Positions 1-64,000 of a stretch of 64,000 nt of DNA are shown here, one piece after another. Numbering within the stretch: position 1 is the stretch's first letter; the number at the start of each line of letters is the position of its first letter. Source of the stretch: Streptomyces roseoverticillatus (GTDB lineage Bacteria > Actinomycetota > Actinomycetes > Streptomycetales > Streptomycetaceae); assembly GCF_000719265.1 (NCBI RefSeq), contig NZ_JOFL01000013.1, forward strand, positions 141,873 to 205,872. The letters are read 5' to 3'. The notes below the pieces were generated by a model. That model searched no databases, was not told where the DNA came from, and was given only the letters and a program-made list of their open reading frames with translations. The translations under genes were made by a program, and so were the position numbers.

Positions 1-1392
1 AAGATTCCCAAGGGTGTGCTGCTCTACGGCCCGCCCGGTACGGGCAAGACCCTGCTCGCGCGCGCCGTCGCCGGCGAGGCGGGCGTGCCCTTCTACTCGA
101 TCTCCGGCTCCGACTTCGTCGAGATGTTCGTGGGTGTCGGCGCCTCGCGCGTCCGTGACCTCTTCGAGCAGGCCAAGGCCAACGCCCCGGCCATCGTCTT
201 CGTCGACGAGATCGACGCGGTCGGCCGCCACCGCGGCGCCGGCCTCGGCGGCGGTCACGACGAGCGCGAGCAGACCCTGAACCAGCTCCTTGTCGAGATG
301 GACGGCTTCGACGTGAAGGGCGGCGTCATCCTGATCGCCGCCACGAACCGGCCCGACATCCTCGACCCGGCGCTGCTGCGGCCCGGCCGTTTCGACCGGC
401 AGATCGCCGTCGACCGCCCGGACATGCAGGGCCGCCTGGAGATCCTCAAGGTCCACCAGAAGGGCAAGCCGGTCGCCCCGGACGTCGACCTGTCGGCCGT
501 CGCCCGCCGCACCCCCGGCTTCACCGGTGCCGATCTCTCCAACGTGCTGAACGAGGCCGCCCTGCTGACGGCCCGCAGCGACCGGAAGCTGATCGACAAC
601 CACATGCTGGACGAGGCGATCGACCGCGTCGTGGCCGGCCCGCAGAAGCGGACCCGGATCATGAGCGACAAGGAGAAGAAGATCACCGCGTACCACGAGG
701 GCGGTCACGCCCTGGTCGCGGCGGCCTCTCCGAACTCCGACCCGGTGCACAAGATCACGATCCTGTCCCGCGGCCGCGCCCTCGGCTACACCATGGTCCT
801 CCCCGACGAGGACAAGTACTCCACCACGCGCAACGAAATGCTCGACCAGCTGGCGTACATGCTGGGCGGCCGCGCCGCGGAGGAGCTCGTCTTCCACGAC
901 CCGACCACCGGTGCCGCCAACGACATCGAGAAGGCCACGGCCACGGCCCGCTCGATGGTCACGCAGTACGGCATGACCGAGCGCCTCGGCGCGATCAAGT
1001 TCGGCTCCGACAATTCCGAGCCGTTCCTGGGCCGCGAGATGTCGCACCAGCGCGACTACTCCGAAGAGGTCGCCGCGCTGGTCGACGAAGAGGTCAAGAA
1101 GCTCATCGAGACCGCGCACAACGAGGCGTGGGAGATCCTCGTCGAGAACCGCGACATCCTCGACAACCTGGTTCTGGCCCTCCTGGAGAAGGAGACGCTG
1201 AACAAGGAGGAGATCGCCGAGATCTTCAAGCACGTGGTCCGGCGCCCCGCCCGCCCGGCGTGGACCGGCTCCTCGCGCCGCACCCCGTCCACCCGCCCGC
1301 CGGTGCTCTCCCCCAAGGAGCTCGCCCCGAGCAACGGCGGCCAGGCGATCGAGCAGTCCGCCCTCCCGGACGACACCCGGCCGGAGAGCTGA
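1..1392 (+). CDS. ftsH: ATP-dependent zinc metalloprotease FtsH (5' end outside the window)
   Basis: Membrane-anchored AAA+ protease that degrades misfolded membrane proteins and selected cytosolic substrates. The reading frame is open from base 1, so the N-terminal membrane segments lie upstream; this is a window edge, not a defect. Visible are the Walker A motif GPPGTGKT, Walker B with VDEID, the second region of homology, an arginine finger (RPGRFDR) and the zinc-binding HEGGH of the M41 protease domain. The C-terminus carries a Pro/Ser/Arg-rich tail of about 50 residues, as is common in actinobacterial FtsH. A strong hairpin follows and folE is next on the same strand. Confidence 0.97.
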
Positions 1393-1416
1393 TCACAGCC
1401 GCTCCGTAAGGCTCAC

Positions 1417-1485
1417 GGGCCCTGCACCACAGGGCCCGGAATGGATGCCGCGTCACCCAGGTTTTAGCCTGGTGGACGCGGCATC
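1417..1485 (+). terminator. Double hairpin between ftsH and folE
   Basis: Two consecutive hairpins. The first pairs GGGCCCTG at 1417-1424 with 1430-1437 around a 5-nt loop. The second pairs 11 bases at 1444-1454 perfectly with 1475-1485 and has an inner CCAGG/CCTGG stem (1457-1461 with 1468-1472) closed by a T-rich loop. There is no long U-tract, which is usual for Streptomyces terminators. It would separate ftsH from folE transcription or attenuate it. Confidence 0.7.
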
Positions 1486-1540
1486 CCGTTTATCCGGGCG
1501 GTGCCGGTTGGTACATACGTACGAGAGAACGAGGCACTCC

Positions 1541-2146
1541 ATGACCGACCCGGTGACCCTGGACGCCGTGCGGAGCGTCGGCGCATTCGACGAGAAGCGC
1601 GCCGAGAACGCGGTGCGGGAGCTGTTGCTCGCCGTGGGCGAGGACCCGGACCGGGAGGGCCTGCGGGAGACGCCGGCGCGGGTGGCGCGCGCGTACAAGG
1701 AGATATTCGCGGGCCTCTGGCAGGAGCCGGAGGACGTGCTGACCACGACGTTCGACCTCGGTCACGACGAGATGGTGCTCGTCCGCGACATCGAGGTCTA
1801 CAGCACGTGCGAGCACCACCTGGTGCCGTTCCACGGCGTGGCGCACGTCGGCTACATCCCGTCGACCAGCGGGAAGATCACCGGCCTGTCGAAGCTCGCC
1901 CGCCTCGTGGACGTCTTCGCCCGCCGGCCCCAGGTCCAGGAGCGGCTCACCACGCAGATCGCGGACTCCCTGATGGAGATCCTGGAGCCGCGGGGCGTGG
2001 TCGTCGTCATCGAGTGCGAGCACATGTGCATGTCCATGCGGGGCATCCGCAAGCCGGGCGCGAAGACGCTGACCTCCGCGGTGCGGGGTCAGCTGCGTGA
2101 CCCGGCCACGCGGGCCGAGGCGATGAGCCTGATCATGGCTCGATAG
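1541..2146 (+). CDS. folE: GTP cyclohydrolase I FolE
   Basis: Converts GTP to 7,8-dihydroneopterin triphosphate, the first committed step of folate synthesis. 201 residues from the ATG at 1541; the frame is open further upstream, but the homologous protein begins at MTDPVTL. Zinc-site residues are visible: Cys90 and His93 in [12 protein letters not shown] and Cys163 in EHMCMSMRG. The C-terminal catalytic block is typical of the type IA enzyme. It lies between ftsH and the folP-folB-folK genes 3.5 kb downstream, an arrangement conserved in actinobacteria. Confidence 0.96.
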
Positions 2147-2188
2147 CCGGATCAATCGCTGGGTCCGGCACCGCCGGGATGCGCCCTC

Positions 2189-2345
2189 GTGGCTGGTCGC
2201 CGTTGCGGCGGAAGGTTTTCGCAGCGGCGGCAGACAGTGGGTGATGCGGCAGCAAAATCGCTTGCTGCCGCAAAAAAATGCCCGCCGCAGCGGCGACGAG
2301 CCACGACGGCGGGGGTCCGGCGGAATGCCCACAGGCGTCACCGGA
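2189..2345. repeat. Dispersed repeat locus R1: nested inverted repeat between convergent genes
   Basis: Outer arms of 23 bases (2189-2211 and 2282-2304) are complementary at 21 positions. Inside is a perfect 10-bp stem (GCGGCAGCAA at 2246-2255 with 2262-2271) followed by seven A residues. The right flank has the CCACGACGG and GTCCGGCGG motifs seen in six other intergenic gaps here. It sits between the 3' ends of folE (+) and the esterase gene (-) and probably ends both transcripts. Confidence 0.75.
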
Positions 2346-2361
2346 ACGTATCGGCGAACCG

Positions 2362-3471
2362 CTACGCGGAGAGGCGGCTGCCCATCCACTTCAGCGTCGG
2401 GTTGAGCTCACGACGCCACGTGTTGAAGTTGTGACCGCCCGTGTCGAGGACGATCGACGAGACGCGGGCCGGAGCCTTGATCGCGTTGATGAACTTCATG
2501 GTGTCCTTGTAGTTGTGCTCGCCCTGCTTGCTGGTGGTCACCAGCAGCGAGACGGGCGGCATCTCCTTGTTCTTCAGCCGCCACAGCAGGTCGTTCTCGT
2601 TCTCCAGCTGCTTGCTGCCGCCGAAGAGGGAGCCGGTCGTCGGGTCCTGCGGAGCCTTGTAGTAGCCGGAGAGCGCGGCCGCGGCGCTGTACGCGTCCGG
2701 GTGGCGCATGGCGATCTTCAGCGCGCAGTAGCCGCCGGTGGAGTCGCCGATCATGCCCCAGTTCGCGGCCTTGTCGCCGACGCGGTAGTGCTGGGCGACG
2801 GCCTTGCGCAGGTCCTTGGTGAAGAAGGTCTCGGCCTGCGGGCCGTTCGGTATGTCCATGCACTCGGTGTCGCGCTGGCCGACGATGGACGGACGCATCA
2901 TCACCAGGACGGTGGGCTGCATCTTCTTGTCCTTGCTCAGCTTGTGCGCGCGGACGGGGTAGTCGAGCCCTTTGATGAGCGCCTCGGCGGTGCCCGGGTA
3001 GCCGGTCAGGACGACGGAGGCGGGAAACTTGCGGTTCGCGTACTCCGGCTGGAAGTACTCCGGCGGCAGGTAGACGTACGCCGGGCCGTTGATCTTGGAC
3101 TCGACGCCGGCGACCTGGATCTTCTCGATCTTTCCGCCGACGCGCGGGACGTTGCCGCGGGGCACCTTGACGGCCTGGGTGTTCACGACCTGCACCCGCT
3201 TGCCGCTGGCGCTGTGGTCGACGACCACGCCCTCCTCCTTGACCTGACCGAAGAGGTCGGCCCAGGAGCCGTAGAAGCCGAAGGACTGGTTGGCCCAGAG
3301 ACCGATCGCTGCGAACAGGGTGAGCTGCGTGGCCAGCATCATGCCCACCCTGCCGAGTATGGAGCCCACGCTCCGTTTGCCCAGGCGAGGCCAGAGCCAG
3401 ATGGTCAACGCGAAGAGCACTATCGCAGCCGCGATGGCAAGCAGCAGTACTGCCATGCTGGTGAGACCCAT
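2362..3471 (-). CDS. Membrane-anchored alpha/beta-hydrolase esterase
   Basis: 369 residues. Two N-terminal hydrophobic segments (about residues 6-28 and 40-60) anchor the protein; the rest is an extracytoplasmic esterase domain of the PF00756 (esterase D / antigen 85-like) fold. The nucleophile elbow GDSTGGY carries the catalytic Ser, with an acidic residue and a late His (GGHNF) in plausible positions. Substrate unknown. The gene is divergent from the lysyltransferase-like gene, sharing a promoter region of about 170 bases. A second in-frame ATG lies five codons in (3456) and the start is not settled by a strong Shine-Dalgarno. Confidence 0.82.
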   Translation of the reverse strand: MGLTSMAVLLLAIAAAIVLFALTIWLWPRLGKRSVGSILGRVGMMLATQLTLFAAIGLWANQSFGFYGSWADLFGQVKEEGVVVDHSASGKRVQVVNTQAVKVPRGNVPRVGGKIEKIQVAGVESKINGPAYVYLPPEYFQPEYANRKFPASVVLTGYPGTAEALIKGLDYPVRAHKLSKDKKMQPTVLVMMRPSIVGQRDTECMDIPNGPQAETFFTKDLRKAVAQHYRVGDKAANWGMIGDSTGGYCALKIAMRHPDAYSAAAALSGYYKAPQDPTTGSLFGGSKQLENENDLLWRLKNKEMPPVSLLVTTSKQGEHNYKDTMKFINAIKAPARVSSIVLDTGGHNFNTWRRELNPTLKWMGSRLSA

Positions 3472-3641
3472 GAGGTGCTTTCTGCCGAGGCGACCCGGCG
3501 CCGAGTCGCGGAATGGTTACGTCTTTCCGGGCTCGGCCCCCCGCGGAACCTCAACCCCGAAACCGTCGTCCTACAGGGCGCACATTGTCCGGGCGCTGCC
3601 GCCGCATGGCGCACGTCCACTCGACAGGACGACGGGAAGAG

Positions 3642-5495
3642 ATGTCTGTCAGGGTAGATGGCAAAAAGTCCGATGGGGTTCCCGAGGGAACCAAGCGACT
3701 GTCGAGGCTTGCGCGTATCGTCAGAGGGCCCAAGCCCGAGAACGTGCCTGCCGTCGTGGGAACGGTCGCCGCCCTCATCGGCCTGGTCGACGTCCTTGCC
3801 GGTGTGGTTCCGCGGTTCCGCTGGAGCAAGGTCCACAGCCTCGCCGAGGTGCTGCCCGGCTCGGTGACCCAGCTCGCCGCGGCCGGTTCGATCATCGTCG
3901 GCGTCCTGCTGCTGATGCTGGCCCACGGCCTCAAGCGGGCCAAGCAGCGCGCCTGGCTCGCCGCCGTGGTGCTGCTGCCCATCGGTGCGGCCGCGCAGCT
4001 CGTCTACCGCCACTCCTACATCGGCGCCATCCTGTCGCTGCTGCTCTTCATCTACCTCGTGTGGCACAAGAGCTCCTTCTACGCGCTCCCGGACCCGCGC
4101 AGCCGCTGGAAGGTCGCGGCCAACTTCGTGCTGATGGGCGCGCTCAGCTTCGGCCTCGGCTGGGTGATCGTCGGCTCGCACCCGGACCAGATGATCGGCG
4201 ACCCGCCGGTGATCGAGCAGATCGAGCACGTGATCTGGGGCCTCTTCGGCTTCGAGGGCTCGATCCGCTACACCGAGCACGTCGACTACACCGTCGGCTA
4301 CTCCCTGGGCGCCCTCGGTCTGCTGACCGTCGCCACCACCGCCTACCTGGCCTTCATGCCCGCGTACCCGGCCGCCGTCCTCACCGAGGAGGACGAGGAC
4401 AAGCTGCGCGAGCTGCTCGCCAAGCACGGTGCCCGCGACTCGCTCGGCCACTTCGCGCTGCGCCGCGACAAGAGCGCGGTCTTCTCGCCCTCCGGCAAGG
4501 CGGCCGTCTCCTACCGCGTCGTCTCCGGCGTGATGCTCGCGAGCGGTGACCCGATCGGTGACGTCGAGGCCTGGCCCGGCGCGATCGAGAAGTTCATGGA
4601 GCTGGCCAAGCGCCACTCCTGGACGCCCGCCGTCGCCGGCTGCAGCGAGACCGGCGGCGAGGTGTGGACCCGCGAGACCGGGCTCGACGCCCTGGAGATG
4701 GGCGACGAGGCCATCGTGGAGGTGTCCGACTTCTCCCTCACCGGCCGGTCCATGCGCAACGTCCGCCAGATGGTCAAGCGCATCGAGCGCAACGGCTACA
4801 GCACCAAGGTGCGCCGCGTCGGCGACCTCTCCCCGGAGGAGCTGGAGGCCGTCCAGAAGGCCGCCAACGCCTGGCGCGACACCGAGGACGAGCGCGGCTT
4901 CTCCATGGCCCTGGGCCGCATCGGCGACCCGAAGGACCTGGACGCCATCATCGCCACCGCCCACAAGGACCCGGAGGAGGGCGAGGACTGCCCGTTCGGC
5001 GACCTCCGCGCCATGCAGCACTACGTGCCGTGGGGCCCGGACGGCAGCTCGCTGGAGCTCATGCGCCGCGACCGCAGCGCGGACCCGGGCATGAACGAGC
5101 TCCTGATCGTCGCCTTCCTGCAGGCCGCGCCCGAGCTCAAGGTCAAGCGCCTGTCGCTGAACTTCGCGTTCTTCCGCTCCGCCCTGGAGCGCGGCGGCAA
5201 GCTGGGCGCCGGCCCGGTCGTGCGCATCCAGCGCTCGGTGCTGGTCTTCCTCTCGCGCTGGTTCCAGATCGAGTCGCTGTACAAGTTCAACGAGAAGTTC
5301 CGGCCGCGCTGGGAGCCCCGCTTCATCGTCTTCCCGAACAGCCGCGACCTGCCCCGCATCGGCTTCGCGATGATGCAGGCGGAGGGCTTCCTGGAGCTGC
5401 CGCGCCTGCTGCGCCGCCGCCCCGCCCCGCCGAAGGACGTCCTGGACGACGCGGACGAGCAGGTCTCGGCCGCGGAGGTCACCCGCGCGGCGTGA
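3642..5495 (+). CDS. Phosphatidylglycerol lysyltransferase domain (DUF2156) membrane protein
   Basis: 617 residues from the ATG at 3642 (GGGAAGAG just upstream). Residues from about 35 to 235 form several membrane segments; the C-terminal 350 residues are the LPG_synthase_C/DUF2156 domain, a double-GNAT fold. In MprF and LysX relatives this domain moves an aminoacyl group from a tRNA to phosphatidylglycerol and lowers the negative surface charge. No aminoacyl-tRNA synthetase domain is fused here. The substrate amino acid cannot be read from the sequence. It is followed by a strong terminator, so it is probably monocistronic. Confidence 0.85.
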   Translation: MSVRVDGKKSDGVPEGTKRLSRLARIVRGPKPENVPAVVGTVAALIGLVDVLAGVVPRFRWSKVHSLAEVLPGSVTQLAAAGSIIVGVLLLMLAHGLKRAKQRAWLAAVVLLPIGAAAQLVYRHSYIGAILSLLLFIYLVWHKSSFYALPDPRSRWKVAANFVLMGALSFGLGWVIVGSHPDQMIGDPPVIEQIEHVIWGLFGFEGSIRYTEHVDYTVGYSLGALGLLTVATTAYLAFMPAYPAAVLTEEDEDKLRELLAKHGARDSLGHFALRRDKSAVFSPSGKAAVSYRVVSGVMLASGDPIGDVEAWPGAIEKFMELAKRHSWTPAVAGCSETGGEVWTRETGLDALEMGDEAIVEVSDFSLTGRSMRNVRQMVKRIERNGYSTKVRRVGDLSPEELEAVQKAANAWRDTEDERGFSMALGRIGDPKDLDAIIATAHKDPEEGEDCPFGDLRAMQHYVPWGPDGSSLELMRRDRSADPGMNELLIVAFLQAAPELKVKRLSLNFAFFRSALERGGKLGAGPVVRIQRSVLVFLSRWFQIESLYKFNEKFRPRWEPRFIVFPNSRDLPRIGFAMMQAEGFLELPRLLRRRPAPPKDVLDDADEQVSAAEVTRAA

Positions 5496-5544
5496 GCGCG
5501 CCTTGCGAGCGCGCCGTGGTGATCCCGCTGAACACGCGTGCGGC

Positions 5545-5577
5545 AGTGCCCCCGACCGGCTTCCGGTCGGGGGCACT
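5545..5577 (+). terminator. Intrinsic terminator after the lysyltransferase-like gene
   Basis: A perfect 15-bp stem (5545-5559 with 5563-5577) with a 3-nt loop, followed by CCTCTTT. It separates the upstream gene from folP. Confidence 0.88.
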
Positions 5578-5607
5578 CCTCTTTGCGGCACGCCCTAGGC
5601 TGGACCC

Positions 5608-6552
5608 ATGAGTACCTTGCGCGGTCGTCCCGGGCCCGTCGGTCTGCCGGAGTGGAATCGCTGTGCGGTGATGGGCGTCGTCAACGTCACGCCGGACTCG
5701 TTCTCCGACGGCGGGCGCTGGTTCGACTCCGAACTCGCGGTCAAGCGCGGGCTGGACCTGATCGCGGGCGGTGCCGACCTGGTCGACGTGGGCGGCGAGT
5801 CCACCCGCCCCGGCGCCTCGCGGGTCGACGAGGGCGAGGAGCTGCGCCGGGTCGTGCCCGTGGTCCGCGAGCTGGTGGCCGAGGGGGCCGTGGTGTCGGT
5901 GGACACCATGCGCGCCTCGGTCGCGGAGGCGGCCGTGGAGGCCGGGGCGACGCTGGTCAACGATGTGAGCGGCGGCCTCGCGGACCCGGCGATGGTGCCC
6001 GTCGTGGCCACGGCCCGGGTGCCCTTCGTGGTGATGCACTGGCGCGGCTTCAGCGCCGACATGAACAGCCGGGCCGTCTACGGGGACGTGGTCGGCGAGG
6101 TCCTCGCCGAGCTCCGGGAGCGGCTGGACGCCGTGGTCGAGGGCGGCGTCGACCCGGACCGGCTCGTCGTCGATCCCGGTCTGGGGTTCGCCAAGAAGGC
6201 CGAGCACGACCTGGCCCTGGTCGCGGGCCTGGCGCGGCTGCGCAGGGAGCTGGAGCTGCCGATGCTGGTGGCCGCCTCCCGCAAGCGCTTCCTCGGCCGG
6301 GTGCTGGCCGGCCCCGGGGGCGAGCCGCCGCCGGCCCGGGAGCGGGACGCCGCGACGGCCGCGGTCTCGGCGCTCGCGGCGCGCGAGGGAGCGTGGGCGG
6401 TCCGGGTGCATGAGGTGCGGGCCAGCGCGGACGCGGTGCGCGTGGTGCGGGCGGTGCAGGAGGCCGCCGAGTCCGGGGAGATCGCCGAGGCCGCGGAGGC
6501 ACCGCGGCCGGCGGGTGCGGCAGGCGCGTCGGGCGCCGAGGGGGGCATGTGA
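5608..6552 (+). CDS. folP: Dihydropteroate synthase FolP
   Basis: Condenses p-aminobenzoate with dihydropterin pyrophosphate to dihydropteroate; sulfonamide target. 314 residues. The pterin-binding signature NVTPDSFSDGG is near residue 26, followed by GESTRPGA, DTMR, NDVSGG, DPGLGF and the late SRKRFLG block. The last 35 residues are an Ala/Glu-rich tail that is probably disordered. It overlaps the next gene by four bases (ATGTGA junction at 6547-6552), indicating translational coupling. Confidence 0.96.
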   Translation: MSTLRGRPGPVGLPEWNRCAVMGVVNVTPDSFSDGGRWFDSELAVKRGLDLIAGGADLVDVGGESTRPGASRVDEGEELRRVVPVVRELVAEGAVVSVDTMRASVAEAAVEAGATLVNDVSGGLADPAMVPVVATARVPFVVMHWRGFSADMNSRAVYGDVVGEVLAELRERLDAVVEGGVDPDRLVVDPGLGFAKKAEHDLALVAGLARLRRELELPMLVAASRKRFLGRVLAGPGGEPPPARERDAATAAVSALAAREGAWAVRVHEVRASADAVRVVRAVQEAAESGEIAEAAEAPRPAGAAGASGAEGGM

Positions 6553-7046
6553 GCACTGCCCGTACGGACAGCGAGCAGGTAGAGCTGGCGAACACCGCGC
6601 TGTACGAGGCGGTGGAGCGCGGCGACACGGCCGCGATGGGCCGGCTGTGGCTCGACGATCCCGACGCCGAGGTGTCGTGCGTCCACCCGGGGTGGCCGGT
6701 GCTGCGCGGGCGGAGCGAGGTGCTCCGTTCATATGCGCTGATCATGGCGAGCACGGACTACATCCAGTTCTTCCTGACCGACGTCGAGGTGGCGGTCGCC
6801 GGCGACACGGCCCTCGTGACCTGCACGGAGAACATCCTCAGCGGCGGCCCGGCCGAGGAGGAGGGCGAGCTGGGGCCCCTCGTCGGCCAGCTGGTCGTGG
6901 CGACGAACGCCTTCCGGCGCGTCGGCGAGGAGTGGAAGGTGTGGTCGCACCACGGCTCGCCGGTGCTCGCCGGGCGCGACGAGGAAGAGGACGAAGACGG
7001 CACGAACGGTGCGAACGGCGGGGCGGACGGTATTCCGGGGGCGTGA
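6549..7046 (+). CDS. NTF2-like (SnoaL-type) protein
   Basis: 165 residues, GTG start inside the folP stop. The cone-shaped NTF2 fold is recognisable from the N-terminal helix (LANTALYEAVERGD), the WLDDPDAEVSCVHPGWP strand and the WKVWSHHGSP end strand. These proteins bind small ligands or catalyse simple isomerisations; no catalytic set is evident. Coupling to folP and conservation of this order in streptomycetes suggest a pterin-related role, which is inference. The last 25 residues are acidic and low complexity. Confidence 0.8.
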   Translation: MSTARTDSEQVELANTALYEAVERGDTAAMGRLWLDDPDAEVSCVHPGWPVLRGRSEVLRSYALIMASTDYIQFFLTDVEVAVAGDTALVTCTENILSGGPAEEEGELGPLVGQLVVATNAFRRVGEEWKVWSHHGSPVLAGRDEEEDEDGTNGANGGADGIPGA

Positions 7047-7358
7047 CGTATCTCGCGTTGCGCCGTGTTCCCCGAGGGACCGCGAGACGTCAGCGCAGTG
7101 GGTCCTCGTCACTCGTTCGGGCTGCTCGGCGGCCGGGTAGGGGTGGGGGACGGGGTCTGCGGGTAAGCGCGGCGGGAGTCGTGGCCGGCCCGGCACGGAG
7201 GGCGTCCGAAAGAGCCCGGAACGTGCGGAAGTATCTGTGAATATGTGGAGAAATCCCTAGCCTCCATGTGCGAGCGCTGTCGGTGCCCGCAGGTAGATTC
7301 GACGTGGGTACCAGGCATGGGAGGTGCCCCCGTCCGACGACCAGCAGGAGTGATTCGT
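7047..7358. other. 312-base gap between the NTF2-like gene and folB
   Basis: No supported gene. The distal part (about 7205-7263) is less GC-rich than its surroundings and ends with TAGCCT (7258-7263), a possible -10 hexamer for folB-folK; no convincing -35 was found. A frame open from 7245 into folB has no Shine-Dalgarno and is not taken as the folB start. Confidence 0.4.
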
Positions 7359-7718
7359 GTGGATCGTGTCGCGCTGCGCGGCCTGAAGGCCCGTGGGCAC
7401 CACGGCGTGTTCCCCCGGGAGCGCGAGGAGGGCCAGACCTTCATCGTGGACCTCGTCCTGAGCCTGGACACCCGGCCCGCCGCCGCCTCCGACGACCTCA
7501 CGAAGACCGTGCACTACGGCGTCGTCGCGGAGGAAGTGGTCGATATCGTCCAGGGAGAGCCCGTCGACCTCATCGAGACCCTGGCCGAGCGAATCGCCCG
7601 CAACTGCCTCAAGCACGATGCGGTGCGCGAGGTGGAGGTGACCGTCCACAAGCCGGACGCCCCCATCACCGTGCCCTTTGACGATGTGACGATCACTATT
7701 ACGCGGAGCCGAGTATGA
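7359..7718 (+). CDS. folB: Dihydroneopterin aldolase FolB
   Basis: Cleaves 7,8-dihydroneopterin to 6-hydroxymethyl-dihydropterin and glycolaldehyde. 119 residues from GTG 7359, chosen because AGGAG ends six bases upstream and the encoded VDRVALRGLKARGHHGV is the family N-terminus. The catalytic Glu (REREEGQ) and the Lys in the VTVHKPDAPI strand are present. The stop overlaps the folK start (ATGA at 7715-7718). Confidence 0.95.
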   Translation: MDRVALRGLKARGHHGVFPREREEGQTFIVDLVLSLDTRPAAASDDLTKTVHYGVVAEEVVDIVQGEPVDLIETLAERIARNCLKHDAVREVEVTVHKPDAPITVPFDDVTITITRSRV

Positions 7719-8308
7719 GCAGCAGCGACCCGACCGTGCAGCCGGTGCCCGCCTCCGTGGTGGAGCAGGTGGACGCGGCGGACGTGACCCTGAGCAATCC
7801 CAAACGAGCCGTGATCTCTCTGGGCAGCAACCTCGGCAACCGCCTGGAGACCCTGCAGGGCGCGATCGACGCCCTGGAGGACACGCCCGGCCTCCGGGTC
7901 AAGGCCGTCTCCCCGGTCTACGAGACGGAGCCGTGGGGCGTCGAGCCCGGCACCCAGCCCTCCTACTTCAACGCCGTCGTCCTCGTGAAGACCACCCTCC
8001 CGCCGGACTCCCTGCTGGAGCGCGGCCACGCCATCGAGGAGGCCTTCGAGCGGGTGCGGGACGAGCGCTGGGGCCCGCGCACCCTTGATGTCGACATCGT
8101 CGCCTACCAGGACATCGTCTCCGCCGACCCCGTCCTGACCCTGCCGCACCCGCGCGCCCACGAGCGCGCCTTCGTCCTCGCCCCCTGGCACGACGTCGAC
8201 CCCGAGGCCGTCGTCCCGGGCCGGGGCGCGGTCGTCGAGCTGCTCGCGGCCGTCGGCACGGAGGGCGTACAGCCCCGTGTCGACCTGGAACTCCGGCTGC
8301 CCGAGTAG
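7715..8308 (+). CDS. folK: HPPK FolK (6-hydroxymethyl-dihydropterin pyrophosphokinase)
   Basis: Transfers pyrophosphate from ATP to 6-hydroxymethyl-dihydropterin, making the FolP substrate. 197 residues, with about 30 residues before the core fold starts at AVISLGSNLGNR. The signature RWGPRTLDVDI carries the two metal-binding Asp residues, and LPHPRAHERAFVL follows. Translationally coupled to folB. Confidence 0.96.
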   Translation: MSSSDPTVQPVPASVVEQVDAADVTLSNPKRAVISLGSNLGNRLETLQGAIDALEDTPGLRVKAVSPVYETEPWGVEPGTQPSYFNAVVLVKTTLPPDSLLERGHAIEEAFERVRDERWGPRTLDVDIVAYQDIVSADPVLTLPHPRAHERAFVLAPWHDVDPEAVVPGRGAVVELLAAVGTEGVQPRVDLELRLPE

Positions 8309-8345
8309 GCGTTGGACTGCGTGAGAACGCGATCGGGATGACGAC

Positions 8346-8852
8346 ATGAGGAGCGACGGCTCGGTGAGGCAACTGCGGATCGGGGTGCTGGCGGGGCTGT
8401 TCGCCGTGGCCGGCGTCCTCTCCTGGGCGGGCGCCCGGCTGTGGGACTCGGTCGGCACGCTGCCGCGGGTGCCGGTGGCCGCGCCCATCGTGCTGGCGGT
8501 CATCGCCGTCGTCCTCGGGGCCACGGCGCTCTCGCTGCGCGCCCGGCTGCGGGCGCAGCGCGAGCGGCGGCCCGGAGCGAAGGGCGTCGATCCGCTGGTG
8601 GCCGCCCGCGCGGTCGTCTTCGGCCAGGCCAGTGCGCTGGTCGCCGCGCTCGTCGCCGGCATGTACGGCGGCGTCGGCGTCTTCCTCGGCCTCGACGGCC
8701 TGGACGTCGAGCCCCGCCGCGAGCAGGTGATCTACGCGGGCGCGTCCGTAGTAACGGGCATCGCCGTGATCGCCGCGGCGTTCTTCCTGGAACGCGTCTG
8801 CAAACTCCCGGAAGACGACGACGAGAACGGCGACCCGGCCCGGGCACTCTGA
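8346..8852 (+). CDS. DUF3180 membrane protein
   Basis: 168 residues with four hydrophobic segments in two pairs (about 10-30, 40-60, 90-110, 130-150), separated by a basic loop. This matches the DUF3180 family, found next to folK in many actinobacteria and of unknown function. It lies 37 bases after folK and is the last gene of the folate run before the tandem repeat array. Confidence 0.85.
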   Translation: MRSDGSVRQLRIGVLAGLFAVAGVLSWAGARLWDSVGTLPRVPVAAPIVLAVIAVVLGATALSLRARLRAQRERRPGAKGVDPLVAARAVVFGQASALVAALVAGMYGGVGVFLGLDGLDVEPRREQVIYAGASVVTGIAVIAAAFFLERVCKLPEDDDENGDPARAL

Positions 8853-9436
8853 CCCACCGGACGGCCTCCGGCCGGGGTTGGTAGGTCATGGGTGCCCGCA
8901 CCCTTGATTCCGCCGCGGTGGCGCGTAACCACGACGGTGGCGCCCGGCGGTGCCGTGCGGCCTCCGGCCGGGGGCCGATGGGCTTTTGGGTGCCCACACC
9001 CTTGATTCCGCCGCGATGGCGCGCAACTACGACGGTGACACCCGGCGGTGTCGTGCCTCCGGCCGGGGGCCGATGGGCTTTTGGGTGCCCACACCCTTGA
9101 TTCCGCCGCGATGGCGCGTAACCACGACGGTGGCGCCCGGCGGTGCCGTGCGGCCTCTGGCCGGGGGTCGTGGGTTTATGGGTGCCCGCGCCCTTGATTC
9201 CGCCACGGCGGTGCGTAACCACGACGGTGTAGTCCGGCGGTGCCGTGCGGCCTCCGGCCGGGGGCCGATGGGTCGTGGGCGCCCGCACTCATCAAGCCGC
9301 CGCGGCGGCGCTCAGCCCCCATGGACCCGACCGGCGGTGCCGTACGGCCCGCAGGCGGGCTCGGCACCGCCGAAATGCCGCCGCTGTGGCCGGCCGCCGC
9401 CGCGGCGGAAGAGAGCGCGCGCCCGCCCCGCAGGGG
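8853..9436. repeat. Dispersed repeat locus R2: tandem array of about 97-bp units
   Basis: A non-coding gap of 584 bases between convergent genes. The marker CCCTTGATTC starts at 8901, 8999, 9094 and 9191 (spacings 98, 95, 97), and a fifth degraded unit follows near 9281. Each unit reads through CCGCCGCGRYGG, a CCACGACGG core, CCGGCGGTGCCGTGCGG and a CCTCCGGCCGGGGGC palindrome. The end (9320-9436) contains further inverted CCGCCG/CGGCGG arms. Spurious ORFs crossing it are compositional. Confidence 0.9.
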
Positions 9437-10600
9437 CTAGGACCCCGGGATGCTCTCCAGATCCACATCGCCGCGCGCAGCGCCCCTCGCATCGGCGTCG
9501 ATCGAGCGTCGCAGCGCCTCGTGCAGCCTGGCCGGGGTCAGGACGCCGACGAACCGGTCCGTCGCGTCGCCGTCGAGGACGGCGATCCAGCCCGCGTCGT
9601 GCTGCAGCATCGTGCTGAAGGCCTGCTTGAGGGAGGCGCCGACGGGGAGCCACGCGTCCATGCGGCGGGCCCGGTCCCGTACGGTGCCGCCGCCCGCGAG
9701 GGCCTCCGCCGAGACCCAGCCGTGCAGCCGCCCGGCGTCGCCGAGGACCACGGCCCACCGGGCGCCGTCCGCGGCGAGGGCGGCGGCGGCCGTGGCGGCC
9801 GTGTCGTCCAGCCGCACGACCGGCGGCTGTTCGAGGTCGCCTTCCTCGATGGGGGTGACGGAGAGCCGCTTGAGCCCCCGGTCGGCCCCGACGAAGTCGG
9901 CGACGTACGGCGTGGCGGGCGCGCCCAGCACCGTGGCGGGCGCGTCGAACTGCTCGATGCGGCCGTGCCCGTAGACGGCGATGCGGTCGCCGAGCCGCAC
10001 CGCTTCCTCTATGTCGTGCGTGACGAACAGCACGGTCTTGCGCACCTGCGACTGCAGCCGCAGAAACTCGTTCTGGAGCCGCTCCCGCACCACGGGGTCG
10101 ACCGCCCCGAACGGCTCGTCCATGAGCAGGACGGGCGGGTCGGCGGCGAGGGCCCGGGCGACCCCGACCCGCTGCCGCTGCCCGCCGGAGAGCTGGTGCG
10201 GGTAGCGGGAGCCGTGGACCGCGGGGTCGAGCCCGACGAGGTCGAGGAGCTCGGCGGCCCGGTCCCGGGCCTTCTTGCGCTGCCAACCCAGCAGGTGGGG
10301 GACGGTCGCCGTGTTCTCCAGCACGGTCTTGTGCGGGAAGAGCCCGACCTGCTGGATGACGTAGCCGATGCGGCGCCGCAGTTCGACGGGGTCGACGCCG
10401 GCGATGTCCTCGCCGTCGAGGAGGATCCGGCCCGACGTGGGCTCGATGAGCCGGTTGACCATCTTCATCGTGGTGGTTTTGCCGCACCCCGAGGGCCCCA
10501 CGAGCGTGATGAGCTCGCCCTCCGCCACTTCGAAGGACAGGTCGTCCACGGCGGTCGTGCCGTCGGCGTAGCGCTTGGTGACGTGCTCGAAGCGGATCAT
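9437..10600 (-). CDS. Quaternary-amine ABC transporter ATPase with CBS domains (OpuCA/ProV type)
   Basis: 387 residues. Residues 1-240 are the ATPase: Walker A GPSGCGKTT, Q-loop (YVIQQVGLF), signature LSGGQRQR, Walker B VLLMDEPFGAVD and the H-loop His (VTHDIEEA). Residues from about 260 to 370 form a tandem CBS pair, which in OpuA-type systems senses ionic strength or nucleotides and gates transport. It is divergent from the two permeases and the binding protein, an unusual split for an operon of this type. Likely substrates are glycine betaine, choline or similar. Confidence 0.92.
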   Translation of the reverse strand: MIRFEHVTKRYADGTTAVDDLSFEVAEGELITLVGPSGCGKTTTMKMVNRLIEPTSGRILLDGEDIAGVDPVELRRRIGYVIQQVGLFPHKTVLENTATVPHLLGWQRKKARDRAAELLDLVGLDPAVHGSRYPHQLSGGQRQRVGVARALAADPPVLLMDEPFGAVDPVVRERLQNEFLRLQSQVRKTVLFVTHDIEEAVRLGDRIAVYGHGRIEQFDAPATVLGAPATPYVADFVGADRGLKRLSVTPIEEGDLEQPPVVRLDDTAATAAAALAADGARWAVVLGDAGRLHGWVSAEALAGGGTVRDRARRMDAWLPVGASLKQAFSTMLQHDAGWIAVLDGDATDRFVGVLTPARLHEALRRSIDADARGAARGDVDLESIPGS

Positions 10601-10737
10601 GGTTCCCCATTCTGGCCGTACTCGCTGGGGACATTGTTGCCTTTGTGTGGCGGCCGGCTCGAATGTCAGTGCCCCGGGTTAGGGTCGTTGGCGACCGGTA
10701 ATCCGTGGGTCGTACGGCCAGGGGGAGGTGGGAGCGC

Positions 10738-11466
10738 ATGGCGGGGCAGTCCTGCCTGATCAGCAATGACTGGATCTGCGGAGAGTATCTGCGGACCCGG
10801 GGCCAGGAGTTGACGGACGCCACGCTCCAGCACGTCGGCATCACGCTCGCGTCGGTGGCCATAGGGCTGCTCGTGGCCTTTCCGCTCGCGCTGCTGGCCC
10901 GCAGGTGGCGCGCCGCGGCGGGCCCGGTCCTCGGCCTGACCACCGTGCTCTACACGGTGCCGTCGCTGGCGATGTTCTCGCTGCTGGTGCCGTTCTTCGG
11001 GCTGTCGGTGTCGGTGGTGGTCACGGGCCTCGTGCTGTATTCGCTGACGATCCTCGTGCGGAACATCCTGGCGGGGCTCGCGGCGGTGCCGGAGGAGGCG
11101 CGGGAGGCGGCGCGCGGCATGGGCTACGGCCCGGTGCGCCTGCTCTTCGGGGTGGAACTGCCGCTGGCGCTGCCCGCCCTGATGGCGGGTCTGCGGATCA
11201 CCACGGTGTCCACGATCTCGCTCACCACGGTCGGCGCGATCCTGCACTACGGCGGCCTGGGCAATCTCGTCTACGACGGCATGCACAGCTATTTCAAGGC
11301 GCAGGTGCTCACCGCGTCGGTGCTGTGCGTCGCGCTGGCCGTCGCCGCGGATCTGCTCCTGCTGCTCGTCCAGCGGCTGCTGACGCCGTGGACGCGGGCG
11401 GGGAGGACGGCAGGCCGCAAGGCCGGGAAGACGGCGGTCCGGCCGGCGGCCGAGGGGGCACTCTGA
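10738..11466 (+). CDS. ABC transporter permease, OpuCB type
   Basis: 242 residues from ATG 10738, preceded by a purine-rich GGGGGAGGTGGGAG. About five membrane helices; the EAA loop (EEAREAARGMGYG) that docks on the ATPase is near residue 120. A charged C-terminal tail follows the last helix. The stop overlaps the next start (TGATG at 11464-11468). It pairs with the second permease to form the heterodimeric channel. Confidence 0.9.
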   Translation: MAGQSCLISNDWICGEYLRTRGQELTDATLQHVGITLASVAIGLLVAFPLALLARRWRAAAGPVLGLTTVLYTVPSLAMFSLLVPFFGLSVSVVVTGLVLYSLTILVRNILAGLAAVPEEAREAARGMGYGPVRLLFGVELPLALPALMAGLRITTVSTISLTTVGAILHYGGLGNLVYDGMHSYFKAQVLTASVLCVALAVAADLLLLLVQRLLTPWTRAGRTAGRKAGKTAVRPAAEGAL

Positions 11467-12149
11467 TGGGCGTCGTGGAGCGCACGTGGACCTGGCTGAT
11501 CACGGGCGCGCACTGGTCGGGCACGGACGGCGTGTGGCACCGGCTCGGCGAGCACCTCTTCCTGACGGTGGTGTGCCTGGCGATCTCCTGCGCGATTGCG
11601 CTGCCGGTGGCCGTGCTGCTGGGCCATCTGGGCAAGGGCGGCGCCCTCGCGGTCAACATCTCCAACGCGGGCCGTGCCGTGCCCACTTTCGCGGTGCTGG
11701 TGCTGTTGCTGCTCAGCCCGCTGGGCACGCACGGCTCCTGGCCGACGGTCATCGCGCTGGTGCTGTTCGCGATACCCCCGCTGCTGACCAACGCCTACGT
11801 GGGCATGCGCGAGGTGGACCGCGATGTGATCGAGGCGGCCCGCGGCATGGGAATGACGGGCCGCCAGCTCATAGCGCGCGTGGAGCTCCCGCTGGCGTTC
11901 CCGCTGATCGTGACGGGCGTGCGGACCGCCGCCGTGCAGGTCGTCGCCACGACCACGCTCGCGGCCCTGCCCGGTGGCGGCGGCCTGGGCCGCATCATCA
12001 CGGCGGGCTTCCGGCTCACCGACACCGCCCAGGTGGTGGCCGGCGCCGTGCTGGTGGCGGCGCTCGCGCTGCTCGTCGAGGGCGTGCTGATGCTGGCGGA
12101 GCGGCTGTTTGACCCGGCGCGGCGGCGTACGGTGCCGGTGCCGGGGTAG
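11466..12149 (+). CDS. ABC transporter permease, OpuCD type
   Basis: 227 residues with a typical BPD_transp_1 helix pattern and its own EAA motif (REVDRDVIEAARGMGM). The first base of its ATG is the last base of the upstream stop codon, so both permeases are made in a coupled way. Followed 65 bases later by the binding-protein gene. Confidence 0.9.
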   Translation: MGVVERTWTWLITGAHWSGTDGVWHRLGEHLFLTVVCLAISCAIALPVAVLLGHLGKGGALAVNISNAGRAVPTFAVLVLLLLSPLGTHGSWPTVIALVLFAIPPLLTNAYVGMREVDRDVIEAARGMGMTGRQLIARVELPLAFPLIVTGVRTAAVQVVATTTLAALPGGGGLGRIITAGFRLTDTAQVVAGAVLVAALALLVEGVLMLAERLFDPARRRTVPVPG

Positions 12150-12214
12150 GCGCGGCGCCGGTCAGCGAACCGACGGCGGCCGGAGAGCGGCCGCCGGAAC
12201 CGAAGGAGTTCCCC

Positions 12215-13201
12215 ATGAGCAGCACCCCGCGCCGGGCACGGACCCCCCGCGCCCTGCTGGCGACGGCCGCCGTCGCCGTCCTCGCGGCCGGTCTCGCCGC
12301 GTGCGGCGGCGACAGCCTGGAGAAGTCCGGCACCGGGGGAGGCGGCGGCTCGGCGAAACCGGGGGAGAACGCGCTGGTCATCGGCTCGGCCGGGTTCACC
12401 GAGTCCAGAGTGCTCGCAGAGATATACGCGGGCCTGCTGAAGGACGCCGGATATTCGCCGACGATCAAGACCACCGAGGCTCGCGAGCTCTATGAACCGG
12501 AGCTGGAGAAGGGCCGGATCGACGTCGTCCCGGAGTATGCGGCGACGCTCGCCGAATTCCTGAACAAGAAGCAGAACGGCAAGGACGCTCCCGCCGTGGC
12601 GTCCGCCGACGCCGACGCCACGGTGAAGGCCCTGCGGAAACTCACGGAGCCGCGCGGACTGAAGGTGCTCGACCCCGGCCGCGCGGTCGATCAGAACGCC
12701 TTCGCGGTCACCACGGAGTTCGCGGAGAAACACCAGCTCAAGACGCTTTCGGACCTGGGAAAGTCGGGCCAGGAGGTCAAGCTCGCGGCCGGTGACGAAT
12801 GCCCGCAGCGGCCCTTCTGCCAGCCCGGTCTGGAGAAGACGTACGGCATCCGCGTCACGGGCATCGCCCCGCTGGAGGTGGGCAGCGTCCAGGCCAAGCA
12901 GGCGGTCAAGGACGGCAAGGCCCAGCTGCTCCTGACCACGACCACGGACGCCACGCTCGAACAGTTCGGACTGGTTCTGCTCAAGGACGACAAGAAGCTC
13001 CAGAACTCCGACAACGTCCTGCCGGTGGTGAATGCACAGAAGGCGGGTTCGCAGAAGGTCGCGGACGCCCTCGCGAAGCTCACCAGGGTGCTGACCACGG
13101 AAGATCTCACCGAACTCAACAAGAAGGTGGATGCGCAGCGGCTCAAGCCTGCCGATGTCGCCGCGCAGTACCTCAAGGAGAAGGGGCTGCTGACGAAGTG
13201 A
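12215..13201 (+). CDS. Substrate-binding lipoprotein of the quaternary-amine transporter (OpuAC family)
   Basis: 328 residues. A lipoprotein signal peptide ends in the lipobox LAAC (Cys near residue 30), followed by a Gly/Ser-rich tether. The mature part has the OpuAC pattern: VIGSAGFTESRVLAEIYAGL at the start, PEYAATLAEFLN, and FAVTTEFAEKH. It captures the substrate outside the membrane and delivers it to the permease pair. AAGGAG is close to the start. Confidence 0.92.
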   Translation: MSSTPRRARTPRALLATAAVAVLAAGLAACGGDSLEKSGTGGGGGSAKPGENALVIGSAGFTESRVLAEIYAGLLKDAGYSPTIKTTEARELYEPELEKGRIDVVPEYAATLAEFLNKKQNGKDAPAVASADADATVKALRKLTEPRGLKVLDPGRAVDQNAFAVTTEFAEKHQLKTLSDLGKSGQEVKLAAGDECPQRPFCQPGLEKTYGIRVTGIAPLEVGSVQAKQAVKDGKAQLLLTTTTDATLEQFGLVLLKDDKKLQNSDNVLPVVNAQKAGSQKVADALAKLTRVLTTEDLTELNKKVDAQRLKPADVAAQYLKEKGLLTK

Positions 13202-13285
13202 GAGGTGTAGGCGACAAGTAAGATCAAGGGAACAGTTTCGTGGTGGAGTCACACTCCCGAGGCGACGCACGGTAAGTTTCAGGCC

Positions 13286-14422
13286 ATGCCACGAGGACGC
13301 CACCGCCATTCGCCATCCCTGCACAGGCTCCTTCCCCCATCGGCGGTCGCCGCGACATCGGTCGCCTGCGCCGCCGGTGCTTGGGTGGTAGGTGAAACGG
13401 TCGTCATCCGGGGTCTCGCCGCGGCGGCTGCCGCCGCCGCGGTGGTCGGCGCCGTGCTGATGCGCCGTTGGGACCGCTCCGCGGGGAAGCGGGTCGCCCA
13501 GCTCACCGCCGCCCGCACTCGCGACGAGTGGAAGACCGAGGAGCGCATAGCCGAGCTCGAGACGGATCTGGAGGACACCCGGGCGGCCAAGGCCCGGCTG
13601 GAGTCCAAGCTGCGCGGCAAGCGCGCCGAGCTGGCCCGTCTCCGCACCGAGCACGCCGACCTGCTGCGCCGTTACGCCACCGCCGAGACCGGGCGGGCCA
13701 GCGCGCTGGAGGGCCGCCGCGTAGCCCGCGGCGGGGCGCCGGCGCTGGAGTCCGGCGCCCCGCTCACGGTGCCCGGCCCGGCCGTCGACCCCGCCGCGTT
13801 CCGCAAGGCCGCGGAGGTGCTGCGCGGCCTTGCCGGCGGCGAGCCGGACGCGCAGGCGAAGGCCGGGGCGGGACCCCGGGCCGGGCTGAAGCCCGCGGCC
13901 GGGCCCCGGCAGCAGCCGGTGACGGCGCCTCAGGCGGCGCCCAAGGCCGTGCCCCAGCCGCGTGCGGAGGCCCGCCGGGGCGGCCCGGACGGCGCCGGTC
14001 AGGCCGCGGGCAAGGGCAGTGCGGCCGCCGGTCCGGCCGACGCCGCTGCGGCCCGGGCCGCAGACGGCGCCGAGGCCGTCGTCCCCGCTGCCGGTCCCGC
14101 GCCTGCCGCCCCCGCCGAGGGACACGCCGAGAAGCCCGCTGTGCCGCAGGCCCCGGCCGGCCGGCGCCCCGCCTCCCGCACCACGGGCGGCTTCGACTTC
14201 TTCGGCACCCAGGGCCCCGCCCCGGCCCAGCGCCCCGTCGAGGAGACGGACCTCGCGGACGTCGTCGGCGAGGAGGCGCTCGCCGAGGCCAAAGCCGAAG
14301 CGGAAGCCGAGGCGAAGGCCGAGGCGGACGGCGAGGCGGCCGGAGACGACGTCATCGACCTGACCGCGCACGACGAGACCGAGCAGATAGACGTGGCCGA
14401 GCTGCGGACGGCCGTCTCGTAG
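13286..14422 (+). CDS. Membrane protein with coiled coil and disordered Ala/Pro-rich tail
   Basis: 378 residues, family not recognised. Two hydrophobic segments (about 18-37 and 42-60) form a hairpin, then residues 70-135 show heptad spacing with many Arg/Glu/Leu (ERIAELETDLEDTRAAKARL), a probable coiled coil. Residues 150-310 are low complexity. Near the C-terminus an AEAKAEAEAE-type acidic repeat precedes a conserved-looking DVIDLTAHDETEQIDVAEL block. It could scaffold envelope or division proteins; that is speculation. Confidence 0.75.
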   Translation: MPRGRHRHSPSLHRLLPPSAVAATSVACAAGAWVVGETVVIRGLAAAAAAAAVVGAVLMRRWDRSAGKRVAQLTAARTRDEWKTEERIAELETDLEDTRAAKARLESKLRGKRAELARLRTEHADLLRRYATAETGRASALEGRRVARGGAPALESGAPLTVPGPAVDPAAFRKAAEVLRGLAGGEPDAQAKAGAGPRAGLKPAAGPRQQPVTAPQAAPKAVPQPRAEARRGGPDGAGQAAGKGSAAAGPADAAAARAADGAEAVVPAAGPAPAAPAEGHAEKPAVPQAPAGRRPASRTTGGFDFFGTQGPAPAQRPVEETDLADVVGEEALAEAKAEAEAEAKAEADGEAAGDDVIDLTAHDETEQIDVAELRTAVS

Positions 14423-14452
14423 GCGGCTCCGGAGCCCGGCCTGCAGAAACGA

Positions 14453-14483
14453 AACCCCCCGGCGGGACTCCCGCCGGGGGGTT
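14453..14483. terminator. Bidirectional terminator between convergent genes
   Basis: A perfect 14-bp stem (14453-14466 with 14470-14483), 3-nt loop ACT, AA before and TT after the stem. It serves the coiled-coil gene on the + strand and nuoD on the - strand. Confidence 0.9.
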
Positions 14484-14534
14484 CTGCGTCTCCGAGGGCC
14501 TCGGGCCCTGCTCGCCGGTGTCTGCCGACGTGCC

Positions 14535-15686
14535 CTACTTGTCGATGTCGCCCACGACGAAGAACAGCGACCCCAGGATCGCCACCATGTCGGCGACCAG
14601 CGTCCCCGGCAGCAGCTCGGTCAGGGCCTGGATGTTGTTGAAGGAGGCCGAGCGCAGCTTCAGCCGGTACGGGGTCTTCTCGCCCTTCGACACCAGGTAG
14701 TAGCCGTTGAGGCCGAGCGGGTTCTCGGTCCACGCGTACGTGGCGCCCTCGGGGGCCTTCAGCACCTTCGGCAGCCGCTGGTTGATCGGCCCCGGCGGCA
14801 GCTCGGCGATCCGTTCCAGGCAGGCCTCCGCGAGCTCCAGCGCGTTGTGCGTCTGCTCCAGCAGGCACTCGAAGCGGGCCAGGCAGTCGCCGTCCTCGCG
14901 GGTGACGACCTTGAGCACGTCCTGCAGCTCCCCGTAGGCGAGGTACGGCTCGTCGCGCCGCAGGTCGAAGTCGACGCCGGACGCGCGGGCGATCGGGCCG
15001 CTCACCCCGTACGCGTGCACCGTCTCCGGCGCGAGGACGCCGACGCCGCGCGTGCGGCCCCGGAAGATCTCGTTGCCGAGGACGAGCCGGTCGTAGACGT
15101 CCATGCGGGAGCGGACCTGGGCCACGGCGTGCCGCGCCCGGCCGAGCCAGCCGGCCGGCAGGTCCTCCTTGAGGCCGCCGACGCGGTTGAACATGTAGTG
15201 CATCCGGCCGCCGGAGACCTCCTCCATCACCGTCTGGAGCTCCTCGCGCTCGTGGAAGGCGTGGAAGACGGGGGTGATGCCGCCGAGCTCCAGGGGGTAG
15301 GAGCCGAGGAACATGAGGTGGTTGAGGACCCGGTTCAGCTCGGCGAGGAGCGTGCGGGTCCACACGGCGCGCTCGGGGACCTCCATGCCGAGCATCCGCT
15401 CCACGGCCAGGACGACGCCCAGCTCGTTGGAGAACGCCGACAGCCAGTCGTGGCGGTTGGCGAGCACGATGATCTGCCGGTAGTCGCGGGCCTCGAACAG
15501 CTTCTCCGCGCCGCGGTGCATGTAGCCGATGATCGGCTCGGCCTCCCGGACCCGCTCACCGTCGAGGACGAGCCGCAGGCGCAGCACGCCGTGCGTGGAC
15601 GGGTGCTGGGGTCCGATGTTGAGCACCATGTCGGTGCTCTCCGCCGCACCGCCGATGCCGACTGTCGTCTCCGTCATGGGGGTCAT
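14535..15686 (-). CDS. nuoD: NADH-quinone oxidoreductase subunit D paralogue (orphan NuoD)
   Basis: 383 residues, full length for NuoD, the 49-kDa subunit that lines the quinone cavity of complex I. Family blocks are intact: [56 protein letters not shown] and the C-terminal [19 protein letters not shown]. No other nuo gene is nearby, so this is a stand-alone copy. The upstream gene on the same strand is a MidA-like methyltransferase, 13 bases away, so the two are probably co-transcribed. Its electron-transfer partner is unknown. Confidence 0.92.
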
Positions 15687-15699
15687 GGGGACAAGTCTG

Positions 15700-16746
15700 T
15701 CAGCCTTCTGGGGCGGGCCCGTCCGGGGCGCTGCCGGAGGCCCGCTCCGGGGCGTCCGGGAGCAGCCCCCGGCAGGCCTCGCCCACCGGTTGCACCAGCC
15801 AGCCGAAGGCCCCCAGCCCCGCCGGCGAGGTGAGCTCCGCGGCCTCGCCCGCCCGCCCCAGTGCCCGCACGTAGGCGGCCGGATCGGTCGAGGCGAGCGA
15901 CAGCGGCGGGCGGCTGCCGTCCACGCCGAGCGCCCGCAGCGCCTCGCGCTGGGTCAGCACGGTGCTGCCCGGCCGCGCGCACGCGTCCATGGCGACGTGC
16001 GCGGTGATGTCGCACGAGCCGTCCGGCACCGGCCGCACCTCGCGGCCCTCGCGGAAGCCGGCCAGCGTGCCGAACGGCGGACGGCCGACGCGCTCGTGGG
16101 CGTAGTCGACGGCCACGGCGAGGCCCGCGCGCAGGCTGCCCACGGCCCGCGCCCAGGCGGCGTCGCGCGGCCGGCCGATCTCGGCGCGGGTGCCGGGCGG
16201 CGCGCCCTCGACGGGCCACCAGCGGGCGAGCCACGCGGCGTCCTCGCCCGTGACCGGCTCCCCGAGGAGCTCCTCGCCGTCCTCCTGGACGAGCACCTGG
16301 CGCGCGACGCCCTCCGCGTCCGTCTCGGTGACGTCCACGGGCACGTTGTCGAGCCACTCGTTGGCGAACAGCAGGCCCTCGACGCCTTCCGGGACGTCAC
16401 CCACCCAGGTGATGCGCCCGTCCAGCCCCGGCGGGCGGGCGGCGCGCTCGACCGCGTACGGGCGCAGCCGCGCGGCCACGTCCTCCGGCAGCTGCCCGAG
16501 GACGCCGGTGATCAGCTCGCCGCGCCCCGCGCCGACGTCCGTGAACGCGAGCCCGGCCGGGTGCCCGAGCGCTTTGTCGACCCGGCACAGCAGCTCGGCG
16601 ACGGCACCGGCGTACAGCGGCGAGGCGTGCACGGAGGTGCGGAAGTGCCCGGCGGGGCCCTCGGGGCGCCGGTAGAAGCCGCCCGGGCCGTAGAGCGCGG
16701 CCTCGGTCGCAGCGCTCCATGTTCTCGTTCCGCTTGCCATACGCAC
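15700..16746 (-). CDS. SAM-dependent methyltransferase, MidA/NDUFAF7 family
   Basis: 348 residues. The N-terminus has the MidA pattern [28 protein letters not shown], then the SAM-binding loop VGAGRGEL, the [11 protein letters not shown] block and [19 protein letters not shown]. In mitochondria NDUFAF7 dimethylates an arginine of NDUFS2, the NuoD homologue. Here the gene precedes an orphan nuoD by 13 bases. The start is ATG 16746; a second ATG lies two codons later. Confidence 0.87.
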
Positions 16747-16843
16747 ACGCTATGCGCCCTTCGCGGGCACGCCGCCTCCACCTTGCGGAGTAGAAGGAGT
16801 GTCACCGGATCGATCGCCGGGCTGACCCCGGCACGTACCCGGC

Positions 16844-18067
16844 ATGCCTACGCTGGGTGACGTGCACCGCCTCTACGACTTTCTCCGCAGGCACCCGACC
16901 GGAGTGGACACCTTCTGGGCTCTGCTGCTGCTCGGGATCAGCCTGCTGGCCGCCGCCGAAGAACACGGCACGTCGGCGGTCCAGAGGGCCGTGAACGTCG
17001 GCACGGTGGTGACCCTCAGCCTGGTGGTCGCCCTGCGCCGCCGCGCGCCCGTCCCCATGCTGTTCCTCGCGATCGCGAGCGGCCTGGCCCAGCTGGCGGG
17101 CGACGTGCAGGGCACGCTCGCCGACATCGCGATGCTCGCGATCGTCTACACCGTCGCCTCCGGCCACGTCCGCTGGGCGTCGAGGGTGGCCCTGGCCGGC
17201 GGGCTGGCCGCACCGGTGCTCTTCCTGATCCGCTGGCCGCTCGTCGGCCACGGGCCCGGGCAGACGCTCATCACGCTCGCCTTCCTCACCACCCCCTTCA
17301 TCCTCGCCTGGGTGCTCGGCGACTCCATGCGCACCCGCCGCGCGTACTGGGCCCAGCTGGAGGAGCGCGCCGCCCGCCTGGAGAAGGACCGCGAGCAGCA
17401 GGCCCGGATGGCCGTGACCGCCGAGCGGGCGCGCATTGCCCGCGAGCTGCACGACGTCGTCGCGCACAACGTCTCGGTGATGGTCGTCCAGGCCGACGGC
17501 GCCGCGTACGTCCTCGATGCCTCGCCCGAGCAGGCCAAGCAGGCCCTGGAGACGATCTCCGGCACGGGCCGCCAGGCGCTCGCCGAGATGCGCCGCCTGC
17601 TGGGCGTCCTGCGCACGGAGGAGGGCACGACCGAGGGCGGGGACTACGTGCCGCAGCCCGACGTCGAGCAGATCGGCGACTTGGTCGAGCAGGTGCGGGG
17701 CGCGGGCCTGCCCGTGCAGTACGAGGTCGAGGGCGCGCCGCGGCCGCTGCCGAGCGGTGTGGAGCTCACCGCGTACCGCATCGTGCAGGAAGCCCTGACC
17801 AACACGCGCAAGCACGGCGGTCCGGAGGCCGGCGCGAGCGTCCGCCTCACCTACTTCGACGACGGGCTCGGCCTGCTCGTCGAGGACGACGGCCGGGGCG
17901 CGCAGCACGAGCTGTACGAATCGGGCGGCGCGGACGGCATGGGCCACGGCCTGATCGGCATGCGCGAGCGCGTCGGCATGGTCGGGGGCACGCTGGACGC
18001 GGGGCCGCGGCCGGGCGGAGGCTTCCGGATCAGCGTGCTGCTGCCGGTGAAGCCGGGCGGCCGCTGA
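16844..18067 (+). CDS. Sensor histidine kinase (HisKA_3, NarX/LiaS class)
   Basis: 407 residues. Four or five membrane helices in the first 150 residues with little outside, then a short coiled coil. The dimerisation box carries the phospho-accepting His in ARELHDVVAHNVSVM, and the ATPase domain shows ALTNTRKHGG and GHGLIGMRERVGMVGG. It belongs to the intramembrane-sensing class. A GTG at 16862 (VHRLYDF) is an alternative start; TACGCT lies 7 bases before it and could be a -10 for a leaderless message. Its partner is the response regulator downstream. Confidence 0.9.
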   Translation: MPTLGDVHRLYDFLRRHPTGVDTFWALLLLGISLLAAAEEHGTSAVQRAVNVGTVVTLSLVVALRRRAPVPMLFLAIASGLAQLAGDVQGTLADIAMLAIVYTVASGHVRWASRVALAGGLAAPVLFLIRWPLVGHGPGQTLITLAFLTTPFILAWVLGDSMRTRRAYWAQLEERAARLEKDREQQARMAVTAERARIARELHDVVAHNVSVMVVQADGAAYVLDASPEQAKQALETISGTGRQALAEMRRLLGVLRTEEGTTEGGDYVPQPDVEQIGDLVEQVRGAGLPVQYEVEGAPRPLPSGVELTAYRIVQEALTNTRKHGGPEAGASVRLTYFDDGLGLLVEDDGRGAQHELYESGGADGMGHGLIGMRERVGMVGGTLDAGPRPGGGFRISVLLPVKPGGR

Positions 18068-18081
18068 CGATGATGATGTCG

Positions 18082-18131
18082 TTGACGCTTACTGCTGGAA
18101 TGCTCATATCGCTCGTATCAATGCTCATATC
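18082..18131 (+). promoter_or_regulatory. Internal promoter with three GCTCRTATC iterons upstream of the response regulator
   Basis: TTGACG at 18082-18087 is followed after 16 bases by TCATAT (18104-18109), a plausible -35/-10 pair. GCTCRTATC occurs at 18102-18110, 18111-18119 and 18123-18131, and the longer ATGCTCATATCG repeats with 21-base spacing. The stretch is AT-rich for this genome and ends 18 bases before the regulator ATG. Confidence 0.55.
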
Positions 18132-18149
18132 GAGGAAAGGGACATCCGC

Positions 18150-18830
18150 ATGTCCATCCGCGTGATGCTCGTGGACGACCAGGTGCTGCTGCGCACCGGC
18201 TTCCGCATGGTGCTGGCAGCCCAGCCCGACATGGAGGTCGTCGCCGAGGCCGGGGACGGCGCGGAGGCCCTGGAGGTGCTGGCCGGCACGGACGTGGACG
18301 TCGTCCTCATGGACGTCCGCATGCCCCGGCTGGACGGCGTGGAGGCGACGCGGCGCATCTGCGCGCAGGACGGTGCGCCGAAGGTGCTCATCCTGACCAC
18401 GTTCGACTTGGACGAGTACGCGTTCTCGGCGCTGAAGGTCGGCGCGAGCGGGTTCATGCTCAAGGACGTGCCGCCGGCCGAGCTGCTGGGGGCGATCCGG
18501 GCCGTGCACAGCGGGGACGCGGTGGTCGCGCCGAGCACGACGCGGCGGCTGCTGGATCGTTTCACCCCCATGCTGCCGAGCACGAACAACGAACCGGCCA
18601 CCGCGGAGCTGGGGCGGCTCACCGAGCGCGAGCGCGAGGTCATGCTGCTCGTCGCGCAGGGCCTGTCCAACGGGGAGATCGCGGCGCGGCTGGTGCTGTC
18701 CGAGGCCACCGTCAAGACGCACGTGGGGCGCATCCTCACCAAGCTGGGGCTGCGGGACCGGGTCCAGGTCGTGGTGCTCGCCTACGAGAGCGGCCTCGTG
18801 CGGGCCGGGGGCGGGGCGGCGCAGCAGTAG
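18150..18830 (+). CDS. LuxR/NarL-type response regulator
   Basis: 226 residues. The receiver domain has the acidic pocket DD near residue 8, the phospho-acceptor Asp in VVLMDVRMP, the switch Thr (ILTTFD) and Lys (MLKDVPP). The C-terminal GerE helix-turn-helix is LTEREREVMLLVAQGLSNGEIAARL. Partner of the kinase just upstream, 82 bases apart. It may bind the iterons immediately upstream. AGGAAAGG precedes the start. Confidence 0.92.
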   Translation: MSIRVMLVDDQVLLRTGFRMVLAAQPDMEVVAEAGDGAEALEVLAGTDVDVVLMDVRMPRLDGVEATRRICAQDGAPKVLILTTFDLDEYAFSALKVGASGFMLKDVPPAELLGAIRAVHSGDAVVAPSTTRRLLDRFTPMLPSTNNEPATAELGRLTEREREVMLLVAQGLSNGEIAARLVLSEATVKTHVGRILTKLGLRDRVQVVVLAYESGLVRAGGGAAQQ

Positions 18831-18845
18831 CCCCTCCGCGCGCCG

Positions 18846-19709
18846 CTACCGGCTGACGATCTCGCGCACCGCCGCCAGGAACTCCTCCGTGCGGGGGTGC
18901 GTGGGGTGGGCGGGGCTGGAGAGGTACACCGTCGCGGCGGGGGCGTCCTCGACCGGGACGAAGCGGACGCCGGGGTGGCCGTGGCTCTCCCCGGTGCCCG
19001 CCGCCGCGAGGCCGAACGCGTCGCCCGTGGCGATGAGGTTCAGCCACTCGTCGACGTTGTGCACCTCGACGGTGCGGGACGGGCGCTGCGCCGGGGGCCA
19101 CAGGTCCGGCGAGGCGGTGCCCGTCTCCGGCCACATCGCGAGGGGGAGGCCCGGGGCCTCGGTGAGCTCGGCGAGGCGCACGCGGGGCCGGCCGGCGAGC
19201 GGGTGGTCGTCGGGGAGGGCGGCGATGCGGTCCTCCGTGTAGAGGGCCTCGCTGCGGATGCGCGGGTCGCGGGGGCGGGTGCGGAGCACGGCCACGTCGG
19301 CGTCGCCGGTGGCCAGGCCCGCGGTGTGGTTGTCCCGGCGGACCACTTCCAGGGGCACGTGCGGGTGCGAGCGGCGCCACGAGCGCAGCAGGGGAACGGT
19401 CTGCTGCCCCAGGACCGCGCAGGTGTAGCCCAGGCGGAGGGGGCGGGAGACGGCCTTGGTGTCCGCGAGCGCGGCGTCGAGGTGCGCCAGGATGGCCCGG
19501 CCGTGCCCGAGCAGGGTGACCCCGGCCGGGGTGAGGTCCAGGTGCCGGGACGAACGGTCGACGAGCCGCACGCCGACGCGGGCCTCCAACTGGGCGAGCG
19601 TCCGGGACAGGGCAGGCTGCGTGACGTGCAGCCGGGCCGCCGCGGCGGTGACGGTGCCCTCGTCGGCGATGGCGGCCAAAGCCTTGAGGTGACGCAGCTC
19701 CACATCCAT
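18846..19709 (-). CDS. LysR-family transcriptional regulator
   Basis: 287 residues from the ATG at 19709. The N-terminal winged helix-turn-helix (MDVELRHLKALAAIADEGTV, then PALSRTLAQLEARVG) is typical; the C-terminal two-lobed effector domain follows. The frame continues upstream for another 270 codons, but only as a GC-driven shadow over the SDR gene. It is divergent from the SDR gene, the classic arrangement for LysR control of its neighbour. Confidence 0.9.
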   Translation of the reverse strand: MDVELRHLKALAAIADEGTVTAAAARLHVTQPALSRTLAQLEARVGVRLVDRSSRHLDLTPAGVTLLGHGRAILAHLDAALADTKAVSRPLRLGYTCAVLGQQTVPLLRSWRRSHPHVPLEVVRRDNHTAGLATGDADVAVLRTRPRDPRIRSEALYTEDRIAALPDDHPLAGRPRVRLAELTEAPGLPLAMWPETGTASPDLWPPAQRPSRTVEVHNVDEWLNLIATGDAFGLAAAGTGESHGHPGVRFVPVEDAPAATVYLSSPAHPTHPRTEEFLAAVREIVSR

Positions 19710-19811
19710 GCATGGGAAGCATAGCTGCTGCGCAGAAGGCATTTCCGGGGGAGGGGGAGGGCTCCGTAGCGTCGGTTCCACAAGCGATTTCCGATGTGGG
19801 GACGGTGGATT

Positions 19812-20411
19812 ATGAGGATCCTTCTGGTGGGCGCGGGCGGGACGCTGGGCGGCGCGGTGCGGGGGGCGCTGGCCGCGCGGGGCCACGAGGTGATCGGCGT
19901 GGGGCGCAGCGGCGGGGACGTGATCTGCGACGTCACCGACCCGGAGGCGGTCGGGCGGCTGTACGGGCAGGTGGAAGGGCTCGACGCGGTGGCGGTCGCG
20001 GCCGGTGACGCCGTCTTCAAGCCGCTGGGCGAGCTGACGGCGGACGACTTCGCGGCGACGCTGCGCGGCAAGGCTCTCAGCCAGGTGGAGCTGGTGCGCC
20101 AGGGTGCGGGGCATGTGGCCCCCACCGGGTCGTTCACGCTGATCAGCGGGGTGCTCACGGACGAGCCGATCGTGGCGGGGGCGGCGGCTTCCGCAGCGAA
20201 CGGGGCGGTGGAGGCGTTCGTACGGGCCGCGGCGATCGAGCTCGCGCCGCAGCGGATCAATGCGGTCAGCCCGACCGTGGTCGAGGAATCCCTCCCGGGC
20301 TACGCCCCGTTCTTCCCCGGCATGGAAGCGGTCCCGGCGTCCCGGGTGGCAACGGCGTACGTCCGCGCGATCGAGGGCGCGCAGACGGGGCGGGTGTACG
20401 GGGTCCGCTGA
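19812..20411 (+). CDS. Atypical short-chain dehydrogenase-like protein
   Basis: 199 residues. The Rossmann glycine motif GAGGTLG is at residues 8-14, so NAD(P) binding is likely. The normal SDR catalytic Tyr-x3-Lys is missing: in the expected place (AAASAANGAVEAF) the Tyr is Ala and the Lys is Asn. This matches the Lin1944-like SDR subgroup, known for a glycine motif without the standard active site and without a known reaction. The rest of the fold is intact, so it is not a pseudogene. Likely regulated by the divergent LysR protein. Confidence 0.82.
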   Translation: MRILLVGAGGTLGGAVRGALAARGHEVIGVGRSGGDVICDVTDPEAVGRLYGQVEGLDAVAVAAGDAVFKPLGELTADDFAATLRGKALSQVELVRQGAGHVAPTGSFTLISGVLTDEPIVAGAAASAANGAVEAFVRAAAIELAPQRINAVSPTVVEESLPGYAPFFPGMEAVPASRVATAYVRAIEGAQTGRVYGVR

Positions 20412-20782
20412 CCGCGGGGGCCCGTGCCTGTTCCCCCTGCTACGGGTCCGGCAGCTTCTTCCGCCGCGGCGGTGCGTGACCACCGGCAAGGTGCCCGGCG
20501 GTGCCGGGCCGGCGTGGGGCGTGTAGGGCACCGCCGGTCAGGTCTGTGGGGGCTGGGCGCCGTCGCGGCGGGTTTATGGGCGGTGGCCTTGGCCGGCCCT
20601 TTGCTGGTCCGGCAACCTTCTTCCGCCGCGGCGGCGCTCAGCCACCTGCAAGGTGTCCGGCGGTGCCGGGCTGGCCTGAGGTGCGTACGGCACCACCGGT
20701 CACGCCCGTGGGGGCCGGCCGCCGTCGCGGCGGGTTCATGGGTGCGGGTGCCCATCCCCGGGCGCCCGGTGCAGCCGGCGCG
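20412..20782. repeat. Dispersed repeat locus R3: two copies of a 162-bp unit between convergent genes
   Basis: Non-coding. CTTCTTCCGCCGCGGCGG begins at 20455 and again at 20617, and the flanks (GTCCGGCA before, CAAGGTGYCCGGCGGTGCCGGG and GCCGTCGCGGCGGGTT after) repeat with the same spacing. Each unit contains CCGGCGGTGCCG facing GGCACCRCCGG, so it can fold into a long hairpin. It lies between the SDR gene (+) and the ArsR-type gene (-). Confidence 0.85.
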
Positions 20783-21856
20783 TCATCTCAGGACCGTCTC
20801 CAGGAAGTCGCTGCCCAGGCGGGCCACCAGCGGGAGGTCCAGTTGGTGGAGGACGTACCGGCCGCGGCGGCGCGTGGACAGCAGGCCCGCCTTCTTCAGC
20901 ACGGCTATGTGCCGGGACACCTCGGGCGGCGTCAGGCCGAAGACGGTGGCCAGCTCGCTGGTGGTGTGCGGGCCGCGGGCCAGCGTGCGGCACAGCCGCA
21001 TCCGGACGGGGTGCGCGAGCGCTTCCATCCGCTGCTGCACCAGCTGCAGGGCGAGGCCCTTGGGGAGCTCGGGCGCGGCCACGGGGTACTGCACCATCGG
21101 CTGCCAGCCGGGCCGGTTCAGGACGATGAGGTGCGGCCACCCGAAGGCGGTCGGTATGAACGTCAGGCCGTCCGCGTAGGCCGTCGCCCGGCCGTCCTGC
21201 AACTTGTCGAAGACGATCCGCGTGCCGTCCGCGCCGACGGAGACGGCCGTGGAGACCGCGGCCATGGCCTCGGCGAGCCCCTTGCGCCGCAGCAGGTCCG
21301 CCTTGTGACGGGCGTCCGCGGCGAGCTGCACCCGTACGCGCTGCCAGTTGTCGGCGAAGAACGCCTCCTCGCAGTCCTCCATGAGCCTGCGCAGCCAGGC
21401 GCGCAGCGCGGTCGGGTTCTCCAGCATGCGGTCGGTGAACTGCGCCTGCCGCGGGCCCCGGGCGGCGGACAGTTCGCGCACCCGCGCCCGCTGCCCGGCG
21501 TCCACCAGTGGGGAGGGGACGGGCTGCGAGCTGCAGGTGACCTCGAAGGCCGCGGCCACGAACTTCTCGTCGTCCATGCGGTCGAGGTCGTCGAGCTCTT
21601 CGGCGAGCGTGGCGCGTGGCGCGGCGGGCAGCAGCAGGTCGGAGCGGGCCGAGCGCCACAGGAAGTCGGCCTCGGTCAGCCGGTCGGCGAGGTCGGGCCG
21701 GAGCCCGGAGGCGGTGGCCGTGGCCCAGCCGTGCAGCCCGGGGTGGTGGCCGGGCTCCGCCAGGACGTGCAGCATCGCACCGAGCTCTGCCAGCGGCGAC
21801 GGGTTGAAAAGGATGCGCTCGTGCGGCAGCCCGGCGATGTTGATCTCCACGCTCAT
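20783..21856 (-). CDS. DUF5937 / ArsR-type winged-helix regulator
   Basis: 357 residues. The first 245 residues match the DUF5937 pattern found fused to regulators in streptomycetes; residues from about 265 to 340 are an ArsR winged helix (MEALAHPVRMRLCRTLARGPHTTSELATVFGLTPPEVSRH). No clear metal-binding Cys/His motif is visible, so a small molecule or peptide signal is more likely. It is divergent from a small gene with two palindromes between them. Confidence 0.85.
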   Translation of the reverse strand: MSVEINIAGLPHERILFNPSPLAELGAMLHVLAEPGHHPGLHGWATATASGLRPDLADRLTEADFLWRSARSDLLLPAAPRATLAEELDDLDRMDDEKFVAAAFEVTCSSQPVPSPLVDAGQRARVRELSAARGPRQAQFTDRMLENPTALRAWLRRLMEDCEEAFFADNWQRVRVQLAADARHKADLLRRKGLAEAMAAVSTAVSVGADGTRIVFDKLQDGRATAYADGLTFIPTAFGWPHLIVLNRPGWQPMVQYPVAAPELPKGLALQLVQQRMEALAHPVRMRLCRTLARGPHTTSELATVFGLTPPEVSRHIAVLKKAGLLSTRRRGRYVLHQLDLPLVARLGSDFLETVLR

Positions 21857-21890
21857 GTGCCCATCGTGCCTGCCCCCGCGAGGGTCCGGC

Positions 21891-21919
21891 CGTCATTTGA
21901 CGGCTCTCGTCAATTGACG
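21891..21919. promoter_or_regulatory. Two palindromic operator candidates between divergent genes
   Basis: CGTCATTTGACG at 21891-21902 and the perfect palindrome CGTCAATTGACG at 21908-21919, 17 bases centre to centre. They are AT-rich against the background and lie between the ArsR-type gene and the small gene at 21956. The symmetry suits a winged-helix dimer. Confidence 0.65.
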
Positions 21920-21955
21920 CGGCAGGTCAGCGCCCACCGGCGCACCGTTGAGGAC

Positions 21956-22294
21956 ATGAACGCAGCTCAGCAGCACATGCTCGACCTCTACCGCGCCGCC
22001 CAGCTCAACCAGCCGGCTCCGCCCGCCCCCGGCACCGGGGACGTGGAGGCCTACCGCTCCTTCCGTACCTGGCGCGCCTTCCAGGGCGTCGTCGACGAGC
22101 GGGTCGCAGCCCGCCGCGCCCGCCGGGCGGAGCTGTTCCGTTTCCTCCTGCTCCGCGGCTCGCGGCGCGTGTCAGTGCTCAGCCCGGCCGTCGTCCGTCC
22201 CGCTGCCCTCCGCCCGTCCGTCGTCCGTCCGAATCCGGCGCAGGGCCGCACCCGCCGCGTCCCGGACGTCTGCGGCCGTCCAGCCGAGTGCTGA
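21956..22294 (+). CDS. Small hypothetical protein divergent from the ArsR-type regulator
   Basis: 112 residues, start ATG 21956 with GAGG before it. The N-terminal part (MNAAQQHMLDLYRAAQ, then RSFRTWRAFQGVVDER) looks like two short amphipathic helices; the C-terminal half is basic and low complexity (VVRPAALRPSVVRPN) and may have drifted. No family recognised. The two palindromes upstream suggest control by the divergent regulator. Confidence 0.5.
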   Translation: MNAAQQHMLDLYRAAQLNQPAPPAPGTGDVEAYRSFRTWRAFQGVVDERVAARRARRAELFRFLLLRGSRRVSVLSPAVVRPAALRPSVVRPNPAQGRTRRVPDVCGRPAEC

Positions 22295-22344
22295 CGCGCC
22301 GACGGTGACCTCGGTGAACGAGACGCCCGGCACCGGGGACCGGA

Positions 22345-22953
22345 CTACCGGGCGTTCTCCCGTCCGGCATTCCATGCCTTCAGGGGCTCGGTGTCGAGAA
22401 TGAACCCAACCGGTGCGGGCAGTTCGAGGCTCTTGCCGAAGGCAGCGGTGTGACGTTCCTGGTAGGTGCCCTCTGCAGGTTCGCTGTACACGGTGACCTC
22501 GTCGGCGTCGCGGTCGATGAGCAAGTACACGGGAATGCCGCTCTCGGCGTAGGCGCGGGGCTTCTCGACGCGATCGCGCTTATTGGTGTCGTAGTCGTGC
22601 GAAGTGACCTCGACGGTCATCAGCACGCCGTCCGGCTCGGCCCACTTCCCGGCCTGGACGAAATGGCCGGTGGGAGCGAGGGTCCCGTCGGGGCGGGCAC
22701 GCCCCATGCGGTAGGTCTCGATCTTGAGGCCTTGCCCGGTGTGAAGATCCAGGGAGGGTTGGTGCTGCAGGCACTGCCGGACGAGCCACATCGTGATCGT
22801 CTCGTGGAGCCCATCGGGCACGGCCTTGACCCCCATCTTTCCGTTGATGAGCTCCAGACGTAGCCCCTCGGCTTCGCGCATGGTGGCTTCGGCGAGGTTC
22901 TCGAACTGCTTGGTCAGCATCTGCTCAGTCGTCATCGGTGTGCGGCCGTTCAT
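22345..22953 (-). CDS. Uma2-family protein (PD-(D/E)XK fold)
   Basis: 202 residues. The restriction-endonuclease-like core is visible: LELINGKMGV, ARPDGTLAP with an Asp, and EVTSHDYDTNKRDRVEKPRAYAESG, which carries the second acidic residue and a Lys. Uma2 genes are numerous in streptomycetes and cyanobacteria and their role is not known. An alternative start (MTTEQM) is six codons inside. Confidence 0.88.
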   Translation of the reverse strand: MNGRTPMTTEQMLTKQFENLAEATMREAEGLRLELINGKMGVKAVPDGLHETITMWLVRQCLQHQPSLDLHTGQGLKIETYRMGRARPDGTLAPTGHFVQAGKWAEPDGVLMTVEVTSHDYDTNKRDRVEKPRAYAESGIPVYLLIDRDADEVTVYSEPAEGTYQERHTAAFGKSLELPAPVGFILDTEPLKAWNAGRENAR

Positions 22954-23060
22954 CCAGTGCGGTCACGGCGTGCCTCCCTCTACCTGAGGTTTTCAGGCTA
23001 GACCCGGCCACCGGCGATCGTCGGCCTTCCCCTGACCGATCACTCGAACGTGTGGCCGAG

Positions 23061-23087
23061 TTATCCACATCTCCGGCGTTATCCACA
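23061..23087. promoter_or_regulatory. Two DnaA boxes in direct repeat
   Basis: TTATCCACA occurs at 23061-23069 and 23079-23087, both exact matches to the DnaA consensus in the same orientation, 18 bases apart. They lie in the divergent region between the Uma2 gene and the DUF2520-panC-nadBC-coaX operon, 100-126 bases before the operon's first GTG. No other exact box was noticed in the window. Confidence 0.75.
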
Positions 23088-23186
23088 GGGCTGGGGACGA
23101 CCGGGGGCCACTCCTCGCGCCTCGCGTAGCATGACGAAGGAATCGTCCGGTACCCCCCGCGGACTGGAACGGAAGGCCATCGCCGC

Positions 23187-24107
23187 GTGAACGCACACAT
23201 CCTCCCGGAGCACCCGAGCCCCCAGGACCGCCCCGCCCGGCTCACCGTCGGCGTCGTCGGCGCGGGCCGCGTCGGCCCGGCGCTCGCCGCCGCGCTCCGG
23301 CTCGCCGGGCACCGCCCGGTCGCCGTCTCCGGAGTCTCCGACGCCTCGGTGCGCAGGGCCGCGGCCCTGCTGCCCGAGGTCCCGGTCGTCCCGCCCGCCG
23401 AGGTCCTCGCGCGCGCCGAGCTGGTCCTGCTCACCGTGCCCGACGACGCCCTGCCGGGCCTGGTCGCGGGCCTCGCCGAGACGGGCGCCGTGCGCCCGGG
23501 CCAGCTCCTCGTGCACACCTCGGGCCGGTACGGCACTGCCGTCCTCGACCCCGCCCGCCGCGCCGGGGCCCTCCCGCTCGCCCTGCACCCCGCCATGACC
23601 TTCACCGGCACCCCGGTCGATGTCGACCGCCTCGCCGGCTGCTCCTTCGGCGTCACCGCTCCCGAGGAGCTGCGGCTCGCCGCGGAGGCCCTGGTCATCG
23701 AGATGGGCGGCGAGCCCGAGTGGATAGCGGAAGAGGCCCGCCCGCTCTACCACGCGGCCCTCGCCCTCGGCGCGAACCACCTGGTCACCCTGGTCGCCCA
23801 GGCCATGGACCTGCTGCGGACCGCCGGCGTCTCGGCTCCCGACCGCATGCTCGGCCCGCTCCTCGGCGCCGCGCTCGACAACGTCCTGCGCAGCGGCGAC
23901 GCGGCCCTGACCGGCCCCGTGGCCCGCGGCGACGCCGGCACGGTCGCCGCGCACATCGCCGAGCTGCGCACCCACGCGCCCCAGGCCGTCGCCGGCTATC
24001 TGGCGATGGCCCGTACGACCGCCGACCGCGCCCTCGCGGCCGGCCTGCTCAAGCCCGAACTGGCCGAGGACCTGCTCGGCGTACTGTCCGACGGAGGACG
24101 GCCGTGA
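23187..24107 (+). CDS. Rossmann-like / DUF2520 protein (putative dehydrogenase)
   Basis: 306 residues, GTG start. The N-terminal NAD(P)-binding motif is [16 protein letters not shown]; the C-terminal half is the DUF2520 helical domain ([15 protein letters not shown]), like the second domain of ketopantoate and hydroxyacid reductases. It is the first gene of the pantothenate/NAD operon, and its stop overlaps the panC start (GTGA). A ketopantoate-reductase-like role is possible but not shown. Confidence 0.85.
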
Positions 24108-25030
24108 CGCTTGCCGAGTGGCTGAAGGACCGGGACCGCGAGCCCGCCTTCGAGCTCGTACCCGCCGTCGAGGATCTCGACTACCTCCTCGACCACTACG
24201 CGGTCCCCGGCCGCACCGCGGTCGTGATGACCATGGGCGCGCTCCACGAGGGCCACGCCACGCTCATACGCGCCGCGCGCGAGCGCGTCGGCCGCAAGGG
24301 CCTCGTGATCGCCACGGTCTTCGTCAACCCCCTGCAGTTCGGTGCGGGCGAGGACCTGGACCGCTATCCGCGCACGCTGGACGCCGACCTGAAGATCGCC
24401 GAGGCGTCGGGCGCGGACGCCGTGTTCGCCCCCTCCGCCGAGGAGGTGTATCCGGGCGGAGAGCCCCAGGTCCGCCTCACCGCCGGCCCCATGGGCGAGC
24501 GCCTGGAAGGCGCCTCCCGCCCCGGGCACTTCGACGGCATGCTCACGGTCGTGGCCAAGCTGCTCCATCTCACCCGCCCCGACCTGGCCTTCTTCGGCCA
24601 GAAGGACGCCCAGCAGCTCGCCCTGATCCGCCGCATGGTGCGCGACCTCAACTTCCGTACGGAGATCGTGGGCGTGCCGACCGTACGGGAGGCCGACGGC
24701 CTCGCCCTCTCCAGCCGCAACCGCTATCTCTCCGCCGCCGAGCGGCGGACCGCCCTCGCCCTGTCCCGCGCCCTGGCCGCGGCCGAGAAGGAGAAGGCCG
24801 CCGCCCCGGCCGCCCTGGCCGCCGCCCGCGCCGTCCTGGACGAGGCCGCCCGGCTCGACCCCCCGCTGCACCTCGACTACGCGGCCCTGGTCGACCCCGC
24901 CGACTTCACCGACGTCCCCGGCGACTTCGCGGGCGAAGCCGTCCTCGCCGTCGCCGCCAAGGTCGGCACCACCCGCCTGATCGACAACGTCCCCCTGACC
25001 GTCGGACCGGCCACGGGAGCGCAGCGATGA
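24104..25030 (+). CDS. panC: Pantothenate synthetase PanC
   Basis: Joins pantoate and beta-alanine using ATP. 308 residues; start GTG 24104, overlapping the upstream stop, with GGAGG in the preceding codons. Motifs [42 protein letters not shown] and LSSRNRYLS are the adenylate- and pantoate-binding elements. Coupled to nadB by an ATGA overlap at 25027-25030. Confidence 0.97.
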
Positions 25031-26778
25031 CCGGCATACGGCTCCACGCGCCCCGCCCCGGCTGGTCCGTCGACGCGGACGTCGTCGTCGTGGGCTCCGG
25101 CGTCGCCGGGCTCACCGTCGCCCTGCGCTGCGCCGCCGCCGGCGCGCACGTCACCGTCGTCACCAAGGCGCTCCTCGACGACGGCTCCACCCGCTGGGCC
25201 CAGGGCGGGATAGCGGCCGCGCTCGGAGAGGGCGACACCCCCGAGCAGCACCTGGACGACACGCTCGTCGCCGGCGCGGGCCTCTGCGACGACGAGGCCG
25301 TGCGGACCCTGGTCACCGAGGGCCCCGACGCGGTGCGCCGGCTCATCGCCACGGGCGCGCAGTTCGACACCGACGCCGAGACCGGCGCCATCCTGCTCAC
25401 CCGTGAGGGCGGTCACCACCGCCGCCGCATCGCCCACGCGGGTGGTGACGCGACCGGCGCCGAGATCTCCCGCGCCCTCGTCGAGGCCGTCCGCGCGGCG
25501 GGCATCGAAACGATCGAGCACGCCCTCGTCCTCGACCTCCTCAAGGACGAGGAGGGCCGGGCCGCCGGCGTCACCCTGCACGTCATGGGCGAGGGCGAGC
25601 GCGACGGCGTCGGCGCCGTACGGGCCCGGGCCGTCGTCCTCGCGACCGGCGGCATGGGCCAGGTCTTCTCCGCGACCACGAACCCGGCCGTCTCCACCGG
25701 CGACGGCGTCGCCCTCGCCCTGCGGGCCGGCGCCGAGGTCTCCGACCTGGAGTTCGTCCAGTTCCACCCCACCGTGCTGTGGCTCGGCCCCGACGCAGAG
25801 GGGCAGCAGCCGCTCGTGTCGGAGGCCGTGCGCGGCGAAGGCGCCCACCTCGTCGACGCCGATGGCCACCGCTTCATGGTCGGGGCGCACGAGCTCGCCG
25901 AGCTCGCCCCGCGCGACATCGTCGCCAAGGGCATCATGCGGCGCATGCAGGAGCTCGGCGCCGAGCACATGTACCTCGACGCCCGCCACTTCGGCGCTGA
26001 GATGTGGGAGCACCGCTTCCCCACGATCCTCGCCGCCTGCCGCGCGCACGGCATCGATCCGGTCACCGAGCCGATCCCGGTCGCGCCCGCCGCGCACTAC
26101 GCCTCCGGCGGCGTCCGTACGGACCTGACGGGCCGGTCCACCGTGCCGGGCCTCTACGCGTGCGGCGAGGTCGCCTGCACGGGCGTGCACGGCGCGAACC
26201 GCCTCGCGTCGAACTCGCTGCTGGAAGGCCTCGTCTTCGCGGAGCGCATCGCCGCGGACGTCACCGAGGCCCTCCGGGAGCCGGGCGCGCCCCCGCGGCC
26301 GGCCACCACCGGCACCACCACCGGCACCACCACCGGCACCACCACCGGCACCGGTACCGGCACGGTGCTTGCCGGTCCGAAGGCCCGGCTGGAGATCCAG
26401 CGCATCATGGCCGAGGGCGCCGGTGTCCTGCGGTCCAGGGAGAGTCTCGAACGGGCGACCGCGGAGCTGGCCCGCATCGACGAGGACGCCGCCGCCGCGC
26501 TGGAAGCGCCCGGCACGGAGAGCTGGGAGGCCACCAACCTCCTGCTCGTCGCCCGCGTCCTCGTCGCCGCCGCCCTCCGCCGCGAGGAAACCCGCGGCTG
26601 CCACTGGCGCGAGGACGCCCCCGACCGGGACGATGCCTGGCGCCGCCACCTCTTGGTGACCCTGCGCCCGGACCGTACGCTCTCGGTCTCCACCACCGAG
26701 ACGGCCGCCTTCCCGTCCGCAGCGGCCCCGACGCCCCACCCGCCCACGAACGGCGCCGAACCGAGGAGCACCACGTGA
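25027..26778 (+). CDS. nadB: L-aspartate oxidase NadB
   Basis: Oxidises L-aspartate to iminoaspartate with FAD, the first step of de novo NAD synthesis. 583 residues. The FAD motif [16 protein letters not shown] is near residue 20, [17 protein letters not shown] forms the substrate region, and FHPT and [15 protein letters not shown] are conserved blocks. Between the FAD part and the C-terminal helical domain there is a Thr/Gly repeat encoded by 12-base repeats. No nadA is in the window. Confidence 0.96.
26301..26361 (+). repeat. 12-bp minisatellite inside nadB
   Basis: GGCACCACCACC is present three times without change at 26311-26346, with partial copies on both sides. It encodes a (Gly-Thr-Thr-Thr)-type linker of about 20 residues between the two parts of NadB. 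The repeat keeps the frame when copies are gained or lost. Confidence 0.85.
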
Positions 26779-27818
26779 CCACCCCGAACGACCTCCCCCT
26801 CCACCAGATCGGCCAGGACATCCAGGTGAACCTCGAAACGGCCACCGGCGGCTGCGGTGACGGCTGCGGCTGCGGCGAGACGTTCGCGGAGGACGCCATG
26901 GAGTGCGGCCTCGACCCCGATCTCGCCCGCCTGCTGGCCGACGCCGGCCTCGACCCCCTGCAGGTCGAGGACATCGCCCACCTCGCCATCGAGGAGGACC
27001 TCGACGGCGGCGAGGACGTCACCACCCTGGCCACCATCCCCGCCGACGCCGTCGCCACCGGCGACTTCACCGCCCGCACGGACGGCACTGTCGCCGGCCT
27101 GCACGTCGCCGAGGCGATCCTCTCGGTCGTCTGCACCGAGGAGTTCGAGGTCGAGCGGCACGTCGCGGACGGCGACCGCGTGACCGCGGGCCAGAAGCTG
27201 CTCACCGTCCGCACCCGCACCCGCGACCTGCTCACCGCCGAGCGCAGCGCGCTCAACATCCTGTGCCGCCTGTCCGGCATCGCCACCGCGACCCGCGAGT
27301 GGGCCGACCTGCTGGACGGCACCAAGGCCGCCGTCCGCGACACCCGCAAGACCACGGTCGGCCTGCGCGCCCTGGAGAAGTACGCGGTCCGCTGCGGCGG
27401 CGGCGTCAACCACCGCATGTCCCTGTCGGACGCGGCCCTCATCAAGGACAACCACGTGGTCGCGGCCGGCGGCGTCGCCGAGGCCTTCAAGGCCGTCCGG
27501 GACGCCTGCCCCGGCCTCGCGATCGAGGTCGAGGTCGACCGCATCGACCAGATCGAGCCGGTCCTCGCCGAGGGCGCCGACCTCGTCATGCTGGACAACT
27601 TCACCCCCGAGCAGACCCGCGAGGCCGTCGAACTGGTCGCGGGCCGCGCCCTGCTGGAGTCCTCCGGCCGGCTCACCCTCGTCAACGCCCACGCCTACGC
27701 CGAGACCGGCGTGGACTACCTGGCGGTCGGCGCGCTGACCCACTCCTCCCCGATCCTCGACATCGGCCTCGACCTGCGCGAGGGCGACGAGGACGAGGCG
27801 CGGGGGGAAACCGCCTGA
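26775..27818 (+). CDS. nadC: Nicotinate-nucleotide diphosphorylase (carboxylating) NadC
   Basis: Turns quinolinate and PRPP into nicotinate mononucleotide. 347 residues, long for NadC (about 280-290). The catalytic core starts near residue 50 (LLADAGLDPLQVEDIAHLAIEEDL) and has DTRKTTVGLR, GGVNHRMSLSDAALIKDNH and the EVEVD block. The extra N-terminus contains CGDGCGCG and a fourth Cys (MECG), not part of the usual enzyme. GTG start overlapping the nadB stop; coupled to coaX through TGATG. Confidence 0.95.
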   Translation: MTTPNDLPLHQIGQDIQVNLETATGGCGDGCGCGETFAEDAMECGLDPDLARLLADAGLDPLQVEDIAHLAIEEDLDGGEDVTTLATIPADAVATGDFTARTDGTVAGLHVAEAILSVVCTEEFEVERHVADGDRVTAGQKLLTVRTRTRDLLTAERSALNILCRLSGIATATREWADLLDGTKAAVRDTRKTTVGLRALEKYAVRCGGGVNHRMSLSDAALIKDNHVVAAGGVAEAFKAVRDACPGLAIEVEVDRIDQIEPVLAEGADLVMLDNFTPEQTREAVELVAGRALLESSGRLTLVNAHAYAETGVDYLAVGALTHSSPILDIGLDLREGDEDEARGETA

Positions 27819-28615
27819 TGCTGCTCACCATCGATGTCGGCAACACCCACACGGTCCTCGGTCTGTTCGACGGCGCGGAGATCGTCGAGCACTGGCGGGT
27901 GTCGACCGCCCCCCGCCGCACCGCCGACGAACTGGCCGTCCTCCTCCAGGGCCTGATGGGCATGCACCCGCTGCTCGGCGAGGAGCTCGGCGACGGCATC
28001 GACGGCATCGCCATCTGCTCCACGGTCCCCGCGGTCCTGCACGAACTGCGCGAGGTCACCCGCCGCTACTACGGCGACGTGCCCGCGGTCCTGGTCGAGC
28101 CGGGCGTGAAGACCGGGGTGCCGATCCTGATGGACAACCCCAAGGAGGTCGGCGCCGACCGGATCGTCAACGCCGTCGCGGCCGTCGAGCTCTACGGCGG
28201 CCCGTGCATCGTCGTCGACTTCGGCACGGCCACGACCTTCGACGCGGTCAGCGCCCGCGGCGAGTACGCGGGCGGGGTGATCGCCCCGGGCATCGAGATC
28301 TCGGTGGAGGCGCTGGGCGTCAAGGGCGCGCAGCTCCGCAAGATTGAGCTGGCCCGCCCGCGCGGCGTCATCGGGAAGAACACGGTCGAGGCCATGCAGT
28401 CCGGCATCCTCTACGGCTTCGCCGGGCAGGTCGACGGCGTCGTCGAGCGGATGGCCCGCGAGCTGGCCGACGATCCGGATGAGGTGACCGTCATCGCCAC
28501 CGGCGGGCTGTCGCCCCTGGTCCTCGGCGAGGCGTCGGTCATCGACGAGCACGAGCCGTGGCTCACGCTGATCGGCCTGCGGCTGGTGTACGAGCGGAAC
28601 GTCTCCCGCACGTAG
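27818..28615 (+). CDS. coaX: Type III pantothenate kinase CoaX
   Basis: Phosphorylates pantothenate, the first step from pantothenate to CoA. 265 residues of the ASKHA fold: phosphate-1 motif TIDVGNTHTVLGLF, GADRIVNAVAA, the DFGTATTFDAV phosphate-2 motif and TGGLSPLV near the end. It shares one base with the nadC stop and closes the operon, so pantothenate made by PanC is used by the enzyme encoded two genes later. Confidence 0.95.
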   Translation: MLLTIDVGNTHTVLGLFDGAEIVEHWRVSTAPRRTADELAVLLQGLMGMHPLLGEELGDGIDGIAICSTVPAVLHELREVTRRYYGDVPAVLVEPGVKTGVPILMDNPKEVGADRIVNAVAAVELYGGPCIVVDFGTATTFDAVSARGEYAGGVIAPGIEISVEALGVKGAQLRKIELARPRGVIGKNTVEAMQSGILYGFAGQVDGVVERMARELADDPDEVTVIATGGLSPLVLGEASVIDEHEPWLTLIGLRLVYERNVSRT

Positions 28616-28729
28616 GGCGGCGGTCCGCAGGGCGGCGGTCCGGGCACGCACGCAACCAACCGTCCCTTTCAACTGTCCTGTCAGCTGCGGAACCTGATCC
28701 TGCATCCGACGGGCGTGAGGCGTATGGGA

Positions 28730-29371
28730 ATGAAGCGGACAATGCGGTGGGCGGCGGTCCCCGCCGCGGCGCTGGCGGCCGGGCTGGGTCTGTGCGCCGC
28801 CCCGGCGCAGGCCGACCAGGCCCCCCGCGCCGACTATCAGGCCATCGCTCATCCGGTCGTGGGCCGGGTCGGCGAGACCGTCGAGGTCGAGCTGGGGGTC
28901 AGGAACGGCGGCCCCGGCCCGGCCGGCGGGCGGCCCGGGCACGGCGCGGGCACGTACGAGGTGACGCCGCCCCCGGGCACGGCCATCGTCGCGGCCCCGC
29001 ACAGCGGCGCCCGGCAGCCCTGTGCGGCGGCGGTGAGCCCGGATGCGGCGCCGGGCTCGTACATCTGCTCCATCGGGGAGAACTTCTCCGCCGGCGAGCG
29101 GGACACGCTCAGCTTCCGGGTCCGCATCGACGGGAAGGTCGACGGAGCGGAGGGACTGGTCCGGATCCTCGCCCGCGACGGGGAGCCGTCCACCGACCCG
29201 GACCCCGGCAACGACACGGCGCCGATCCGCGTCGAGGTCGTGGACCGCACGCCCGAGCCGCCGCGGCCCGCCTCGCCGCACACGAACAGCACGCTCCTGC
29301 TCGCCACGACGTCCGGCACCGCGGTCTCGGCCGGCGCGATCGCCTTCGGCGTGAGCCGCCGCAAGCGGTAG
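28730..29371 (+). CDS. Secreted protein with C-terminal membrane tail
   Basis: 213 residues from ATG 28730; GAGG lies nine bases upstream, and GTG 28715 or ATG 28724 are alternatives. A Sec signal peptide (MKRTMRWAAVPAAALAAGLG, cleavage after AQA) precedes an immunoglobulin-like region with DTLSFRVRIDGKV and PDPGNDTAPIRVEV, as in DUF11-type surface proteins. The C-terminus is hydrophobic followed by RRKR, like a cell-wall sorting tail, but without an obvious LPxTG. Function unknown. Confidence 0.72.
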   Translation: MKRTMRWAAVPAAALAAGLGLCAAPAQADQAPRADYQAIAHPVVGRVGETVEVELGVRNGGPGPAGGRPGHGAGTYEVTPPPGTAIVAAPHSGARQPCAAAVSPDAAPGSYICSIGENFSAGERDTLSFRVRIDGKVDGAEGLVRILARDGEPSTDPDPGNDTAPIRVEVVDRTPEPPRPASPHTNSTLLLATTSGTAVSAGAIAFGVSRRKR

Positions 29372-29525
29372 CCCCGGCGGATCGCGGCAACGCGCCGGAT
29401 GCGGTGGTCGCGCACTCCGCCGGCCTCTCGCCGCTGCGGCGGGCAGATACTCCGGTATTCCGGCGCAATGCCGCAGCACCACGACGGCGCGGACCGCCGG
29501 TGCCGAACCGTGCTGCGGCCCCGGT
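29372..29525. repeat. Dispersed repeat locus R4
   Basis: Non-coding gap between two + strand genes. It contains CGCCGGATGCGGTGGTCGCGC facing GCAATGCCGCAGCACCACGACG, an inner CCGCTGCGGCGG, and GGACCGCCGGTGCCG, the same elements as the other loci. One imperfect inverted unit only. Confidence 0.65.
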
Positions 29526-29608
29526 CCGGGCCCGCGCACAAGAGACATGCCACGCCGTAAAAGGTGGCGCTAGGCGAAAATTGTCCGTTTAGCACTTAAA
29601 GTCGGCGC

Positions 29609-30328
29609 ATGCCCACGCCATACGGATCCCGCGGCGGCATGGCGTTCAGCGCGGACGAACTGCGCGTGCTGCGCCGAGCCCTCGCCATCGCCCGCCATCC
29701 CCATGCCGTCCCCGGGCGCCCCGGCCCCGAGCGCGCCGCGGAGGTGCGCGACTGCTTCCGGCTCGCCGAGGCCGTGGACGAGGCGGTCCTGGAGAGCGGA
29801 CGGCTGCGCGCCTTCCTCCGCGCCGACCTCGCCCGCTACCGCGCCGCCCTCCCCGGCGCCGCCTCCGGCTACGCCGAGCGCCTCCAGGACGCCCTCGCGG
29901 CGGGCTACCGGCCGCGCGCGGAGGACCTCGACGCGCTCCGCGCCCTGACCGCCGTCCCCACCGCCGGGCCCGCCGGCGCCGCCTACCGGGCCCTGCTGCG
30001 CCGCTGCGAGCTCGCCTCCGGGCGGCCCGGTGCCGCCGACCGCACGGCCTGCGCGGTGCCCGCGGCGCGCATCCGGCTGCGCCGCACCCCGCTGCTCGCC
30101 CTGCCCGGCGGCCGCCCGCCCGCCGCCGGGGCCTCCGCGCCGCGCCCCGGGCAGAAGCCGGGGCAGAAACCGGCCGAGAAACCGGCGGGAAAGCCCGGCG
30201 GCGAGCCCGGCAAACCGTCCGCGCCGCGCCCGGACCGGCCCGTCCCCACCCCCGGCGAGGTCTTCCCGCCCCGCCGCAAGCCCGCTCCGCCCCCGAGCGC
30301 CGGGGCGCCGCATGCCAGACCCGCCTGA
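29609..30328 (+). CDS. Hypothetical protein with helical N-terminus and Pro/Lys-rich tail
   Basis: 239 residues, family not recognised. The first 150 residues are helical and rich in Ala/Arg/Leu (FSADELRVLRRALAIARHPH, then AEAVDEAVLESGRLRAFLRADL). From about residue 165 the chain is disordered, with PGQKPGQKPAEKPAGKPGG repeats. An ATG at 29639 (MAFSADELR) may be the true start. No signal peptide or membrane segment. Its stop overlaps a candidate promoter for the next small gene. Confidence 0.65.
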   Translation: MPTPYGSRGGMAFSADELRVLRRALAIARHPHAVPGRPGPERAAEVRDCFRLAEAVDEAVLESGRLRAFLRADLARYRAALPGAASGYAERLQDALAAGYRPRAEDLDALRALTAVPTAGPAGAAYRALLRRCELASGRPGAADRTACAVPAARIRLRRTPLLALPGGRPPAAGASAPRPGQKPGQKPAEKPAGKPGGEPGKPSAPRPDRPVPTPGEVFPPRRKPAPPPSAGAPHARPA

Positions 30329-30354
30329 AAGGCGGCCCGGGGCGCGCGTAATCT
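30326..30354 (+). promoter_or_regulatory. Candidate promoter of the 59-residue membrane protein gene
   Basis: TGAAAG at 30326-30331 and TAATCT at 30349-30354 are separated by exactly 17 bases. The -35 overlaps the stop codon of the upstream gene, and the predicted start of transcription is about 50 bases before the small gene. Confidence 0.4.
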
Positions 30355-30412
30355 GGACGGGCCGCTGACAAACCGTGCAATCCCGATCCAGATCCAGAAG
30401 GAGCCGACGGCC

Positions 30413-30592
30413 ATGGACTATGTCGCCGCACTGGTGCCGCCCGTCGTGATGGCGATCGCCTTCACCGCCCTGGTCGTGACGATCATCAAGAGCCAGGGTG
30501 GCGCGAACAAGGCCAAGGAGGACGCCGCGGTCGACGCCGCGCTCGCCCGGGCCGAGGCCGCGCAGCAGACCGGCAAGGGCAGCCCGGCCTGA
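30413..30592 (+). CDS. Small single-pass membrane protein
   Basis: 59 residues. ATG 30413 follows AAGGAG at a good distance. The first 24 residues (MDYVAALVPPVVMAIAFTAL and on) are one membrane helix with a short periplasmic end, then a charged Ala/Glu/Lys helix (KAKEDAAVDAALARAEAAQQ). No known family; the layout resembles small regulatory membrane peptides. Confidence 0.75.
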   Translation: MDYVAALVPPVVMAIAFTALVVTIIKSQGGANKAKEDAAVDAALARAEAAQQTGKGSPA

Positions 30593-30721
30593 CGCGGGCG
30601 CGCCCGCGGGGCGGGCGCCGGTGCTCACGGGGCGTACGGCAAGGGACCGCAATTCCCGCCGTGCGCCCTTTTTGCTGCCCCTTTGCCGCTCCGATAAAGC
30701 GTCATTCCAGACATCTCCCAC

Positions 30722-30736
30722 TATTATTCGCGTGTG
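30722..30736 (+). promoter_or_regulatory. -10 element placing transcription start at the GTG of the BlaI-type gene
   Basis: TATTAT at 30722-30727 lies seven bases before GTG 30734, and no Shine-Dalgarno is present. Transcription would start at or within a base of the start codon, so the message is probably leaderless. The -35 is weak. Confidence 0.5.
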
Positions 30737-31129
30737 GTCAGACGCCTGGGTGATCTGGAAGACGCCGTCATGACGCGCGTGTGGGACTGGAACCGGCCGG
30801 TCACTGTTCGAGAAGTGCTGGAAGACCTTCAACAGGAACGGTCCATCGCCTACACGACGGTCATGACCGTAATGGACAACCTGTATCAGAAGGGCTGGCT
30901 GCGCCGGGAAGCGGAAGGCCGGGCCTATCGATATGAGGCGGTCTCCAACCGGGCCGCCTACTCGGCCGCACTGATGAACGAAGCGTGGTCCGTGAGCGAC
31001 AACCCCGCGGCCGCTCTCGTCGCCTTCTTCGGCATGATGTCGGCCGAACAACGCGAAGCCCTGCGGGACGCGATCCGGGTCGTGCAACTCGACGGGCCCG
31101 GCGACGCCGGCGGCGCCCCGGGGCGATAG
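30734..31129 (+). CDS. BlaI/MecI/CopY-family repressor
   Basis: 131 residues. Winged helix with RLGDLEDAVMTRVWDWNRPVTVREV and the recognition region SIAYTTVMTVMDNLYQKGWL, then a C-terminal dimerisation helix. In the best-known systems a membrane protease (BlaR1/MecR1) inactivates it; no such gene is adjacent, so this is an orphan regulator. It precedes argA by nine bases and may be co-transcribed. Confidence 0.88.
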   Translation: MVRRLGDLEDAVMTRVWDWNRPVTVREVLEDLQQERSIAYTTVMTVMDNLYQKGWLRREAEGRAYRYEAVSNRAAYSAALMNEAWSVSDNPAAALVAFFGMMSAEQREALRDAIRVVQLDGPGDAGGAPGR

Positions 31130-31138
31130 CGTCCGGGC

Positions 31139-31657
31139 ATGCCCGCGCTATCTAAAGTCGTCACCGTCCGCCGTGCCCGGACCAGCGATGTGGCGGCGCT
31201 GCGCCGCCTCATCAACACGTACGTTCGTGACGGCATCCTCCTCGGCAAAGCCACCGTCACTCTTTACGAGGACATCCAGGAGTTCTGGGTGGCCGAGCGG
31301 GACGAGGACGGCGCCGTCGTCGGCTGCGGGGCCCTGCACGTGATGTGGGAAGACCTCGCGGAGGTTCGCACTCTCGCGGTGGACCCGGACGTCAAGGGCG
31401 GCGGGGTCGGGCACGCCGTACTGGACAAGCTGCTGCAGACGGCGCGCTGGCTCGGCGTGCGGCGCATTTTCTGCCTCACCTTCGAAGTCGACTTCTTCAT
31501 GAAGCACGGCTTCGTGGAGATCGGTGAGACACCCGTGGACGGTGATGTCTACAGCGAGCTGCTGCGTTCCTATGACGAGGGCGTCGCCGAGTTCCTGGGT
31601 CTCGAACGGGTGAAGCCGAACACCCTTGGCAACAGCCGGATGCTTCTGCATCTGTGA
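31139..31657 (+). CDS. argA: Amino-acid N-acetyltransferase (short ArgA type, GNAT)
   Basis: 172 residues. A single GNAT domain with VRRARTSDVAALRRLINTY, the acetyl-CoA loop DVKGGGVGHAVLDKLL and the FCLTFEVDFFMKHGF block that marks the short glutamate N-acetyltransferases of actinobacteria. It makes N-acetylglutamate, the entry step of arginine synthesis. It is the second gene after the BlaI-type regulator. Confidence 0.87.
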   Translation: MPALSKVVTVRRARTSDVAALRRLINTYVRDGILLGKATVTLYEDIQEFWVAERDEDGAVVGCGALHVMWEDLAEVRTLAVDPDVKGGGVGHAVLDKLLQTARWLGVRRIFCLTFEVDFFMKHGFVEIGETPVDGDVYSELLRSYDEGVAEFLGLERVKPNTLGNSRMLLHL

Positions 31658-31735
31658 TCGCGGTCCCTATGTCCGAATCGCGCCCCTATCACATGGCTCC
31701 GGAAGGGATGCTTCCCACGCGGAAGGCGGGCTGAA

Positions 31736-31769
31736 CCTTCCCGGGGGGTTTGTGTTTTTCCGGGAAAGG
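31736..31769 (+). terminator. Hairpin between argA and lsr2
   Basis: CCTTCCCGG at 31736-31744 pairs with CCGGGAAAGG at 31760-31769 with one bulge; the loop of 15 bases ends in TTTTT. It probably ends argA transcription. The bases that follow, up to lsr2, are unusually AT-rich and hold the lsr2 promoter; AT-rich DNA is also what Lsr2 binds. Confidence 0.5.
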
Positions 31770-31817
31770 CGGTTTGCTATTCCTCCGTAATCCCATTTTC
31801 CACTGAAAGGATTCCCC

Positions 31818-32159
31818 GTGGCGCAGAAGGTTCAGGTCCTTCTTGTCGATGACCTCGACGGTGGCGAGGCCGACGAGACCGTGACGTTCGCCCTGGACGG
31901 GAAGACGTACGAGATCGACCTCACCACGGCCAACGCCGACAAGCTCCGCCAGGCGCTCGCGGACTACGTGAAGTCCGCCCGCCGCACCGGCGGCCGTGCC
32001 GCCGGCGGCCGCGGCAAGACCCGCACGGCCGCGGTCTCGGGCGGCAGCCCGGACACCGCGAAGATCCGCGCCTGGGCCAAGAAGAACGGCTACAACGTCA
32101 ACGACCGCGGCCGCGTGCCCGCCGACATCCGTGAGGCGTACGAGAAGGCCAACGGCTGA
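31818..32159 (+). CDS. lsr2: Nucleoid-associated silencing protein Lsr2
   Basis: 113 residues, GTG start after GAAAGGA. Lsr2 bridges AT-rich DNA and silences foreign and secondary-metabolite genes. The N-terminal oligomerisation domain (QKVQVLLVDDLDGGEADETV) and the C-terminal DNA-binding domain (KIRAWAKKNGYNVNDRGRVP) with the minor-groove RGR hook are both intact. Its last 70 bases overlap the antisense 3' end of the next gene. Confidence 0.97.
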   Translation: MAQKVQVLLVDDLDGGEADETVTFALDGKTYEIDLTTANADKLRQALADYVKSARRTGGRAAGGRGKTRTAAVSGGSPDTAKIRAWAKKNGYNVNDRGRVPADIREAYEKANG

Positions 32160-32716
32160 CCTTCCGGCGGACGGCGGCGTGCCCCCAGGGCTCGCAGCAG
32201 CCGGGCCCGGTGGGCCTCCGTGGCCGCCGCGCCCACCAGCCGTGCGAGATCGGGGGCGTCTCCCTCGCCCCCGAGGCCGGTCACCGGCAGTGGCGGCTCG
32301 ACCCCGCCCCCGCGGTTCCCCGGCCGGGGAGGCCGTACCCACACGGCCCGCTCCGGCCCGGCGGGCACGGGCGCGGCGATCCGCCCGCCCGGCCCCAGGA
32401 CGGCCAGGTCCAGGGCGACCGTGCCCCACTCCAGCCAGTCGAGCAGCTCCGGCAGCTCGTCGGCGCTGCCCGCGGCGAGCAGGAACCACAGCCTCCGGGC
32501 CCGGGCGTCGAACACGACCGGGCCGGTGCGCACCGGGCGGCCCAGCACCGCGGCCCCCGCGTCCAGCGGCAGGCCCAGGGCGTCGAAGCGGACCCCGGTC
32601 AGCAGCTCCAGGGGCGCCTCGCCGGAGGTCGGCCAGCCGAGCGCGCGCTCGTACCACCGCCGCGCCTGGCACCATGGATCTGCGGGGCCCCCGGGGCACG
32701 GGTGGACAACGGTCAT
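32090..32716 (-). CDS. SCO3374-family protein
   Basis: 208 residues. The protein has WCQARRWYERALGWPTSG near the start and a beta-rich middle (RLWFLLAAGSADELPELLDWL), with faint likeness to the primase-polymerase-like domain of streptomycetes, but no catalytic residues can be assigned. The family is known only from this genome position next to lsr2. The C-terminal 23 codons are antisense to lsr2. Confidence 0.75.
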   Translation of the reverse strand: MTVVHPCPGGPADPWCQARRWYERALGWPTSGEAPLELLTGVRFDALGLPLDAGAAVLGRPVRTGPVVFDARARRLWFLLAAGSADELPELLDWLEWGTVALDLAVLGPGGRIAAPVPAGPERAVWVRPPRPGNRGGGVEPPLPVTGLGGEGDAPDLARLVGAAATEAHRARLLRALGARRRPPEGQPLAFSYASRMSAGTRPRSLTL

Positions 32717-33215
32717 ATGCGGTGCAACTGCGAAACACCCAAGAGGTTACTCTGGGTTGGTAGTTGGGCACACTCCGTATAAGGGCTGGGGGGCGCACAG
32801 GCGCTTCGGGCGGTGCGAGGGTGTTCGCCCGTAGCGGATGGACGGTGCCCGCGCCGCATGGACTGTCAATCCTTGCGGGTAAGAGGTTCCCCATGGGAAG
32901 AGGCGGTGCGACACCGCGCGGAGCGCGTCACCGAGGGTGGCGGCGGGCGATGGGCGGGCGTGTCGGGCCGGGCTCGCGTTCGCCGTCGGCGTAGTGACGG
33001 CGAGCGTATATGCCTGGCCTGCGGGAACATCGTCTCCCACCATCGGGTTGGAGGAGATGTCGGCTGTTCGGCAGCAGGTTTCCCCGCCGACGCGGGGTGA
33101 TCCGGACGGATGTCGGCAGTTGGAATGAGCTGTCCCGTCCCGCGGGACTAGCATGCGGAAGGACAGGGAGGGGACCGACCCCTACTTGCCTGACCGCTCT
33201 GAGGAGCGATTAACG
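32717..33215. promoter_or_regulatory. Divergent control region upstream of clpC with two ClgR-like sites
   Basis: 499 bases without a supported gene. TTCGC-N5-GCG, the ClgR site pattern known upstream of clp genes in Streptomyces, occurs at 32824-32836 and at 32979-32991, both preceded by G or GTG. A small hairpin (ACCC-AGAG/CTCT-GGGT, 32737-32757) lies just before the minus-strand gene. TAGCAT at 33149-33154 could be a clpC -10, but no good -35 was found. Confidence 0.5.
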
Positions 33216-35741
33216 ATGTTCGAGAGGTTCACCGACCGTGCGCGGCGGGTTGTCGTCCTGGCTCAGGAAGAAGCCCGGATGCTCAACCACAACTACATCG
33301 GCACCGAGCACATCCTCCTGGGCCTGATCCACGAGGGTGAGGGTGTCGCCGCTAAGGCCCTGGAGAGCCTCGGGATTTCGCTCGAGGCGGTCCGCCAGCA
33401 GGTGGAGGAGATCATCGGCCAGGGCCAGCAGGCCCCGTCCGGGCACATCCCCTTCACCCCCCGTGCGAAGAAGGTCCTGGAGCTCTCGCTCCGCGAGGCC
33501 CTTCAGCTCGGCCACAACTACATCGGCACCGAGCACATCCTGCTCGGCCTGATCCGCGAGGGCGAGGGCGTCGCCGCCCAGGTCCTCGTGAAGCTGGGCG
33601 CCGATCTCAACCGGGTCCGTCAGCAGGTCATCCAGCTGCTCTCGGGCTACCAGGGCAAGGAAGCCGCCACGGCCGGCGGCCCGGCCGAGGGCACCCCCTC
33701 GACCTCGCTCGTCCTGGACCAGTTCGGCCGCAATCTGACGCAGGCCGCTCGTGAGTCCAAGCTCGACCCGGTCATCGGGCGCGAGAAGGAGATCGAGCGG
33801 GTCATGCAGGTGCTGTCCCGCCGCACCAAGAACAACCCGGTCCTCATCGGCGAGCCCGGCGTCGGCAAGACCGCCGTCGTCGAGGGCCTGGCCCAGGCCA
33901 TCGTCAAGGGCGAGGTGCCCGAGACCCTCAAGGACAAGCACCTCTACACCCTCGACCTCGGCGCCCTGGTCGCCGGCTCCCGCTACCGCGGTGACTTCGA
34001 GGAGCGCCTGAAGAAGGTCCTCAAGGAGATCCGCACCCGCGGCGACATCATCCTGTTCATCGACGAGCTCCACACCCTGGTGGGTGCGGGCGCCGCCGAG
34101 GGCGCGATCGACGCCGCCAGCATCCTCAAGCCGATGCTGGCCCGCGGTGAGCTGCAGACCATCGGTGCCACCACGCTCGACGAGTACCGCAAGCACCTGG
34201 AGAAGGACGCCGCGCTGGAGCGCCGCTTCCAGCCCATCCAGGTCGCCGAGCCGTCGCTGCCGCACACCATCGAGATCCTCAAGGGTCTGCGCGACCGCTA
34301 CGAGGCCCACCACCGCGTCTCCATCACGGACGAGGCGCTGGTCCAGGCCGCCACGCTCGCCGACCGCTACATCTCCGACCGCTTCCTGCCGGACAAGGCG
34401 ATCGACCTGATCGACGAGGCCGGCTCCCGGATGCGCATCCGCCGGATGACCGCGCCGCCGGACCTCCGCGAGTTCGACGAGAAGATCGCCGACGTGCGCC
34501 GGGAGAAGGAGTCCGCGATCGACTCGCAGGACTTCGAGAAGGCCGCCTCCCTGCGCGACAAGGAGAAGCAGCTCCTCGCCGCGAAGGCCAAGCGCGAGAA
34601 GGAGTGGAAGGCCGGCGACATGGACGTCGTCGCCGAGGTCGACGGCGAGCTGATCGCCGAGGTCCTCGCCACGGCCACCGGCATCCCGGTCTTCAAGCTG
34701 ACGGAGGAGGAGTCCTCCCGCCTGCTGCGCATGGAGGACGAGCTCCACAAGCGCGTCATCGGCCAGAAGGACGCCATCAAGGCGCTCTCCCAGGCCATCC
34801 GGCGCACCCGTGCGGGCCTCAAGGACCCCAAGCGTCCCGGTGGATCGTTCATCTTCGCCGGCCCCTCCGGTGTCGGTAAGACCGAGCTGTCCAAGACGCT
34901 CGCCGAGTTCCTCTTCGGCGACGAGGACGCCCTGATCTCCCTCGACATGTCGGAGTTCAGCGAGAAGCACACCGTCTCGCGCCTCTTCGGCTCGCCCCCC
35001 GGCTACGTGGGCTACGAAGAGGGCGGCCAGCTGACGGAGAAGGTCCGCCGCAAGCCGTTCTCGGTGGTCCTGTTCGATGAGGTCGAGAAGGCCCACCCGG
35101 ACATCTTCAACTCGCTCCTGCAGATCCTGGAGGACGGTCGCCTGACCGACTCCCAGGGCCGGGTCGTGGACTTCAAGAACACCGTCATCATCATGACGAC
35201 CAACCTCGGCACCCGGGACATCTCCAAGGGCTTCAACCTGGGCTTCGCCGCCCAGGGCGACGTCAAGACCGGCTACGAGCGCATGAAGGCCAAGGTCAAC
35301 GAAGAGCTCAAGCAGCACTTCCGGCCCGAGTTCCTCAACCGTGTCGACGACACGGTGGTCTTCCACCAGCTCTCCCAGGAAGACATCATCCAGATCGTCG
35401 ACCTGATGGTCGCCAAGGTGGACGAGCGGCTGAAGGACCGCGACATGGGCATCGAGCTCAGCGCGGAGGCCAAGCAGCTGCTGGCCAAGAAGGGCTACGA
35501 CCCGATCCTGGGCGCCCGTCCGCTGCGCCGCACCATCCAGCGCGAGATCGAGGACATCCTCTCCGAGAAGATCCTCTTCGGCGAGCTGCGCCCCGGCCAC
35601 ATCGTGGTCGTCGGCACGGACGGCGAGGGCGAGGAGAAGAAGTTCACCTTCCGCGGCGAGGAGAAGTCGGCCCTGCCGGACACTCCGCCGATCGAGCAGG
35701 CCGCGGGCGGGGCAGGTCCCAACCTGTCCAAGGACACGTAA
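33216..35741 (+). CDS. clpC: ATP-dependent Clp protease ATP-binding subunit ClpC
   Basis: 841 residues; ATG 33216 follows GAGGAG. AAA+ unfoldase that feeds substrates to ClpP. The N-terminal double Clp repeat has two [19 protein letters not shown] blocks; the first AAA domain has GEPGVGKTA, the middle domain contains a UVR-type coiled coil ([15 protein letters not shown]), and the second AAA domain has GPSGVGKTE and [25 protein letters not shown] sensor-2 region precedes a 50-residue tail. Likely under ClgR control. Confidence 0.97.
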
Positions 35742-35771
35742 GCGTTCCGCTCCTTCGCTCATTCCGCGACA

Positions 35772-35813
35772 GCGGGCCGGCCCCGGAACCCCACGGTTCC
35801 GGGGCCGGCCCGC
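35772..35813. terminator. Strong bidirectional terminator after clpC
   Basis: A perfect 19-bp stem (35772-35790 with 35795-35813) with a 4-nt loop CCAC, followed by GTTTT. It insulates clpC from the convergent trypsin-NACHT gene, whose stop codon is five bases away. Confidence 0.95.
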
Positions 35814-35817
35814 GTTT

Positions 35818-38148
35818 TCAGCGAATGGCCGCCACCACATCCTGGCCGAGGGAGTGCAGCTCCCTCTGGTCGCGGGCCGGCAGCAGCCTTTTCAGACCCG
35901 CCCACACCTGCTGGTACTGGTCGTCCTCGATGTACTTCGCATTGAGCGCGCAGTGGGCCGCCAGCGCCCGCAAGGGCCACTCCGCCTCCCGGTCCGGGGC
36001 CGCGTCCGCCGCCGCCGTCAGACCGGCGATGAGACGCCGTTCCTCGCTGCGCCCGCAATGGCCGACGGCCAGCCGCAGCACGTCCTGCCACTGCTCCTCC
36101 GCCGCGTGGAGCAGCAATTCGTCCAGGCAGTCGCTCTCCTGGAGCTCCTTCGCCGCCAGATAGTCCTGGAAGGTGCGGTGGATGAACTGGATCGAATCCG
36201 GGGCCTGCTCCTGGAGCAGGCCGCTGCGATTGAGCAGATACGTCAGCACGACGGGCGTCGCGCCCTGGGCCCTTACGCGGCGCAGCCCGCGCAACGCCAG
36301 GTCGAGCTGGCGGACCGCCTGCTCCCGGCTGAGTTCCGCGCGGCCGTTGCGGACCAGCCAGACGGCGATTCTCTGCAGCAGTTGCCGGCTCTCGTCCGCC
36401 GTGAGTTCAATGCCCTCCGGCTTGAGAATGCGGCGGTGCGCGTCGCGTCTGGCCAGCATCAGGTTCAGCGCGGCGCTGTAGAGGTCCCAGCGGGTCTTCG
36501 GAAGGAGACCGTTCCACTGCCGGTGCAGGGCGCAGATGACCGCGCAGAGCAGCGGCGTCCGCGCCAGGTCACGTAATACGGAATTGCGTTCGAATTCATG
36601 GCCGAGTTCGGGTTCGAGTTTGTCGAGCCGGGCGCGCTGCCGTTTCGCCCAGTGCTCGTCGGCATATCTGTCGCATTCCAGCCGTGCGGCCCGGTGCCAC
36701 GCGGCGGCGAACGACCGGATGTCCTCGTCGCCCATGGGGAGCAGCCGCAGCTCCTCGAACCCCTCCTGATCCAGCCAGTCGCCGCCTACGGCCAGCGGGC
36801 GCACGGTGACCAGGCAGCGCGTCCGCGGATACATCCGCAGGAGCCCGGCGAGCCATTTGCGGGCCAGCTCGCGGTCCGCCTGCGGGATCTCGTCCATCCC
36901 GTCGACCAGGAGGAGCCCGCGCCCCGCCTCCAGCACGCGCCCGGCCCAGCCGTCGGGCGGCCGGTCCACCGGCAGCCGCGCGATCTTGGGGAGCTGGGAC
37001 GGGGTGGGGGAGGTGATGCCCCGGGCGGCCAGGCTGCGCATGGGGACCACGAACGGGATGAGGCCGTCGAGCTCGGCCAGCTGCTCGGGCAGGGTGCGGC
37101 ACACGGTGTGGGAGGCGAGCCACCACACGAGTGTCGTCTTGCCCGCGCCCGCCTCGCCCCGGAGGACCGTCCTCGGCCGGGAGCCGAGGAGGTCCTCTAT
37201 GCGCCGGGGCTCCGGGACGTCCGGAGGCGGGGCCCCCAGCGGCTCCGGGGTCCCTAGCGGCTCCGGTGCCCCCAGTGGCTCCGGAGTCCCTAGCGGGTCC
37301 GGGACACCGTACGGATCCGGGTCGGAGGGGCGCGGCGACTGCGCCTCCAGGCTGAAGTAGGCCGTGTCCAGATCCCAGTCGCCCGGGCCGAGCTCGTCCA
37401 GGCCGAAGATCTCCAGCCGGCTGTAGGCGGCCTTGACGGCCTTCGCGTAGGCGGGCTCGTAGGCCAGGTCCTCGGGGTAGGCGGACGAGATCTCCTCGAA
37501 CGCCGGGAGGTCCCGCCAGTGGTCCAGCAGGGCCGTCATGAAGCCGGAGTCGGCGATCACCGCGGCCAGCGGCACCGACTCGACGGACGAGTGCTGCCAG
37601 CCCATCGGGTCCCCGCTCGCGATACCGATCAGCAGCGGGCCCGCGAACACCGGCCCGCCGGACAGGCCCGCCCACGGCGAGCCGTCCGGGACGGGCGCCG
37701 GCGGGTGGTGGTCCGCGTGCAGCACGTACCGGCCGCGCATCCGCCCGGCCAGGGGCATCAGCGTGCCCGGTACCTGCACGGCCTCCAGCTCCTCGCCCGC
37801 GTACCGCTGCACCCTCGGGAACCCCAGGACCTGGCAGCGCGGCATCGGCTGCCAGCCGGCGCACTTGCCCCACCGCAGCGGCGGCACCTGTGCGAGGGGC
37901 AGCACGGGCTCACGGGCCACGAGGAGCGCCACGTCGCACGTTTCCGGGTCGCCCGACCAGGCGATGTCGCAGAGCACGGGCCCGCCGCCGTCCGGTGCGG
38001 TGACCTCGACCACGTCGTCCTTCCGGAACAGGTGCGCGCTCGTCAGCACCAGCTCCGGCGTCAGCAGCACCCCGCTGCCCTGCCGCGCCCCCAGCACGGC
38101 CACCAGCCGGTCCTCCACGGACGGCAGCGACGCTCTCGCCCCGCCCAC
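35818..38148 (-). CDS. Trypsin-like protease fused to a NACHT-type STAND NTPase
   Basis: 776 residues, GTG start. Residues 1-210 are a trypsin-like domain with the triad in order: His in LTSAHLF, Asp in CDVALLV, Ser in GLSGGPVF. A Pro/Glu/Leu repeat linker (about 275-315) leads to the NTPase: Walker A GEAGAGKTT near residue 335, Walker B GLLLVDGMDEIP, sensor region RCLVTVRPL. The C-terminal part has the winged-helix and helical layout of NACHT proteins (FIHRTFQDYLAAKEL). No classical repeat sensor follows. Some stretches (around 36560-36680) have less G/C-biased codons than the neighbours. It is coupled to the Trypco2 gene with a 2-base gap. Confidence 0.9.
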   Translation of the reverse strand: MGGARASLPSVEDRLVAVLGARQGSGVLLTPELVLTSAHLFRKDDVVEVTAPDGGGPVLCDIAWSGDPETCDVALLVAREPVLPLAQVPPLRWGKCAGWQPMPRCQVLGFPRVQRYAGEELEAVQVPGTLMPLAGRMRGRYVLHADHHPPAPVPDGSPWAGLSGGPVFAGPLLIGIASGDPMGWQHSSVESVPLAAVIADSGFMTALLDHWRDLPAFEEISSAYPEDLAYEPAYAKAVKAAYSRLEIFGLDELGPGDWDLDTAYFSLEAQSPRPSDPDPYGVPDPLGTPEPLGAPEPLGTPEPLGAPPPDVPEPRRIEDLLGSRPRTVLRGEAGAGKTTLVWWLASHTVCRTLPEQLAELDGLIPFVVPMRSLAARGITSPTPSQLPKIARLPVDRPPDGWAGRVLEAGRGLLLVDGMDEIPQADRELARKWLAGLLRMYPRTRCLVTVRPLAVGGDWLDQEGFEELRLLPMGDEDIRSFAAAWHRAARLECDRYADEHWAKRQRARLDKLEPELGHEFERNSVLRDLARTPLLCAVICALHRQWNGLLPKTRWDLYSAALNLMLARRDAHRRILKPEGIELTADESRQLLQRIAVWLVRNGRAELSREQAVRQLDLALRGLRRVRAQGATPVVLTYLLNRSGLLQEQAPDSIQFIHRTFQDYLAAKELQESDCLDELLLHAAEEQWQDVLRLAVGHCGRSEERRLIAGLTAAADAAPDREAEWPLRALAAHCALNAKYIEDDQYQQVWAGLKRLLPARDQRELHSLGQDVVAAIR
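37225..37320 (-). repeat. 18-bp repeat array encoding the protease-NTPase linker
   Basis: Four imperfect 18-base units encode PEPLG-T/A-type hexapeptides (PLGTPEPLGAPEPLGTPEPL). They keep the frame and sit exactly between the protease and NTPase domains, so the array sets the length of a stiff Pro-rich tether. Confidence 0.8.
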
Positions 38149-38150
38149 CG

Positions 38151-38489
38151 CTACTGCCCGGAGGGCCCGAACCGCGACACCCCGCCCGGCCGCTGGTTGC
38201 CCACGCGCCAGCTGCCGCCCGTGCGCGTGTCCTTCGGGGTCAGGGTGAACGCGACCTTGTGCGTACGGGTGGAGCCGCGGGACGCCTCCGCGTCCGCGCT
38301 GATCACCCAGGCCTTCACCCCGCCCGAGCCCTTGGCGTCCTTGCGGATCTCGACGGTGAACTCCATGGCGATCTCGCCCACCTCGAAGGCCAGGTCCTGG
38401 CCCGTGCCCCGGGCCGCCGCCGAGGTCAGGCCCTCCCGGACCGCCTGTACGGCATCCGCCAGCTCGATCTCCTCGAACCCGCTGCTCAT
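38151..38489 (-). CDS. Trypco2 (trypsin-co-occurring domain 2) protein
   Basis: 112 residues from ATG 38489, with GGGGGCGGA before it. The pattern IELADAVQAVREGLTSA, then FEVGEIAMEFTVEIRKD, GVKAWVISADAEA and THKVAFTLTP fits the Trypco2 family, described by comparative genomics as a companion of trypsin/NTPase conflict systems. It is a small alpha+beta protein without catalytic residues. Its stop (TAG at 38153-38151) is two bases from the GTG of the protease-NTPase, so the two are made together. It may hold the protease inactive or serve as its substrate; that is inference. Confidence 0.85.
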   Translation of the reverse strand: MSSGFEEIELADAVQAVREGLTSAAARGTGQDLAFEVGEIAMEFTVEIRKDAKGSGGVKAWVISADAEASRGSTRTHKVAFTLTPKDTRTGGSWRVGNQRPGGVSRFGPSGQ

Positions 38490-38848
38490 CGTCCGCCCCC
38501 AGCCCCTGTGGGCCGCACGCTCCGTGTGCGGCCGCCGACGGGGAGCGTACCGCCGCGGCCGGGCCTTTGGTCCCGGAACCGGGGAGGCCGAATGTCCTTC
38601 GGCGGTGACACCCGCCATAGGACGTGGGTCACGTACTAAGGGAAATAGCAGAAGGCCCCCGCCTGGTAACCGCCGAAAAACGGGCGGAATCCCTCGGAAT
38701 CCCTGGTCGGAAGGGGTGCGATTTCCCTCCCTCCGCTACGGCATTCGTTAGTAGAGGCCGTCCTTGGCAGCCCGGCGAATGCGGGTTACCAAGGTAGGGC
38801 GATCCCGGTCCGCAGCCGGGACCTGTTTATGCCTGGAGGTTTATCCGT
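38490..38848 (+). promoter_or_regulatory. Divergent region with structured leader upstream of the M23 peptidase
   Basis: 359 bases with no gene. On the + strand: a hairpin CCGCC/GGCGG (38670-38674 with 38683-38687), a tandem 10-mer CGGAATCCCT at 38685-38704, a stem CCTTGG/CCAAGG (38762-38767 with 38789-38794) enclosing CCCG/CGGG, and a stem TCCCGG/CCGGGA (38803-38808 with 38816-38821) just before the GGAGG. It looks like a folded 5' leader; it lacks the conserved cores of the ydaO (c-di-AMP) riboswitch. Confidence 0.45.
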
Positions 38849-39583
38849 ATGTCGAAGCGCACCGCTTTCCGTAACCCGAGCAAGACCGTTCTCCGTACCC
38901 GCGCCGCCGTCGTGGCGGCCGGCCTGGGAGCCTCGGTCGCGCTGGGTTCCGGGGTCGCGCTCGCAGCCGACACCACCGCCTCGGTGAGCGAGTTCCCGGC
39001 GTTCGCGTCCGTCGCGACGCTGCAGGACGCGCTGAACAAGCAGGCCGAGACGCAGCTGAAGGTGGCGGAGAAGGAGAAGCAGGCCGCCGAGCAGGCCAAG
39101 CGGGACGCCGACAAGCGTGCCGACGACGCCCGCAAGCAGGCCGAGGCCTCGCGCAAGCGCGCCGACGCCTGGGTCGCCCCCGTCGCCGGCTACCAGATCG
39201 GCCAGCCGTTCGGTAAGGCCGGCGCCATGTGGGCCCACAAGCACAGCGGCCAGGACCTCGTCGTCGGCACCGGCACGCAGGTCATGTCCGTCCACGGCGG
39301 CACCGTCGTCAAGGCCGGCCCGAACGGCGGCGGCGACGGCCCCGCCTACGGCAACGCCATCGTGATCAAGCACGCCGACAACACGTACTCGCAGTACGCC
39401 CACCTCTCGCAGGTGAAGGTCTCGGTCGGCCAGACCGTCACGACCGGCCAGGTCATCGGCCTGTCGGGCTCCACCGGCAACTCGTCCGGCCCCCACCTGC
39501 ACTTCGAGATCCGCACCACCCCGAACTACGGCACCGCCGTCGAGCCGGTCGGCTTCCTGAAGGCCCACGGCGAGACCCTCTGA
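38849..39583 (+). CDS. Secreted M23 (LytM) peptidase
   Basis: 244 residues. Signal peptide ending ALA near residue 41, then a Lys/Ala/Glu coiled coil (about 60-107, KVAEKEKQAAEQAKRDADKR), then the LytM domain. The metal ligands are in HKHSGQDLV and HLHFE, and the other active-site His in QYAHLSQ, so it should be an active zinc endopeptidase on peptidoglycan cross-links. GGAGG lies nine bases before the ATG. The leader upstream suggests RNA-level control. Confidence 0.93.
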   Translation: MSKRTAFRNPSKTVLRTRAAVVAAGLGASVALGSGVALAADTTASVSEFPAFASVATLQDALNKQAETQLKVAEKEKQAAEQAKRDADKRADDARKQAEASRKRADAWVAPVAGYQIGQPFGKAGAMWAHKHSGQDLVVGTGTQVMSVHGGTVVKAGPNGGGDGPAYGNAIVIKHADNTYSQYAHLSQVKVSVGQTVTTGQVIGLSGSTGNSSGPHLHFEIRTTPNYGTAVEPVGFLKAHGETL

Positions 39584-39609
39584 TCCGTCTGATCAATCGG
39601 ATCCGCCCC

Positions 39610-39646
39610 GGAGCCGGTGCACCGCGACACGCGGTGCACCGGCTCC
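39610..39646 (+). terminator. Terminator after the M23 peptidase gene
   Basis: A perfect 16-bp stem (39610-39625 with 39631-39646), 5-nt loop GACAC, followed by GGCTTTTA. Confidence 0.93.
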
Positions 39647-39695
39647 GGCTTTTACGGTGGTAATGCAGCGCACAATCCGGTGATCGGAGCGCGTC

Positions 39696-40157
39696 ATGAT
39701 CAAGGGAATTGCCATCACCACCGTCTGGGTCCTCGATCAGGACCGGGCGAGGGATTTCTACACGAACAAGCTCGGTATGGAAGTCCGCACCGATATGACC
39801 ATGGGCGGCGACAAGGGAATGCGCTGGCTCACGGTCGGCGCGAAGGACCAGCCGGACGTCGAGCTCACGCTGATGGTCCCCGGCCCGCCCGGGCTCGACC
39901 CGGAGTCGGCGGAGGCCATGAAGAAGCTGGTCTCCAAGGGCGCGCTGGGCGCGGGAGTGCTCCGCACCGACGACATCCACCGCGACTACGAGACGCTCAA
40001 GGCCAAGGGCGTGGAGTTCCTGCAGGAGCCCCGGGAGCGGCCCTACGGCACGGAGGCGATCCTGCGCGACGACTCCGGCAACTGGTTCTCGCTGACGCAG
40101 CGCACCGAGCGGCTGGACATGGACAAGGCCTGGGACGAGTGCGTCGACCCGATGTGA
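39696..40157 (+). CDS. VOC (glyoxalase/bleomycin-resistance fold) protein
   Basis: 153 residues with two beta-alpha-beta3 halves (WVLDQDRARDFYTNKLGMEV and HRDYETLKAKGVEFLQEP) ending in ILRDDSGNWFSLTQ. Such proteins bind a metal and act on small molecules; the substrate cannot be read. The gene stands alone, 27 bases from the end of cseC on the other strand. Confidence 0.88.
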   Translation: MIKGIAITTVWVLDQDRARDFYTNKLGMEVRTDMTMGGDKGMRWLTVGAKDQPDVELTLMVPGPPGLDPESAEAMKKLVSKGALGAGVLRTDDIHRDYETLKAKGVEFLQEPRERPYGTEAILRDDSGNWFSLTQRTERLDMDKAWDECVDPM

Positions 40158-40184
40158 CCCCGGGCGGGCCGCGGCCCGCGCTCT

Positions 40185-41486
40185 TCAGTCCTGCACCTGG
40201 ATGACCGGGAACGTGCCCGTGCTCGTCGGCGCCGACTCCGGCAGCCACAGCACCGCGATCGCCCCCGTGCCGCCCTCGACCTCCGGGTCGGCGTTGCGAA
40301 AGGTCAGGCGCGCGCCCAGGACGCGGGCCTGGCCGACGGCGATGGTCAGGCCCAGGCCGTGGCCCTTGCCCGCGCGGTCCTTGCTGCCCGTGCGGAACCG
40401 GCTCGGGCCCTCCTGCAGCAGCTCCTCGGGGAAGCCGGGCCCGTGGTCGCGCACCCGCAGCACGCGCCCCTCGACGGTCACGTCGAACGGCGGCTTGCCG
40501 TGCTTGGCGGCGTTGGCCAGGAGGTTGCCGATGATGCGTTCCAGGCGGCGCGGATCGGTGGAGACGTAGGCGTCCCGGGCGACCCGTACGCGGGCCTCGG
40601 GGTCGAACGCGCGGACGCGGCGCTCGACGAACTCGCCCAGCAGGAGCTCCTGCAGCTCGGCGCGCTCGGCGAAGCCGTCCAGCCGGGCCACCTCCAGGAC
40701 GTCCTCGACGAGGGTGCGCATGGCCTGCGCCCGGTCGCGGACGAGCTCGGTGGGCCGGCCGGGCGGCAGCAGCTCGGCGGCGGTGAGCAGCCCGGTGACG
40801 GGGGTGCGCAGCTCGTGGGCGATGTCGGCGGTGACGCGCCGCTCGGCCTCCAGCCGGCGCTGGAGCGCCTCGGCCATGCCGTCGACGGCGCGGGCCAGGT
40901 CGTCGGTCTCGTCGCGCACGCGGCCGCCGATGGCCTCGCGGACCCGTACCTCCGAGTCGCCGTCGGCGAGCTTGCGGGCGGCCGCCGAGGCCTTGCGCAG
41001 CCGGCGGGAGAGCTGGTCGCCGATGAGGATGCCGAGGGCGCAGCCGCCGAGGACGACGGAGACCGAGCCGATGATCAGCGCCTTGTCGAGGGCGTCGATG
41101 ATGGAGAACCGGTCCTTGAACCGGGTGTGGATCGAGAGGATCTTGCCGTTGCGGACCGGCACCGAGGCCCAGACCTCGGGAGAGTCCCCGCCGCCGGAGT
41201 CCTGCAGGAAGGTGGCGCGCTGGCCGATCGCGGCGGCGTCGCGCAGCGGCTTGGGCAGCGTGGGGTCGTCGATCTTGGCGTGCAGCATCAGCCGGCCGGT
41301 GTTCTCGTAGTACCGCTGGGCGATCTGCACGCGCTCGTCCATGACGTCGCGGCTGTTGTCGAGCATCGACAGGCGGGCGGCGTTGTGCACGACGAGGCTG
41401 AGCGCCACCGCGACGAGCGCGCCGACGCCCGCGATGGCGAGGCTGACCTTCCAGCGCAGACCCGAGCGGAGGGCGAGCTTCACCAC
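40185..41486 (-). CDS. cseC: Sensor histidine kinase CseC
   Basis: 433 residues, GTG start. Two membrane helices (about 15-35 and 135-160) flank an extracytoplasmic domain of 100 residues; HAMP follows, then HisKA with the phospho-accepting His in ADIAHELRTPVTG and an HATPase domain with NLLANAAKHG, RDHGPGFP and GHGLGLTIA. Order sigE-cseA-cseB-cseC and sequence match the cell-envelope stress system of S. coelicolor, where CseC senses wall damage by antibiotics and phosphorylates CseB. Confidence 0.93.
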   Translation of the reverse strand: MVKLALRSGLRWKVSLAIAGVGALVAVALSLVVHNAARLSMLDNSRDVMDERVQIAQRYYENTGRLMLHAKIDDPTLPKPLRDAAAIGQRATFLQDSGGGDSPEVWASVPVRNGKILSIHTRFKDRFSIIDALDKALIIGSVSVVLGGCALGILIGDQLSRRLRKASAAARKLADGDSEVRVREAIGGRVRDETDDLARAVDGMAEALQRRLEAERRVTADIAHELRTPVTGLLTAAELLPPGRPTELVRDRAQAMRTLVEDVLEVARLDGFAERAELQELLLGEFVERRVRAFDPEARVRVARDAYVSTDPRRLERIIGNLLANAAKHGKPPFDVTVEGRVLRVRDHGPGFPEELLQEGPSRFRTGSKDRAGKGHGLGLTIAVGQARVLGARLTFRNADPEVEGGTGAIAVLWLPESAPTSTGTFPVIQVQD

Positions 41487-41573
41487 GAGCCGGTCACCCC
41501 GGTCACCCCGGGCGCCCCGGTCGTCATGGAGCGGATCACCACGGAACGGATCACCATGGGGTGGTCACCCGTG

Positions 41574-42281
41574 TCACCCTCTGAGCTTGTAGCCGAAACC
41601 GCGGACCGTCTCGATCCGGTCCTGGCCGATCTTGCCGCGCAGCCGCTGCACGTGGACGTCGACGACCCGGGTGTCGCCGCCCCAGCCGTAGTCCCAGACG
41701 CGCTCCAGCAGCCGGTCGCGCGAGAGCACCGTGCCGGGCGCCGCGGAGAACTCCAGCAGCAGCCGCATCTCGGTCGGGGTCAGCGCGACGGGCTCGCCGC
41801 CCTTGCGGACCTCCATGCCGTCCGTGTCGACCTCCAGGTCACCGAAGCGCAGCACGCCGCACTCCAGCTCCTCGGGGGCGTCGGCCCCGGCCGCGCCGCC
41901 CGGCCCGCTGGCGTGCCCGAAGCGGCGCAGCACGGCCCGTATGCGGGCGACGAGCACGGCGCCGTCGAAGGGCTTGGTGACGTAGTCGTCGGCCCCGGCC
42001 TCCAGGCCCAGGACGACGTCGATGGAGTCCGCGCGCGCCGACAGCATGATCACCGGCACGGTCGACTCGTCGCGGATCCGGCGGCAGAGGCTGACCCCGT
42101 CCAGGCCGGGGACCATGACGTCGAGCAGCGCGATGTCGGGCTTGCGGGCGCGGAACTTCTCCAGCCCCAGCAGCCCGTCCGGCACCGCGGTCACCTCGAA
42201 GCCGTCGCGCTCCAGTGCCAGCTGGGTCGCCTCACGGATGACGTCGTCGTCCTCCACGAAGAGCACATGCGTATCGGCCAC
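41574..42281 (-). CDS. cseB: Response regulator CseB (OmpR family)
   Basis: 235 residues. Receiver domain with EDDD near residue 10, phospho-acceptor Asp in IALLDVMVP, Lys in YVTKPFD; C-terminal OmpR winged helix with LTPTEMRLLLEFSAAPGTVLSR and VVDVHVQRLRGKIG. Phosphorylated CseB switches on the sigE promoter in S. coelicolor. Eight bases separate it from the cseA stop. Confidence 0.95.
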   Translation of the reverse strand: MADTHVLFVEDDDVIREATQLALERDGFEVTAVPDGLLGLEKFRARKPDIALLDVMVPGLDGVSLCRRIRDESTVPVIMLSARADSIDVVLGLEAGADDYVTKPFDGAVLVARIRAVLRRFGHASGPGGAAGADAPEELECGVLRFGDLEVDTDGMEVRKGGEPVALTPTEMRLLLEFSAAPGTVLSRDRLLERVWDYGWGGDTRVVDVHVQRLRGKIGQDRIETVRGFGYKLRG

Positions 42282-42288
42282 GCTGCCC

Positions 42289-42957
42289 TCAGCCCTCCGT
42301 TCCCACGCTGGGGAAATCGCCCTTGTCGTTGTTTCCGGCCTTGCTGTAGTCGGTGTGCGTGCGCCCGGTCTCCCGGAACTCCGACCCCGACCAGTGGTAC
42401 GTCATGACATCCTCGCCCGACGCGCAGCACACCGCGTCACCGGGCCCGTAGACCTGCTTGGTGACCCGGAGGTCGCGGCGGTCGATCTCGGCGTACACCG
42501 GCGCCTGCTCGATCATGAACACGTTCTCGTACGAGCCGTCGCCCTTGGCACGGTACACATACGAGCCCACGCCCACGGAATCGCCACAGGTCAGGATGTT
42601 CACGACGATGTCGTCCCGGGAGCCGTCGGTCAGCTTCCCGTAGATCACGTCCAGCGGGTACTGGTTCTTCACACAGGGCTTCAGGTCCTTCTTGACCTGC
42701 GCGCTGATCTTCGGGTCGCCCTTGAGCAGCTTGACCGCGTCGACCTTGTCCTGCGGCCGCTCCGCCGTCGCCGAGGCCGAGGGCAGCCGGGTCGGCTTCG
42801 CGGCGGACTGCGTCTGCGCGGTGCCTTCCTTGCGCACGCCCTCGCTGCCCGCATTGCATCCGGCAAGCAGAAGACCGGCGGCAGCGGCCAACGCGGTGAC
42901 CGTGCCGCCGGTGATCAGAACCGGCCTGGGGGGAGCCGCCTTTTTCAGGCTGCGCAC
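42289..42957 (-). CDS. cseA: Lipoprotein CseA, negative modulator of the SigE response
   Basis: 222 residues from GTG 42957. The start lies inside the end of sigE (13-base overlap), so translation is coupled. Signal peptide with lipobox LAGC at residues 31-34, a Thr/Ser/Ala-rich linker, then a mature domain with four further Cys (CVKNQ, ILTCG and adjacent CC). In S. coelicolor CseA sits outside the membrane and dampens the response, probably by acting on CseC. Confidence 0.88.
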   Translation of the reverse strand: MRSLKKAAPPRPVLITGGTVTALAAAAGLLLAGCNAGSEGVRKEGTAQTQSAAKPTRLPSASATAERPQDKVDAVKLLKGDPKISAQVKKDLKPCVKNQYPLDVIYGKLTDGSRDDIVVNILTCGDSVGVGSYVYRAKGDGSYENVFMIEQAPVYAEIDRRDLRVTKQVYGPGDAVCCASGEDVMTYHWSGSEFRETGRTHTDYSKAGNNDKGDFPSVGTEG

Positions 42958-43493
42958 CGTTCCTGCCCCCGCTCGTTGCGCTCGAGGGCATGGAAGTCCA
43001 GGTCGCGGCTCTCCAGCTCCTGACGCAGCCGGGCCAGGGCCCGGTGCAGCGTGCTCTTGACCGTTCCGGTCGACATCCCGAGCGCCTCCGCGGTCTCCTC
43101 GGTGCTCATCTGCTCCCAGTGTCGCAGCACGACGACGCTGCGCTGCTTGGGCGCCAGGACACCGAGGATGTCCATCAGCAGCGCGCGGTCGGCGTGCTGC
43201 TCCGTGCCGTCCTCGACGCTGGCGTCGGGGAGCTGCTCGGTGGGCACCTCGTCGAGCTTGCGGGCGCGCCACCACTCCGTACGAGTGTTGATCATGACAC
43301 GGCGGAGGTAGGCGTCGGCCAGCGACTTGTCCGCTATGCCTTCCCAGCGGCCGTAGGTGCGCACGAGGGCGGTCTGGAGGAGGTCCTGCGCGTCGATGGG
43401 GTCCGGCACGAGACGGCGGGCGCTGCGCAGGAGCGCGTCCTGACGGTTGCGCACGTACTCCTCGAAGTCCAGAACCTTGCCGCTGCTGGCCAT
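42945..43493 (-). CDS. sigE: ECF RNA polymerase sigma factor SigE
   Basis: 182 residues from ATG 43493 with GGAGG six bases before. Region 2 (EEYVRNRQDALLRSARRLVP, PIDAQDLLQTALVRTYGRW) and region 4 (VLAPKQRSVVVLRHWEQMST, TGTVKSTLHRALARLRQEL) are intact. In S. coelicolor it directs cell-envelope stress genes and, unlike most ECF factors, is controlled at transcription by CseB/CseC and not by an anti-sigma factor. Confidence 0.96.
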   Translation of the reverse strand: MASSGKVLDFEEYVRNRQDALLRSARRLVPDPIDAQDLLQTALVRTYGRWEGIADKSLADAYLRRVMINTRTEWWRARKLDEVPTEQLPDASVEDGTEQHADRALLMDILGVLAPKQRSVVVLRHWEQMSTEETAEALGMSTGTVKSTLHRALARLRQELESRDLDFHALERNERGQERCAA

Positions 43494-43853
43494 CTCGCAG
43501 CCTCCATTCCGCTTGCATCCCCGCGTCACGCTGGTGGTCTCCCAGCACGAGAAGGACGCTACGGAGGTGCTGTTGCGGCGTGATGTGCGGCAGCACTGCG
43601 GCTGGTGCACAGCTGTCCATAGGTTGTGTAACAGCGTTGCGGGAGCAGGGGCGGTAGGGCGTGAAAAGGGGGCTCTGTCCTGTTCGCGAGGGCCTTTCGG
43701 CAGGTCACGGCGGGTCTTGCGACACGGCCGTGTGACGGACTCCGTGACAGAGACATGGCGGGGCTGCGCACTGCGCCCGGCGGCGGCCGTGTGACGGGGC
43801 CGCGCGCTGCGCCGGCGGCAGCCGTGTGACGGGTTCCGCGACGGGGTTCGCAC
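43494..43853. promoter_or_regulatory. sigE upstream region with three direct repeats
   Basis: 360 bases between the end of mutY and sigE, both on the - strand. GCCGTGTGACGG is present exactly at 43727-43738, 43786-43797 and 43821-43832, with related TCCGTGAC and GTCACGG nearby. The sigE-proximal 200 bases hold no repeat I can name; the CseB-dependent promoter is expected there. Confidence 0.45.
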
Positions 43854-44780
43854 TCATCCCAGCGGCAGCCGGTACGTCCCGTCCGCCAGCGGCTCCACCA
43901 GCCCGTCCGCCACAAGCCCGTCCAGCGCCCTGGCCCGCTGCACCGGCTCGTCCCAGACGGCGTCCAGAGCCACTTGCGGCACGGGCTCCAGCGCCTCCCG
44001 CAGCACCGCCAGCAGCTTTCCGCGCACCTGCCGGTCCGTCCCCGCGTACGTCTGGCCACGGCGCGGTGGCCCGTCGTGCGCCGGGGAACCCGCCGCGCGC
44101 CACGCACACCGGTCGGCGATCGGGCAGCGCCCGCAGACCGGCGTGCGCGCCGTGCACACCAGCGCGCCCAGCTCCATCGTCGCGGCGGCCCAGCGGGCGG
44201 CGACCGGCTCGCTCTCGGGCAGCAGGGCGCGGGCCAGCTTGCGCTCGGCCGCCGTCGTCGCGTTCGGCGGGTACTGCGCGCCGCTCACGGCGCGCGCGAA
44301 CACCCTGCGCACGTTGGTGTCGAGGACCGCGTGCCGCTGCCCGTACGCGAACGAGGCCACCGCCGCCGCCGTGTACTCGCCGACGCCCGGCAGCGCCAGC
44401 AGCCTGGCGTGGTCGCTCGGCACCTCGCCGCCGTGCAGCTCCGTGATCGCCGTCGCGGCGGCGTGCAGCCGCAGCGCCCGCCGCGGATAGCCGAGCCGGC
44501 CCCAGGCGCGCACCGCCTCGCCGGGCGGCTCGGCCGCCAGGTCCGCCGGGCGCGGCCAGCGCGCGAGCCACTGCTCGTACACCGGCAGGACGCGGCTGAC
44601 CGGCGTCTGCTGCAGCATGAACTCGCTGACCATCACACCCCACGCGCCGGCCTCCGGGCGCCGCCAGGGAAGGTCACGGGCGTGCGCGTCGAACCAGTCG
44701 ATGACCGGTCCGTGGAGTGCGCCGGAGAGGGGCTCGGAGAGGGCTTCGGGCAGGGCGTCGGTGCGGTCTGTCACAGTCAT
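43854..44780 (-). CDS. mutY: A/G-specific adenine glycosylase MutY
   Basis: 308 residues. Removes adenine mispaired with 8-oxoguanine. The helix-hairpin-helix and catalytic region read LLALPGVGEYTAAAVASFAYG and VLDTNVRRVFAR with the catalytic Asp; MLQQTPVSRVLPVYE is the MutY-type motif. The 4Fe-4S ligands are spaced C-x6-C-x2-C-x5-C (CTARTPVCGRCPIADRC). The NUDIX-like C-terminal domain is short or absent, as in other streptomycete MutY proteins. Confidence 0.94.
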   Translation of the reverse strand: MTVTDRTDALPEALSEPLSGALHGPVIDWFDAHARDLPWRRPEAGAWGVMVSEFMLQQTPVSRVLPVYEQWLARWPRPADLAAEPPGEAVRAWGRLGYPRRALRLHAAATAITELHGGEVPSDHARLLALPGVGEYTAAAVASFAYGQRHAVLDTNVRRVFARAVSGAQYPPNATTAAERKLARALLPESEPVAARWAAATMELGALVCTARTPVCGRCPIADRCAWRAAGSPAHDGPPRRGQTYAGTDRQVRGKLLAVLREALEPVPQVALDAVWDEPVQRARALDGLVADGLVEPLADGTYRLPLG

Positions 44781-44901
44781 GGCGCTTCCGATCCTGGCAC
44801 GGCCGCGGACGGCGGAGAAACGCGCCGGGCCCCGTTCACCCGACTTTCGTCTGACTTTCGTCAGGGGCGCGCGAACGGCCCCGGCTTGTACCGTCGGACC
44901 G

Positions 44902-46590
44902 GTGAGCCGCCGCACGACCACCGCCCCGGCAACGGCCCTGACCAGGGCCGGGACCGGGCTCCCGACCAGGGCCCTGCCCGACGCCCTGCTGTGGGCGGCG
45001 CTCACCGCGCCCGGCGTCGCCGCGGACCTCCTCGGCCTGAACGCACCCCGGCCCTGGTGGCAGACCGCGGCCGGAGCCGCCGTCCTCGCCGCCGCCGTGG
45101 CCGTCTCCCGCGCCCGGCCGGTGCTCGCGCTCGGCCTCGCCGCCGGGCTGGGCCTCGCCGCGTCGCCCTCGCTGTTCACGCTCTCCTACGGGCCCGCGCT
45201 GTCCGTCCTCGCCTTCCTGCTGGGCCGCCGCTCGGCCCGGACGCGCCCCGTGCTGTACGCGTTCCCGGCCGTCGCGGCCGCCGGCACGGTGCTCGTCCTC
45301 GCCCGCCACACCGACCCCGTCGTCGAATGGCTGGTTCTGATCGGCACGCTGCTCTTCGGCGCGGTCTTCCCCTGGCTGGCCGGCCGGTACCGGCGCCAGG
45401 CGCGCGAGCTCGTCGCCGCGGGCTGGAGCCGCGCGGCCCAGCTGGAGCGCGAGCAGGAGATCGTCGCGGACCGGGCCCGGCTGCGCGAGCGCGCCCGCAT
45501 CGCCCAGGACATGCACGACTCCCTCGGCCACGAACTGAGCCTGATCGCCCTGCGCGCCGGGGCCCTGCAGGTCGCACCGGGCCTCGACGCGGCGCACCGG
45601 GCGGCCGCCGCGGAGCTGCGCGAGGCCGCCGCGTCGGCGACGGACCGGCTCCGCGACATCATCGGCGTCCTCCGCGACGCCGCCCCGCCCGGCCCCGCGC
45701 CGCTGGCCCCGCCGGACGACTCGCTGCCCGCCCTCGTGGACCGCGCGGCGGCCTGCGGCCTGCCCGTCCGCGCCCAGCTGCCCCGCGAGGCCGCGCTGCC
45801 GCCGCTCGTGGAGCGGGCCGCGTACCGCGTCGTCCAGGAGGCGCTGACGAACGCGGCCAAGCACGCGCCCGGGGCGGAGGTGGCCGTCACGGTGGACACC
45901 GGGCCGCGGGAGACGCTGGTGACGGTCGTCAGCGGGCCCCCGGAGGGCGGCGCGCCGTCCGCGGGCGGCGGCGGTACGGGGTTGCTGGGGCTGCGGGAGC
46001 GGGTGGCGCTCGCGGGAGGCGAGTTCACGGCGGGGGCGGCCGGGGACGACGGGGAATTCAGGGTGAGCGCGCGGCTCCCGCACGAGCCGGGGCCCCGGGC
46101 CGGGTTCGCGGACGCCGCCCGGGCCGGACACGCGGCGCGCCCGGAGGAGCCCGCGGACGGCAGCCGTGACACCGACGCCCTCGCGCACGCCCGGCGCACC
46201 GCCCGGCGGCGGTTCGCCGTGCCCTTCGCCGTCGCGGCCGCCGCCGGTGCCGTCTTCGTCGCCGGCGCCTTCGGCTGGTACGCCTACATCAAGGCCCACT
46301 CGGTGCTGAAGCCCGCCGACTACGCGGCCCTGCGCGTCGGGGCGCCGTACGCCGACGTCGCGCCCCTCCTCCCGGACCGGCAGGTCGCCGACCCGCCCGC
46401 CGACCGGGACCCGGCCACCCCGCCCGCCGGAGCGGAGTGCCGCTACTACCGGGCCAGCGGCGAACTCTTCGTCAGCGTCGAACACTTCCGGCTCTGCTTC
46501 CGCGACGGGCACCTCGTCGCGAAGAGCCGCATCCCGCGCGCCGGCGCCGCCGGCGTCGTGGAACAGGAGGAGAAGGAATGGCTGCGCTGA
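44902..46590 (+). CDS. Sensor histidine kinase with an extra C-terminal membrane-anchored domain
   Basis: 562 residues, GTG start. Several N-terminal membrane helices, then HisKA_3 with the His in DMHDSLGHELSLI and HATPase with ALTNAAKHAPGAEV and GTGLLGLRERVALAGG, complete by about residue 400. The chain then continues through a basic stretch and one more membrane helix (FAVPFAVAAAAGAVFVAGAF) to a domain of about 90 residues with ADYAALRVGAPYADVAPLLP and two Cys, which resembles SmpA/BLIP-like folds. Its last 13 bases overlap the response regulator gene. Confidence 0.85.
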   Translation: MSRRTTTAPATALTRAGTGLPTRALPDALLWAALTAPGVAADLLGLNAPRPWWQTAAGAAVLAAAVAVSRARPVLALGLAAGLGLAASPSLFTLSYGPALSVLAFLLGRRSARTRPVLYAFPAVAAAGTVLVLARHTDPVVEWLVLIGTLLFGAVFPWLAGRYRRQARELVAAGWSRAAQLEREQEIVADRARLRERARIAQDMHDSLGHELSLIALRAGALQVAPGLDAAHRAAAAELREAAASATDRLRDIIGVLRDAAPPGPAPLAPPDDSLPALVDRAAACGLPVRAQLPREAALPPLVERAAYRVVQEALTNAAKHAPGAEVAVTVDTGPRETLVTVVSGPPEGGAPSAGGGGTGLLGLRERVALAGGEFTAGAAGDDGEFRVSARLPHEPGPRAGFADAARAGHAARPEEPADGSRDTDALAHARRTARRRFAVPFAVAAAAGAVFVAGAFGWYAYIKAHSVLKPADYAALRVGAPYADVAPLLPDRQVADPPADRDPATPPAGAECRYYRASGELFVSVEHFRLCFRDGHLVAKSRIPRAGAAGVVEQEEKEWLR

Positions 46591-47312
46591 ACACGGGGAT
46601 GGCCACGGGGATGAACGCGGGGATGACCACGGGAACGGGTGACGCCGTCAAAGTCCTCGTCGCCGACGACGAGGCGATGATCCGCGCCGGTGTCTGCGCG
46701 ATCCTGTCCGCCGACCCCGGCATCGAGGTCGTCGCGGAGGCGGCGGACGGCCGTGAGGCCGTCGAAGCGGTCCGCGCCCACCGGCCGGACGTCGCGCTGC
46801 TCGACATCCGCATGCCGCGCATGGACGGCCTCGCCGCGTGCGAGGAGATCCGCCGGACCGCGCCCGGCACGGCCGTCGCCATCCTCACCACCTTCTCCGA
46901 GGACGCCTACATCTCCCGCGCCCTGGGCGGCGGGGCCACCGGCTTCCTCCTCAAGTCCGGCGACCCCTACGAACTGATGACCGGCGTCCGCGCGGTCGCC
47001 GACGGCGGCGCCTACCTCTCCCCGAAGGTGGCCCGGCACGTCATCGCCGAACTCGGCGGCGAGCGGCTCACCCGCGGGGCCGCCGCGCGTGCCCGGATCG
47101 CCGGCCTCACCGCCCGCGAGCGCGAGGTGCTCGCCCTGCTCGGCGAGGGCCTCTCCAACGCGGGCATCGGCCGTCGCCTCCACCTCGTGGAAGGCACGGT
47201 GAAGGGCTACGTGAGCGCGGTCCTCGACCGCCTGGAGGTCGGCAACCGGGTACAGGCGGCGATCGTCGCGTACGAGGCGGGGCTGGTGGCGAGCACGCCC
47301 ACCGGCGCGTAG
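46578..47312 (+). CDS. LuxR/NarL-type response regulator
   Basis: 244 residues; ATG 46578 with GGAGGAGAAGGA, inside the kinase's last codons. After a Met/Gly/Thr-rich start of about 20 residues the receiver has VADDEAMIRAGV, phospho-acceptor Asp in VALLDIRMP and Lys in FLLKSGD. GerE helix-turn-helix: LTAREREVLALLGEGLSNAGIG. Partner of the kinase upstream. An ATG at 46620 could be an internal start. Confidence 0.92.
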   Translation: MAALNTGMATGMNAGMTTGTGDAVKVLVADDEAMIRAGVCAILSADPGIEVVAEAADGREAVEAVRAHRPDVALLDIRMPRMDGLAACEEIRRTAPGTAVAILTTFSEDAYISRALGGGATGFLLKSGDPYELMTGVRAVADGGAYLSPKVARHVIAELGGERLTRGAAARARIAGLTAREREVLALLGEGLSNAGIGRRLHLVEGTVKGYVSAVLDRLEVGNRVQAAIVAYEAGLVASTPTGA

Positions 47313-47329
47313 GCGCCTCGGCGGCCCAC

Positions 47330-47520
47330 GGCGAAACCCCCTGAGCGCGGGTTCGGCACCGCCGGCATCCGGCGTCGTGGCGTCTCGCCGTTGCGGCGGA
47401 AAGATCTTCGCTGCGGCGGCAGGAGCGCTCGCCCCGGCAAAAGCCGCCCGCCGCGACGGCGAAGTGCCACCACGGCGAGGTCCGGCGGAATGTGACACCA
47501 CCGGCACCGGCGCGCTCCGG
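47330..47520. repeat. Dispersed repeat locus R5
   Basis: Non-coding. GTCGTGGCGTCTCGCCGTTGCGGCGG faces CCGCCGCGACGGCGAAGTGCCACCAC, giving a long imperfect stem; GTTCGGCACCGCCGGCAT before and GTCCGGCGGAATGTGACACCACCGG after it match the flanks of locus R1 closely. It lies between two + strand genes. Confidence 0.8.
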
Positions 47521-47556
47521 CTGGCCCCGCAGGGGCCGCCACGATGGAATGGGGCC

Positions 47557-48036
47557 ATGAACGAGAGTGAAACGCAGCCGCGACCCCCGCGCGACATCCG
47601 CGCGGCGCTCGACGCGCACTCCACCCTGACCCTGGCCTACGCCGATGACGACGGCCCGCAGGCGTGCGCGGTGCTCTACGCCCCCGCCGACGGCGACGAC
47701 ACCGCGCTGCTGTTCGTCACCTCGGTCACCACGCGCCACGGCCGCGCCCTCGCGAGCGGCGCCGGCGTCGCCTTCACCGCCCAGCGCGACGGGCAGGTGT
47801 GGACGGCCCTGACGGGGATTCAAGGCCGGGGCACGTGCCGCCGCCTGGAGGGCGCCGAGCGCGAGGCCGCGTGGCGCGCGTACAGCGAGCGCTTCCCGTA
47901 CGTCGACCACAACGACCGGCTCCGGCAGGCGATGGAGCGCACCGACCTGTGGGAGCTGCGCCCCTCCTGGCTGCGCCTGATCGACAACGGGCAGGGCTTC
48001 GGCCACAAGACGGAGTGGACCCGCCCCGCGGCCTGA
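47557..48036 (+). CDS. Pyridoxamine 5'-phosphate oxidase-like FMN-binding protein
   Basis: 159 residues from ATG 47557; the frame extends into the repeat upstream but homology starts at MNESETQ. A split-barrel fold is suggested by IRAALDAHSTLTLAYADDDG, TALLFVTSVTTRHGRALASG and VAFTAQRDGQVW. These proteins use FMN, F420 or haem; the cofactor is not certain. Convergent with the PAP2 gene, 47 bases apart. Confidence 0.8.
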   Translation: MNESETQPRPPRDIRAALDAHSTLTLAYADDDGPQACAVLYAPADGDDTALLFVTSVTTRHGRALASGAGVAFTAQRDGQVWTALTGIQGRGTCRRLEGAEREAAWRAYSERFPYVDHNDRLRQAMERTDLWELRPSWLRLIDNGQGFGHKTEWTRPAA

Positions 48037-48083
48037 CCCCTCCGGGGCCCCTGCCCCTGCCCCTCCCCCTATGCCTTACGCCT

Positions 48084-48674
48084 TTACGCCTTCACGAGCG
48101 GCCGCAGCCGCCCCCGCTCCGCCCGTTCCACCAGCCCCGTGGCGGGCCGTACGAGCAGCAGCCCGCCGAGCAGCGCCACGACCGCGCCGAGGAGCAGGCC
48201 CGCGGCCACGTCGTGCGGGTAGTGCACGCCGAGGAAGACCCGTGAGAACGCGACGAGCAGCGCCATGGGCAGGACGGCCCACACGAGCGCCCGCCGGGCG
48301 AGCACGATGCCGGTCGCGAGGGCCGCGGCGAGTGTGGCGTGGTTGCTCGGGAAGGACCAGTCGCCGTGCGGCGGGCAGGCGGCCAGCGAGGTGACCGCCC
48401 CGTGGACCGCCCGGCACGGCCGTTCCTCGTCCACCAGGCTCTTCGCGACCTCGCTGATGCCGTAGGCGATCGCCGTGGTGACCGGCACGAGCAGCGCGAG
48501 CGCGACGCTGCGCGCCCCCGCGCTCCGGTTGCGCCACCACACGGCGACGGCCACGGCCATCAGTAGCAACAGCCCGGCCTCGGTGCCGATTTCCGCAAGG
48601 GTGTGCACCCACTCCGGTGTGGAGCGGGCGAATTCGGTGACGTCGCGATAGAGGTCGTTGTCCACGGTGTCCAT
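48084..48674 (-). CDS. PAP2-family membrane phosphatase
   Basis: 196 residues with six hydrophobic segments. The three phosphatase motifs are complete: KSLVDEERP, FPSNH and SRVFLGVHYPHD. Such enzymes remove phosphate from undecaprenyl pyrophosphate or phosphatidate outside the membrane; which of these is the substrate cannot be said. Confidence 0.92.
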   Translation of the reverse strand: MDTVDNDLYRDVTEFARSTPEWVHTLAEIGTEAGLLLLMAVAVAVWWRNRSAGARSVALALLVPVTTAIAYGISEVAKSLVDEERPCRAVHGAVTSLAACPPHGDWSFPSNHATLAAALATGIVLARRALVWAVLPMALLVAFSRVFLGVHYPHDVAAGLLLGAVVALLGGLLLVRPATGLVERAERGRLRPLVKA

Positions 48675-48847
48675 GGTCCCGGGAGCCTACGGTCCGTCAC
48701 TTCCGCGCCACACCGGGCTATCGGCATGCGTGCGGTAGGACTTTCGTCAGATGGCAGCAATGGAAAATCGGCTCGCGGCGGACCGATGATGAGAAAATCC
48801 GGCACCCACCCGGCGGGTAGGGGCTGGTGCCCCCGCCGATGTCTCGT

Positions 48848-48861
48848 AGAGTCTTCGCGTG
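48848..48861 (+). promoter_or_regulatory. -10 element at a probable leaderless start
   Basis: TAGAGT (48848-48853) ends five bases before GTG 48859, and no Shine-Dalgarno is present. The -35 region (CTGGTG near 48824) is weak. Confidence 0.45.
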
Positions 48862-49683
48862 GGATCACTGCGCAATCCGATCGGGCCGCTTCCCTCCTCC
48901 ATCTATTGGCGGCGGAGGGCAGTTGCGCTTGGCCTGCTCGGCCTTCTCGTTCTGCTGGGGCTCTGGTTCGTCACCCTCGGGGGTGACGGTGACTCAGGCG
49001 ACAGCCAGAGCAAGGGCACGGACGGAAAGAACCCGGGCGACAGCACCACCATCACCCCCGGCCCGGTGCCCTCCGGCCCGCACTACAGCCAACGCCCGGG
49101 CGGGCGCGGCGAGTCGGGCGGCAGCGGCTCCGGCGGCAGCGGCGACGACCGCTCCGGCGGCGGTACGGGCGCGTCCGGGACCGGTGGTGCCGGTACGGGC
49201 GGCGGCGGTACGACGGGCACCGGCGGCGGTGGCGCGCTGGGCACCGGCGACGGCAAGGCCGTGCCGGTCGGCTCGTCCCTGCCCGACTGCTCGCCGGGCG
49301 CGGTGCGGCTCGCGATCCGCAGCGTCAAGGACGCCTACCGGCCCGGCGAGAAGCCGAAGTTCGAGGTCGTGGTGAAGAACTCCGGCGGCAGTGCCTGCAA
49401 GGTCAACTTCGGGGCGACCGCCGCGATTCTGAAGATCACGCATATCGACGGCGACGACCGCGTGTGGGCCTCCGACGACTGCCCCCGCGCCACGGGCCCG
49501 GTGCTCGTGGAGCTCCCCGGTTCGGGTGAGACGAAGCGCACCGTGGAATGGGACCGCAAGCGCAGTGCCCCGCACTGCGCGACGCCTTCCGGTGACGGGG
49601 CGGCGGGCACCGGTAAGTACCGGGCCGAGGTCAGAATTGCGGGCGTCACCGAAAAGGTGGAATTCACTCTGGAGAAGGACTGA
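48859..49683 (+). CDS. Membrane-anchored extracytoplasmic protein with Gly-rich linker
   Basis: 274 residues, GTG start. One membrane helix at about 22-41 (VALGLLGLLVLLGLWFVTLG), a linker of about 90 residues rich in Gly, Ser and Thr, then a domain of 140 residues with CSPGAVRLAIRSVKDAYRPG, FEVVVKNSGG and VEFTLEKD. The strand pattern suggests an immunoglobulin- or BsuPI-like fold with four Cys. Function unknown; probably displays the domain at the outer membrane face. Confidence 0.78.
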   Translation: MGSLRNPIGPLPSSIYWRRRAVALGLLGLLVLLGLWFVTLGGDGDSGDSQSKGTDGKNPGDSTTITPGPVPSGPHYSQRPGGRGESGGSGSGGSGDDRSGGGTGASGTGGAGTGGGGTTGTGGGGALGTGDGKAVPVGSSLPDCSPGAVRLAIRSVKDAYRPGEKPKFEVVVKNSGGSACKVNFGATAAILKITHIDGDDRVWASDDCPRATGPVLVELPGSGETKRTVEWDRKRSAPHCATPSGDGAAGTGKYRAEVRIAGVTEKVEFTLEKD

Positions 49684-49747
49684 CGGCCGGACGTACGACG
49701 GGACGCCCGGCCGGGCGAATCGCTCCGGCTGGACGTACGTACGGCTC

Positions 49748-49801
49748 CGGCCGGACGTATCGCTTCAGCTAGACACACCGCTTCGGCTAGACGTACCGCT
49801 C
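49748..49801. repeat. Three tandem 18-bp units at the 3' end of disA
   Basis: Units at 49748-49765, 49766-49783 and 49784-49801 share CGGCYRGACGTAYCGCTT. The last unit contains the final codons and stop of disA (minus strand); the other two lie beyond the stop. A looser fourth copy precedes them at 49726-49747. Confidence 0.8.
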
Positions 49802-50911
49802 GAGGATCGAGGACTCCGCCAGCCGCGACAGCCCCTCGCGGACCGAGCGTGCGCGGGCCTCGCCGACCCCGTCGACCGTCTGCAGGTCGTCCACGCTGGC
49901 GGCCAGCAGCTTCTGCAGCCCGCCGAAGTGGTCGACCAGCCGCTCTATGATCGCGCCCGGCAGGCGCGGCACCTTCGCCAGCAGGCGGTAGCCGCGCGGC
50001 GAGACCGCGGAGTCCAGCGTCTCCGGGGAGCCGCTGTAGCCCAGGGCGCGCGCCACGATGGGCAGTTCGAGCAGCTCGGGGTGGGTGAGGGCGTCCAGCT
50101 CGGAAAGGGCCTCGGAGACCGTACGGGTGCGCTTGGCGGTCGGCTCCGGGACGTAGTCCCGCACGACGAGGTCGCGCTCGGGCTCGACGCCGGCGATCAG
50201 CTCGTCCAGCTGCAGGGAGAGCAGGCGGCCGTCGGTGCCCAGCTCCACCACGTACTCCGCGATCTCCGTGGCGATGCGGCGGACCAGCTCCAGGCGCTGG
50301 CAGACCGCGGTCACGTCGCGGACCGTCACCAGATCCTCGATCTCCAGGGCGGAGAGGGTGCCCGCGACCTCGTCCAGCCGGAGCTTGTAGCGCTCCAGGG
50401 TGGCCAGGGCCTGGTTGGCCCGGGAGAGGATCGCGCCGGACTCCTCCAGCGTCCGCCGCTCACCGTCCACGTAGAGGGCGATCAGGCGCATCGACTGGCT
50501 GACCGACACCACGGGGAAGCCGCACTGGATGGAGACGCGCTGCGCTGTGCGGTGCCGGGTGCCGGTCTCCTCGGTGGGGATCGACGCGTCCGGCAGGAGC
50601 TGCACGCCCGCCCGCACGATCTTGGTGATGTCCTTGTCGAGGATCAGGGCGCCGTCCAGCTTGCACAGCTCGCGCAGGCGCGTGGCGCTGAACTCCACGT
50701 CCAGCACGAAACCGCCCGTGCACATGGACTCCACCGTCTTGTCCATGCCCAGGACGATCAGGCCGCCCGTATTGCCACGGAGGACGCGCTCCAGGCCGTC
50801 GCGCAAGGCCGTGCCGGGCGCGACGGCGCTCAGCGAGGCGCGCATCAGACCGTCGGCACCGGAGGAACCCCCGGCCTTGCCGGGGCCCGATGCCCGGTCG
50901 TTGGCTGCCAC
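49787..50911 (-). CDS. disA: Diadenylate cyclase / DNA integrity scanning protein DisA
   Basis: 374 residues, GTG start after GGAGGAG. Makes c-di-AMP from two ATP and scans DNA for branched structures. The DAC domain carries the DGA motif at 86-88 (KLDGALILDKD) and RHR at 119-121 (GTRHRTAQR). The central helical spine and the C-terminal helix-hairpin-helix (VDDLQTVDGVGEARARSV) are present. The radA gene precedes it by 122 bases on the same strand; in Bacillus RadA modulates DisA. Confidence 0.97.
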   Translation of the reverse strand: MAANDRASGPGKAGGSSGADGLMRASLSAVAPGTALRDGLERVLRGNTGGLIVLGMDKTVESMCTGGFVLDVEFSATRLRELCKLDGALILDKDITKIVRAGVQLLPDASIPTEETGTRHRTAQRVSIQCGFPVVSVSQSMRLIALYVDGERRTLEESGAILSRANQALATLERYKLRLDEVAGTLSALEIEDLVTVRDVTAVCQRLELVRRIATEIAEYVVELGTDGRLLSLQLDELIAGVEPERDLVVRDYVPEPTAKRTRTVSEALSELDALTHPELLELPIVARALGYSGSPETLDSAVSPRGYRLLAKVPRLPGAIIERLVDHFGGLQKLLAASVDDLQTVDGVGEARARSVREGLSRLAESSILERYV

Positions 50912-51033
50912 TGCACTCCTCCGGTCGCAAGGTCAACGGTGCCGCAACCCGCCCGGTTTTCCGTACGTACGGGCGAGACCAGGGCAAAGTCTACTGGCGT
51001 GTTCGGGCGCCCAGCCTATTAAAGAGGGCCTCT

Positions 51034-52485
51034 TCACGCTTGAACAGGGCCGACAGGGCTCTCCCCGGCCGGGGCGTCCGACCCGGCTCGGCGCCGGTTC
51101 TCCCGGGGTACCCGCTTGGGGAGCACTCGAAGCGCCTCGCCTATGTCGGCGACCTCCAGGACGCGCATGCCGCTCGGCACCTTCCCCGGATCGCCCGGCA
51201 CCAGCGCGTGCGTGAAGCCCAGCCGGGCCGCCTCCGCCAGCCGCCGCTGCACCCCGGTGACCCGCCGGACCTCGCCGGCCAGGCCCACCTCGCCGATCGC
51301 CACCAGGTTCTTCGGCAGGGGGGTGTCGCTGGCGGCACTGGCCAGGGCCAGGGCGACCGCCAGGTCCGCCGCGGGCTCCGACAGCTTCACGCCGCCCACC
51401 GTCGCGCTGTAGATGTCCCGCTTGCCGAGCGCGCTGATCCTGCCCCGCTGCTCCAGCACCGCCAGCATCATCGACACCCGGGACGTCTCCAGACCGGACG
51501 TCGTGCGGCGGGGCGAGGGGATCTGCGAATCGACCGTCAGCGCCTGCACCTCGGCCACCAGCGGGCGGCGGCCCTCCAGCGTCACCGTCAGGCACGTGCC
51601 CGGAACGGGCTCGGCGCGGCGGGTGAGGAACAGGCCGCTCGGGTCGGCCAGCCCGGTGATGCCCTCGTCGTGCAGCTCGAAGCAGCCCACCTCGTCCGTG
51701 GCCCCGTAGCGGTTCTTCACGCCGCGCACCAGCCGCAGGCGCGCGTGCCGGTCGCCCTCGAAGCTCAGCACCACGTCGACCAGGTGCTCCAGCAGGCGCG
51801 GGCCCGCGATCGCACCGTCCTTGGTGACGTGACCGACCAGGAGCGTGGCCATGCCCCGCTCCTTGGAGGCCCGGATCAGCGCGCCCGCCACCTCGCGCAC
51901 CTGCGCCATGCCGCCCGGAGCGCCGTCGATCTCCGGCGAGGCCACCGTCTGCACCGAATCCAGGATCAGCAGCGACGGCTTGACGGAGTCGAGGTGCCCG
52001 AGCACCGCGGCCAGATCCGTCTCGGCCGCCAGGTACAGGTGGTCGTCGATCGCGCCGATGCGGTCCGCCCGCAGGCGCACCTGGCTCGCCGACTCCTCAC
52101 CCGTCACGTACAGCGTGCGGTGCTCCTCGGAGGCGGCCTTCGCCGCCACGTCCAGCAGGAGCGTCGACTTGCCGACGCCCGGCTCGCCCGCGATCAGCAC
52201 CACCGCGCCGGGCACGAGCCCGCCGCCCAGGACGCGGTCCAGCTCATCCACGCCCGTGCTGCGCGCGGTGGCCTGCCGGCCGTCAACCTGGCCGATGGGC
52301 AGCGCGGCGGTGGACACGCGGCCGGGCGCGGTCGTCCGCACCGCGGGCGCGCCGAACTCCTCGACCGTGCCCCACGCCTGGCACTCGGGGCAGCGGCCGA
52401 GCCACTTCACCGTGGTCCAGCCGCACTCGGTGCAGCGGTAAGAGGGCCGGTCCTTGGCGGACGAGCGTGCGGTACGGGCAGCCAT
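51034..52485 (-). CDS. radA: DNA repair protein RadA/Sms
   Basis: 483 residues from ATG 52485. N-terminal zinc finger (YRCTECGWTTVKWLGRCPEC), RecA-like ATPase with Walker A GEPGVGKST and the RadA-specific KNRYGATDE motif, then a Lon-like C-terminal domain (LPKNLVAIGEVGLAGEVRRV). It drives branch migration in recombination. The frame extends upstream for 48 codons, but those are not family sequence. Confidence 0.95.
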   Translation of the reverse strand: MAARTARSSAKDRPSYRCTECGWTTVKWLGRCPECQAWGTVEEFGAPAVRTTAPGRVSTAALPIGQVDGRQATARSTGVDELDRVLGGGLVPGAVVLIAGEPGVGKSTLLLDVAAKAASEEHRTLYVTGEESASQVRLRADRIGAIDDHLYLAAETDLAAVLGHLDSVKPSLLILDSVQTVASPEIDGAPGGMAQVREVAGALIRASKERGMATLLVGHVTKDGAIAGPRLLEHLVDVVLSFEGDRHARLRLVRGVKNRYGATDEVGCFELHDEGITGLADPSGLFLTRRAEPVPGTCLTVTLEGRRPLVAEVQALTVDSQIPSPRRTTSGLETSRVSMMLAVLEQRGRISALGKRDIYSATVGGVKLSEPAADLAVALALASAASDTPLPKNLVAIGEVGLAGEVRRVTGVQRRLAEAARLGFTHALVPGDPGKVPSGMRVLEVADIGEALRVLPKRVPRENRRRAGSDAPAGESPVGPVQA

Positions 52486-52740
52486 GCGAGTCACCGTAGC
52501 GGGCCCCACTGACAACCCGGCCCGCCCGGCCCCTTGCGACGGCCCTCCGCACGGCGGCCCTTTACCAGAACCCGGAAGCCGTCCCTTCGTGCTGTTCTTG
52601 CTGCCCGGAGCCCCTCTCCCCGGAAACACAGGAGGGACGGCGCAGCAGTGTCCCCATTTTGTGGGAGAACATCACCCGAATGGGTTAAACCTGGGTCGGC
52701 AGCGGCAGCAACGGCCCGTCACCCGCCTACCGTCGCCGGG

Positions 52741-54471
52741 ATGATGACCAGGAGGCCAGAGCACCGCCCGCACGCCACCGGCGCGCATCGCGCACACCGC
52801 GGTGCGCCGCGCGAGGCCCGCGCGCCTCGGGACAATCAGACCGCTCGGCCGGGGTACGAGGCGGAGGCGGAGACGGAGGCCGTCCGTGTGGTGGAGACCG
52901 CCCCGGCCCCCGCCGCGCCCGGTCCGCACGCGACCCTCGCGCAACAGCCGCCCCTGAAGTACGACCCCCACCTCGACGGGCTCTTCACCTACTGCCTGTC
53001 CGTCCTCTGCGAGCACGACGCCGCGACCGCCGCCCTCGGAGAGGTCCTCGCCCTCGCCGAGAAGCGCGCCGACCGCGCCCCCGCCGACGAGGACCTGCGC
53101 CGCCCCTGGCTCTACGCCCTCGCCCGCTGGGCCTGTCTGCGCCGCCTCGTCGCCTCCGGCGCGGCCGCGGGGGAGGCGCCCGCCCCGCCCGACCCGCGCC
53201 GGCGGGCCGAGCTCGCCCTGCTCGCCTGGCCCGAGGCCGCCGGGACCACCGCCGAGCAGCGCGAAGCGCTCGAACTGGCCGTCCGGCACGGCCTCGCCGC
53301 CTCCGAGGTCGCCGCCGTCCTCGGCCTGGAGACCGATGCCGCGCGGGCCCTGCTGTCCTCCGCGGCCTGCGAGGTCGAGCGCACGCGCACGGCCCTGGCC
53401 GTCGTCGAGGCGGGCCGCTGCCCCGTCGTCGCCCGCTTCGCGGGCGACACGCAGGTGCTGCTCGGCGCGGCCCTGCGGCGCGAGCTCGTCCGGCACGTCG
53501 ACGACTGCGCCGACTGCCGCCGCACCGCCGAGCGCGCCACCGCCGGGGAGCCCTGGCCCGGCACGGCCGCCTCCTCCGCCCCGCTGCCCGTCCTGGAAGC
53601 CTCCAGAGCCCGCGCGTACGCCGCGATGCTGTCCGCGGCGGGCGCGGGCGGCCGGCAGCGCGGGGCCCACGCGCCCGCCGTGCCGCGCTTCGACCGGCGC
53701 GGCTATCCCGTCGACCCCAAGGACCGCACGGCGCGGCGCGGCCGCCTGCGCAGCCGGGCCGTCACCACAACTGTCGTCGTCACCGTCGTCGCCGCGCCCG
53801 TGCTCGCCCTGTGGGCCGCGTGGCACGGCGCGCCGGAGACCGGGGAGTCGCGCCCGGAGGCCGCGGCCGTCTCCTCGAAGGAGACCGGCGGCGTCAGCGA
53901 ACGCCCCTACCGGGGGCCCGGCCCCGCCCCGCGGCCCGTCGGCAGCAGCACGGGTACTGCGTCCGGGCGCCTGGTCACCGAGGTGTCGGTCGCGGTCATC
54001 GGCCCCGACGGCCGGCCCGTACCGCCCCCGCGGGCCGGCAGCGCCCCGCCGTCCCCGGCCGGCGGCCCCGCCGGGCTGCCCGCCCCCGGCGGCCCGGCCG
54101 CCCCGGGCGACCCGGCGCCCGGTCCCGGCCGGCTGACGGTCAGCGCCCAGCCCAGCGGCACCGCCACGATCGTCACGCTCACGGCGAGCGGCGGCCGGGC
54201 GGTGGTGTGGTCCATGACGGCCGACGCGCCCTGGCTGCGGCTGAGCAAGCCGGGCGGGGTGCTGCAGCCCGGGCAGACCACGACCGTCGTGGTCGAGATC
54301 GACGCGGAACGCGAGCCGGTGGGGCCGTGGCGGGCCCGGGTGGTCATCGCTCCGGGCGGCACGACGGTGACGATCGAGGGCCGCGGTCGCCCGGTCGTCT
54401 CCACCCCGGCGGCCACCCAGTCCCCACCGCCGCCGTCACCGAGCCCGGCGGGCCCCACCCCTGCGGGGTGA
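52741..54471 (+). CDS. Sigma-like / zinc anti-sigma / transmembrane / BACON fusion protein
   Basis: 576 residues. After about 65 disordered residues comes an ECF-sigma-like part: a weak region 2 (YDPHLDGLFTYCLSVLCEHD) and a clearer region 4 (TTAEQREALELAVRHGLAAS, then EVAAVLGLETDAARALL). A zinc anti-sigma motif follows: Cys-x24-His-x3-Cys-x2-Cys, ending RHVDDCADCRR. One membrane helix (VTTTVVVTVVAAPVLALWAA) then leads to a Pro/Gly-rich stalk and a C-terminal BACON domain (ADAPWLRLSKPGGVLQPGQT). Regulator, inhibitor and external sensor are thus on one chain. The N-terminal 65 residues and the exact start are uncertain. Confidence 0.82.
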   Translation: MMTRRPEHRPHATGAHRAHRGAPREARAPRDNQTARPGYEAEAETEAVRVVETAPAPAAPGPHATLAQQPPLKYDPHLDGLFTYCLSVLCEHDAATAALGEVLALAEKRADRAPADEDLRRPWLYALARWACLRRLVASGAAAGEAPAPPDPRRRAELALLAWPEAAGTTAEQREALELAVRHGLAASEVAAVLGLETDAARALLSSAACEVERTRTALAVVEAGRCPVVARFAGDTQVLLGAALRRELVRHVDDCADCRRTAERATAGEPWPGTAASSAPLPVLEASRARAYAAMLSAAGAGGRQRGAHAPAVPRFDRRGYPVDPKDRTARRGRLRSRAVTTTVVVTVVAAPVLALWAAWHGAPETGESRPEAAAVSSKETGGVSERPYRGPGPAPRPVGSSTGTASGRLVTEVSVAVIGPDGRPVPPPRAGSAPPSPAGGPAGLPAPGGPAAPGDPAPGPGRLTVSAQPSGTATIVTLTASGGRAVVWSMTADAPWLRLSKPGGVLQPGQTTTVVVEIDAEREPVGPWRARVVIAPGGTTVTIEGRGRPVVSTPAATQSPPPPSPSPAGPTPAG

Positions 54472-54859
54472 GCACGGCCCGCCGCGGCGGCGCCTCTCCA
54501 GGGGGCGGGCTGCTGCCCGGGCAGGTGCGGCTCTTTCGGCCGGGGCCGATTTCCTTCCGCCGCGGCGGTGTCACCACGAGGGTGGAGTCCGGCGGCGCCG
54601 GACCGGCGCCCCTCCAGGGGGCTGATACCCGGGCAGGTGCGGCTCTTTCGGCCGGGGCCGGTACTTCCTTCCGCCGCGGCGGTGCGTCACCACGACGGTG
54701 GAGCCCGGCGGCGCCGGACCGGCCGGAGGCGTACGCGGCACCGCCGGTCACCGCCGCGATGGCTGATCGCCGCTGCGGCGGTTTCGGCGGCACGGGGCCA
54801 CAGCCGAGGCGGCGGTGCGCATTCCCGGCCGGACCGGGGTCCTATGCCGGGCCGGGGTC
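54472..54859. repeat. Dispersed repeat locus R6: two copies of a 112-bp unit plus palindromes
   Basis: Non-coding, between convergent genes. GCAGGTGCGGCTCTTTCGGC begins at 54521 and at 54633; CTTCCGCCGCGGCGGTG, a CCACGA core and CCCGGCGGCGCCGGACCGG follow in both. After the second unit come GGCACCGCCGGTCACCGCCG and CGCCGCTGCGGCGG, which can pair with the unit. Confidence 0.85.
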
Positions 54860-55717
54860 CTACGAGCGCGCCGCAGGCGACGGGTCCGCCGGATGCGGAG
54901 CCATCGGCAGCAGCGCGGCCAGCCGCTCCTCGCAGAGCTCGGCCAGCCGCTCGTAGCCCTCCTTGCCCATCATCTCCGTGAGCTCGGGCCGGTACGTGAC
55001 GTAGACCGGGTCGCCGGCGCCGTGCGCGGACGTGGCCGACGTGCACCACCAGTGCAGGTCGTGGCCGCCCGGGCCCCAGCCCCGGCGGTCGTACTCCCCG
55101 ATGGAGATCTGCAGCACGCGGGTGTCGTCCGGCCGGTCGATCCAGTCGTACGTGCGCCGCACCGGCAGCTGCCAGCAGACGTCCGGCTTGGTCTCCAGCG
55201 GCTCGCGGCCCTCCTTGAGGGCCAGGATGTGCAGGGAGCAGCCCGCGCCGCCCGCGAAGCCGGGCCGGTTCTGGAAGATGCAGGAGCCCTTCCAGCGGCG
55301 TGTCTGCCGGTCGCCGTCCTCGTCTGCTTGCGTCCAGCCGGAGTCCGTGCCCACGTCGTGGAACTGCCAGATGTCGGGCGTGAGCCGCGCCACGTGCCCG
55401 GCGACGCGCTTCTCGTCGTCCTCGTCGGAGAAGTGCGCGCCCAGGGTGCAGCAGCCGTCGTCGGCGCGCCCGGCCTGGATGCCCTGGCAGCCGCTGCCGA
55501 AGATGCACGTCCACCGGGAGGTCAGCCAGGTCAGGTCACAGCGGAAGACCTGTTCGTCGTCCGCCGGGTCGGGGAACTCGACCCAGGCGCGGGCGAAGTC
55601 GAGCCCGACCTCGTCGGAGCTGGAGTCGGAAACGGGCGCGATCTGCTGATCGCGCTTTTTGTCCGGCTTGCCTTGCCCGCCCTGCTTGCCCTGCTTGGCC
55701 TTCTTCGTCTTTGCCAC
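54860..55717 (-). CDS. Cysteine-rich hypothetical protein
   Basis: 285 residues, no confident family. The first 30 residues are Lys/Gln/Gly-rich ([20 protein letters not shown]). The body has ten or more Cys in clusters: [47 protein letters not shown] and WWCTSA. The layout recalls YkgJ/DUF3109-type proteins with a metal or Fe-S site. The [19 protein letters not shown] block looks most constrained. Divergent from the Ppx/GppA gene with 45 bases between. Confidence 0.75.
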
Positions 55718-55762
55718 CCCTCCAGCCTATGCGCCCCGGACAGCCGCAGTAGCGTTCAGGCC

Positions 55763-56704
55763 ATGAGACTCGGTGTCCTCGACGTGGGTTCGAATACGGT
55801 CCATCTGCTCGTGGTGGACGCGCACCCGGGCGCGCGCCCCCTGCCCGCCCACTCCCACAAGGCCGAGCTGCGCCTCGCCCAGCTCCTCGACGAGGACGGC
55901 GCGATCAGCGACGCCGGGATAGACCGGCTGGTCGCCGTCCTGCAGGACGCCCTGCAGGCGGCCGAGGACAAGGGCTGCGAGGACGTCCTGCCGTTCGCGA
56001 CGTCCGCCGTCCGCGAGGCCGCCAACGCGGACACGGTCCTGGCCCGGGTCCAGAAGGAGACGGGCCTCACACTGCCGGTCCTGACCGGCGAGGAGGAGGC
56101 GCGCCTGACCTTCCTGGCCGCCCGCCGATGGTTCGGCTGGTCGGCCGGAAAGCTGCTGGTGCTCGACATCGGCGGCGGCTCCCTGGAGATCGCCTTCGGC
56201 ATGGACGAGGAACCGGACGCCGCCGCGTCCCTCCCGCTCGGCGCCGGCCGCCTCACCTCCGCGTGGCTGCCCGGCGACCCGCCCGACCCCACGGACGTAC
56301 GCGCCCTGCGCCGCCACGTCCGCGCCCAGATCGCCCGCATCGTCGGCGACTTCGCGCGGCACGGCGCGCCGGACCACGTCGTCGCCACGTCCAAGACCTT
56401 CAAGCAGCTCGCCCGCATCGCGGGCGCCGCCCGCTCCACCGAGGGCCTGTACGTGCAGCGCGCCCTGACCCGCCGCGCCCTGGAGGACTGGGTGCCGCGG
56501 CTGGCCACGATGACCTCCGACCGGCGCGCCCAGCTGCCCGGCGTGTCGGAGGGCCGGGCGCACCAGCTGCTCGCGGGCGCCCTGGTGGCCGAGGGGACGA
56601 TGGACCTGTTCGGCGTGGACGAGCTGGAGATCTGCCCGTGGGCGCTGCGCGAAGGCGTCATCCTGCGCAGGCTGGACCACCTGCCGGTGGCGCCGCAGGG
56701 CTGA
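55763..56704 (+). CDS. Ppx/GppA-family phosphatase
   Basis: 313 residues from ATG 55763. Short, single-module exopolyphosphatase/pppGpp phosphatase: phosphate-1 loop [18 protein letters not shown], catalytic Glu region FATSAVREA, phosphate-2 loop [14 protein letters not shown]. Polyphosphate and (p)ppGpp are known substrates of the family; streptomycetes usually carry two copies and the preference of this one is not readable. Confidence 0.93.
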
Positions 56705-56784
56705 ACCCGCAGGGAGGGGAGCGCGGACCCGCCACATCGGAGGTACCCGCCCGCCGTACGAGAGGCGGTCGTACGCTGTCCTTC

Positions 56785-57609
56785 GTGACAGAGCCAGTGG
56801 TGCGCATCCCGGATGCGAAGGTCGCGCTGTCCACGGCCTCGGTCTACCCCGAGTCGACGGCGACGGCCTTCGAGATCGCCGCCCGCCTGGGCTACGACGG
56901 CGTCGAGGTCATGGTGTGGACCGACCCGGTCAGCCAGGACATCGAGGCGCTCCGCCGCCTGTCCGACTACCACCAGGTGCCTGTCCTCGCCGTGCACGCC
57001 CCCTGCCTGCTGATCACCCAGCGCGTCTGGTCGACCGACCCCTGGGTCAAGCTCCAGCGCGCCCGCGCGGCCGCCGAGAAGCTCGGCGCGAGCACGGTCG
57101 TCGTCCACCCGCCGTTCCGCTGGCAGCGCGGCTACGCCCGCGACTTCGTCCGCGGCATCTGGCGGATGGCCGAGGAGACCGACGTCCGCTTTGCGGTCGA
57201 GAACATGTACCCGTGGCGCTACCGCGACCGCGAGATGCTCGCCTACGCGCCCGACTGGGACGTCACCAAGGACGACTACCGCCACTTCACGGTCGACCTC
57301 TCGCACACCTCCACCGCCCGCACGGACGCCCTCGCGATGATCGACCGGATGGGCGACCGGCTCGCCCACATCCACCTCGCCGACGGCAACGGCTCCGCCA
57401 AGGACGAGCACCTCGTGCCCGGCCGCGGCAAGCAGCCCTGCGCCGAGGTGCTGGAGCGCCTCGCGACCCGCGGCTTCGACGGGCACGTGGTGATCGAGGT
57501 CAACACCCGCCGCGCCATGTCCGCGGCCGAGCGCGAGGCCGACCTCGCCGAGGCCCTCGCCTTCACCCGGCTCCACCTGGCCTCGCCCACCGGCGTGCCG
57601 CGGCCGTGA
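56785..57609 (+). CDS. Sugar phosphate isomerase/epimerase-like TIM barrel
   Basis: 274 residues, GTG start. AP endonuclease family 2 / xylose isomerase-like barrel with [56 protein letters not shown] and [20 protein letters not shown]. The Glu, Asp and His residues in these blocks make a metal site. It precedes TetR with a GTGA overlap, so the two are co-expressed; the reaction is not known. Confidence 0.88.
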
Positions 57610-58253
57610 CCGCCGCAGGCCCCGGCGGCGCCGGAACCCCCCGCAGACGCGGCCGCCCCGCCCGTACGGACGCGGGCAGCGGCCCCGGCGCCCGCGAGCG
57701 CATCCTCGCCGCCGCCCGCGCCGAGTTCGCCGCCCGCGGCTACGACCGCGCGTCCATCCGCGCCATCGCCAAGGGCGCGGACGTCGACCCGGCGCTCGTC
57801 CACCACTACTACGGCCCCAAGGAGCAGATCTTCGCGGCCGCGATCGAGACGGACTTCGCACCTGCACTCGAAGCGCCGGGCGTCATCCGGACCGGCGGCC
57901 CGGACACCCTGGGGGAGCGGCTCACCCGCTTCATCCTCGGCGTCTGGGAGGACCCGGCCACCCGCGAACAGCTCCTCGCGATCGTCCGCTCGGCCGTCGC
58001 CAACGAGACCGCCGCCGCGATCTTCCGCGACCTCGTCACCAGCAGGCTCATGACCCGCATTGCGGGCGAGCTCGACGTCCCCGACGCGGAGCTGCGCTCG
58101 GAGCTGGCCGCCGCCCACCTCGTCGGCGTCGCCATGCTGCGCTACGTGATCAAGGTCGAGCCGCTGGCGTCGGCTGACGTGGAGCGGGTGGTGGCGATGG
58201 TGGCGCCGGCGGTGCAGCGGCACCTCGCGGAGGACGGCGCGCAGACGACGTAA
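57606..58253 (+). CDS. TetR-family transcriptional regulator
   Basis: 215 residues, GTG start inside the upstream stop. About 25 disordered basic residues, then the TetR helix-turn-helix ([40 protein letters not shown]). The C-terminal ligand domain has [20 protein letters not shown]. It lies 176 bases before ilvD; whether it controls that gene or the TIM-barrel gene is open. Confidence 0.92.
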
Positions 58254-58429
58254 GAACGGACAAGAAGACGGACAAGAAGGCGTGAGAACTCGCAGACCCG
58301 CGTCTCACATGGCGGAGAAGCCGTCCGCCCCCTGGAGTACGGGCGTAGGCTCGAAAGACGCCGGTACGGCGTAGGTAGAGGCGTCGGCGCGACACGGCGG
58401 CGCCCACGCACTGCGAGGAGTGGAGCAGG

Positions 58430-60283
58430 ATGCCCGAGCTGAGGTCCCGCACCGTCACCCACGGCCGCAACATGGCGGGCGCCCGCGCCCTCATGCGGGC
58501 CTCGGGCGTAGCGAGCGAGGACATCGGCAAGCCGATCATCGCGGTGGCCAACTCCTTCACCGAGTTCGTCCCGGGCCACACCCACCTCGCCCCGGTCGGC
58601 CGGATCGTCTCCGAGGCGATCAAGGCGGCCGGCGCCGTGCCCCGCGAGTTCAACACCATCGCCGTCGACGACGGCATCGCCATGGGCCACGCCGGCATGC
58701 TCTACTCGCTGCCCTCCCGTGACCTGATCGCCGACTCCGTCGAGTACATGGTCGAGGCCCACTGCGCCGACGCCCTGATCTGCATCTCCAACTGCGACAA
58801 GATCACCCCGGGCATGCTGATGGCCGCCATGCGCCTCAACATCCCCGTCGTCTTCGTCTCCGGCGGCCCCATGGAGGCCGGCCAGGCCACCCTCGTCGAC
58901 GGCACGGTCCGCAAGCTCGACCTCATCAATGCCATCGTCGACGCGGTCAACGAGAACGTCTCCGACGAGGACGTGCTGCGCATCGAGGAGAACGCCTGCC
59001 CGACCTGCGGCTCCTGTTCCGGCATGTTCACCGCCAACTCCATGAACTGCCTCACCGAGGCCATCGGCCTCTCCCTGCCGGGCAACGGCACCGTCCTCGC
59101 CACGCACACCGCTCGCAAGGCCCTCTACGAGAACGCCGCCCGCACGGTCGTCGAGATCACCAAGCGCTACTACGAGGACGGCGACGAGTCCGTCCTGCCG
59201 CGCAACATCGCCACCCACGCCGCCTTCGACAACGCCATGGCCCTCGACATCGCCATGGGCGGCTCCACCAACACGATCCTCCACCTCCTCGCCGCCGCGC
59301 AGGAGGCCGGGCTCGACTACGACCTGAGCGACATCGACGCCGTCTCGCGCCGCGTCCCCTGCCTGGCCAAGGTCGCCCCCAACGTCGCCCCCGGCGGCAC
59401 GTACTACATGGAGGACGTCCACCGGGCCGGCGGCATCCCCGCCATCCTCGGCGAGCTCTACCGCGCGGGCCTCCTCAACGAGGACGTGCACACCGTCCAC
59501 TCGCCCGGCATCAAGGAGTGGCTGGAGGCCTGGGACGTCCGCGGCGGCTCGCCGACCCCCGAGGCCGTCGAGCTCTGGCACGCAGCCCCCGGCTGCGTCC
59601 GCTCCGCCACCGCCTTCTCGCAGTCCGAGCGCTGGGAGTCCCTGGACACCGACGCGGCCGGCGGCTGCATCCGCGACGCCGCCCACGCCTACTCCAAGGA
59701 CGGCGGGCTGGCCGTCCTGAAGGGCAACCTCGCCGTCGACGGGTGCGTCGTGAAGACGGCGGGCGTCGACGAGTCGATCTGGACGTTCGAGGGCCCGGCC
59801 GTCGTCTGCGAGTCGCAGGAAGAGGCCGTCGACAAGATCCTCTCCAAGGTGATTAAGGAGGGCGACGTCGTCGTCATCCGCTACGAGGGCCCGCGCGGCG
59901 GCCCCGGCATGCAGGAGATGCTCTACCCGACGTCCTTCCTCAAGGGCCGCGGCCTCGGCAAGGCCTGCGCCCTCGTGACCGACGGCCGCTTCTCCGGCGG
60001 CACGTCGGGCCTGTCGATCGGCCACGCCTCGCCGGAGGCCGCCTCGGGCGGCACGATCGCGCTGGTGCAGGACGGCGACCGCATCCGCATCGACATCCCG
60101 AACCGCTCCATCGAACTCCTCGTGGAGGAGACCGAGCTCGACGCGCGGCGCGCGGCGCTGGGCGGCACGTACGCCCCGAAGAACCGCGAACGCAAGGTCT
60201 CGGCGGCGCTGCGCGCGTACGCGGCCATGGCCACGAGCGCGGACCGGGGCGCCGTGCGGGACGTCAGCCGCGTGGGCGCCTGA
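58430..60283 (+). CDS. ilvD: Dihydroxy-acid dehydratase IlvD
   Basis: 617 residues. Dehydrates dihydroxy-acids to 2-keto acids in isoleucine, valine and pantothenate synthesis. Fe-S cluster Cys residues are in [11 protein letters not shown] and [34 protein letters not shown] is the C-terminal signature. GAGGAGTGGAGCAGG lies before the ATG. Its 2-ketoisovalerate product also feeds the pantothenate route encoded 30 kb away. Confidence 0.97.
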
Positions 60284-60540
60284 CGGCGGGTCGGAGGCAC
60301 GGGCCCCGTACGCAGCCGGTCGCTCGCCTCGGAGCGGATGCAAGGTGAGCCACAGCTACCTCGCATCCGCCGCGACGGCGCTCAGCCGAAACGGCGGTGA
60401 CCGGCGGTGCCGAGCGGAGCACGGCCTCACCCCCTGGGCAGCGGGCTGAGCCGCACCCACTGCTCACTGCGGCAACGGCGCTCAGCCGACGTGGCGGTGC
60501 CGTGCGGAGCCCGGCCGGCGTCAGGTGAGCGCCGGTCGCG
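60284..60540. repeat. Dispersed repeat locus R7 between ilvD and the kinase gene
   Basis: Convergent gap. CATCCGCCGCGACGGCGCTCAGCCG at about 60365 recurs in altered form at about 60466 (CACTGCGGCAACGGCGCTCAGCCG), each followed by GGCGGTG-CCG, about 100 bases apart. ACCGGCGGTGCCGAGCGGAGC in the first matches GGCGGTGCCGTGCGGAGC in the second. Same family as R1-R6, partly decayed. Confidence 0.75.
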
Positions 60541-62742
60541 TCAACGCCAGCGGCCCGGATCGCCGGCGCTGACCGCGAAGACCGTCCCGTCGGGCGCCGT
60601 GCCGAAGACCTTCCCGTCCGCCGCGACGGGCGCGGGCGGCAGGTCGAGGTAGCCGCGCCCGGCGCGGGCCGGCCGCGGGGCCGTCTGGCCGAGGAGCGCG
60701 CCCTTCGCGGTGTCGACGGCCAGCAGCCGCCCGTCCGCCGCCGAGAAGTACACGCGGTCACCGTCGGCGGCGACCAGCGCGGACGCGTTCGCCACGGACG
60801 TGTCCAGCCGCCACGACTGCCTCTTCGGACCTACGGCAGTGAGTCCACCGTCGGTGGACAGCAGGTACACCGCATCGCCCCGCGCCACCGCACTCGCCAC
60901 GTTGAGCGGCGCACCGAGCGGCACGCGCGTCTCCCGCCGCGCCCCCGGGTCGTAGCGGACGACGGCCGACACCCGGTTGTCCCGGTCGGGGGCCGTCAGG
61001 AACAGCGCACCGCCCGTCCCCGCGCCCACCGCCGTCAGGTCACCGTCGGCCGTCCGCTCCCACAGCGTCGTCCCGCGCTCCGGATCCAGCGCGAGGATCC
61101 GCGTCCGGTGCTGCCCCTGACCGGCCGGGGCCACGGCGTACACCGGCTGCCCCGGCCCGCCGGCACCCGTGCCGTAGAAGGAGAACACCGGCTTGGCGTG
61201 CCCCGGCAGTCCGAGCCCGTGCTGCCAGCGCTGCTCGTTCGTACCGCCGTCGACCGCCGTCACCGTCCCGTCCCCGGCGACCAGCAGCACGGTGTCCCCC
61301 GCGTGGTAGACCCGCCCGGGGTACGCGGAGACGTCCCGCGTCCAGCGCGGCTCACCCGTGGACGGATCCAAAGCCGACAGCTTCCGGCCGTCCGGCGACA
61401 GGACGTGGACGAGCCCGCCGGAAACGACGGGAGCGGGCACGGGACCCGTCTCGCCACCGCCGGGCGAGGCGGGTGCAGAGGCGGGGGCGGTCTTCCGCCA
61501 GGCGACGTTCCCACTGGAGGTTTGAATGCGTGCCGCCTGCAGACCGCGCGCGGAACAGTAGAGCGCTTCCCCTCCGTACGCACACGCTCCCGTCGCACCG
61601 TCCGGCACCGGCACCTCCCAGGGCCGCCAGTCCGCGGAGGCGACCGTCGGCCGCGTCTGCAACGGCTGCTCCGCGTCACCGCCGCGGCTCAGCGCCCACG
61701 TCCCGCCCGCCACCAGGGCCGCGGTCGCCACACCGGCGGAAACGAGCCACGGCATACGCCGCCGTCGTCGCCGGCGCGGGCCGGAGCCGGGCGCGGGAGC
61801 GGGAACGGCGGGGCGGGGGGCCTCCTCGGCGTGCTCCCGGGGAGGAGGAACGCGCACATGCGTGGGGACGGAATCGTCCAGGACAGCGGACTCGACCCGG
61901 CGCGCCCCGCCCTGCCGCAGCTCGCGCGGCAGCCGAGCCATGATCCCGTCCGGCGTCGGCCGCTGCTCCGGGTCCTTCGCCAGGCAGTCCTGGACCAGCG
62001 GTACGAGATCGGCCGGCACCCCCGTCAGATCGGGATCGGTGTGCACGACCTGGTACGCCACGATGTACGGGCTCTCGGACTCGAACGGCCCCCGCCCGGT
62101 CGCCGCGTGCACGAGGAGCGACGCCAGCGCGAACACGTCCGCCGCGGGCCCCACCTCCCGCGGCCGCTGGAACTGCTCGGGCGCCATGAAAGGCGGCGTC
62201 CCGATCAGCTTCCCCGTCTCGGTCCGCAGCTCGCTGTCGTACGGGCGCGAGATCCCGAAGTCGATGACCTTCGGGCCGTCCTCGGCCAGCAGTACGTTGC
62301 TCGGCTTGAGATCCCGGTGCACGACCCCGGCCCGGTGGATGTCCCGCAGCGCCTCCGCCAGCCCGGCCGCCAGGCGACGGACTTCCTCCGGCGCAAGAGG
62401 CCCGTTCCGCTTCACCCGCTCGGAAAGCGTGGGGCCGGGAATGTAGAGCGTCGCCATCCAAGGGCGCTCGCCATCGGGATCCGCGTCCACGACAGGAGCG
62501 GTGAATGCCCCGCTCACCCGCCGGGCGGCCGCGACCTCCTGCCGGAACCGGGCCCTGAACTCGGGGTCCACCGCATATTCGGCATGCACCACCTTGACCG
62601 CGAGCCGCAGCCCCGAAGCGGAACGCGCCAGATGCACCACACCCATGCCGCCGGAGCCGAGGCGCCCTTCCAGCCGGTACTCACCGGCATAACCCGGATC
62701 CTCCGCTTCCGGTCCCGTTCCGGCACTGCGCAGCGGCGGCAT
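60541..62742 (-). CDS. Membrane Ser/Thr protein kinase with PQQ-type beta-propeller
   Basis: 733 residues from ATG 62742 (GGGGGTGGGGGA before it). Kinase domain 20-285: GSGGMGVVHLA, Lys in RLAVKVVH, VHRDLKPSNVLL, DFGISR, GTPPFMAPEQ. A basic, Pro-rich juxtamembrane part, one membrane helix (MPWLVSAGVATAALVAGGTW near 370-390), then about 330 residues of repeated blades with AVDGGTNEQRW, LALDPERGTTLWER and LLAVDTAKGALLG, a PQQ/WD-like propeller outside the cell. A Hanks-type signalling kinase; ligand unknown. Confidence 0.92.
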   Translation of the reverse strand: MPPLRSAGTGPEAEDPGYAGEYRLEGRLGSGGMGVVHLARSASGLRLAVKVVHAEYAVDPEFRARFRQEVAAARRVSGAFTAPVVDADPDGERPWMATLYIPGPTLSERVKRNGPLAPEEVRRLAAGLAEALRDIHRAGVVHRDLKPSNVLLAEDGPKVIDFGISRPYDSELRTETGKLIGTPPFMAPEQFQRPREVGPAADVFALASLLVHAATGRGPFESESPYIVAYQVVHTDPDLTGVPADLVPLVQDCLAKDPEQRPTPDGIMARLPRELRQGGARRVESAVLDDSVPTHVRVPPPREHAEEAPRPAVPAPAPGSGPRRRRRRRMPWLVSAGVATAALVAGGTWALSRGGDAEQPLQTRPTVASADWRPWEVPVPDGATGACAYGGEALYCSARGLQAARIQTSSGNVAWRKTAPASAPASPGGGETGPVPAPVVSGGLVHVLSPDGRKLSALDPSTGEPRWTRDVSAYPGRVYHAGDTVLLVAGDGTVTAVDGGTNEQRWQHGLGLPGHAKPVFSFYGTGAGGPGQPVYAVAPAGQGQHRTRILALDPERGTTLWERTADGDLTAVGAGTGGALFLTAPDRDNRVSAVVRYDPGARRETRVPLGAPLNVASAVARGDAVYLLSTDGGLTAVGPKRQSWRLDTSVANASALVAADGDRVYFSAADGRLLAVDTAKGALLGQTAPRPARAGRGYLDLPPAPVAADGKVFGTAPDGTVFAVSAGDPGRWR

Positions 62743-62849
62743 TCCCCCACCCCCGTTGTCTGTCGGCCGCCAAAAGCGCGGCGTCCGGAGCCTAATCGAT
62801 GGCATCCGGCAATCCCGGGAGGCGTGCCGCGCCTTGCTAGCCTGCACAT

Positions 62850-62899
62850 GACATCGCATGTCTTTGATCTACACAGCAGCGATCAACGCATCATTGATC
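62850..62899. promoter_or_regulatory. Two inverted repeats in the divergent kinase/SH3-protein region
   Basis: GACAT-N3-ATGTC at 62850-62862 and GATCAA-N7-TTGATC at 62881-62899. Both are AT-rich for this genome and lie between the divergent genes, so they are operator candidates; TAGCCT at about 62838 may be a -10. Confidence 0.4.
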
Positions 62900-62930
62900 G
62901 ACGGTGAACACGCAAACGGGGGAGGGCCGC

Positions 62931-63281
62931 ATGGCCACCAGCGAGATCAACGAGAACGCGAACGAGAACACGGCGGGCGAGAACATGAACGAGAACGAGT
63001 CCTCGACTCTGTCGGCCCGCGCGGCCGCCGCCACCGTCTACTACCCGGTGGCCCCCGGCCAGCAGATCAACGTGCGCCGCGGCCCGAACACCGGCAGCCA
63101 GATCGTCCGCGTCCTCCCCGAGGACTCCCGTGTCGCCATCCGCTGCCAGACCCGCGGCGAAACGATCACGGGCCCCTACGGCACCACCGACATCTGGGAC
63201 AGCATCGCCCCCGGCCAGTACGTGTCGGACGCCTACGTGAAGACCGGCAGCGACGGCTTCGTGACGATCCGCTGCTCCTGA
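62931..63281 (+). CDS. SH3-like domain protein
   Basis: 116 residues from ATG 62931, chosen because GGGGGAGGG lies just upstream; GTG 62904 is an in-frame alternative. About 30 Asn/Glu-rich residues (NENANENTAGENMNENESS), then a bacterial SH3 domain with QQINVRRGPNTGSQIVRVLP and GQYVSDAYVKTGSDGF. No clear signal peptide from either start, so export is unproven. Two Cys late in the domain may pair. Confidence 0.8.
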   Translation: MATSEINENANENTAGENMNENESSTLSARAAAATVYYPVAPGQQINVRRGPNTGSQIVRVLPEDSRVAIRCQTRGETITGPYGTTDIWDSIAPGQYVSDAYVKTGSDGFVTIRCS

Positions 63282-63338
63282 CGGCGCACCGACTCCCGGC
63301 ACGCCTCGGTCGACATGTCCGGTCGACATAATCGAGAC

Positions 63339-63812
63339 ATGAGCGACGAGCCGGGACCCCAGCCGGAACCCATCAGGTTCTACGGCACCACGTGGCTGAA
63401 TCACGACGGCGGATACGGGCTGCGGCGAGCCGGCACCTGCATCGGTGCGCTGGCCGCGGCAGCAGCGGGAGCCCTGGTCCTGCGCTTCGGCTACGAGGGC
63501 CTGGCCATCGCCAAGGTCGGCGGCCTGGTCAACACCATGGTGGTCGTCGCCTTCGCGGTGTGCAGCGCCCTGGCCTTCCGCCGCACCTGGGAACGCTTCG
63601 GCCGCCGCCCCGACCCCGCGGCCGACCCGCACGCCGAGCGGTCGATGCAGAGCCTGATGGTGATCGGCTTCATCGGCGCCCTCCTCGCCTACGCCCTGCG
63701 CACGTTCAAGGAGGCACCGGGCGAGGAGCTCCACCGACGGGAGTACAAGGAGGCCGTCGCGCGGTACGAGCGGCGGACCGAGCGGAAGGGCAAGGGCAGG
63801 CGCAAGCGGTAG
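63339..63812 (+). CDS. Small membrane protein with three helices
   Basis: 157 residues from ATG 63339. Three hydrophobic segments at about 30-50, 60-78 and 102-122, short polar N-terminus, strongly basic tail (RYERRTERKGKGRRKR). No family recognised with confidence. An in-frame ATG eight codons upstream is possible. Confidence 0.72.
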   Translation: MSDEPGPQPEPIRFYGTTWLNHDGGYGLRRAGTCIGALAAAAAGALVLRFGYEGLAIAKVGGLVNTMVVVAFAVCSALAFRRTWERFGRRPDPAADPHAERSMQSLMVIGFIGALLAYALRTFKEAPGEELHRREYKEAVARYERRTERKGKGRRKR

Positions 63813-64000
63813 GCGCCGGCACCCGGCCCGGGGCGGCCGAGGGGACCGAGGGGGGTGGCAATGAGGCCCCGAAACCTCGTGTAGTGTTCTCCGAGTTGCC
63901 ACGGGGTCCGCAAGGACAACGGGGCGGCGATCGAGCCGCACCGGCGGCACTCACCACTGCACGGCCCCTGAACGGGATGAATTTCGGCGTGCCGGAATTC
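63813..64000. other. Right edge of the window, no gene seen
   Basis: 188 bases without a supported reading frame. TAGTGT at 63882-63887 could be a -10 for a gene beyond the window, but no -35 at proper spacing was found. The short near-palindrome GAGGCCCCGAAACCTC at 63864-63879 lies just upstream. Confidence 0.35.

Follow-up and report, generated by a model that had tools for sequence, protein, structure and literature searches.

Introduction

For Hachiman and AVAST, proteolytic activation by trypsin-like effectors carried on oligomerising defence proteins was shown experimentally, according to PMC12799240. Among the bNACHT proteins of bacteria, bNACHT25 and bNACHT32 are described with a PD-(D/E)XK nuclease, and bNACHT02 and bNACHT12 with a short SNaCT C-terminus and no discernible effector. 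PMC7159879 named Trypco1 and Trypco2 as genes adjacent to those of trypsin-like peptidases within predicted VMAP ternary conflict systems. As for the animal proteins, NLRP3 in macrophages is reported to require its leucine-rich-repeat (LRR) region (PMC9763864). Nothing on bacterial NACHT-LRR NLRs in Streptomyces was found in the open-licence PMC literature.

The locus described here lies in a 64,000-nucleotide stretch of a Streptomyces roseoverticillatus contig (the window) and consists of a Trypco2 gene followed by a gene for a trypsin-NACHT protein. We consider it fairly probable that this pair is a bacterial NLR-type immune switch that carries a protease effector and has lost the LRR; phage defence as its function, and the role of Trypco2, are presumed. 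What is new here is an LRR-less clade under selection, a recurrent NACHT site in the interval from clpC to an M23 peptidase gene, raised divergence of the trypsin-NACHT gene, and the presence of Trypco2 with the protease across different chassis.

Results

Gene pair and the trypsin-NACHT protein

The coordinates, GTG start and two-base spacing given for the two genes in the original prediction were exact, the TAG of the 112-aa Trypco2 ORF lying two bases before the GTG of the trypsin-NACHT ORF (Table 1). The neighbours identified around the pair are clpC, the M23 peptidase gene and a histidine kinase gene. ARAGORN detected no tRNA within the 64-kb window, in agreement with the absence of tRNA near the pair noticed earlier, and the same window gave no Rfam match. 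The energies predicted for the hairpin in the gap between the pair and clpC are −54.9 kcal/mol for one strand and −56.2 kcal/mol for the other; in the longer relatives, LRR coding sequence is located on this clpC-facing side, where the window has the gap.

Table 1 Features of the Trypco2/trypsin-NACHT locus (window positions)
Feature	Position	Strand	Remarks
Trypco2 gene	38151..38489	-	112 aa, upstream partner; Pfam PF19631 6.5e-29, residues 8-85
Trypco2 core domain, residues 8-85	38235..38468	-	Pfam match; common to Trypco2 preceding trypsin-TPR STAND-like fusions
Trypco2 conserved C-terminal tail, residues 86-112	38154..38234	-	W94, V96, N98, F107, G108; different in TPR-linked Trypco2
Trypsin-NACHT gene	35818..38148	-	776 aa, GTG start; model pLDDT 83.4, pTM 0.82
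Trypsin-like protease domain, residues ~12-210	37519..38115	-	triad H39/D72/S163
Pre-NACHT segment, residues 226-275	37324..37473	-	also matched in trypsin-less NACHT proteins of the site; inside the NLRP3-aligned stretch (from residue 134 on)
Pro-rich linker, PEPLG-type repeats, residues 276-317	37198..37323	-	pLDDT <50 at 275-310; mean identity to window 0.03 at 276-300
NACHT nucleotide-binding domain, residues 318-490	36679..37197	-	Pfam PF05729 at 327-487; Walker A 331-339, Walker B 411-420; invariant residues
WHD/HD2-like helical end, residues 491-776	35821..36678	-	point where longer relatives run on into HEAT-LRR
76-bp gap between convergent stops of clpC and trypsin-NACHT	35742..35817	.	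strong terminator-like hairpin
clpC, left flank of site	33153..35741	+	
M23 peptidase gene, right flank of site	38849..39583	+	Pfam PF01551, 1e-29

The trypsin-NACHT protein matched the Pfam families NACHT (2e-19), Trypsin_2 (1.5e-6) and Trypsin (1e-4). The triad residues H39, D72 and S163, K337 and T338 of Walker A, and D416, D419 and E420 of Walker B were identical in all 81 aligned sequences (the window and 80 loci brought in by similarity), so that the intact serine protease triad and the NACHT-type NTPase with both Walker motifs, initially read from the sequence alone, were confirmed, as was the Pro-rich tether between them. A strict GxSGGP regular expression failed in 41 of 120 homologues; the aligned serine was nevertheless invariant in the 80 aligned sequences. 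Homologue P0091, which covers 68% of the query and has no precomputed trypsin domain, stands outside this alignment.

The AlphaFold2 model of the protein matched an HtrA/V8-like protease and an NLRP3/NOD2/NLRC4-like NACHT core in a structural alignment that took in Foldseek-ranked chains, and other NTPases may match this fold as well. Together with Walker A, the acidic cluster of Walker B and the helical WHD/HD2, this match assigns the core to the NACHT-clade STAND NTPases, and the His/Asp/Ser triad within a predicted trypsin fold is that of a trypsin-like serine peptidase (S1). In PADLOC the trypsin part matched LmuA (2.6e-6), and the P-loop matched PDC-S68 only weakly (0.054). Hits in a viral fold library were mainly viral proteases, and the top of the list included one phage protein with an NLR-like annotation.

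Trypco2 partner of the protease

The upstream gene, originally taken for Trypco2, scored 100.5 bits with PF19631 (cut-off 24.2) and equals homologue P0123 in length; this profile match and the adjacency to a trypsin-like peptidase gene place it in the Trypco2 family. Its pairing with the protease was likewise upheld, Trypco2 being found at 23/23 census loci and 75 of the 80 named loci, with a 4-bp overlap of the two genes in 61 of the 75 pairs measured and a single shared frame in three loci. At five of the 80 named loci the protease occurred without a detectable Trypco2 gene, and no Trypco2 gene lies near the LRR-bearing paralogue in the window's own genome; Trypco2 is therefore not strictly required. 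A structure model of Trypco2 (57 sequences; pLDDT 58.9, pTM 0.30) was too poor to search, and no fold is claimed. In a Pfam survey of 198 genomes across the phylum, Trypco2 was detected in three, each from the window's genus, a number too small for statistics on its context.

Trypco2 is likewise found ahead of trypsin-TPR STAND-like fusions, and the fact that it stands upstream of both the NACHT and the TPR trypsin fusions indicates that it follows the protease. Judged from the sequences, the Trypco2 core appears to follow the protease across the NACHT-LRR and TPR chassis, with a tail that seems chassis-specific; the tail indeed differs between the NACHT and TPR chassis, which also fits binding to the chassis. 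Within the tail, W94 was conserved in 61, V96 in 69, N98 in 66, F107 in 73 and G108 in 72 of 74 sequences.

A variant of the favoured model, which we regard as possible but on the less probable side, takes Trypco2 as a substrate or pro-effector that the activated protease would cut, the cut protein or its released tail then being active. Avs1 and Hachiman would offer the precedent, the protein cut by the activated protease being encoded there directly upstream of the trypsin fusion. The gene order would fit, since AVAST, Lamassu and Hachiman have it in their pairs of a pro-nuclease and a protease fusion (PMC12799240), and the tail conserved beyond the domain has basic residues at position 95 (53/74) and position 89 (45/74), possible trypsin-type cut sites. 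Tail distances also track trypsin distances with NACHT held constant (partial r 0.40, compared with 0.08 the other way), but such correlations among related sequences are weak evidence; moreover, the best-kept tail residues (F107, G108, V96 and N98) are not basic, and no Pfam match other than PF19631 makes Trypco2 an effector. Trypco2 as the cognate partner of the protease, acting as a guard that would bind the protease and have to be displaced or cut for activity, is preferred here to a pro-effector.

The clpC–M23 interval

The clpC–M23 interval is a recurrent NACHT site. In the 122 complete intervals, NACHT was absent from 60, present without trypsin in 38 and fused to trypsin in 23, and one had another arrangement. 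The 23 census trypsin-NACHT loci carry one open frame in 21 cases and a broken one in L100 and L231; in addition, a broken second copy lies beside the open one in L114, and fragments of NACHT and Trypco2 are located at the site in L120. The original prediction had been set against a strictly conserved housekeeping gene whose homologues have mostly lost the catalytic residues. The findings were of the opposite kind: the trypsin type occupied 23 of the 146 census regions, with the catalytic residues kept throughout the alignment, although 2 of 23 frames were broken. A strict housekeeping gene is not supported by this census.

Between the window and three relatives, the trypsin-NACHT gene was 3.6–8.2 times more different than five flank genes. 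Non-coding positions 38601–38800 were as diverged as the gene (79–81%), so the raised divergence extends beyond it. An accelerated rate of change, with no recombination involved, would equally give this result. The tree of the flanks disagrees with that of the trypsin-NACHT gene, at a bootstrap of only 75.

The recurrence beside clpC in Streptomyces and the HtrA-like protease fold, a fold common in protein quality control, could point to a host function, with the pair regulating development or ClpC-linked protein quality control and not acting against phage. This reading is improbable in our view, as clpC is convergent with the trypsin-NACHT gene and not co-transcribed with it, about half of the complete intervals lack NACHT altogether while others hold different NACHT types, the divergence of the trypsin-NACHT gene exceeds that of its neighbours, and a related Trypco2-trypsin-NACHT pair is carried on a plasmid. 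The proposal of a resident streptomycete system is modified by the plasmid pair, which means that such pairs are not confined to chromosomes. No phage-borne homologue was matched in 50,697 phage records.

Loss of the LRR region

The majority of the listed homologues (105/120) are 983–1158 aa long, compared with 776 aa in the window, and the C-terminal part of these long homologues is a variable HEAT-LRR region. A profile of 44 of them matched solved LRR proteins over positions ~840–1058 (best 5.6e-18), and Pfam LRR_4 was detected in 18 of the 44. With its end at residue 776, the window protein gave no LRR match in Pfam; by the LRR definition it is thus NLR-derived and not a bacterial NLR (NACHT-LRR). 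The earlier remark on the absence of a clear repeat sensor from the C-terminus is consequently correct for the window protein, whereas most relatives have LRR there. Since the relatives have the LRR that the window clade lacks, the window form is derived and sensor-reduced; in the relatives, the repeat domain probably serves as the sensor.

The window protein groups with L003, L004 and L005 in a single clade (support 1.0) that lies among longer forms, and all four end at the same point. Their gene has an open frame with all catalytic residues and is under purifying selection: dN/dS among the four members was 0.20–0.28 for the whole gene and 0.07–0.13 in NACHT. Outside NACHT the short clade is less constrained, with values of 0.27–0.34 in the protease, 0.18–0.54 in the pre-NACHT segment and 0.22–0.53 in the last 76 residues. 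For six pairs of longer forms, dN/dS was 0.42–0.59 in HEAT-LRR versus 0.05–0.39 in NACHT, and in two of the six the trypsin dN about equalled that of HEAT-LRR (0.382 vs 0.362; 0.101 vs 0.099).

Forms of reduced length occur repeatedly; of the 120 listed homologues, 13 have fewer than 850 aa. L015 and L016 end at points other than that of the window clade, and it is uncertain (support 0.23–0.60) that the LRR loss of L015 was separate from that of the clade. This recurrence and the decayed copies at the site (the L120 fragments and the broken frames of L100, L231 and one L114 copy) would be expected if LRR loss had left behind a gene that no longer responds and is being lost. For the window clade such decay is improbable, given its open frame, kept catalytic residues and dN/dS, the model pLDDT of ~73–92 through the last 60 residues, and the ten listed short homologues at 81–91% identity from several named Streptomyces.

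LRR-bearing paralogue

A search of the window's own genome with the LRR alignment gave one match, an LRR-bearing trypsin-NACHT paralogue (C19) ~41% identical to the window protein. As this was the only match, an LRR supplied in trans from a stand-alone gene has no support. The paralogue was found at 69–93% identity in 11 of the 12 related genomes searched; in five genomes with the short clpC-site form it was matched in full length (to residue 1098–1105), and in two genomes with the long clpC-site form (G347 and G350) its own frame is short, 868 and 910 aa.

NAIP with NLRC4 is a precedent for a helper-sensor pair, and the window protein could similarly be an LRR-less executor that co-oligomerises with the sensing paralogue, an arrangement compatible with the favoured model. 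Its being the own genome's one LRR match, its full-length presence beside short forms, and the absence of two short copies from any one of these genomes would agree with this. Two short copies would, however, be expected by chance about once in 12, so their absence says little; the paralogue also occurs in genomes with longer clpC-site forms, and the two proteins share just the low identity given above. Such a pair is, on balance, unlikely.

Discussion

The proposal of a self-contained immune switch is partly supported, namely as regards a switch of NLR/STAND type whose N-terminal effector is a protease, a tight Trypco2 pairing and immune-like evolution; it is modified by the absence here of the LRR of the relatives, which makes this a derived, sensor-reduced form. 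The evolution is called immune-like because of presence or absence and different NACHT types at the site, the fast LRR in relatives, and the raised gene divergence. According to the preferred model, an ADP-bound NACHT core would at rest keep the protease apart or inactive, and a trigger would lead to nucleotide exchange and oligomerisation of NACHT. Clustering might then activate the HtrA-like protease domains to cleave a target of the cell or of the phage, and this would stop or kill the infected cell. In the absence of LRR, the trigger would have to act via the NACHT core, Trypco2, or co-assembly with an LRR-bearing trypsin-NACHT paralogue. A more specific version, offered tentatively and rather unlikely as a whole, is an NLR lineage that recognises through partners, in which Trypco2 would license the core and firing would occur by co-assembly with the LRR paralogue, as in a helper/executor NLR with a proteolytic effector at an effector-swapping clpC–M23 immune site.

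If this model is true, related strains that carry either a long or a short allele at the same chromosomal site provide a bacterial natural experiment on NLR function without LRR, the need for which is a disputed point for NLRP3. The clpC–M23 interval also offers itself for finding NLR-type genes of Streptomyces that differ in their effectors, and Trypco2, a predicted domain family, becomes testable, since it has a defined protease partner, occurs with two chassis and possesses a conserved tail.

Comparison with known systems

Avs1 (AVAST type 1), protease-fused Hachiman and Lamassu likewise carry a trypsin-like protease N-terminally on a defence protein, with a partner gene directly upstream, in the account that PMC12799240 gives of them. 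Their partner is, in the same account, an MBL-fold pro-nuclease; in the place where an Avs1-type system has it, the window has a 112-aa Trypco2 with no further Pfam match, and its NTPase is NACHT. The CARD-NLR systems of Lysobacter and LypABC of Caulobacter are alike in combining an NLR-like ATPase with trypsin-like peptidases, there in an abortive or lytic response, but have, as far as PMC13236601 sets them out, a CARD-peptidase-ATPase separate from the NLR-like protein, together with gasdermin or a peptidase-endonuclease. Neither CARD nor gasdermin was matched by Pfam in the window's two genes. Unlike the Trypco1/Trypco2-trypsin-VMAP systems, the window protease sits on a NACHT core, and the same two genes gave no Pfam match to MoxR, vWA or VMAP.

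The bacterial NLRs (bNACHT25 and others) are alike in the NACHT core, the N-terminal effector and, for the long relatives, the C-terminal sensing region; the window differs from them in its trypsin-like protease effector with a Trypco2 partner gene and in having no LRR. Compared with animal NLRP3, NOD2 and NLRC4, it has a protease in place of PYD or CARD.

Results

The clpC–M23 site

Among 80 loci found by similarity, clpC was present in the fetched DNA of 59, and 13 other loci shared a second location of the trypsin-NACHT gene with similar flanks (see the table). A census not chosen by similarity was obtained from a 150-genome sample of the genus, in which the clpC 3' flank was recovered from 145 of the 149 other genomes and, together with the window, gave 146 regions. 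The M23 peptidase gene was also found in 122 of these regions, and the intervals thus complete contained no NACHT gene above threshold in 60 cases (including L120, with fragments), a NACHT gene without trypsin in 38, a trypsin-NACHT gene in 23, and Trypco2 with a non-trypsin NACHT in one. Trypsin and NACHT lay in a single open frame at 21 of the 23 trypsin-NACHT loci; the frame was broken at the other two (L100 and L231), by decay or sequencing error. An additional non-trypsin NACHT was present at three of the 23 (L148, L204 and L210), and a second, broken trypsin copy at L114. The NNH1 helical domain was detected in all three non-trypsin proteins of the site that were scanned, one from a complete interval (L220) and two from regions outside the 122 (L104 and L128); of these three, L220 gave an LRR match above the cut-off. 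One chromosomal site therefore holds related NACHT genes with differing N-terminal parts, or none.

Coordinates and loci of features other than the window's gene pair (L, compared locus; G, genome; C, contig)
Feature	Location	Strand	Remarks
Trypsin-NACHT paralogue	L090:9444-12764, own genome, contig C19		HEAT-LRR-like tail; YjeF/NAD(P)H-hydrate dehydratase gene adjoins
Trypco2 gene	L044:11285-11608		Downstream of trypsin-NACHT gene, between that gene and clpC
Protein near locus	Window, 31689-32894	-	No Pfam match (E <= 0.001); relatives in same place in many orthologous loci
Protein near locus	Window, 42289-43620	-	No Pfam match (E <= 0.001); relatives in same place in many orthologous loci
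NACHT and Trypco2 fragments	L120, clpC flank of G005, between clpC and M23		Decayed copy of locus
Loci at second location	L039, L040, L048, L049, L054, L055, L060, L065, L070, L071, L074, L075, L077		Trypco2 match in each

Coupling of Trypco2 to the trypsin domain

Trypco2 accompanied all 23 trypsin-type census loci and was matched in 75 of the 80 named loci; no match was obtained at L021, L030, L036, L069 and L073, including on profile re-check. A four-base overlap of the two genes in 61 of 75 measured pairs (starts chosen by script; the window gap is +2) suggests translational coupling. Of 30 matching plasmid records, six were opened. In NZ_CP108340.1, Trypco2 was followed by a NACHT gene with, by profile, trypsin and a HEAT-LRR-type tail, and in four others by TPR proteins matching the trypsin profile used here and Pfam nSTAND_NTPase5 (below its cut-off in L257), for which Pfam's own trypsin models fell short of 1e-3; in L254, the start as annotated lies downstream of an in-frame trypsin part. 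In the sixth record, L255, neither type followed Trypco2 in the stretch shown. In these cases, Trypco2 thus tracks the trypsin domain and no particular NTPase or sensor.

NACHT-linked Trypco2 proteins carried a conserved tail past the Pfam domain (F107 in 73, G108 in 72, V96 in 69, N98 in 66 and W94 in 61 of 74 sequences), with a basic residue at position 95 in 53 of the 74, and the TPR-linked proteins had a different tail. One Trypco2 lacked the W..N..FG tail by eye. Distances of the tail correlated with those of trypsin at 0.40 with NACHT held constant, and with those of NACHT at 0.08 with trypsin held constant, and the Trypco2 core tracked both about equally (0.36 and 0.37); the sequences being related to one another, these correlations are weak evidence.

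Absence of the LRR region from the window clade

Among the 120 homologues listed of 688 found, 105 were 983–1158 aa long, 13 were shorter than 850 aa, and the remaining two had 867 and 916 aa; 74 of 81 aligned sequences continued for more than 150 residues past the end of the window protein. Pfam assigned LRR_4 to 18, LRR_14 to 9 and HEAT_2 to 4 of 44 long homologues, and a profile of these 44 matched solved LRR proteins at positions ~840–1058 (best 5.6e-18). The window protein and those of L003, L004 and L005 end at a common point, exactly where their relatives enter the HEAT-LRR region, and form one clade (support 1.0) nested among longer forms. In the window, 76 bp, largely a strong hairpin, separate the trypsin-NACHT stop from that of clpC. 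The L015 and L016 proteins are also short, with other end points; the tree leaves L015 as a possible separate loss.

Among the four short sequences, dN/dS was 0.20–0.28 for the whole gene, 0.07–0.13 for NACHT, 0.27–0.34 for the protease and 0.22–0.53 for the last 76 residues; the short gene is thus no wreck. In six pairs of longer forms, dN/dS reached 0.42–0.59 in HEAT-LRR against 0.05–0.39 in NACHT; the trypsin part equalled HEAT-LRR in amino-acid changes per site in two of the six. Across 74 sequences, pairwise identity averaged 0.30 in HEAT-LRR, 0.47 in the trypsin part and 0.68 in NACHT. Such HEAT-LRR variability in the longer forms is the pattern expected of a sensor.

The paralogue

A second trypsin-NACHT protein of the same genome (1106 aa, 41% identical to the window protein) has an LRR-type tail and is the genome's sole match to the LRR alignment; Trypco2 was not found in the 19.9 kb around it. 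Of 12 related genomes searched, 11 gave matches to this paralogue (69–93% identity). Where the clpC-site form is short (five genomes), the matches reached residue 1098–1105; in the six with longer forms, they reached 1094–1099 in two and 846–918 in four, two of the latter being short frames (868 and 910 aa). Two short copies together were seen in none of the 12 genomes, with about one expected by chance. For recognition in trans, no candidate other than the paralogue is visible.

Divergence of the trypsin-NACHT gene

Between the window and L003–L005, DNA difference was 1.8–3.4% for five flank genes together, 3.0–4.5% for Trypco2 and 8.3–14.5% for the trypsin-NACHT gene, i.e., 3.6–8.2 times the flanks; its synonymous distances were 0.21–0.39 versus 0.03–0.15 for clpC, kinase, M23 and Trypco2. 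It was the most diverged gene within the 10 kb compared, and non-coding positions 38601–38800 were equally diverged. The gene tree joins the window with L003 (bootstrap 100) and the flank tree with L005 (bootstrap 75). Allele exchange by recombination is a good reading of this divergence; faster evolution in place, without recombination, is a possible one.

Discussion

Judged by its kind and evolution, the locus is a probable phage defence system. By analogy with the family, nucleotide exchange and oligomerisation of NACHT would switch the protease on. As for Trypco2, the role of guard of the protease is favoured over that of its substrate.

Neither the combination of Trypco2 with trypsin-NACHT-LRR, nor the LRR-less clade, the clpC–M23 site or the Trypco2 tail was met in the portions of open-licence literature searched. 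Bacterial NACHT-LRR proteins, trypsin-STAND fusions and Trypco2–trypsin neighbours are already known separately. Experimentally, trypsin effectors fused to Hachiman and AVAST proteins cut and so activate a partner encoded upstream (PMC12799240). NLRP3 lacking its LRR is reported to remain triggerable (PMC6281599), a point that is disputed (PMC9763864). On these grounds, the short form is expected to be competent, with the trigger acting via the NACHT core, via Trypco2 or through the paralogue.
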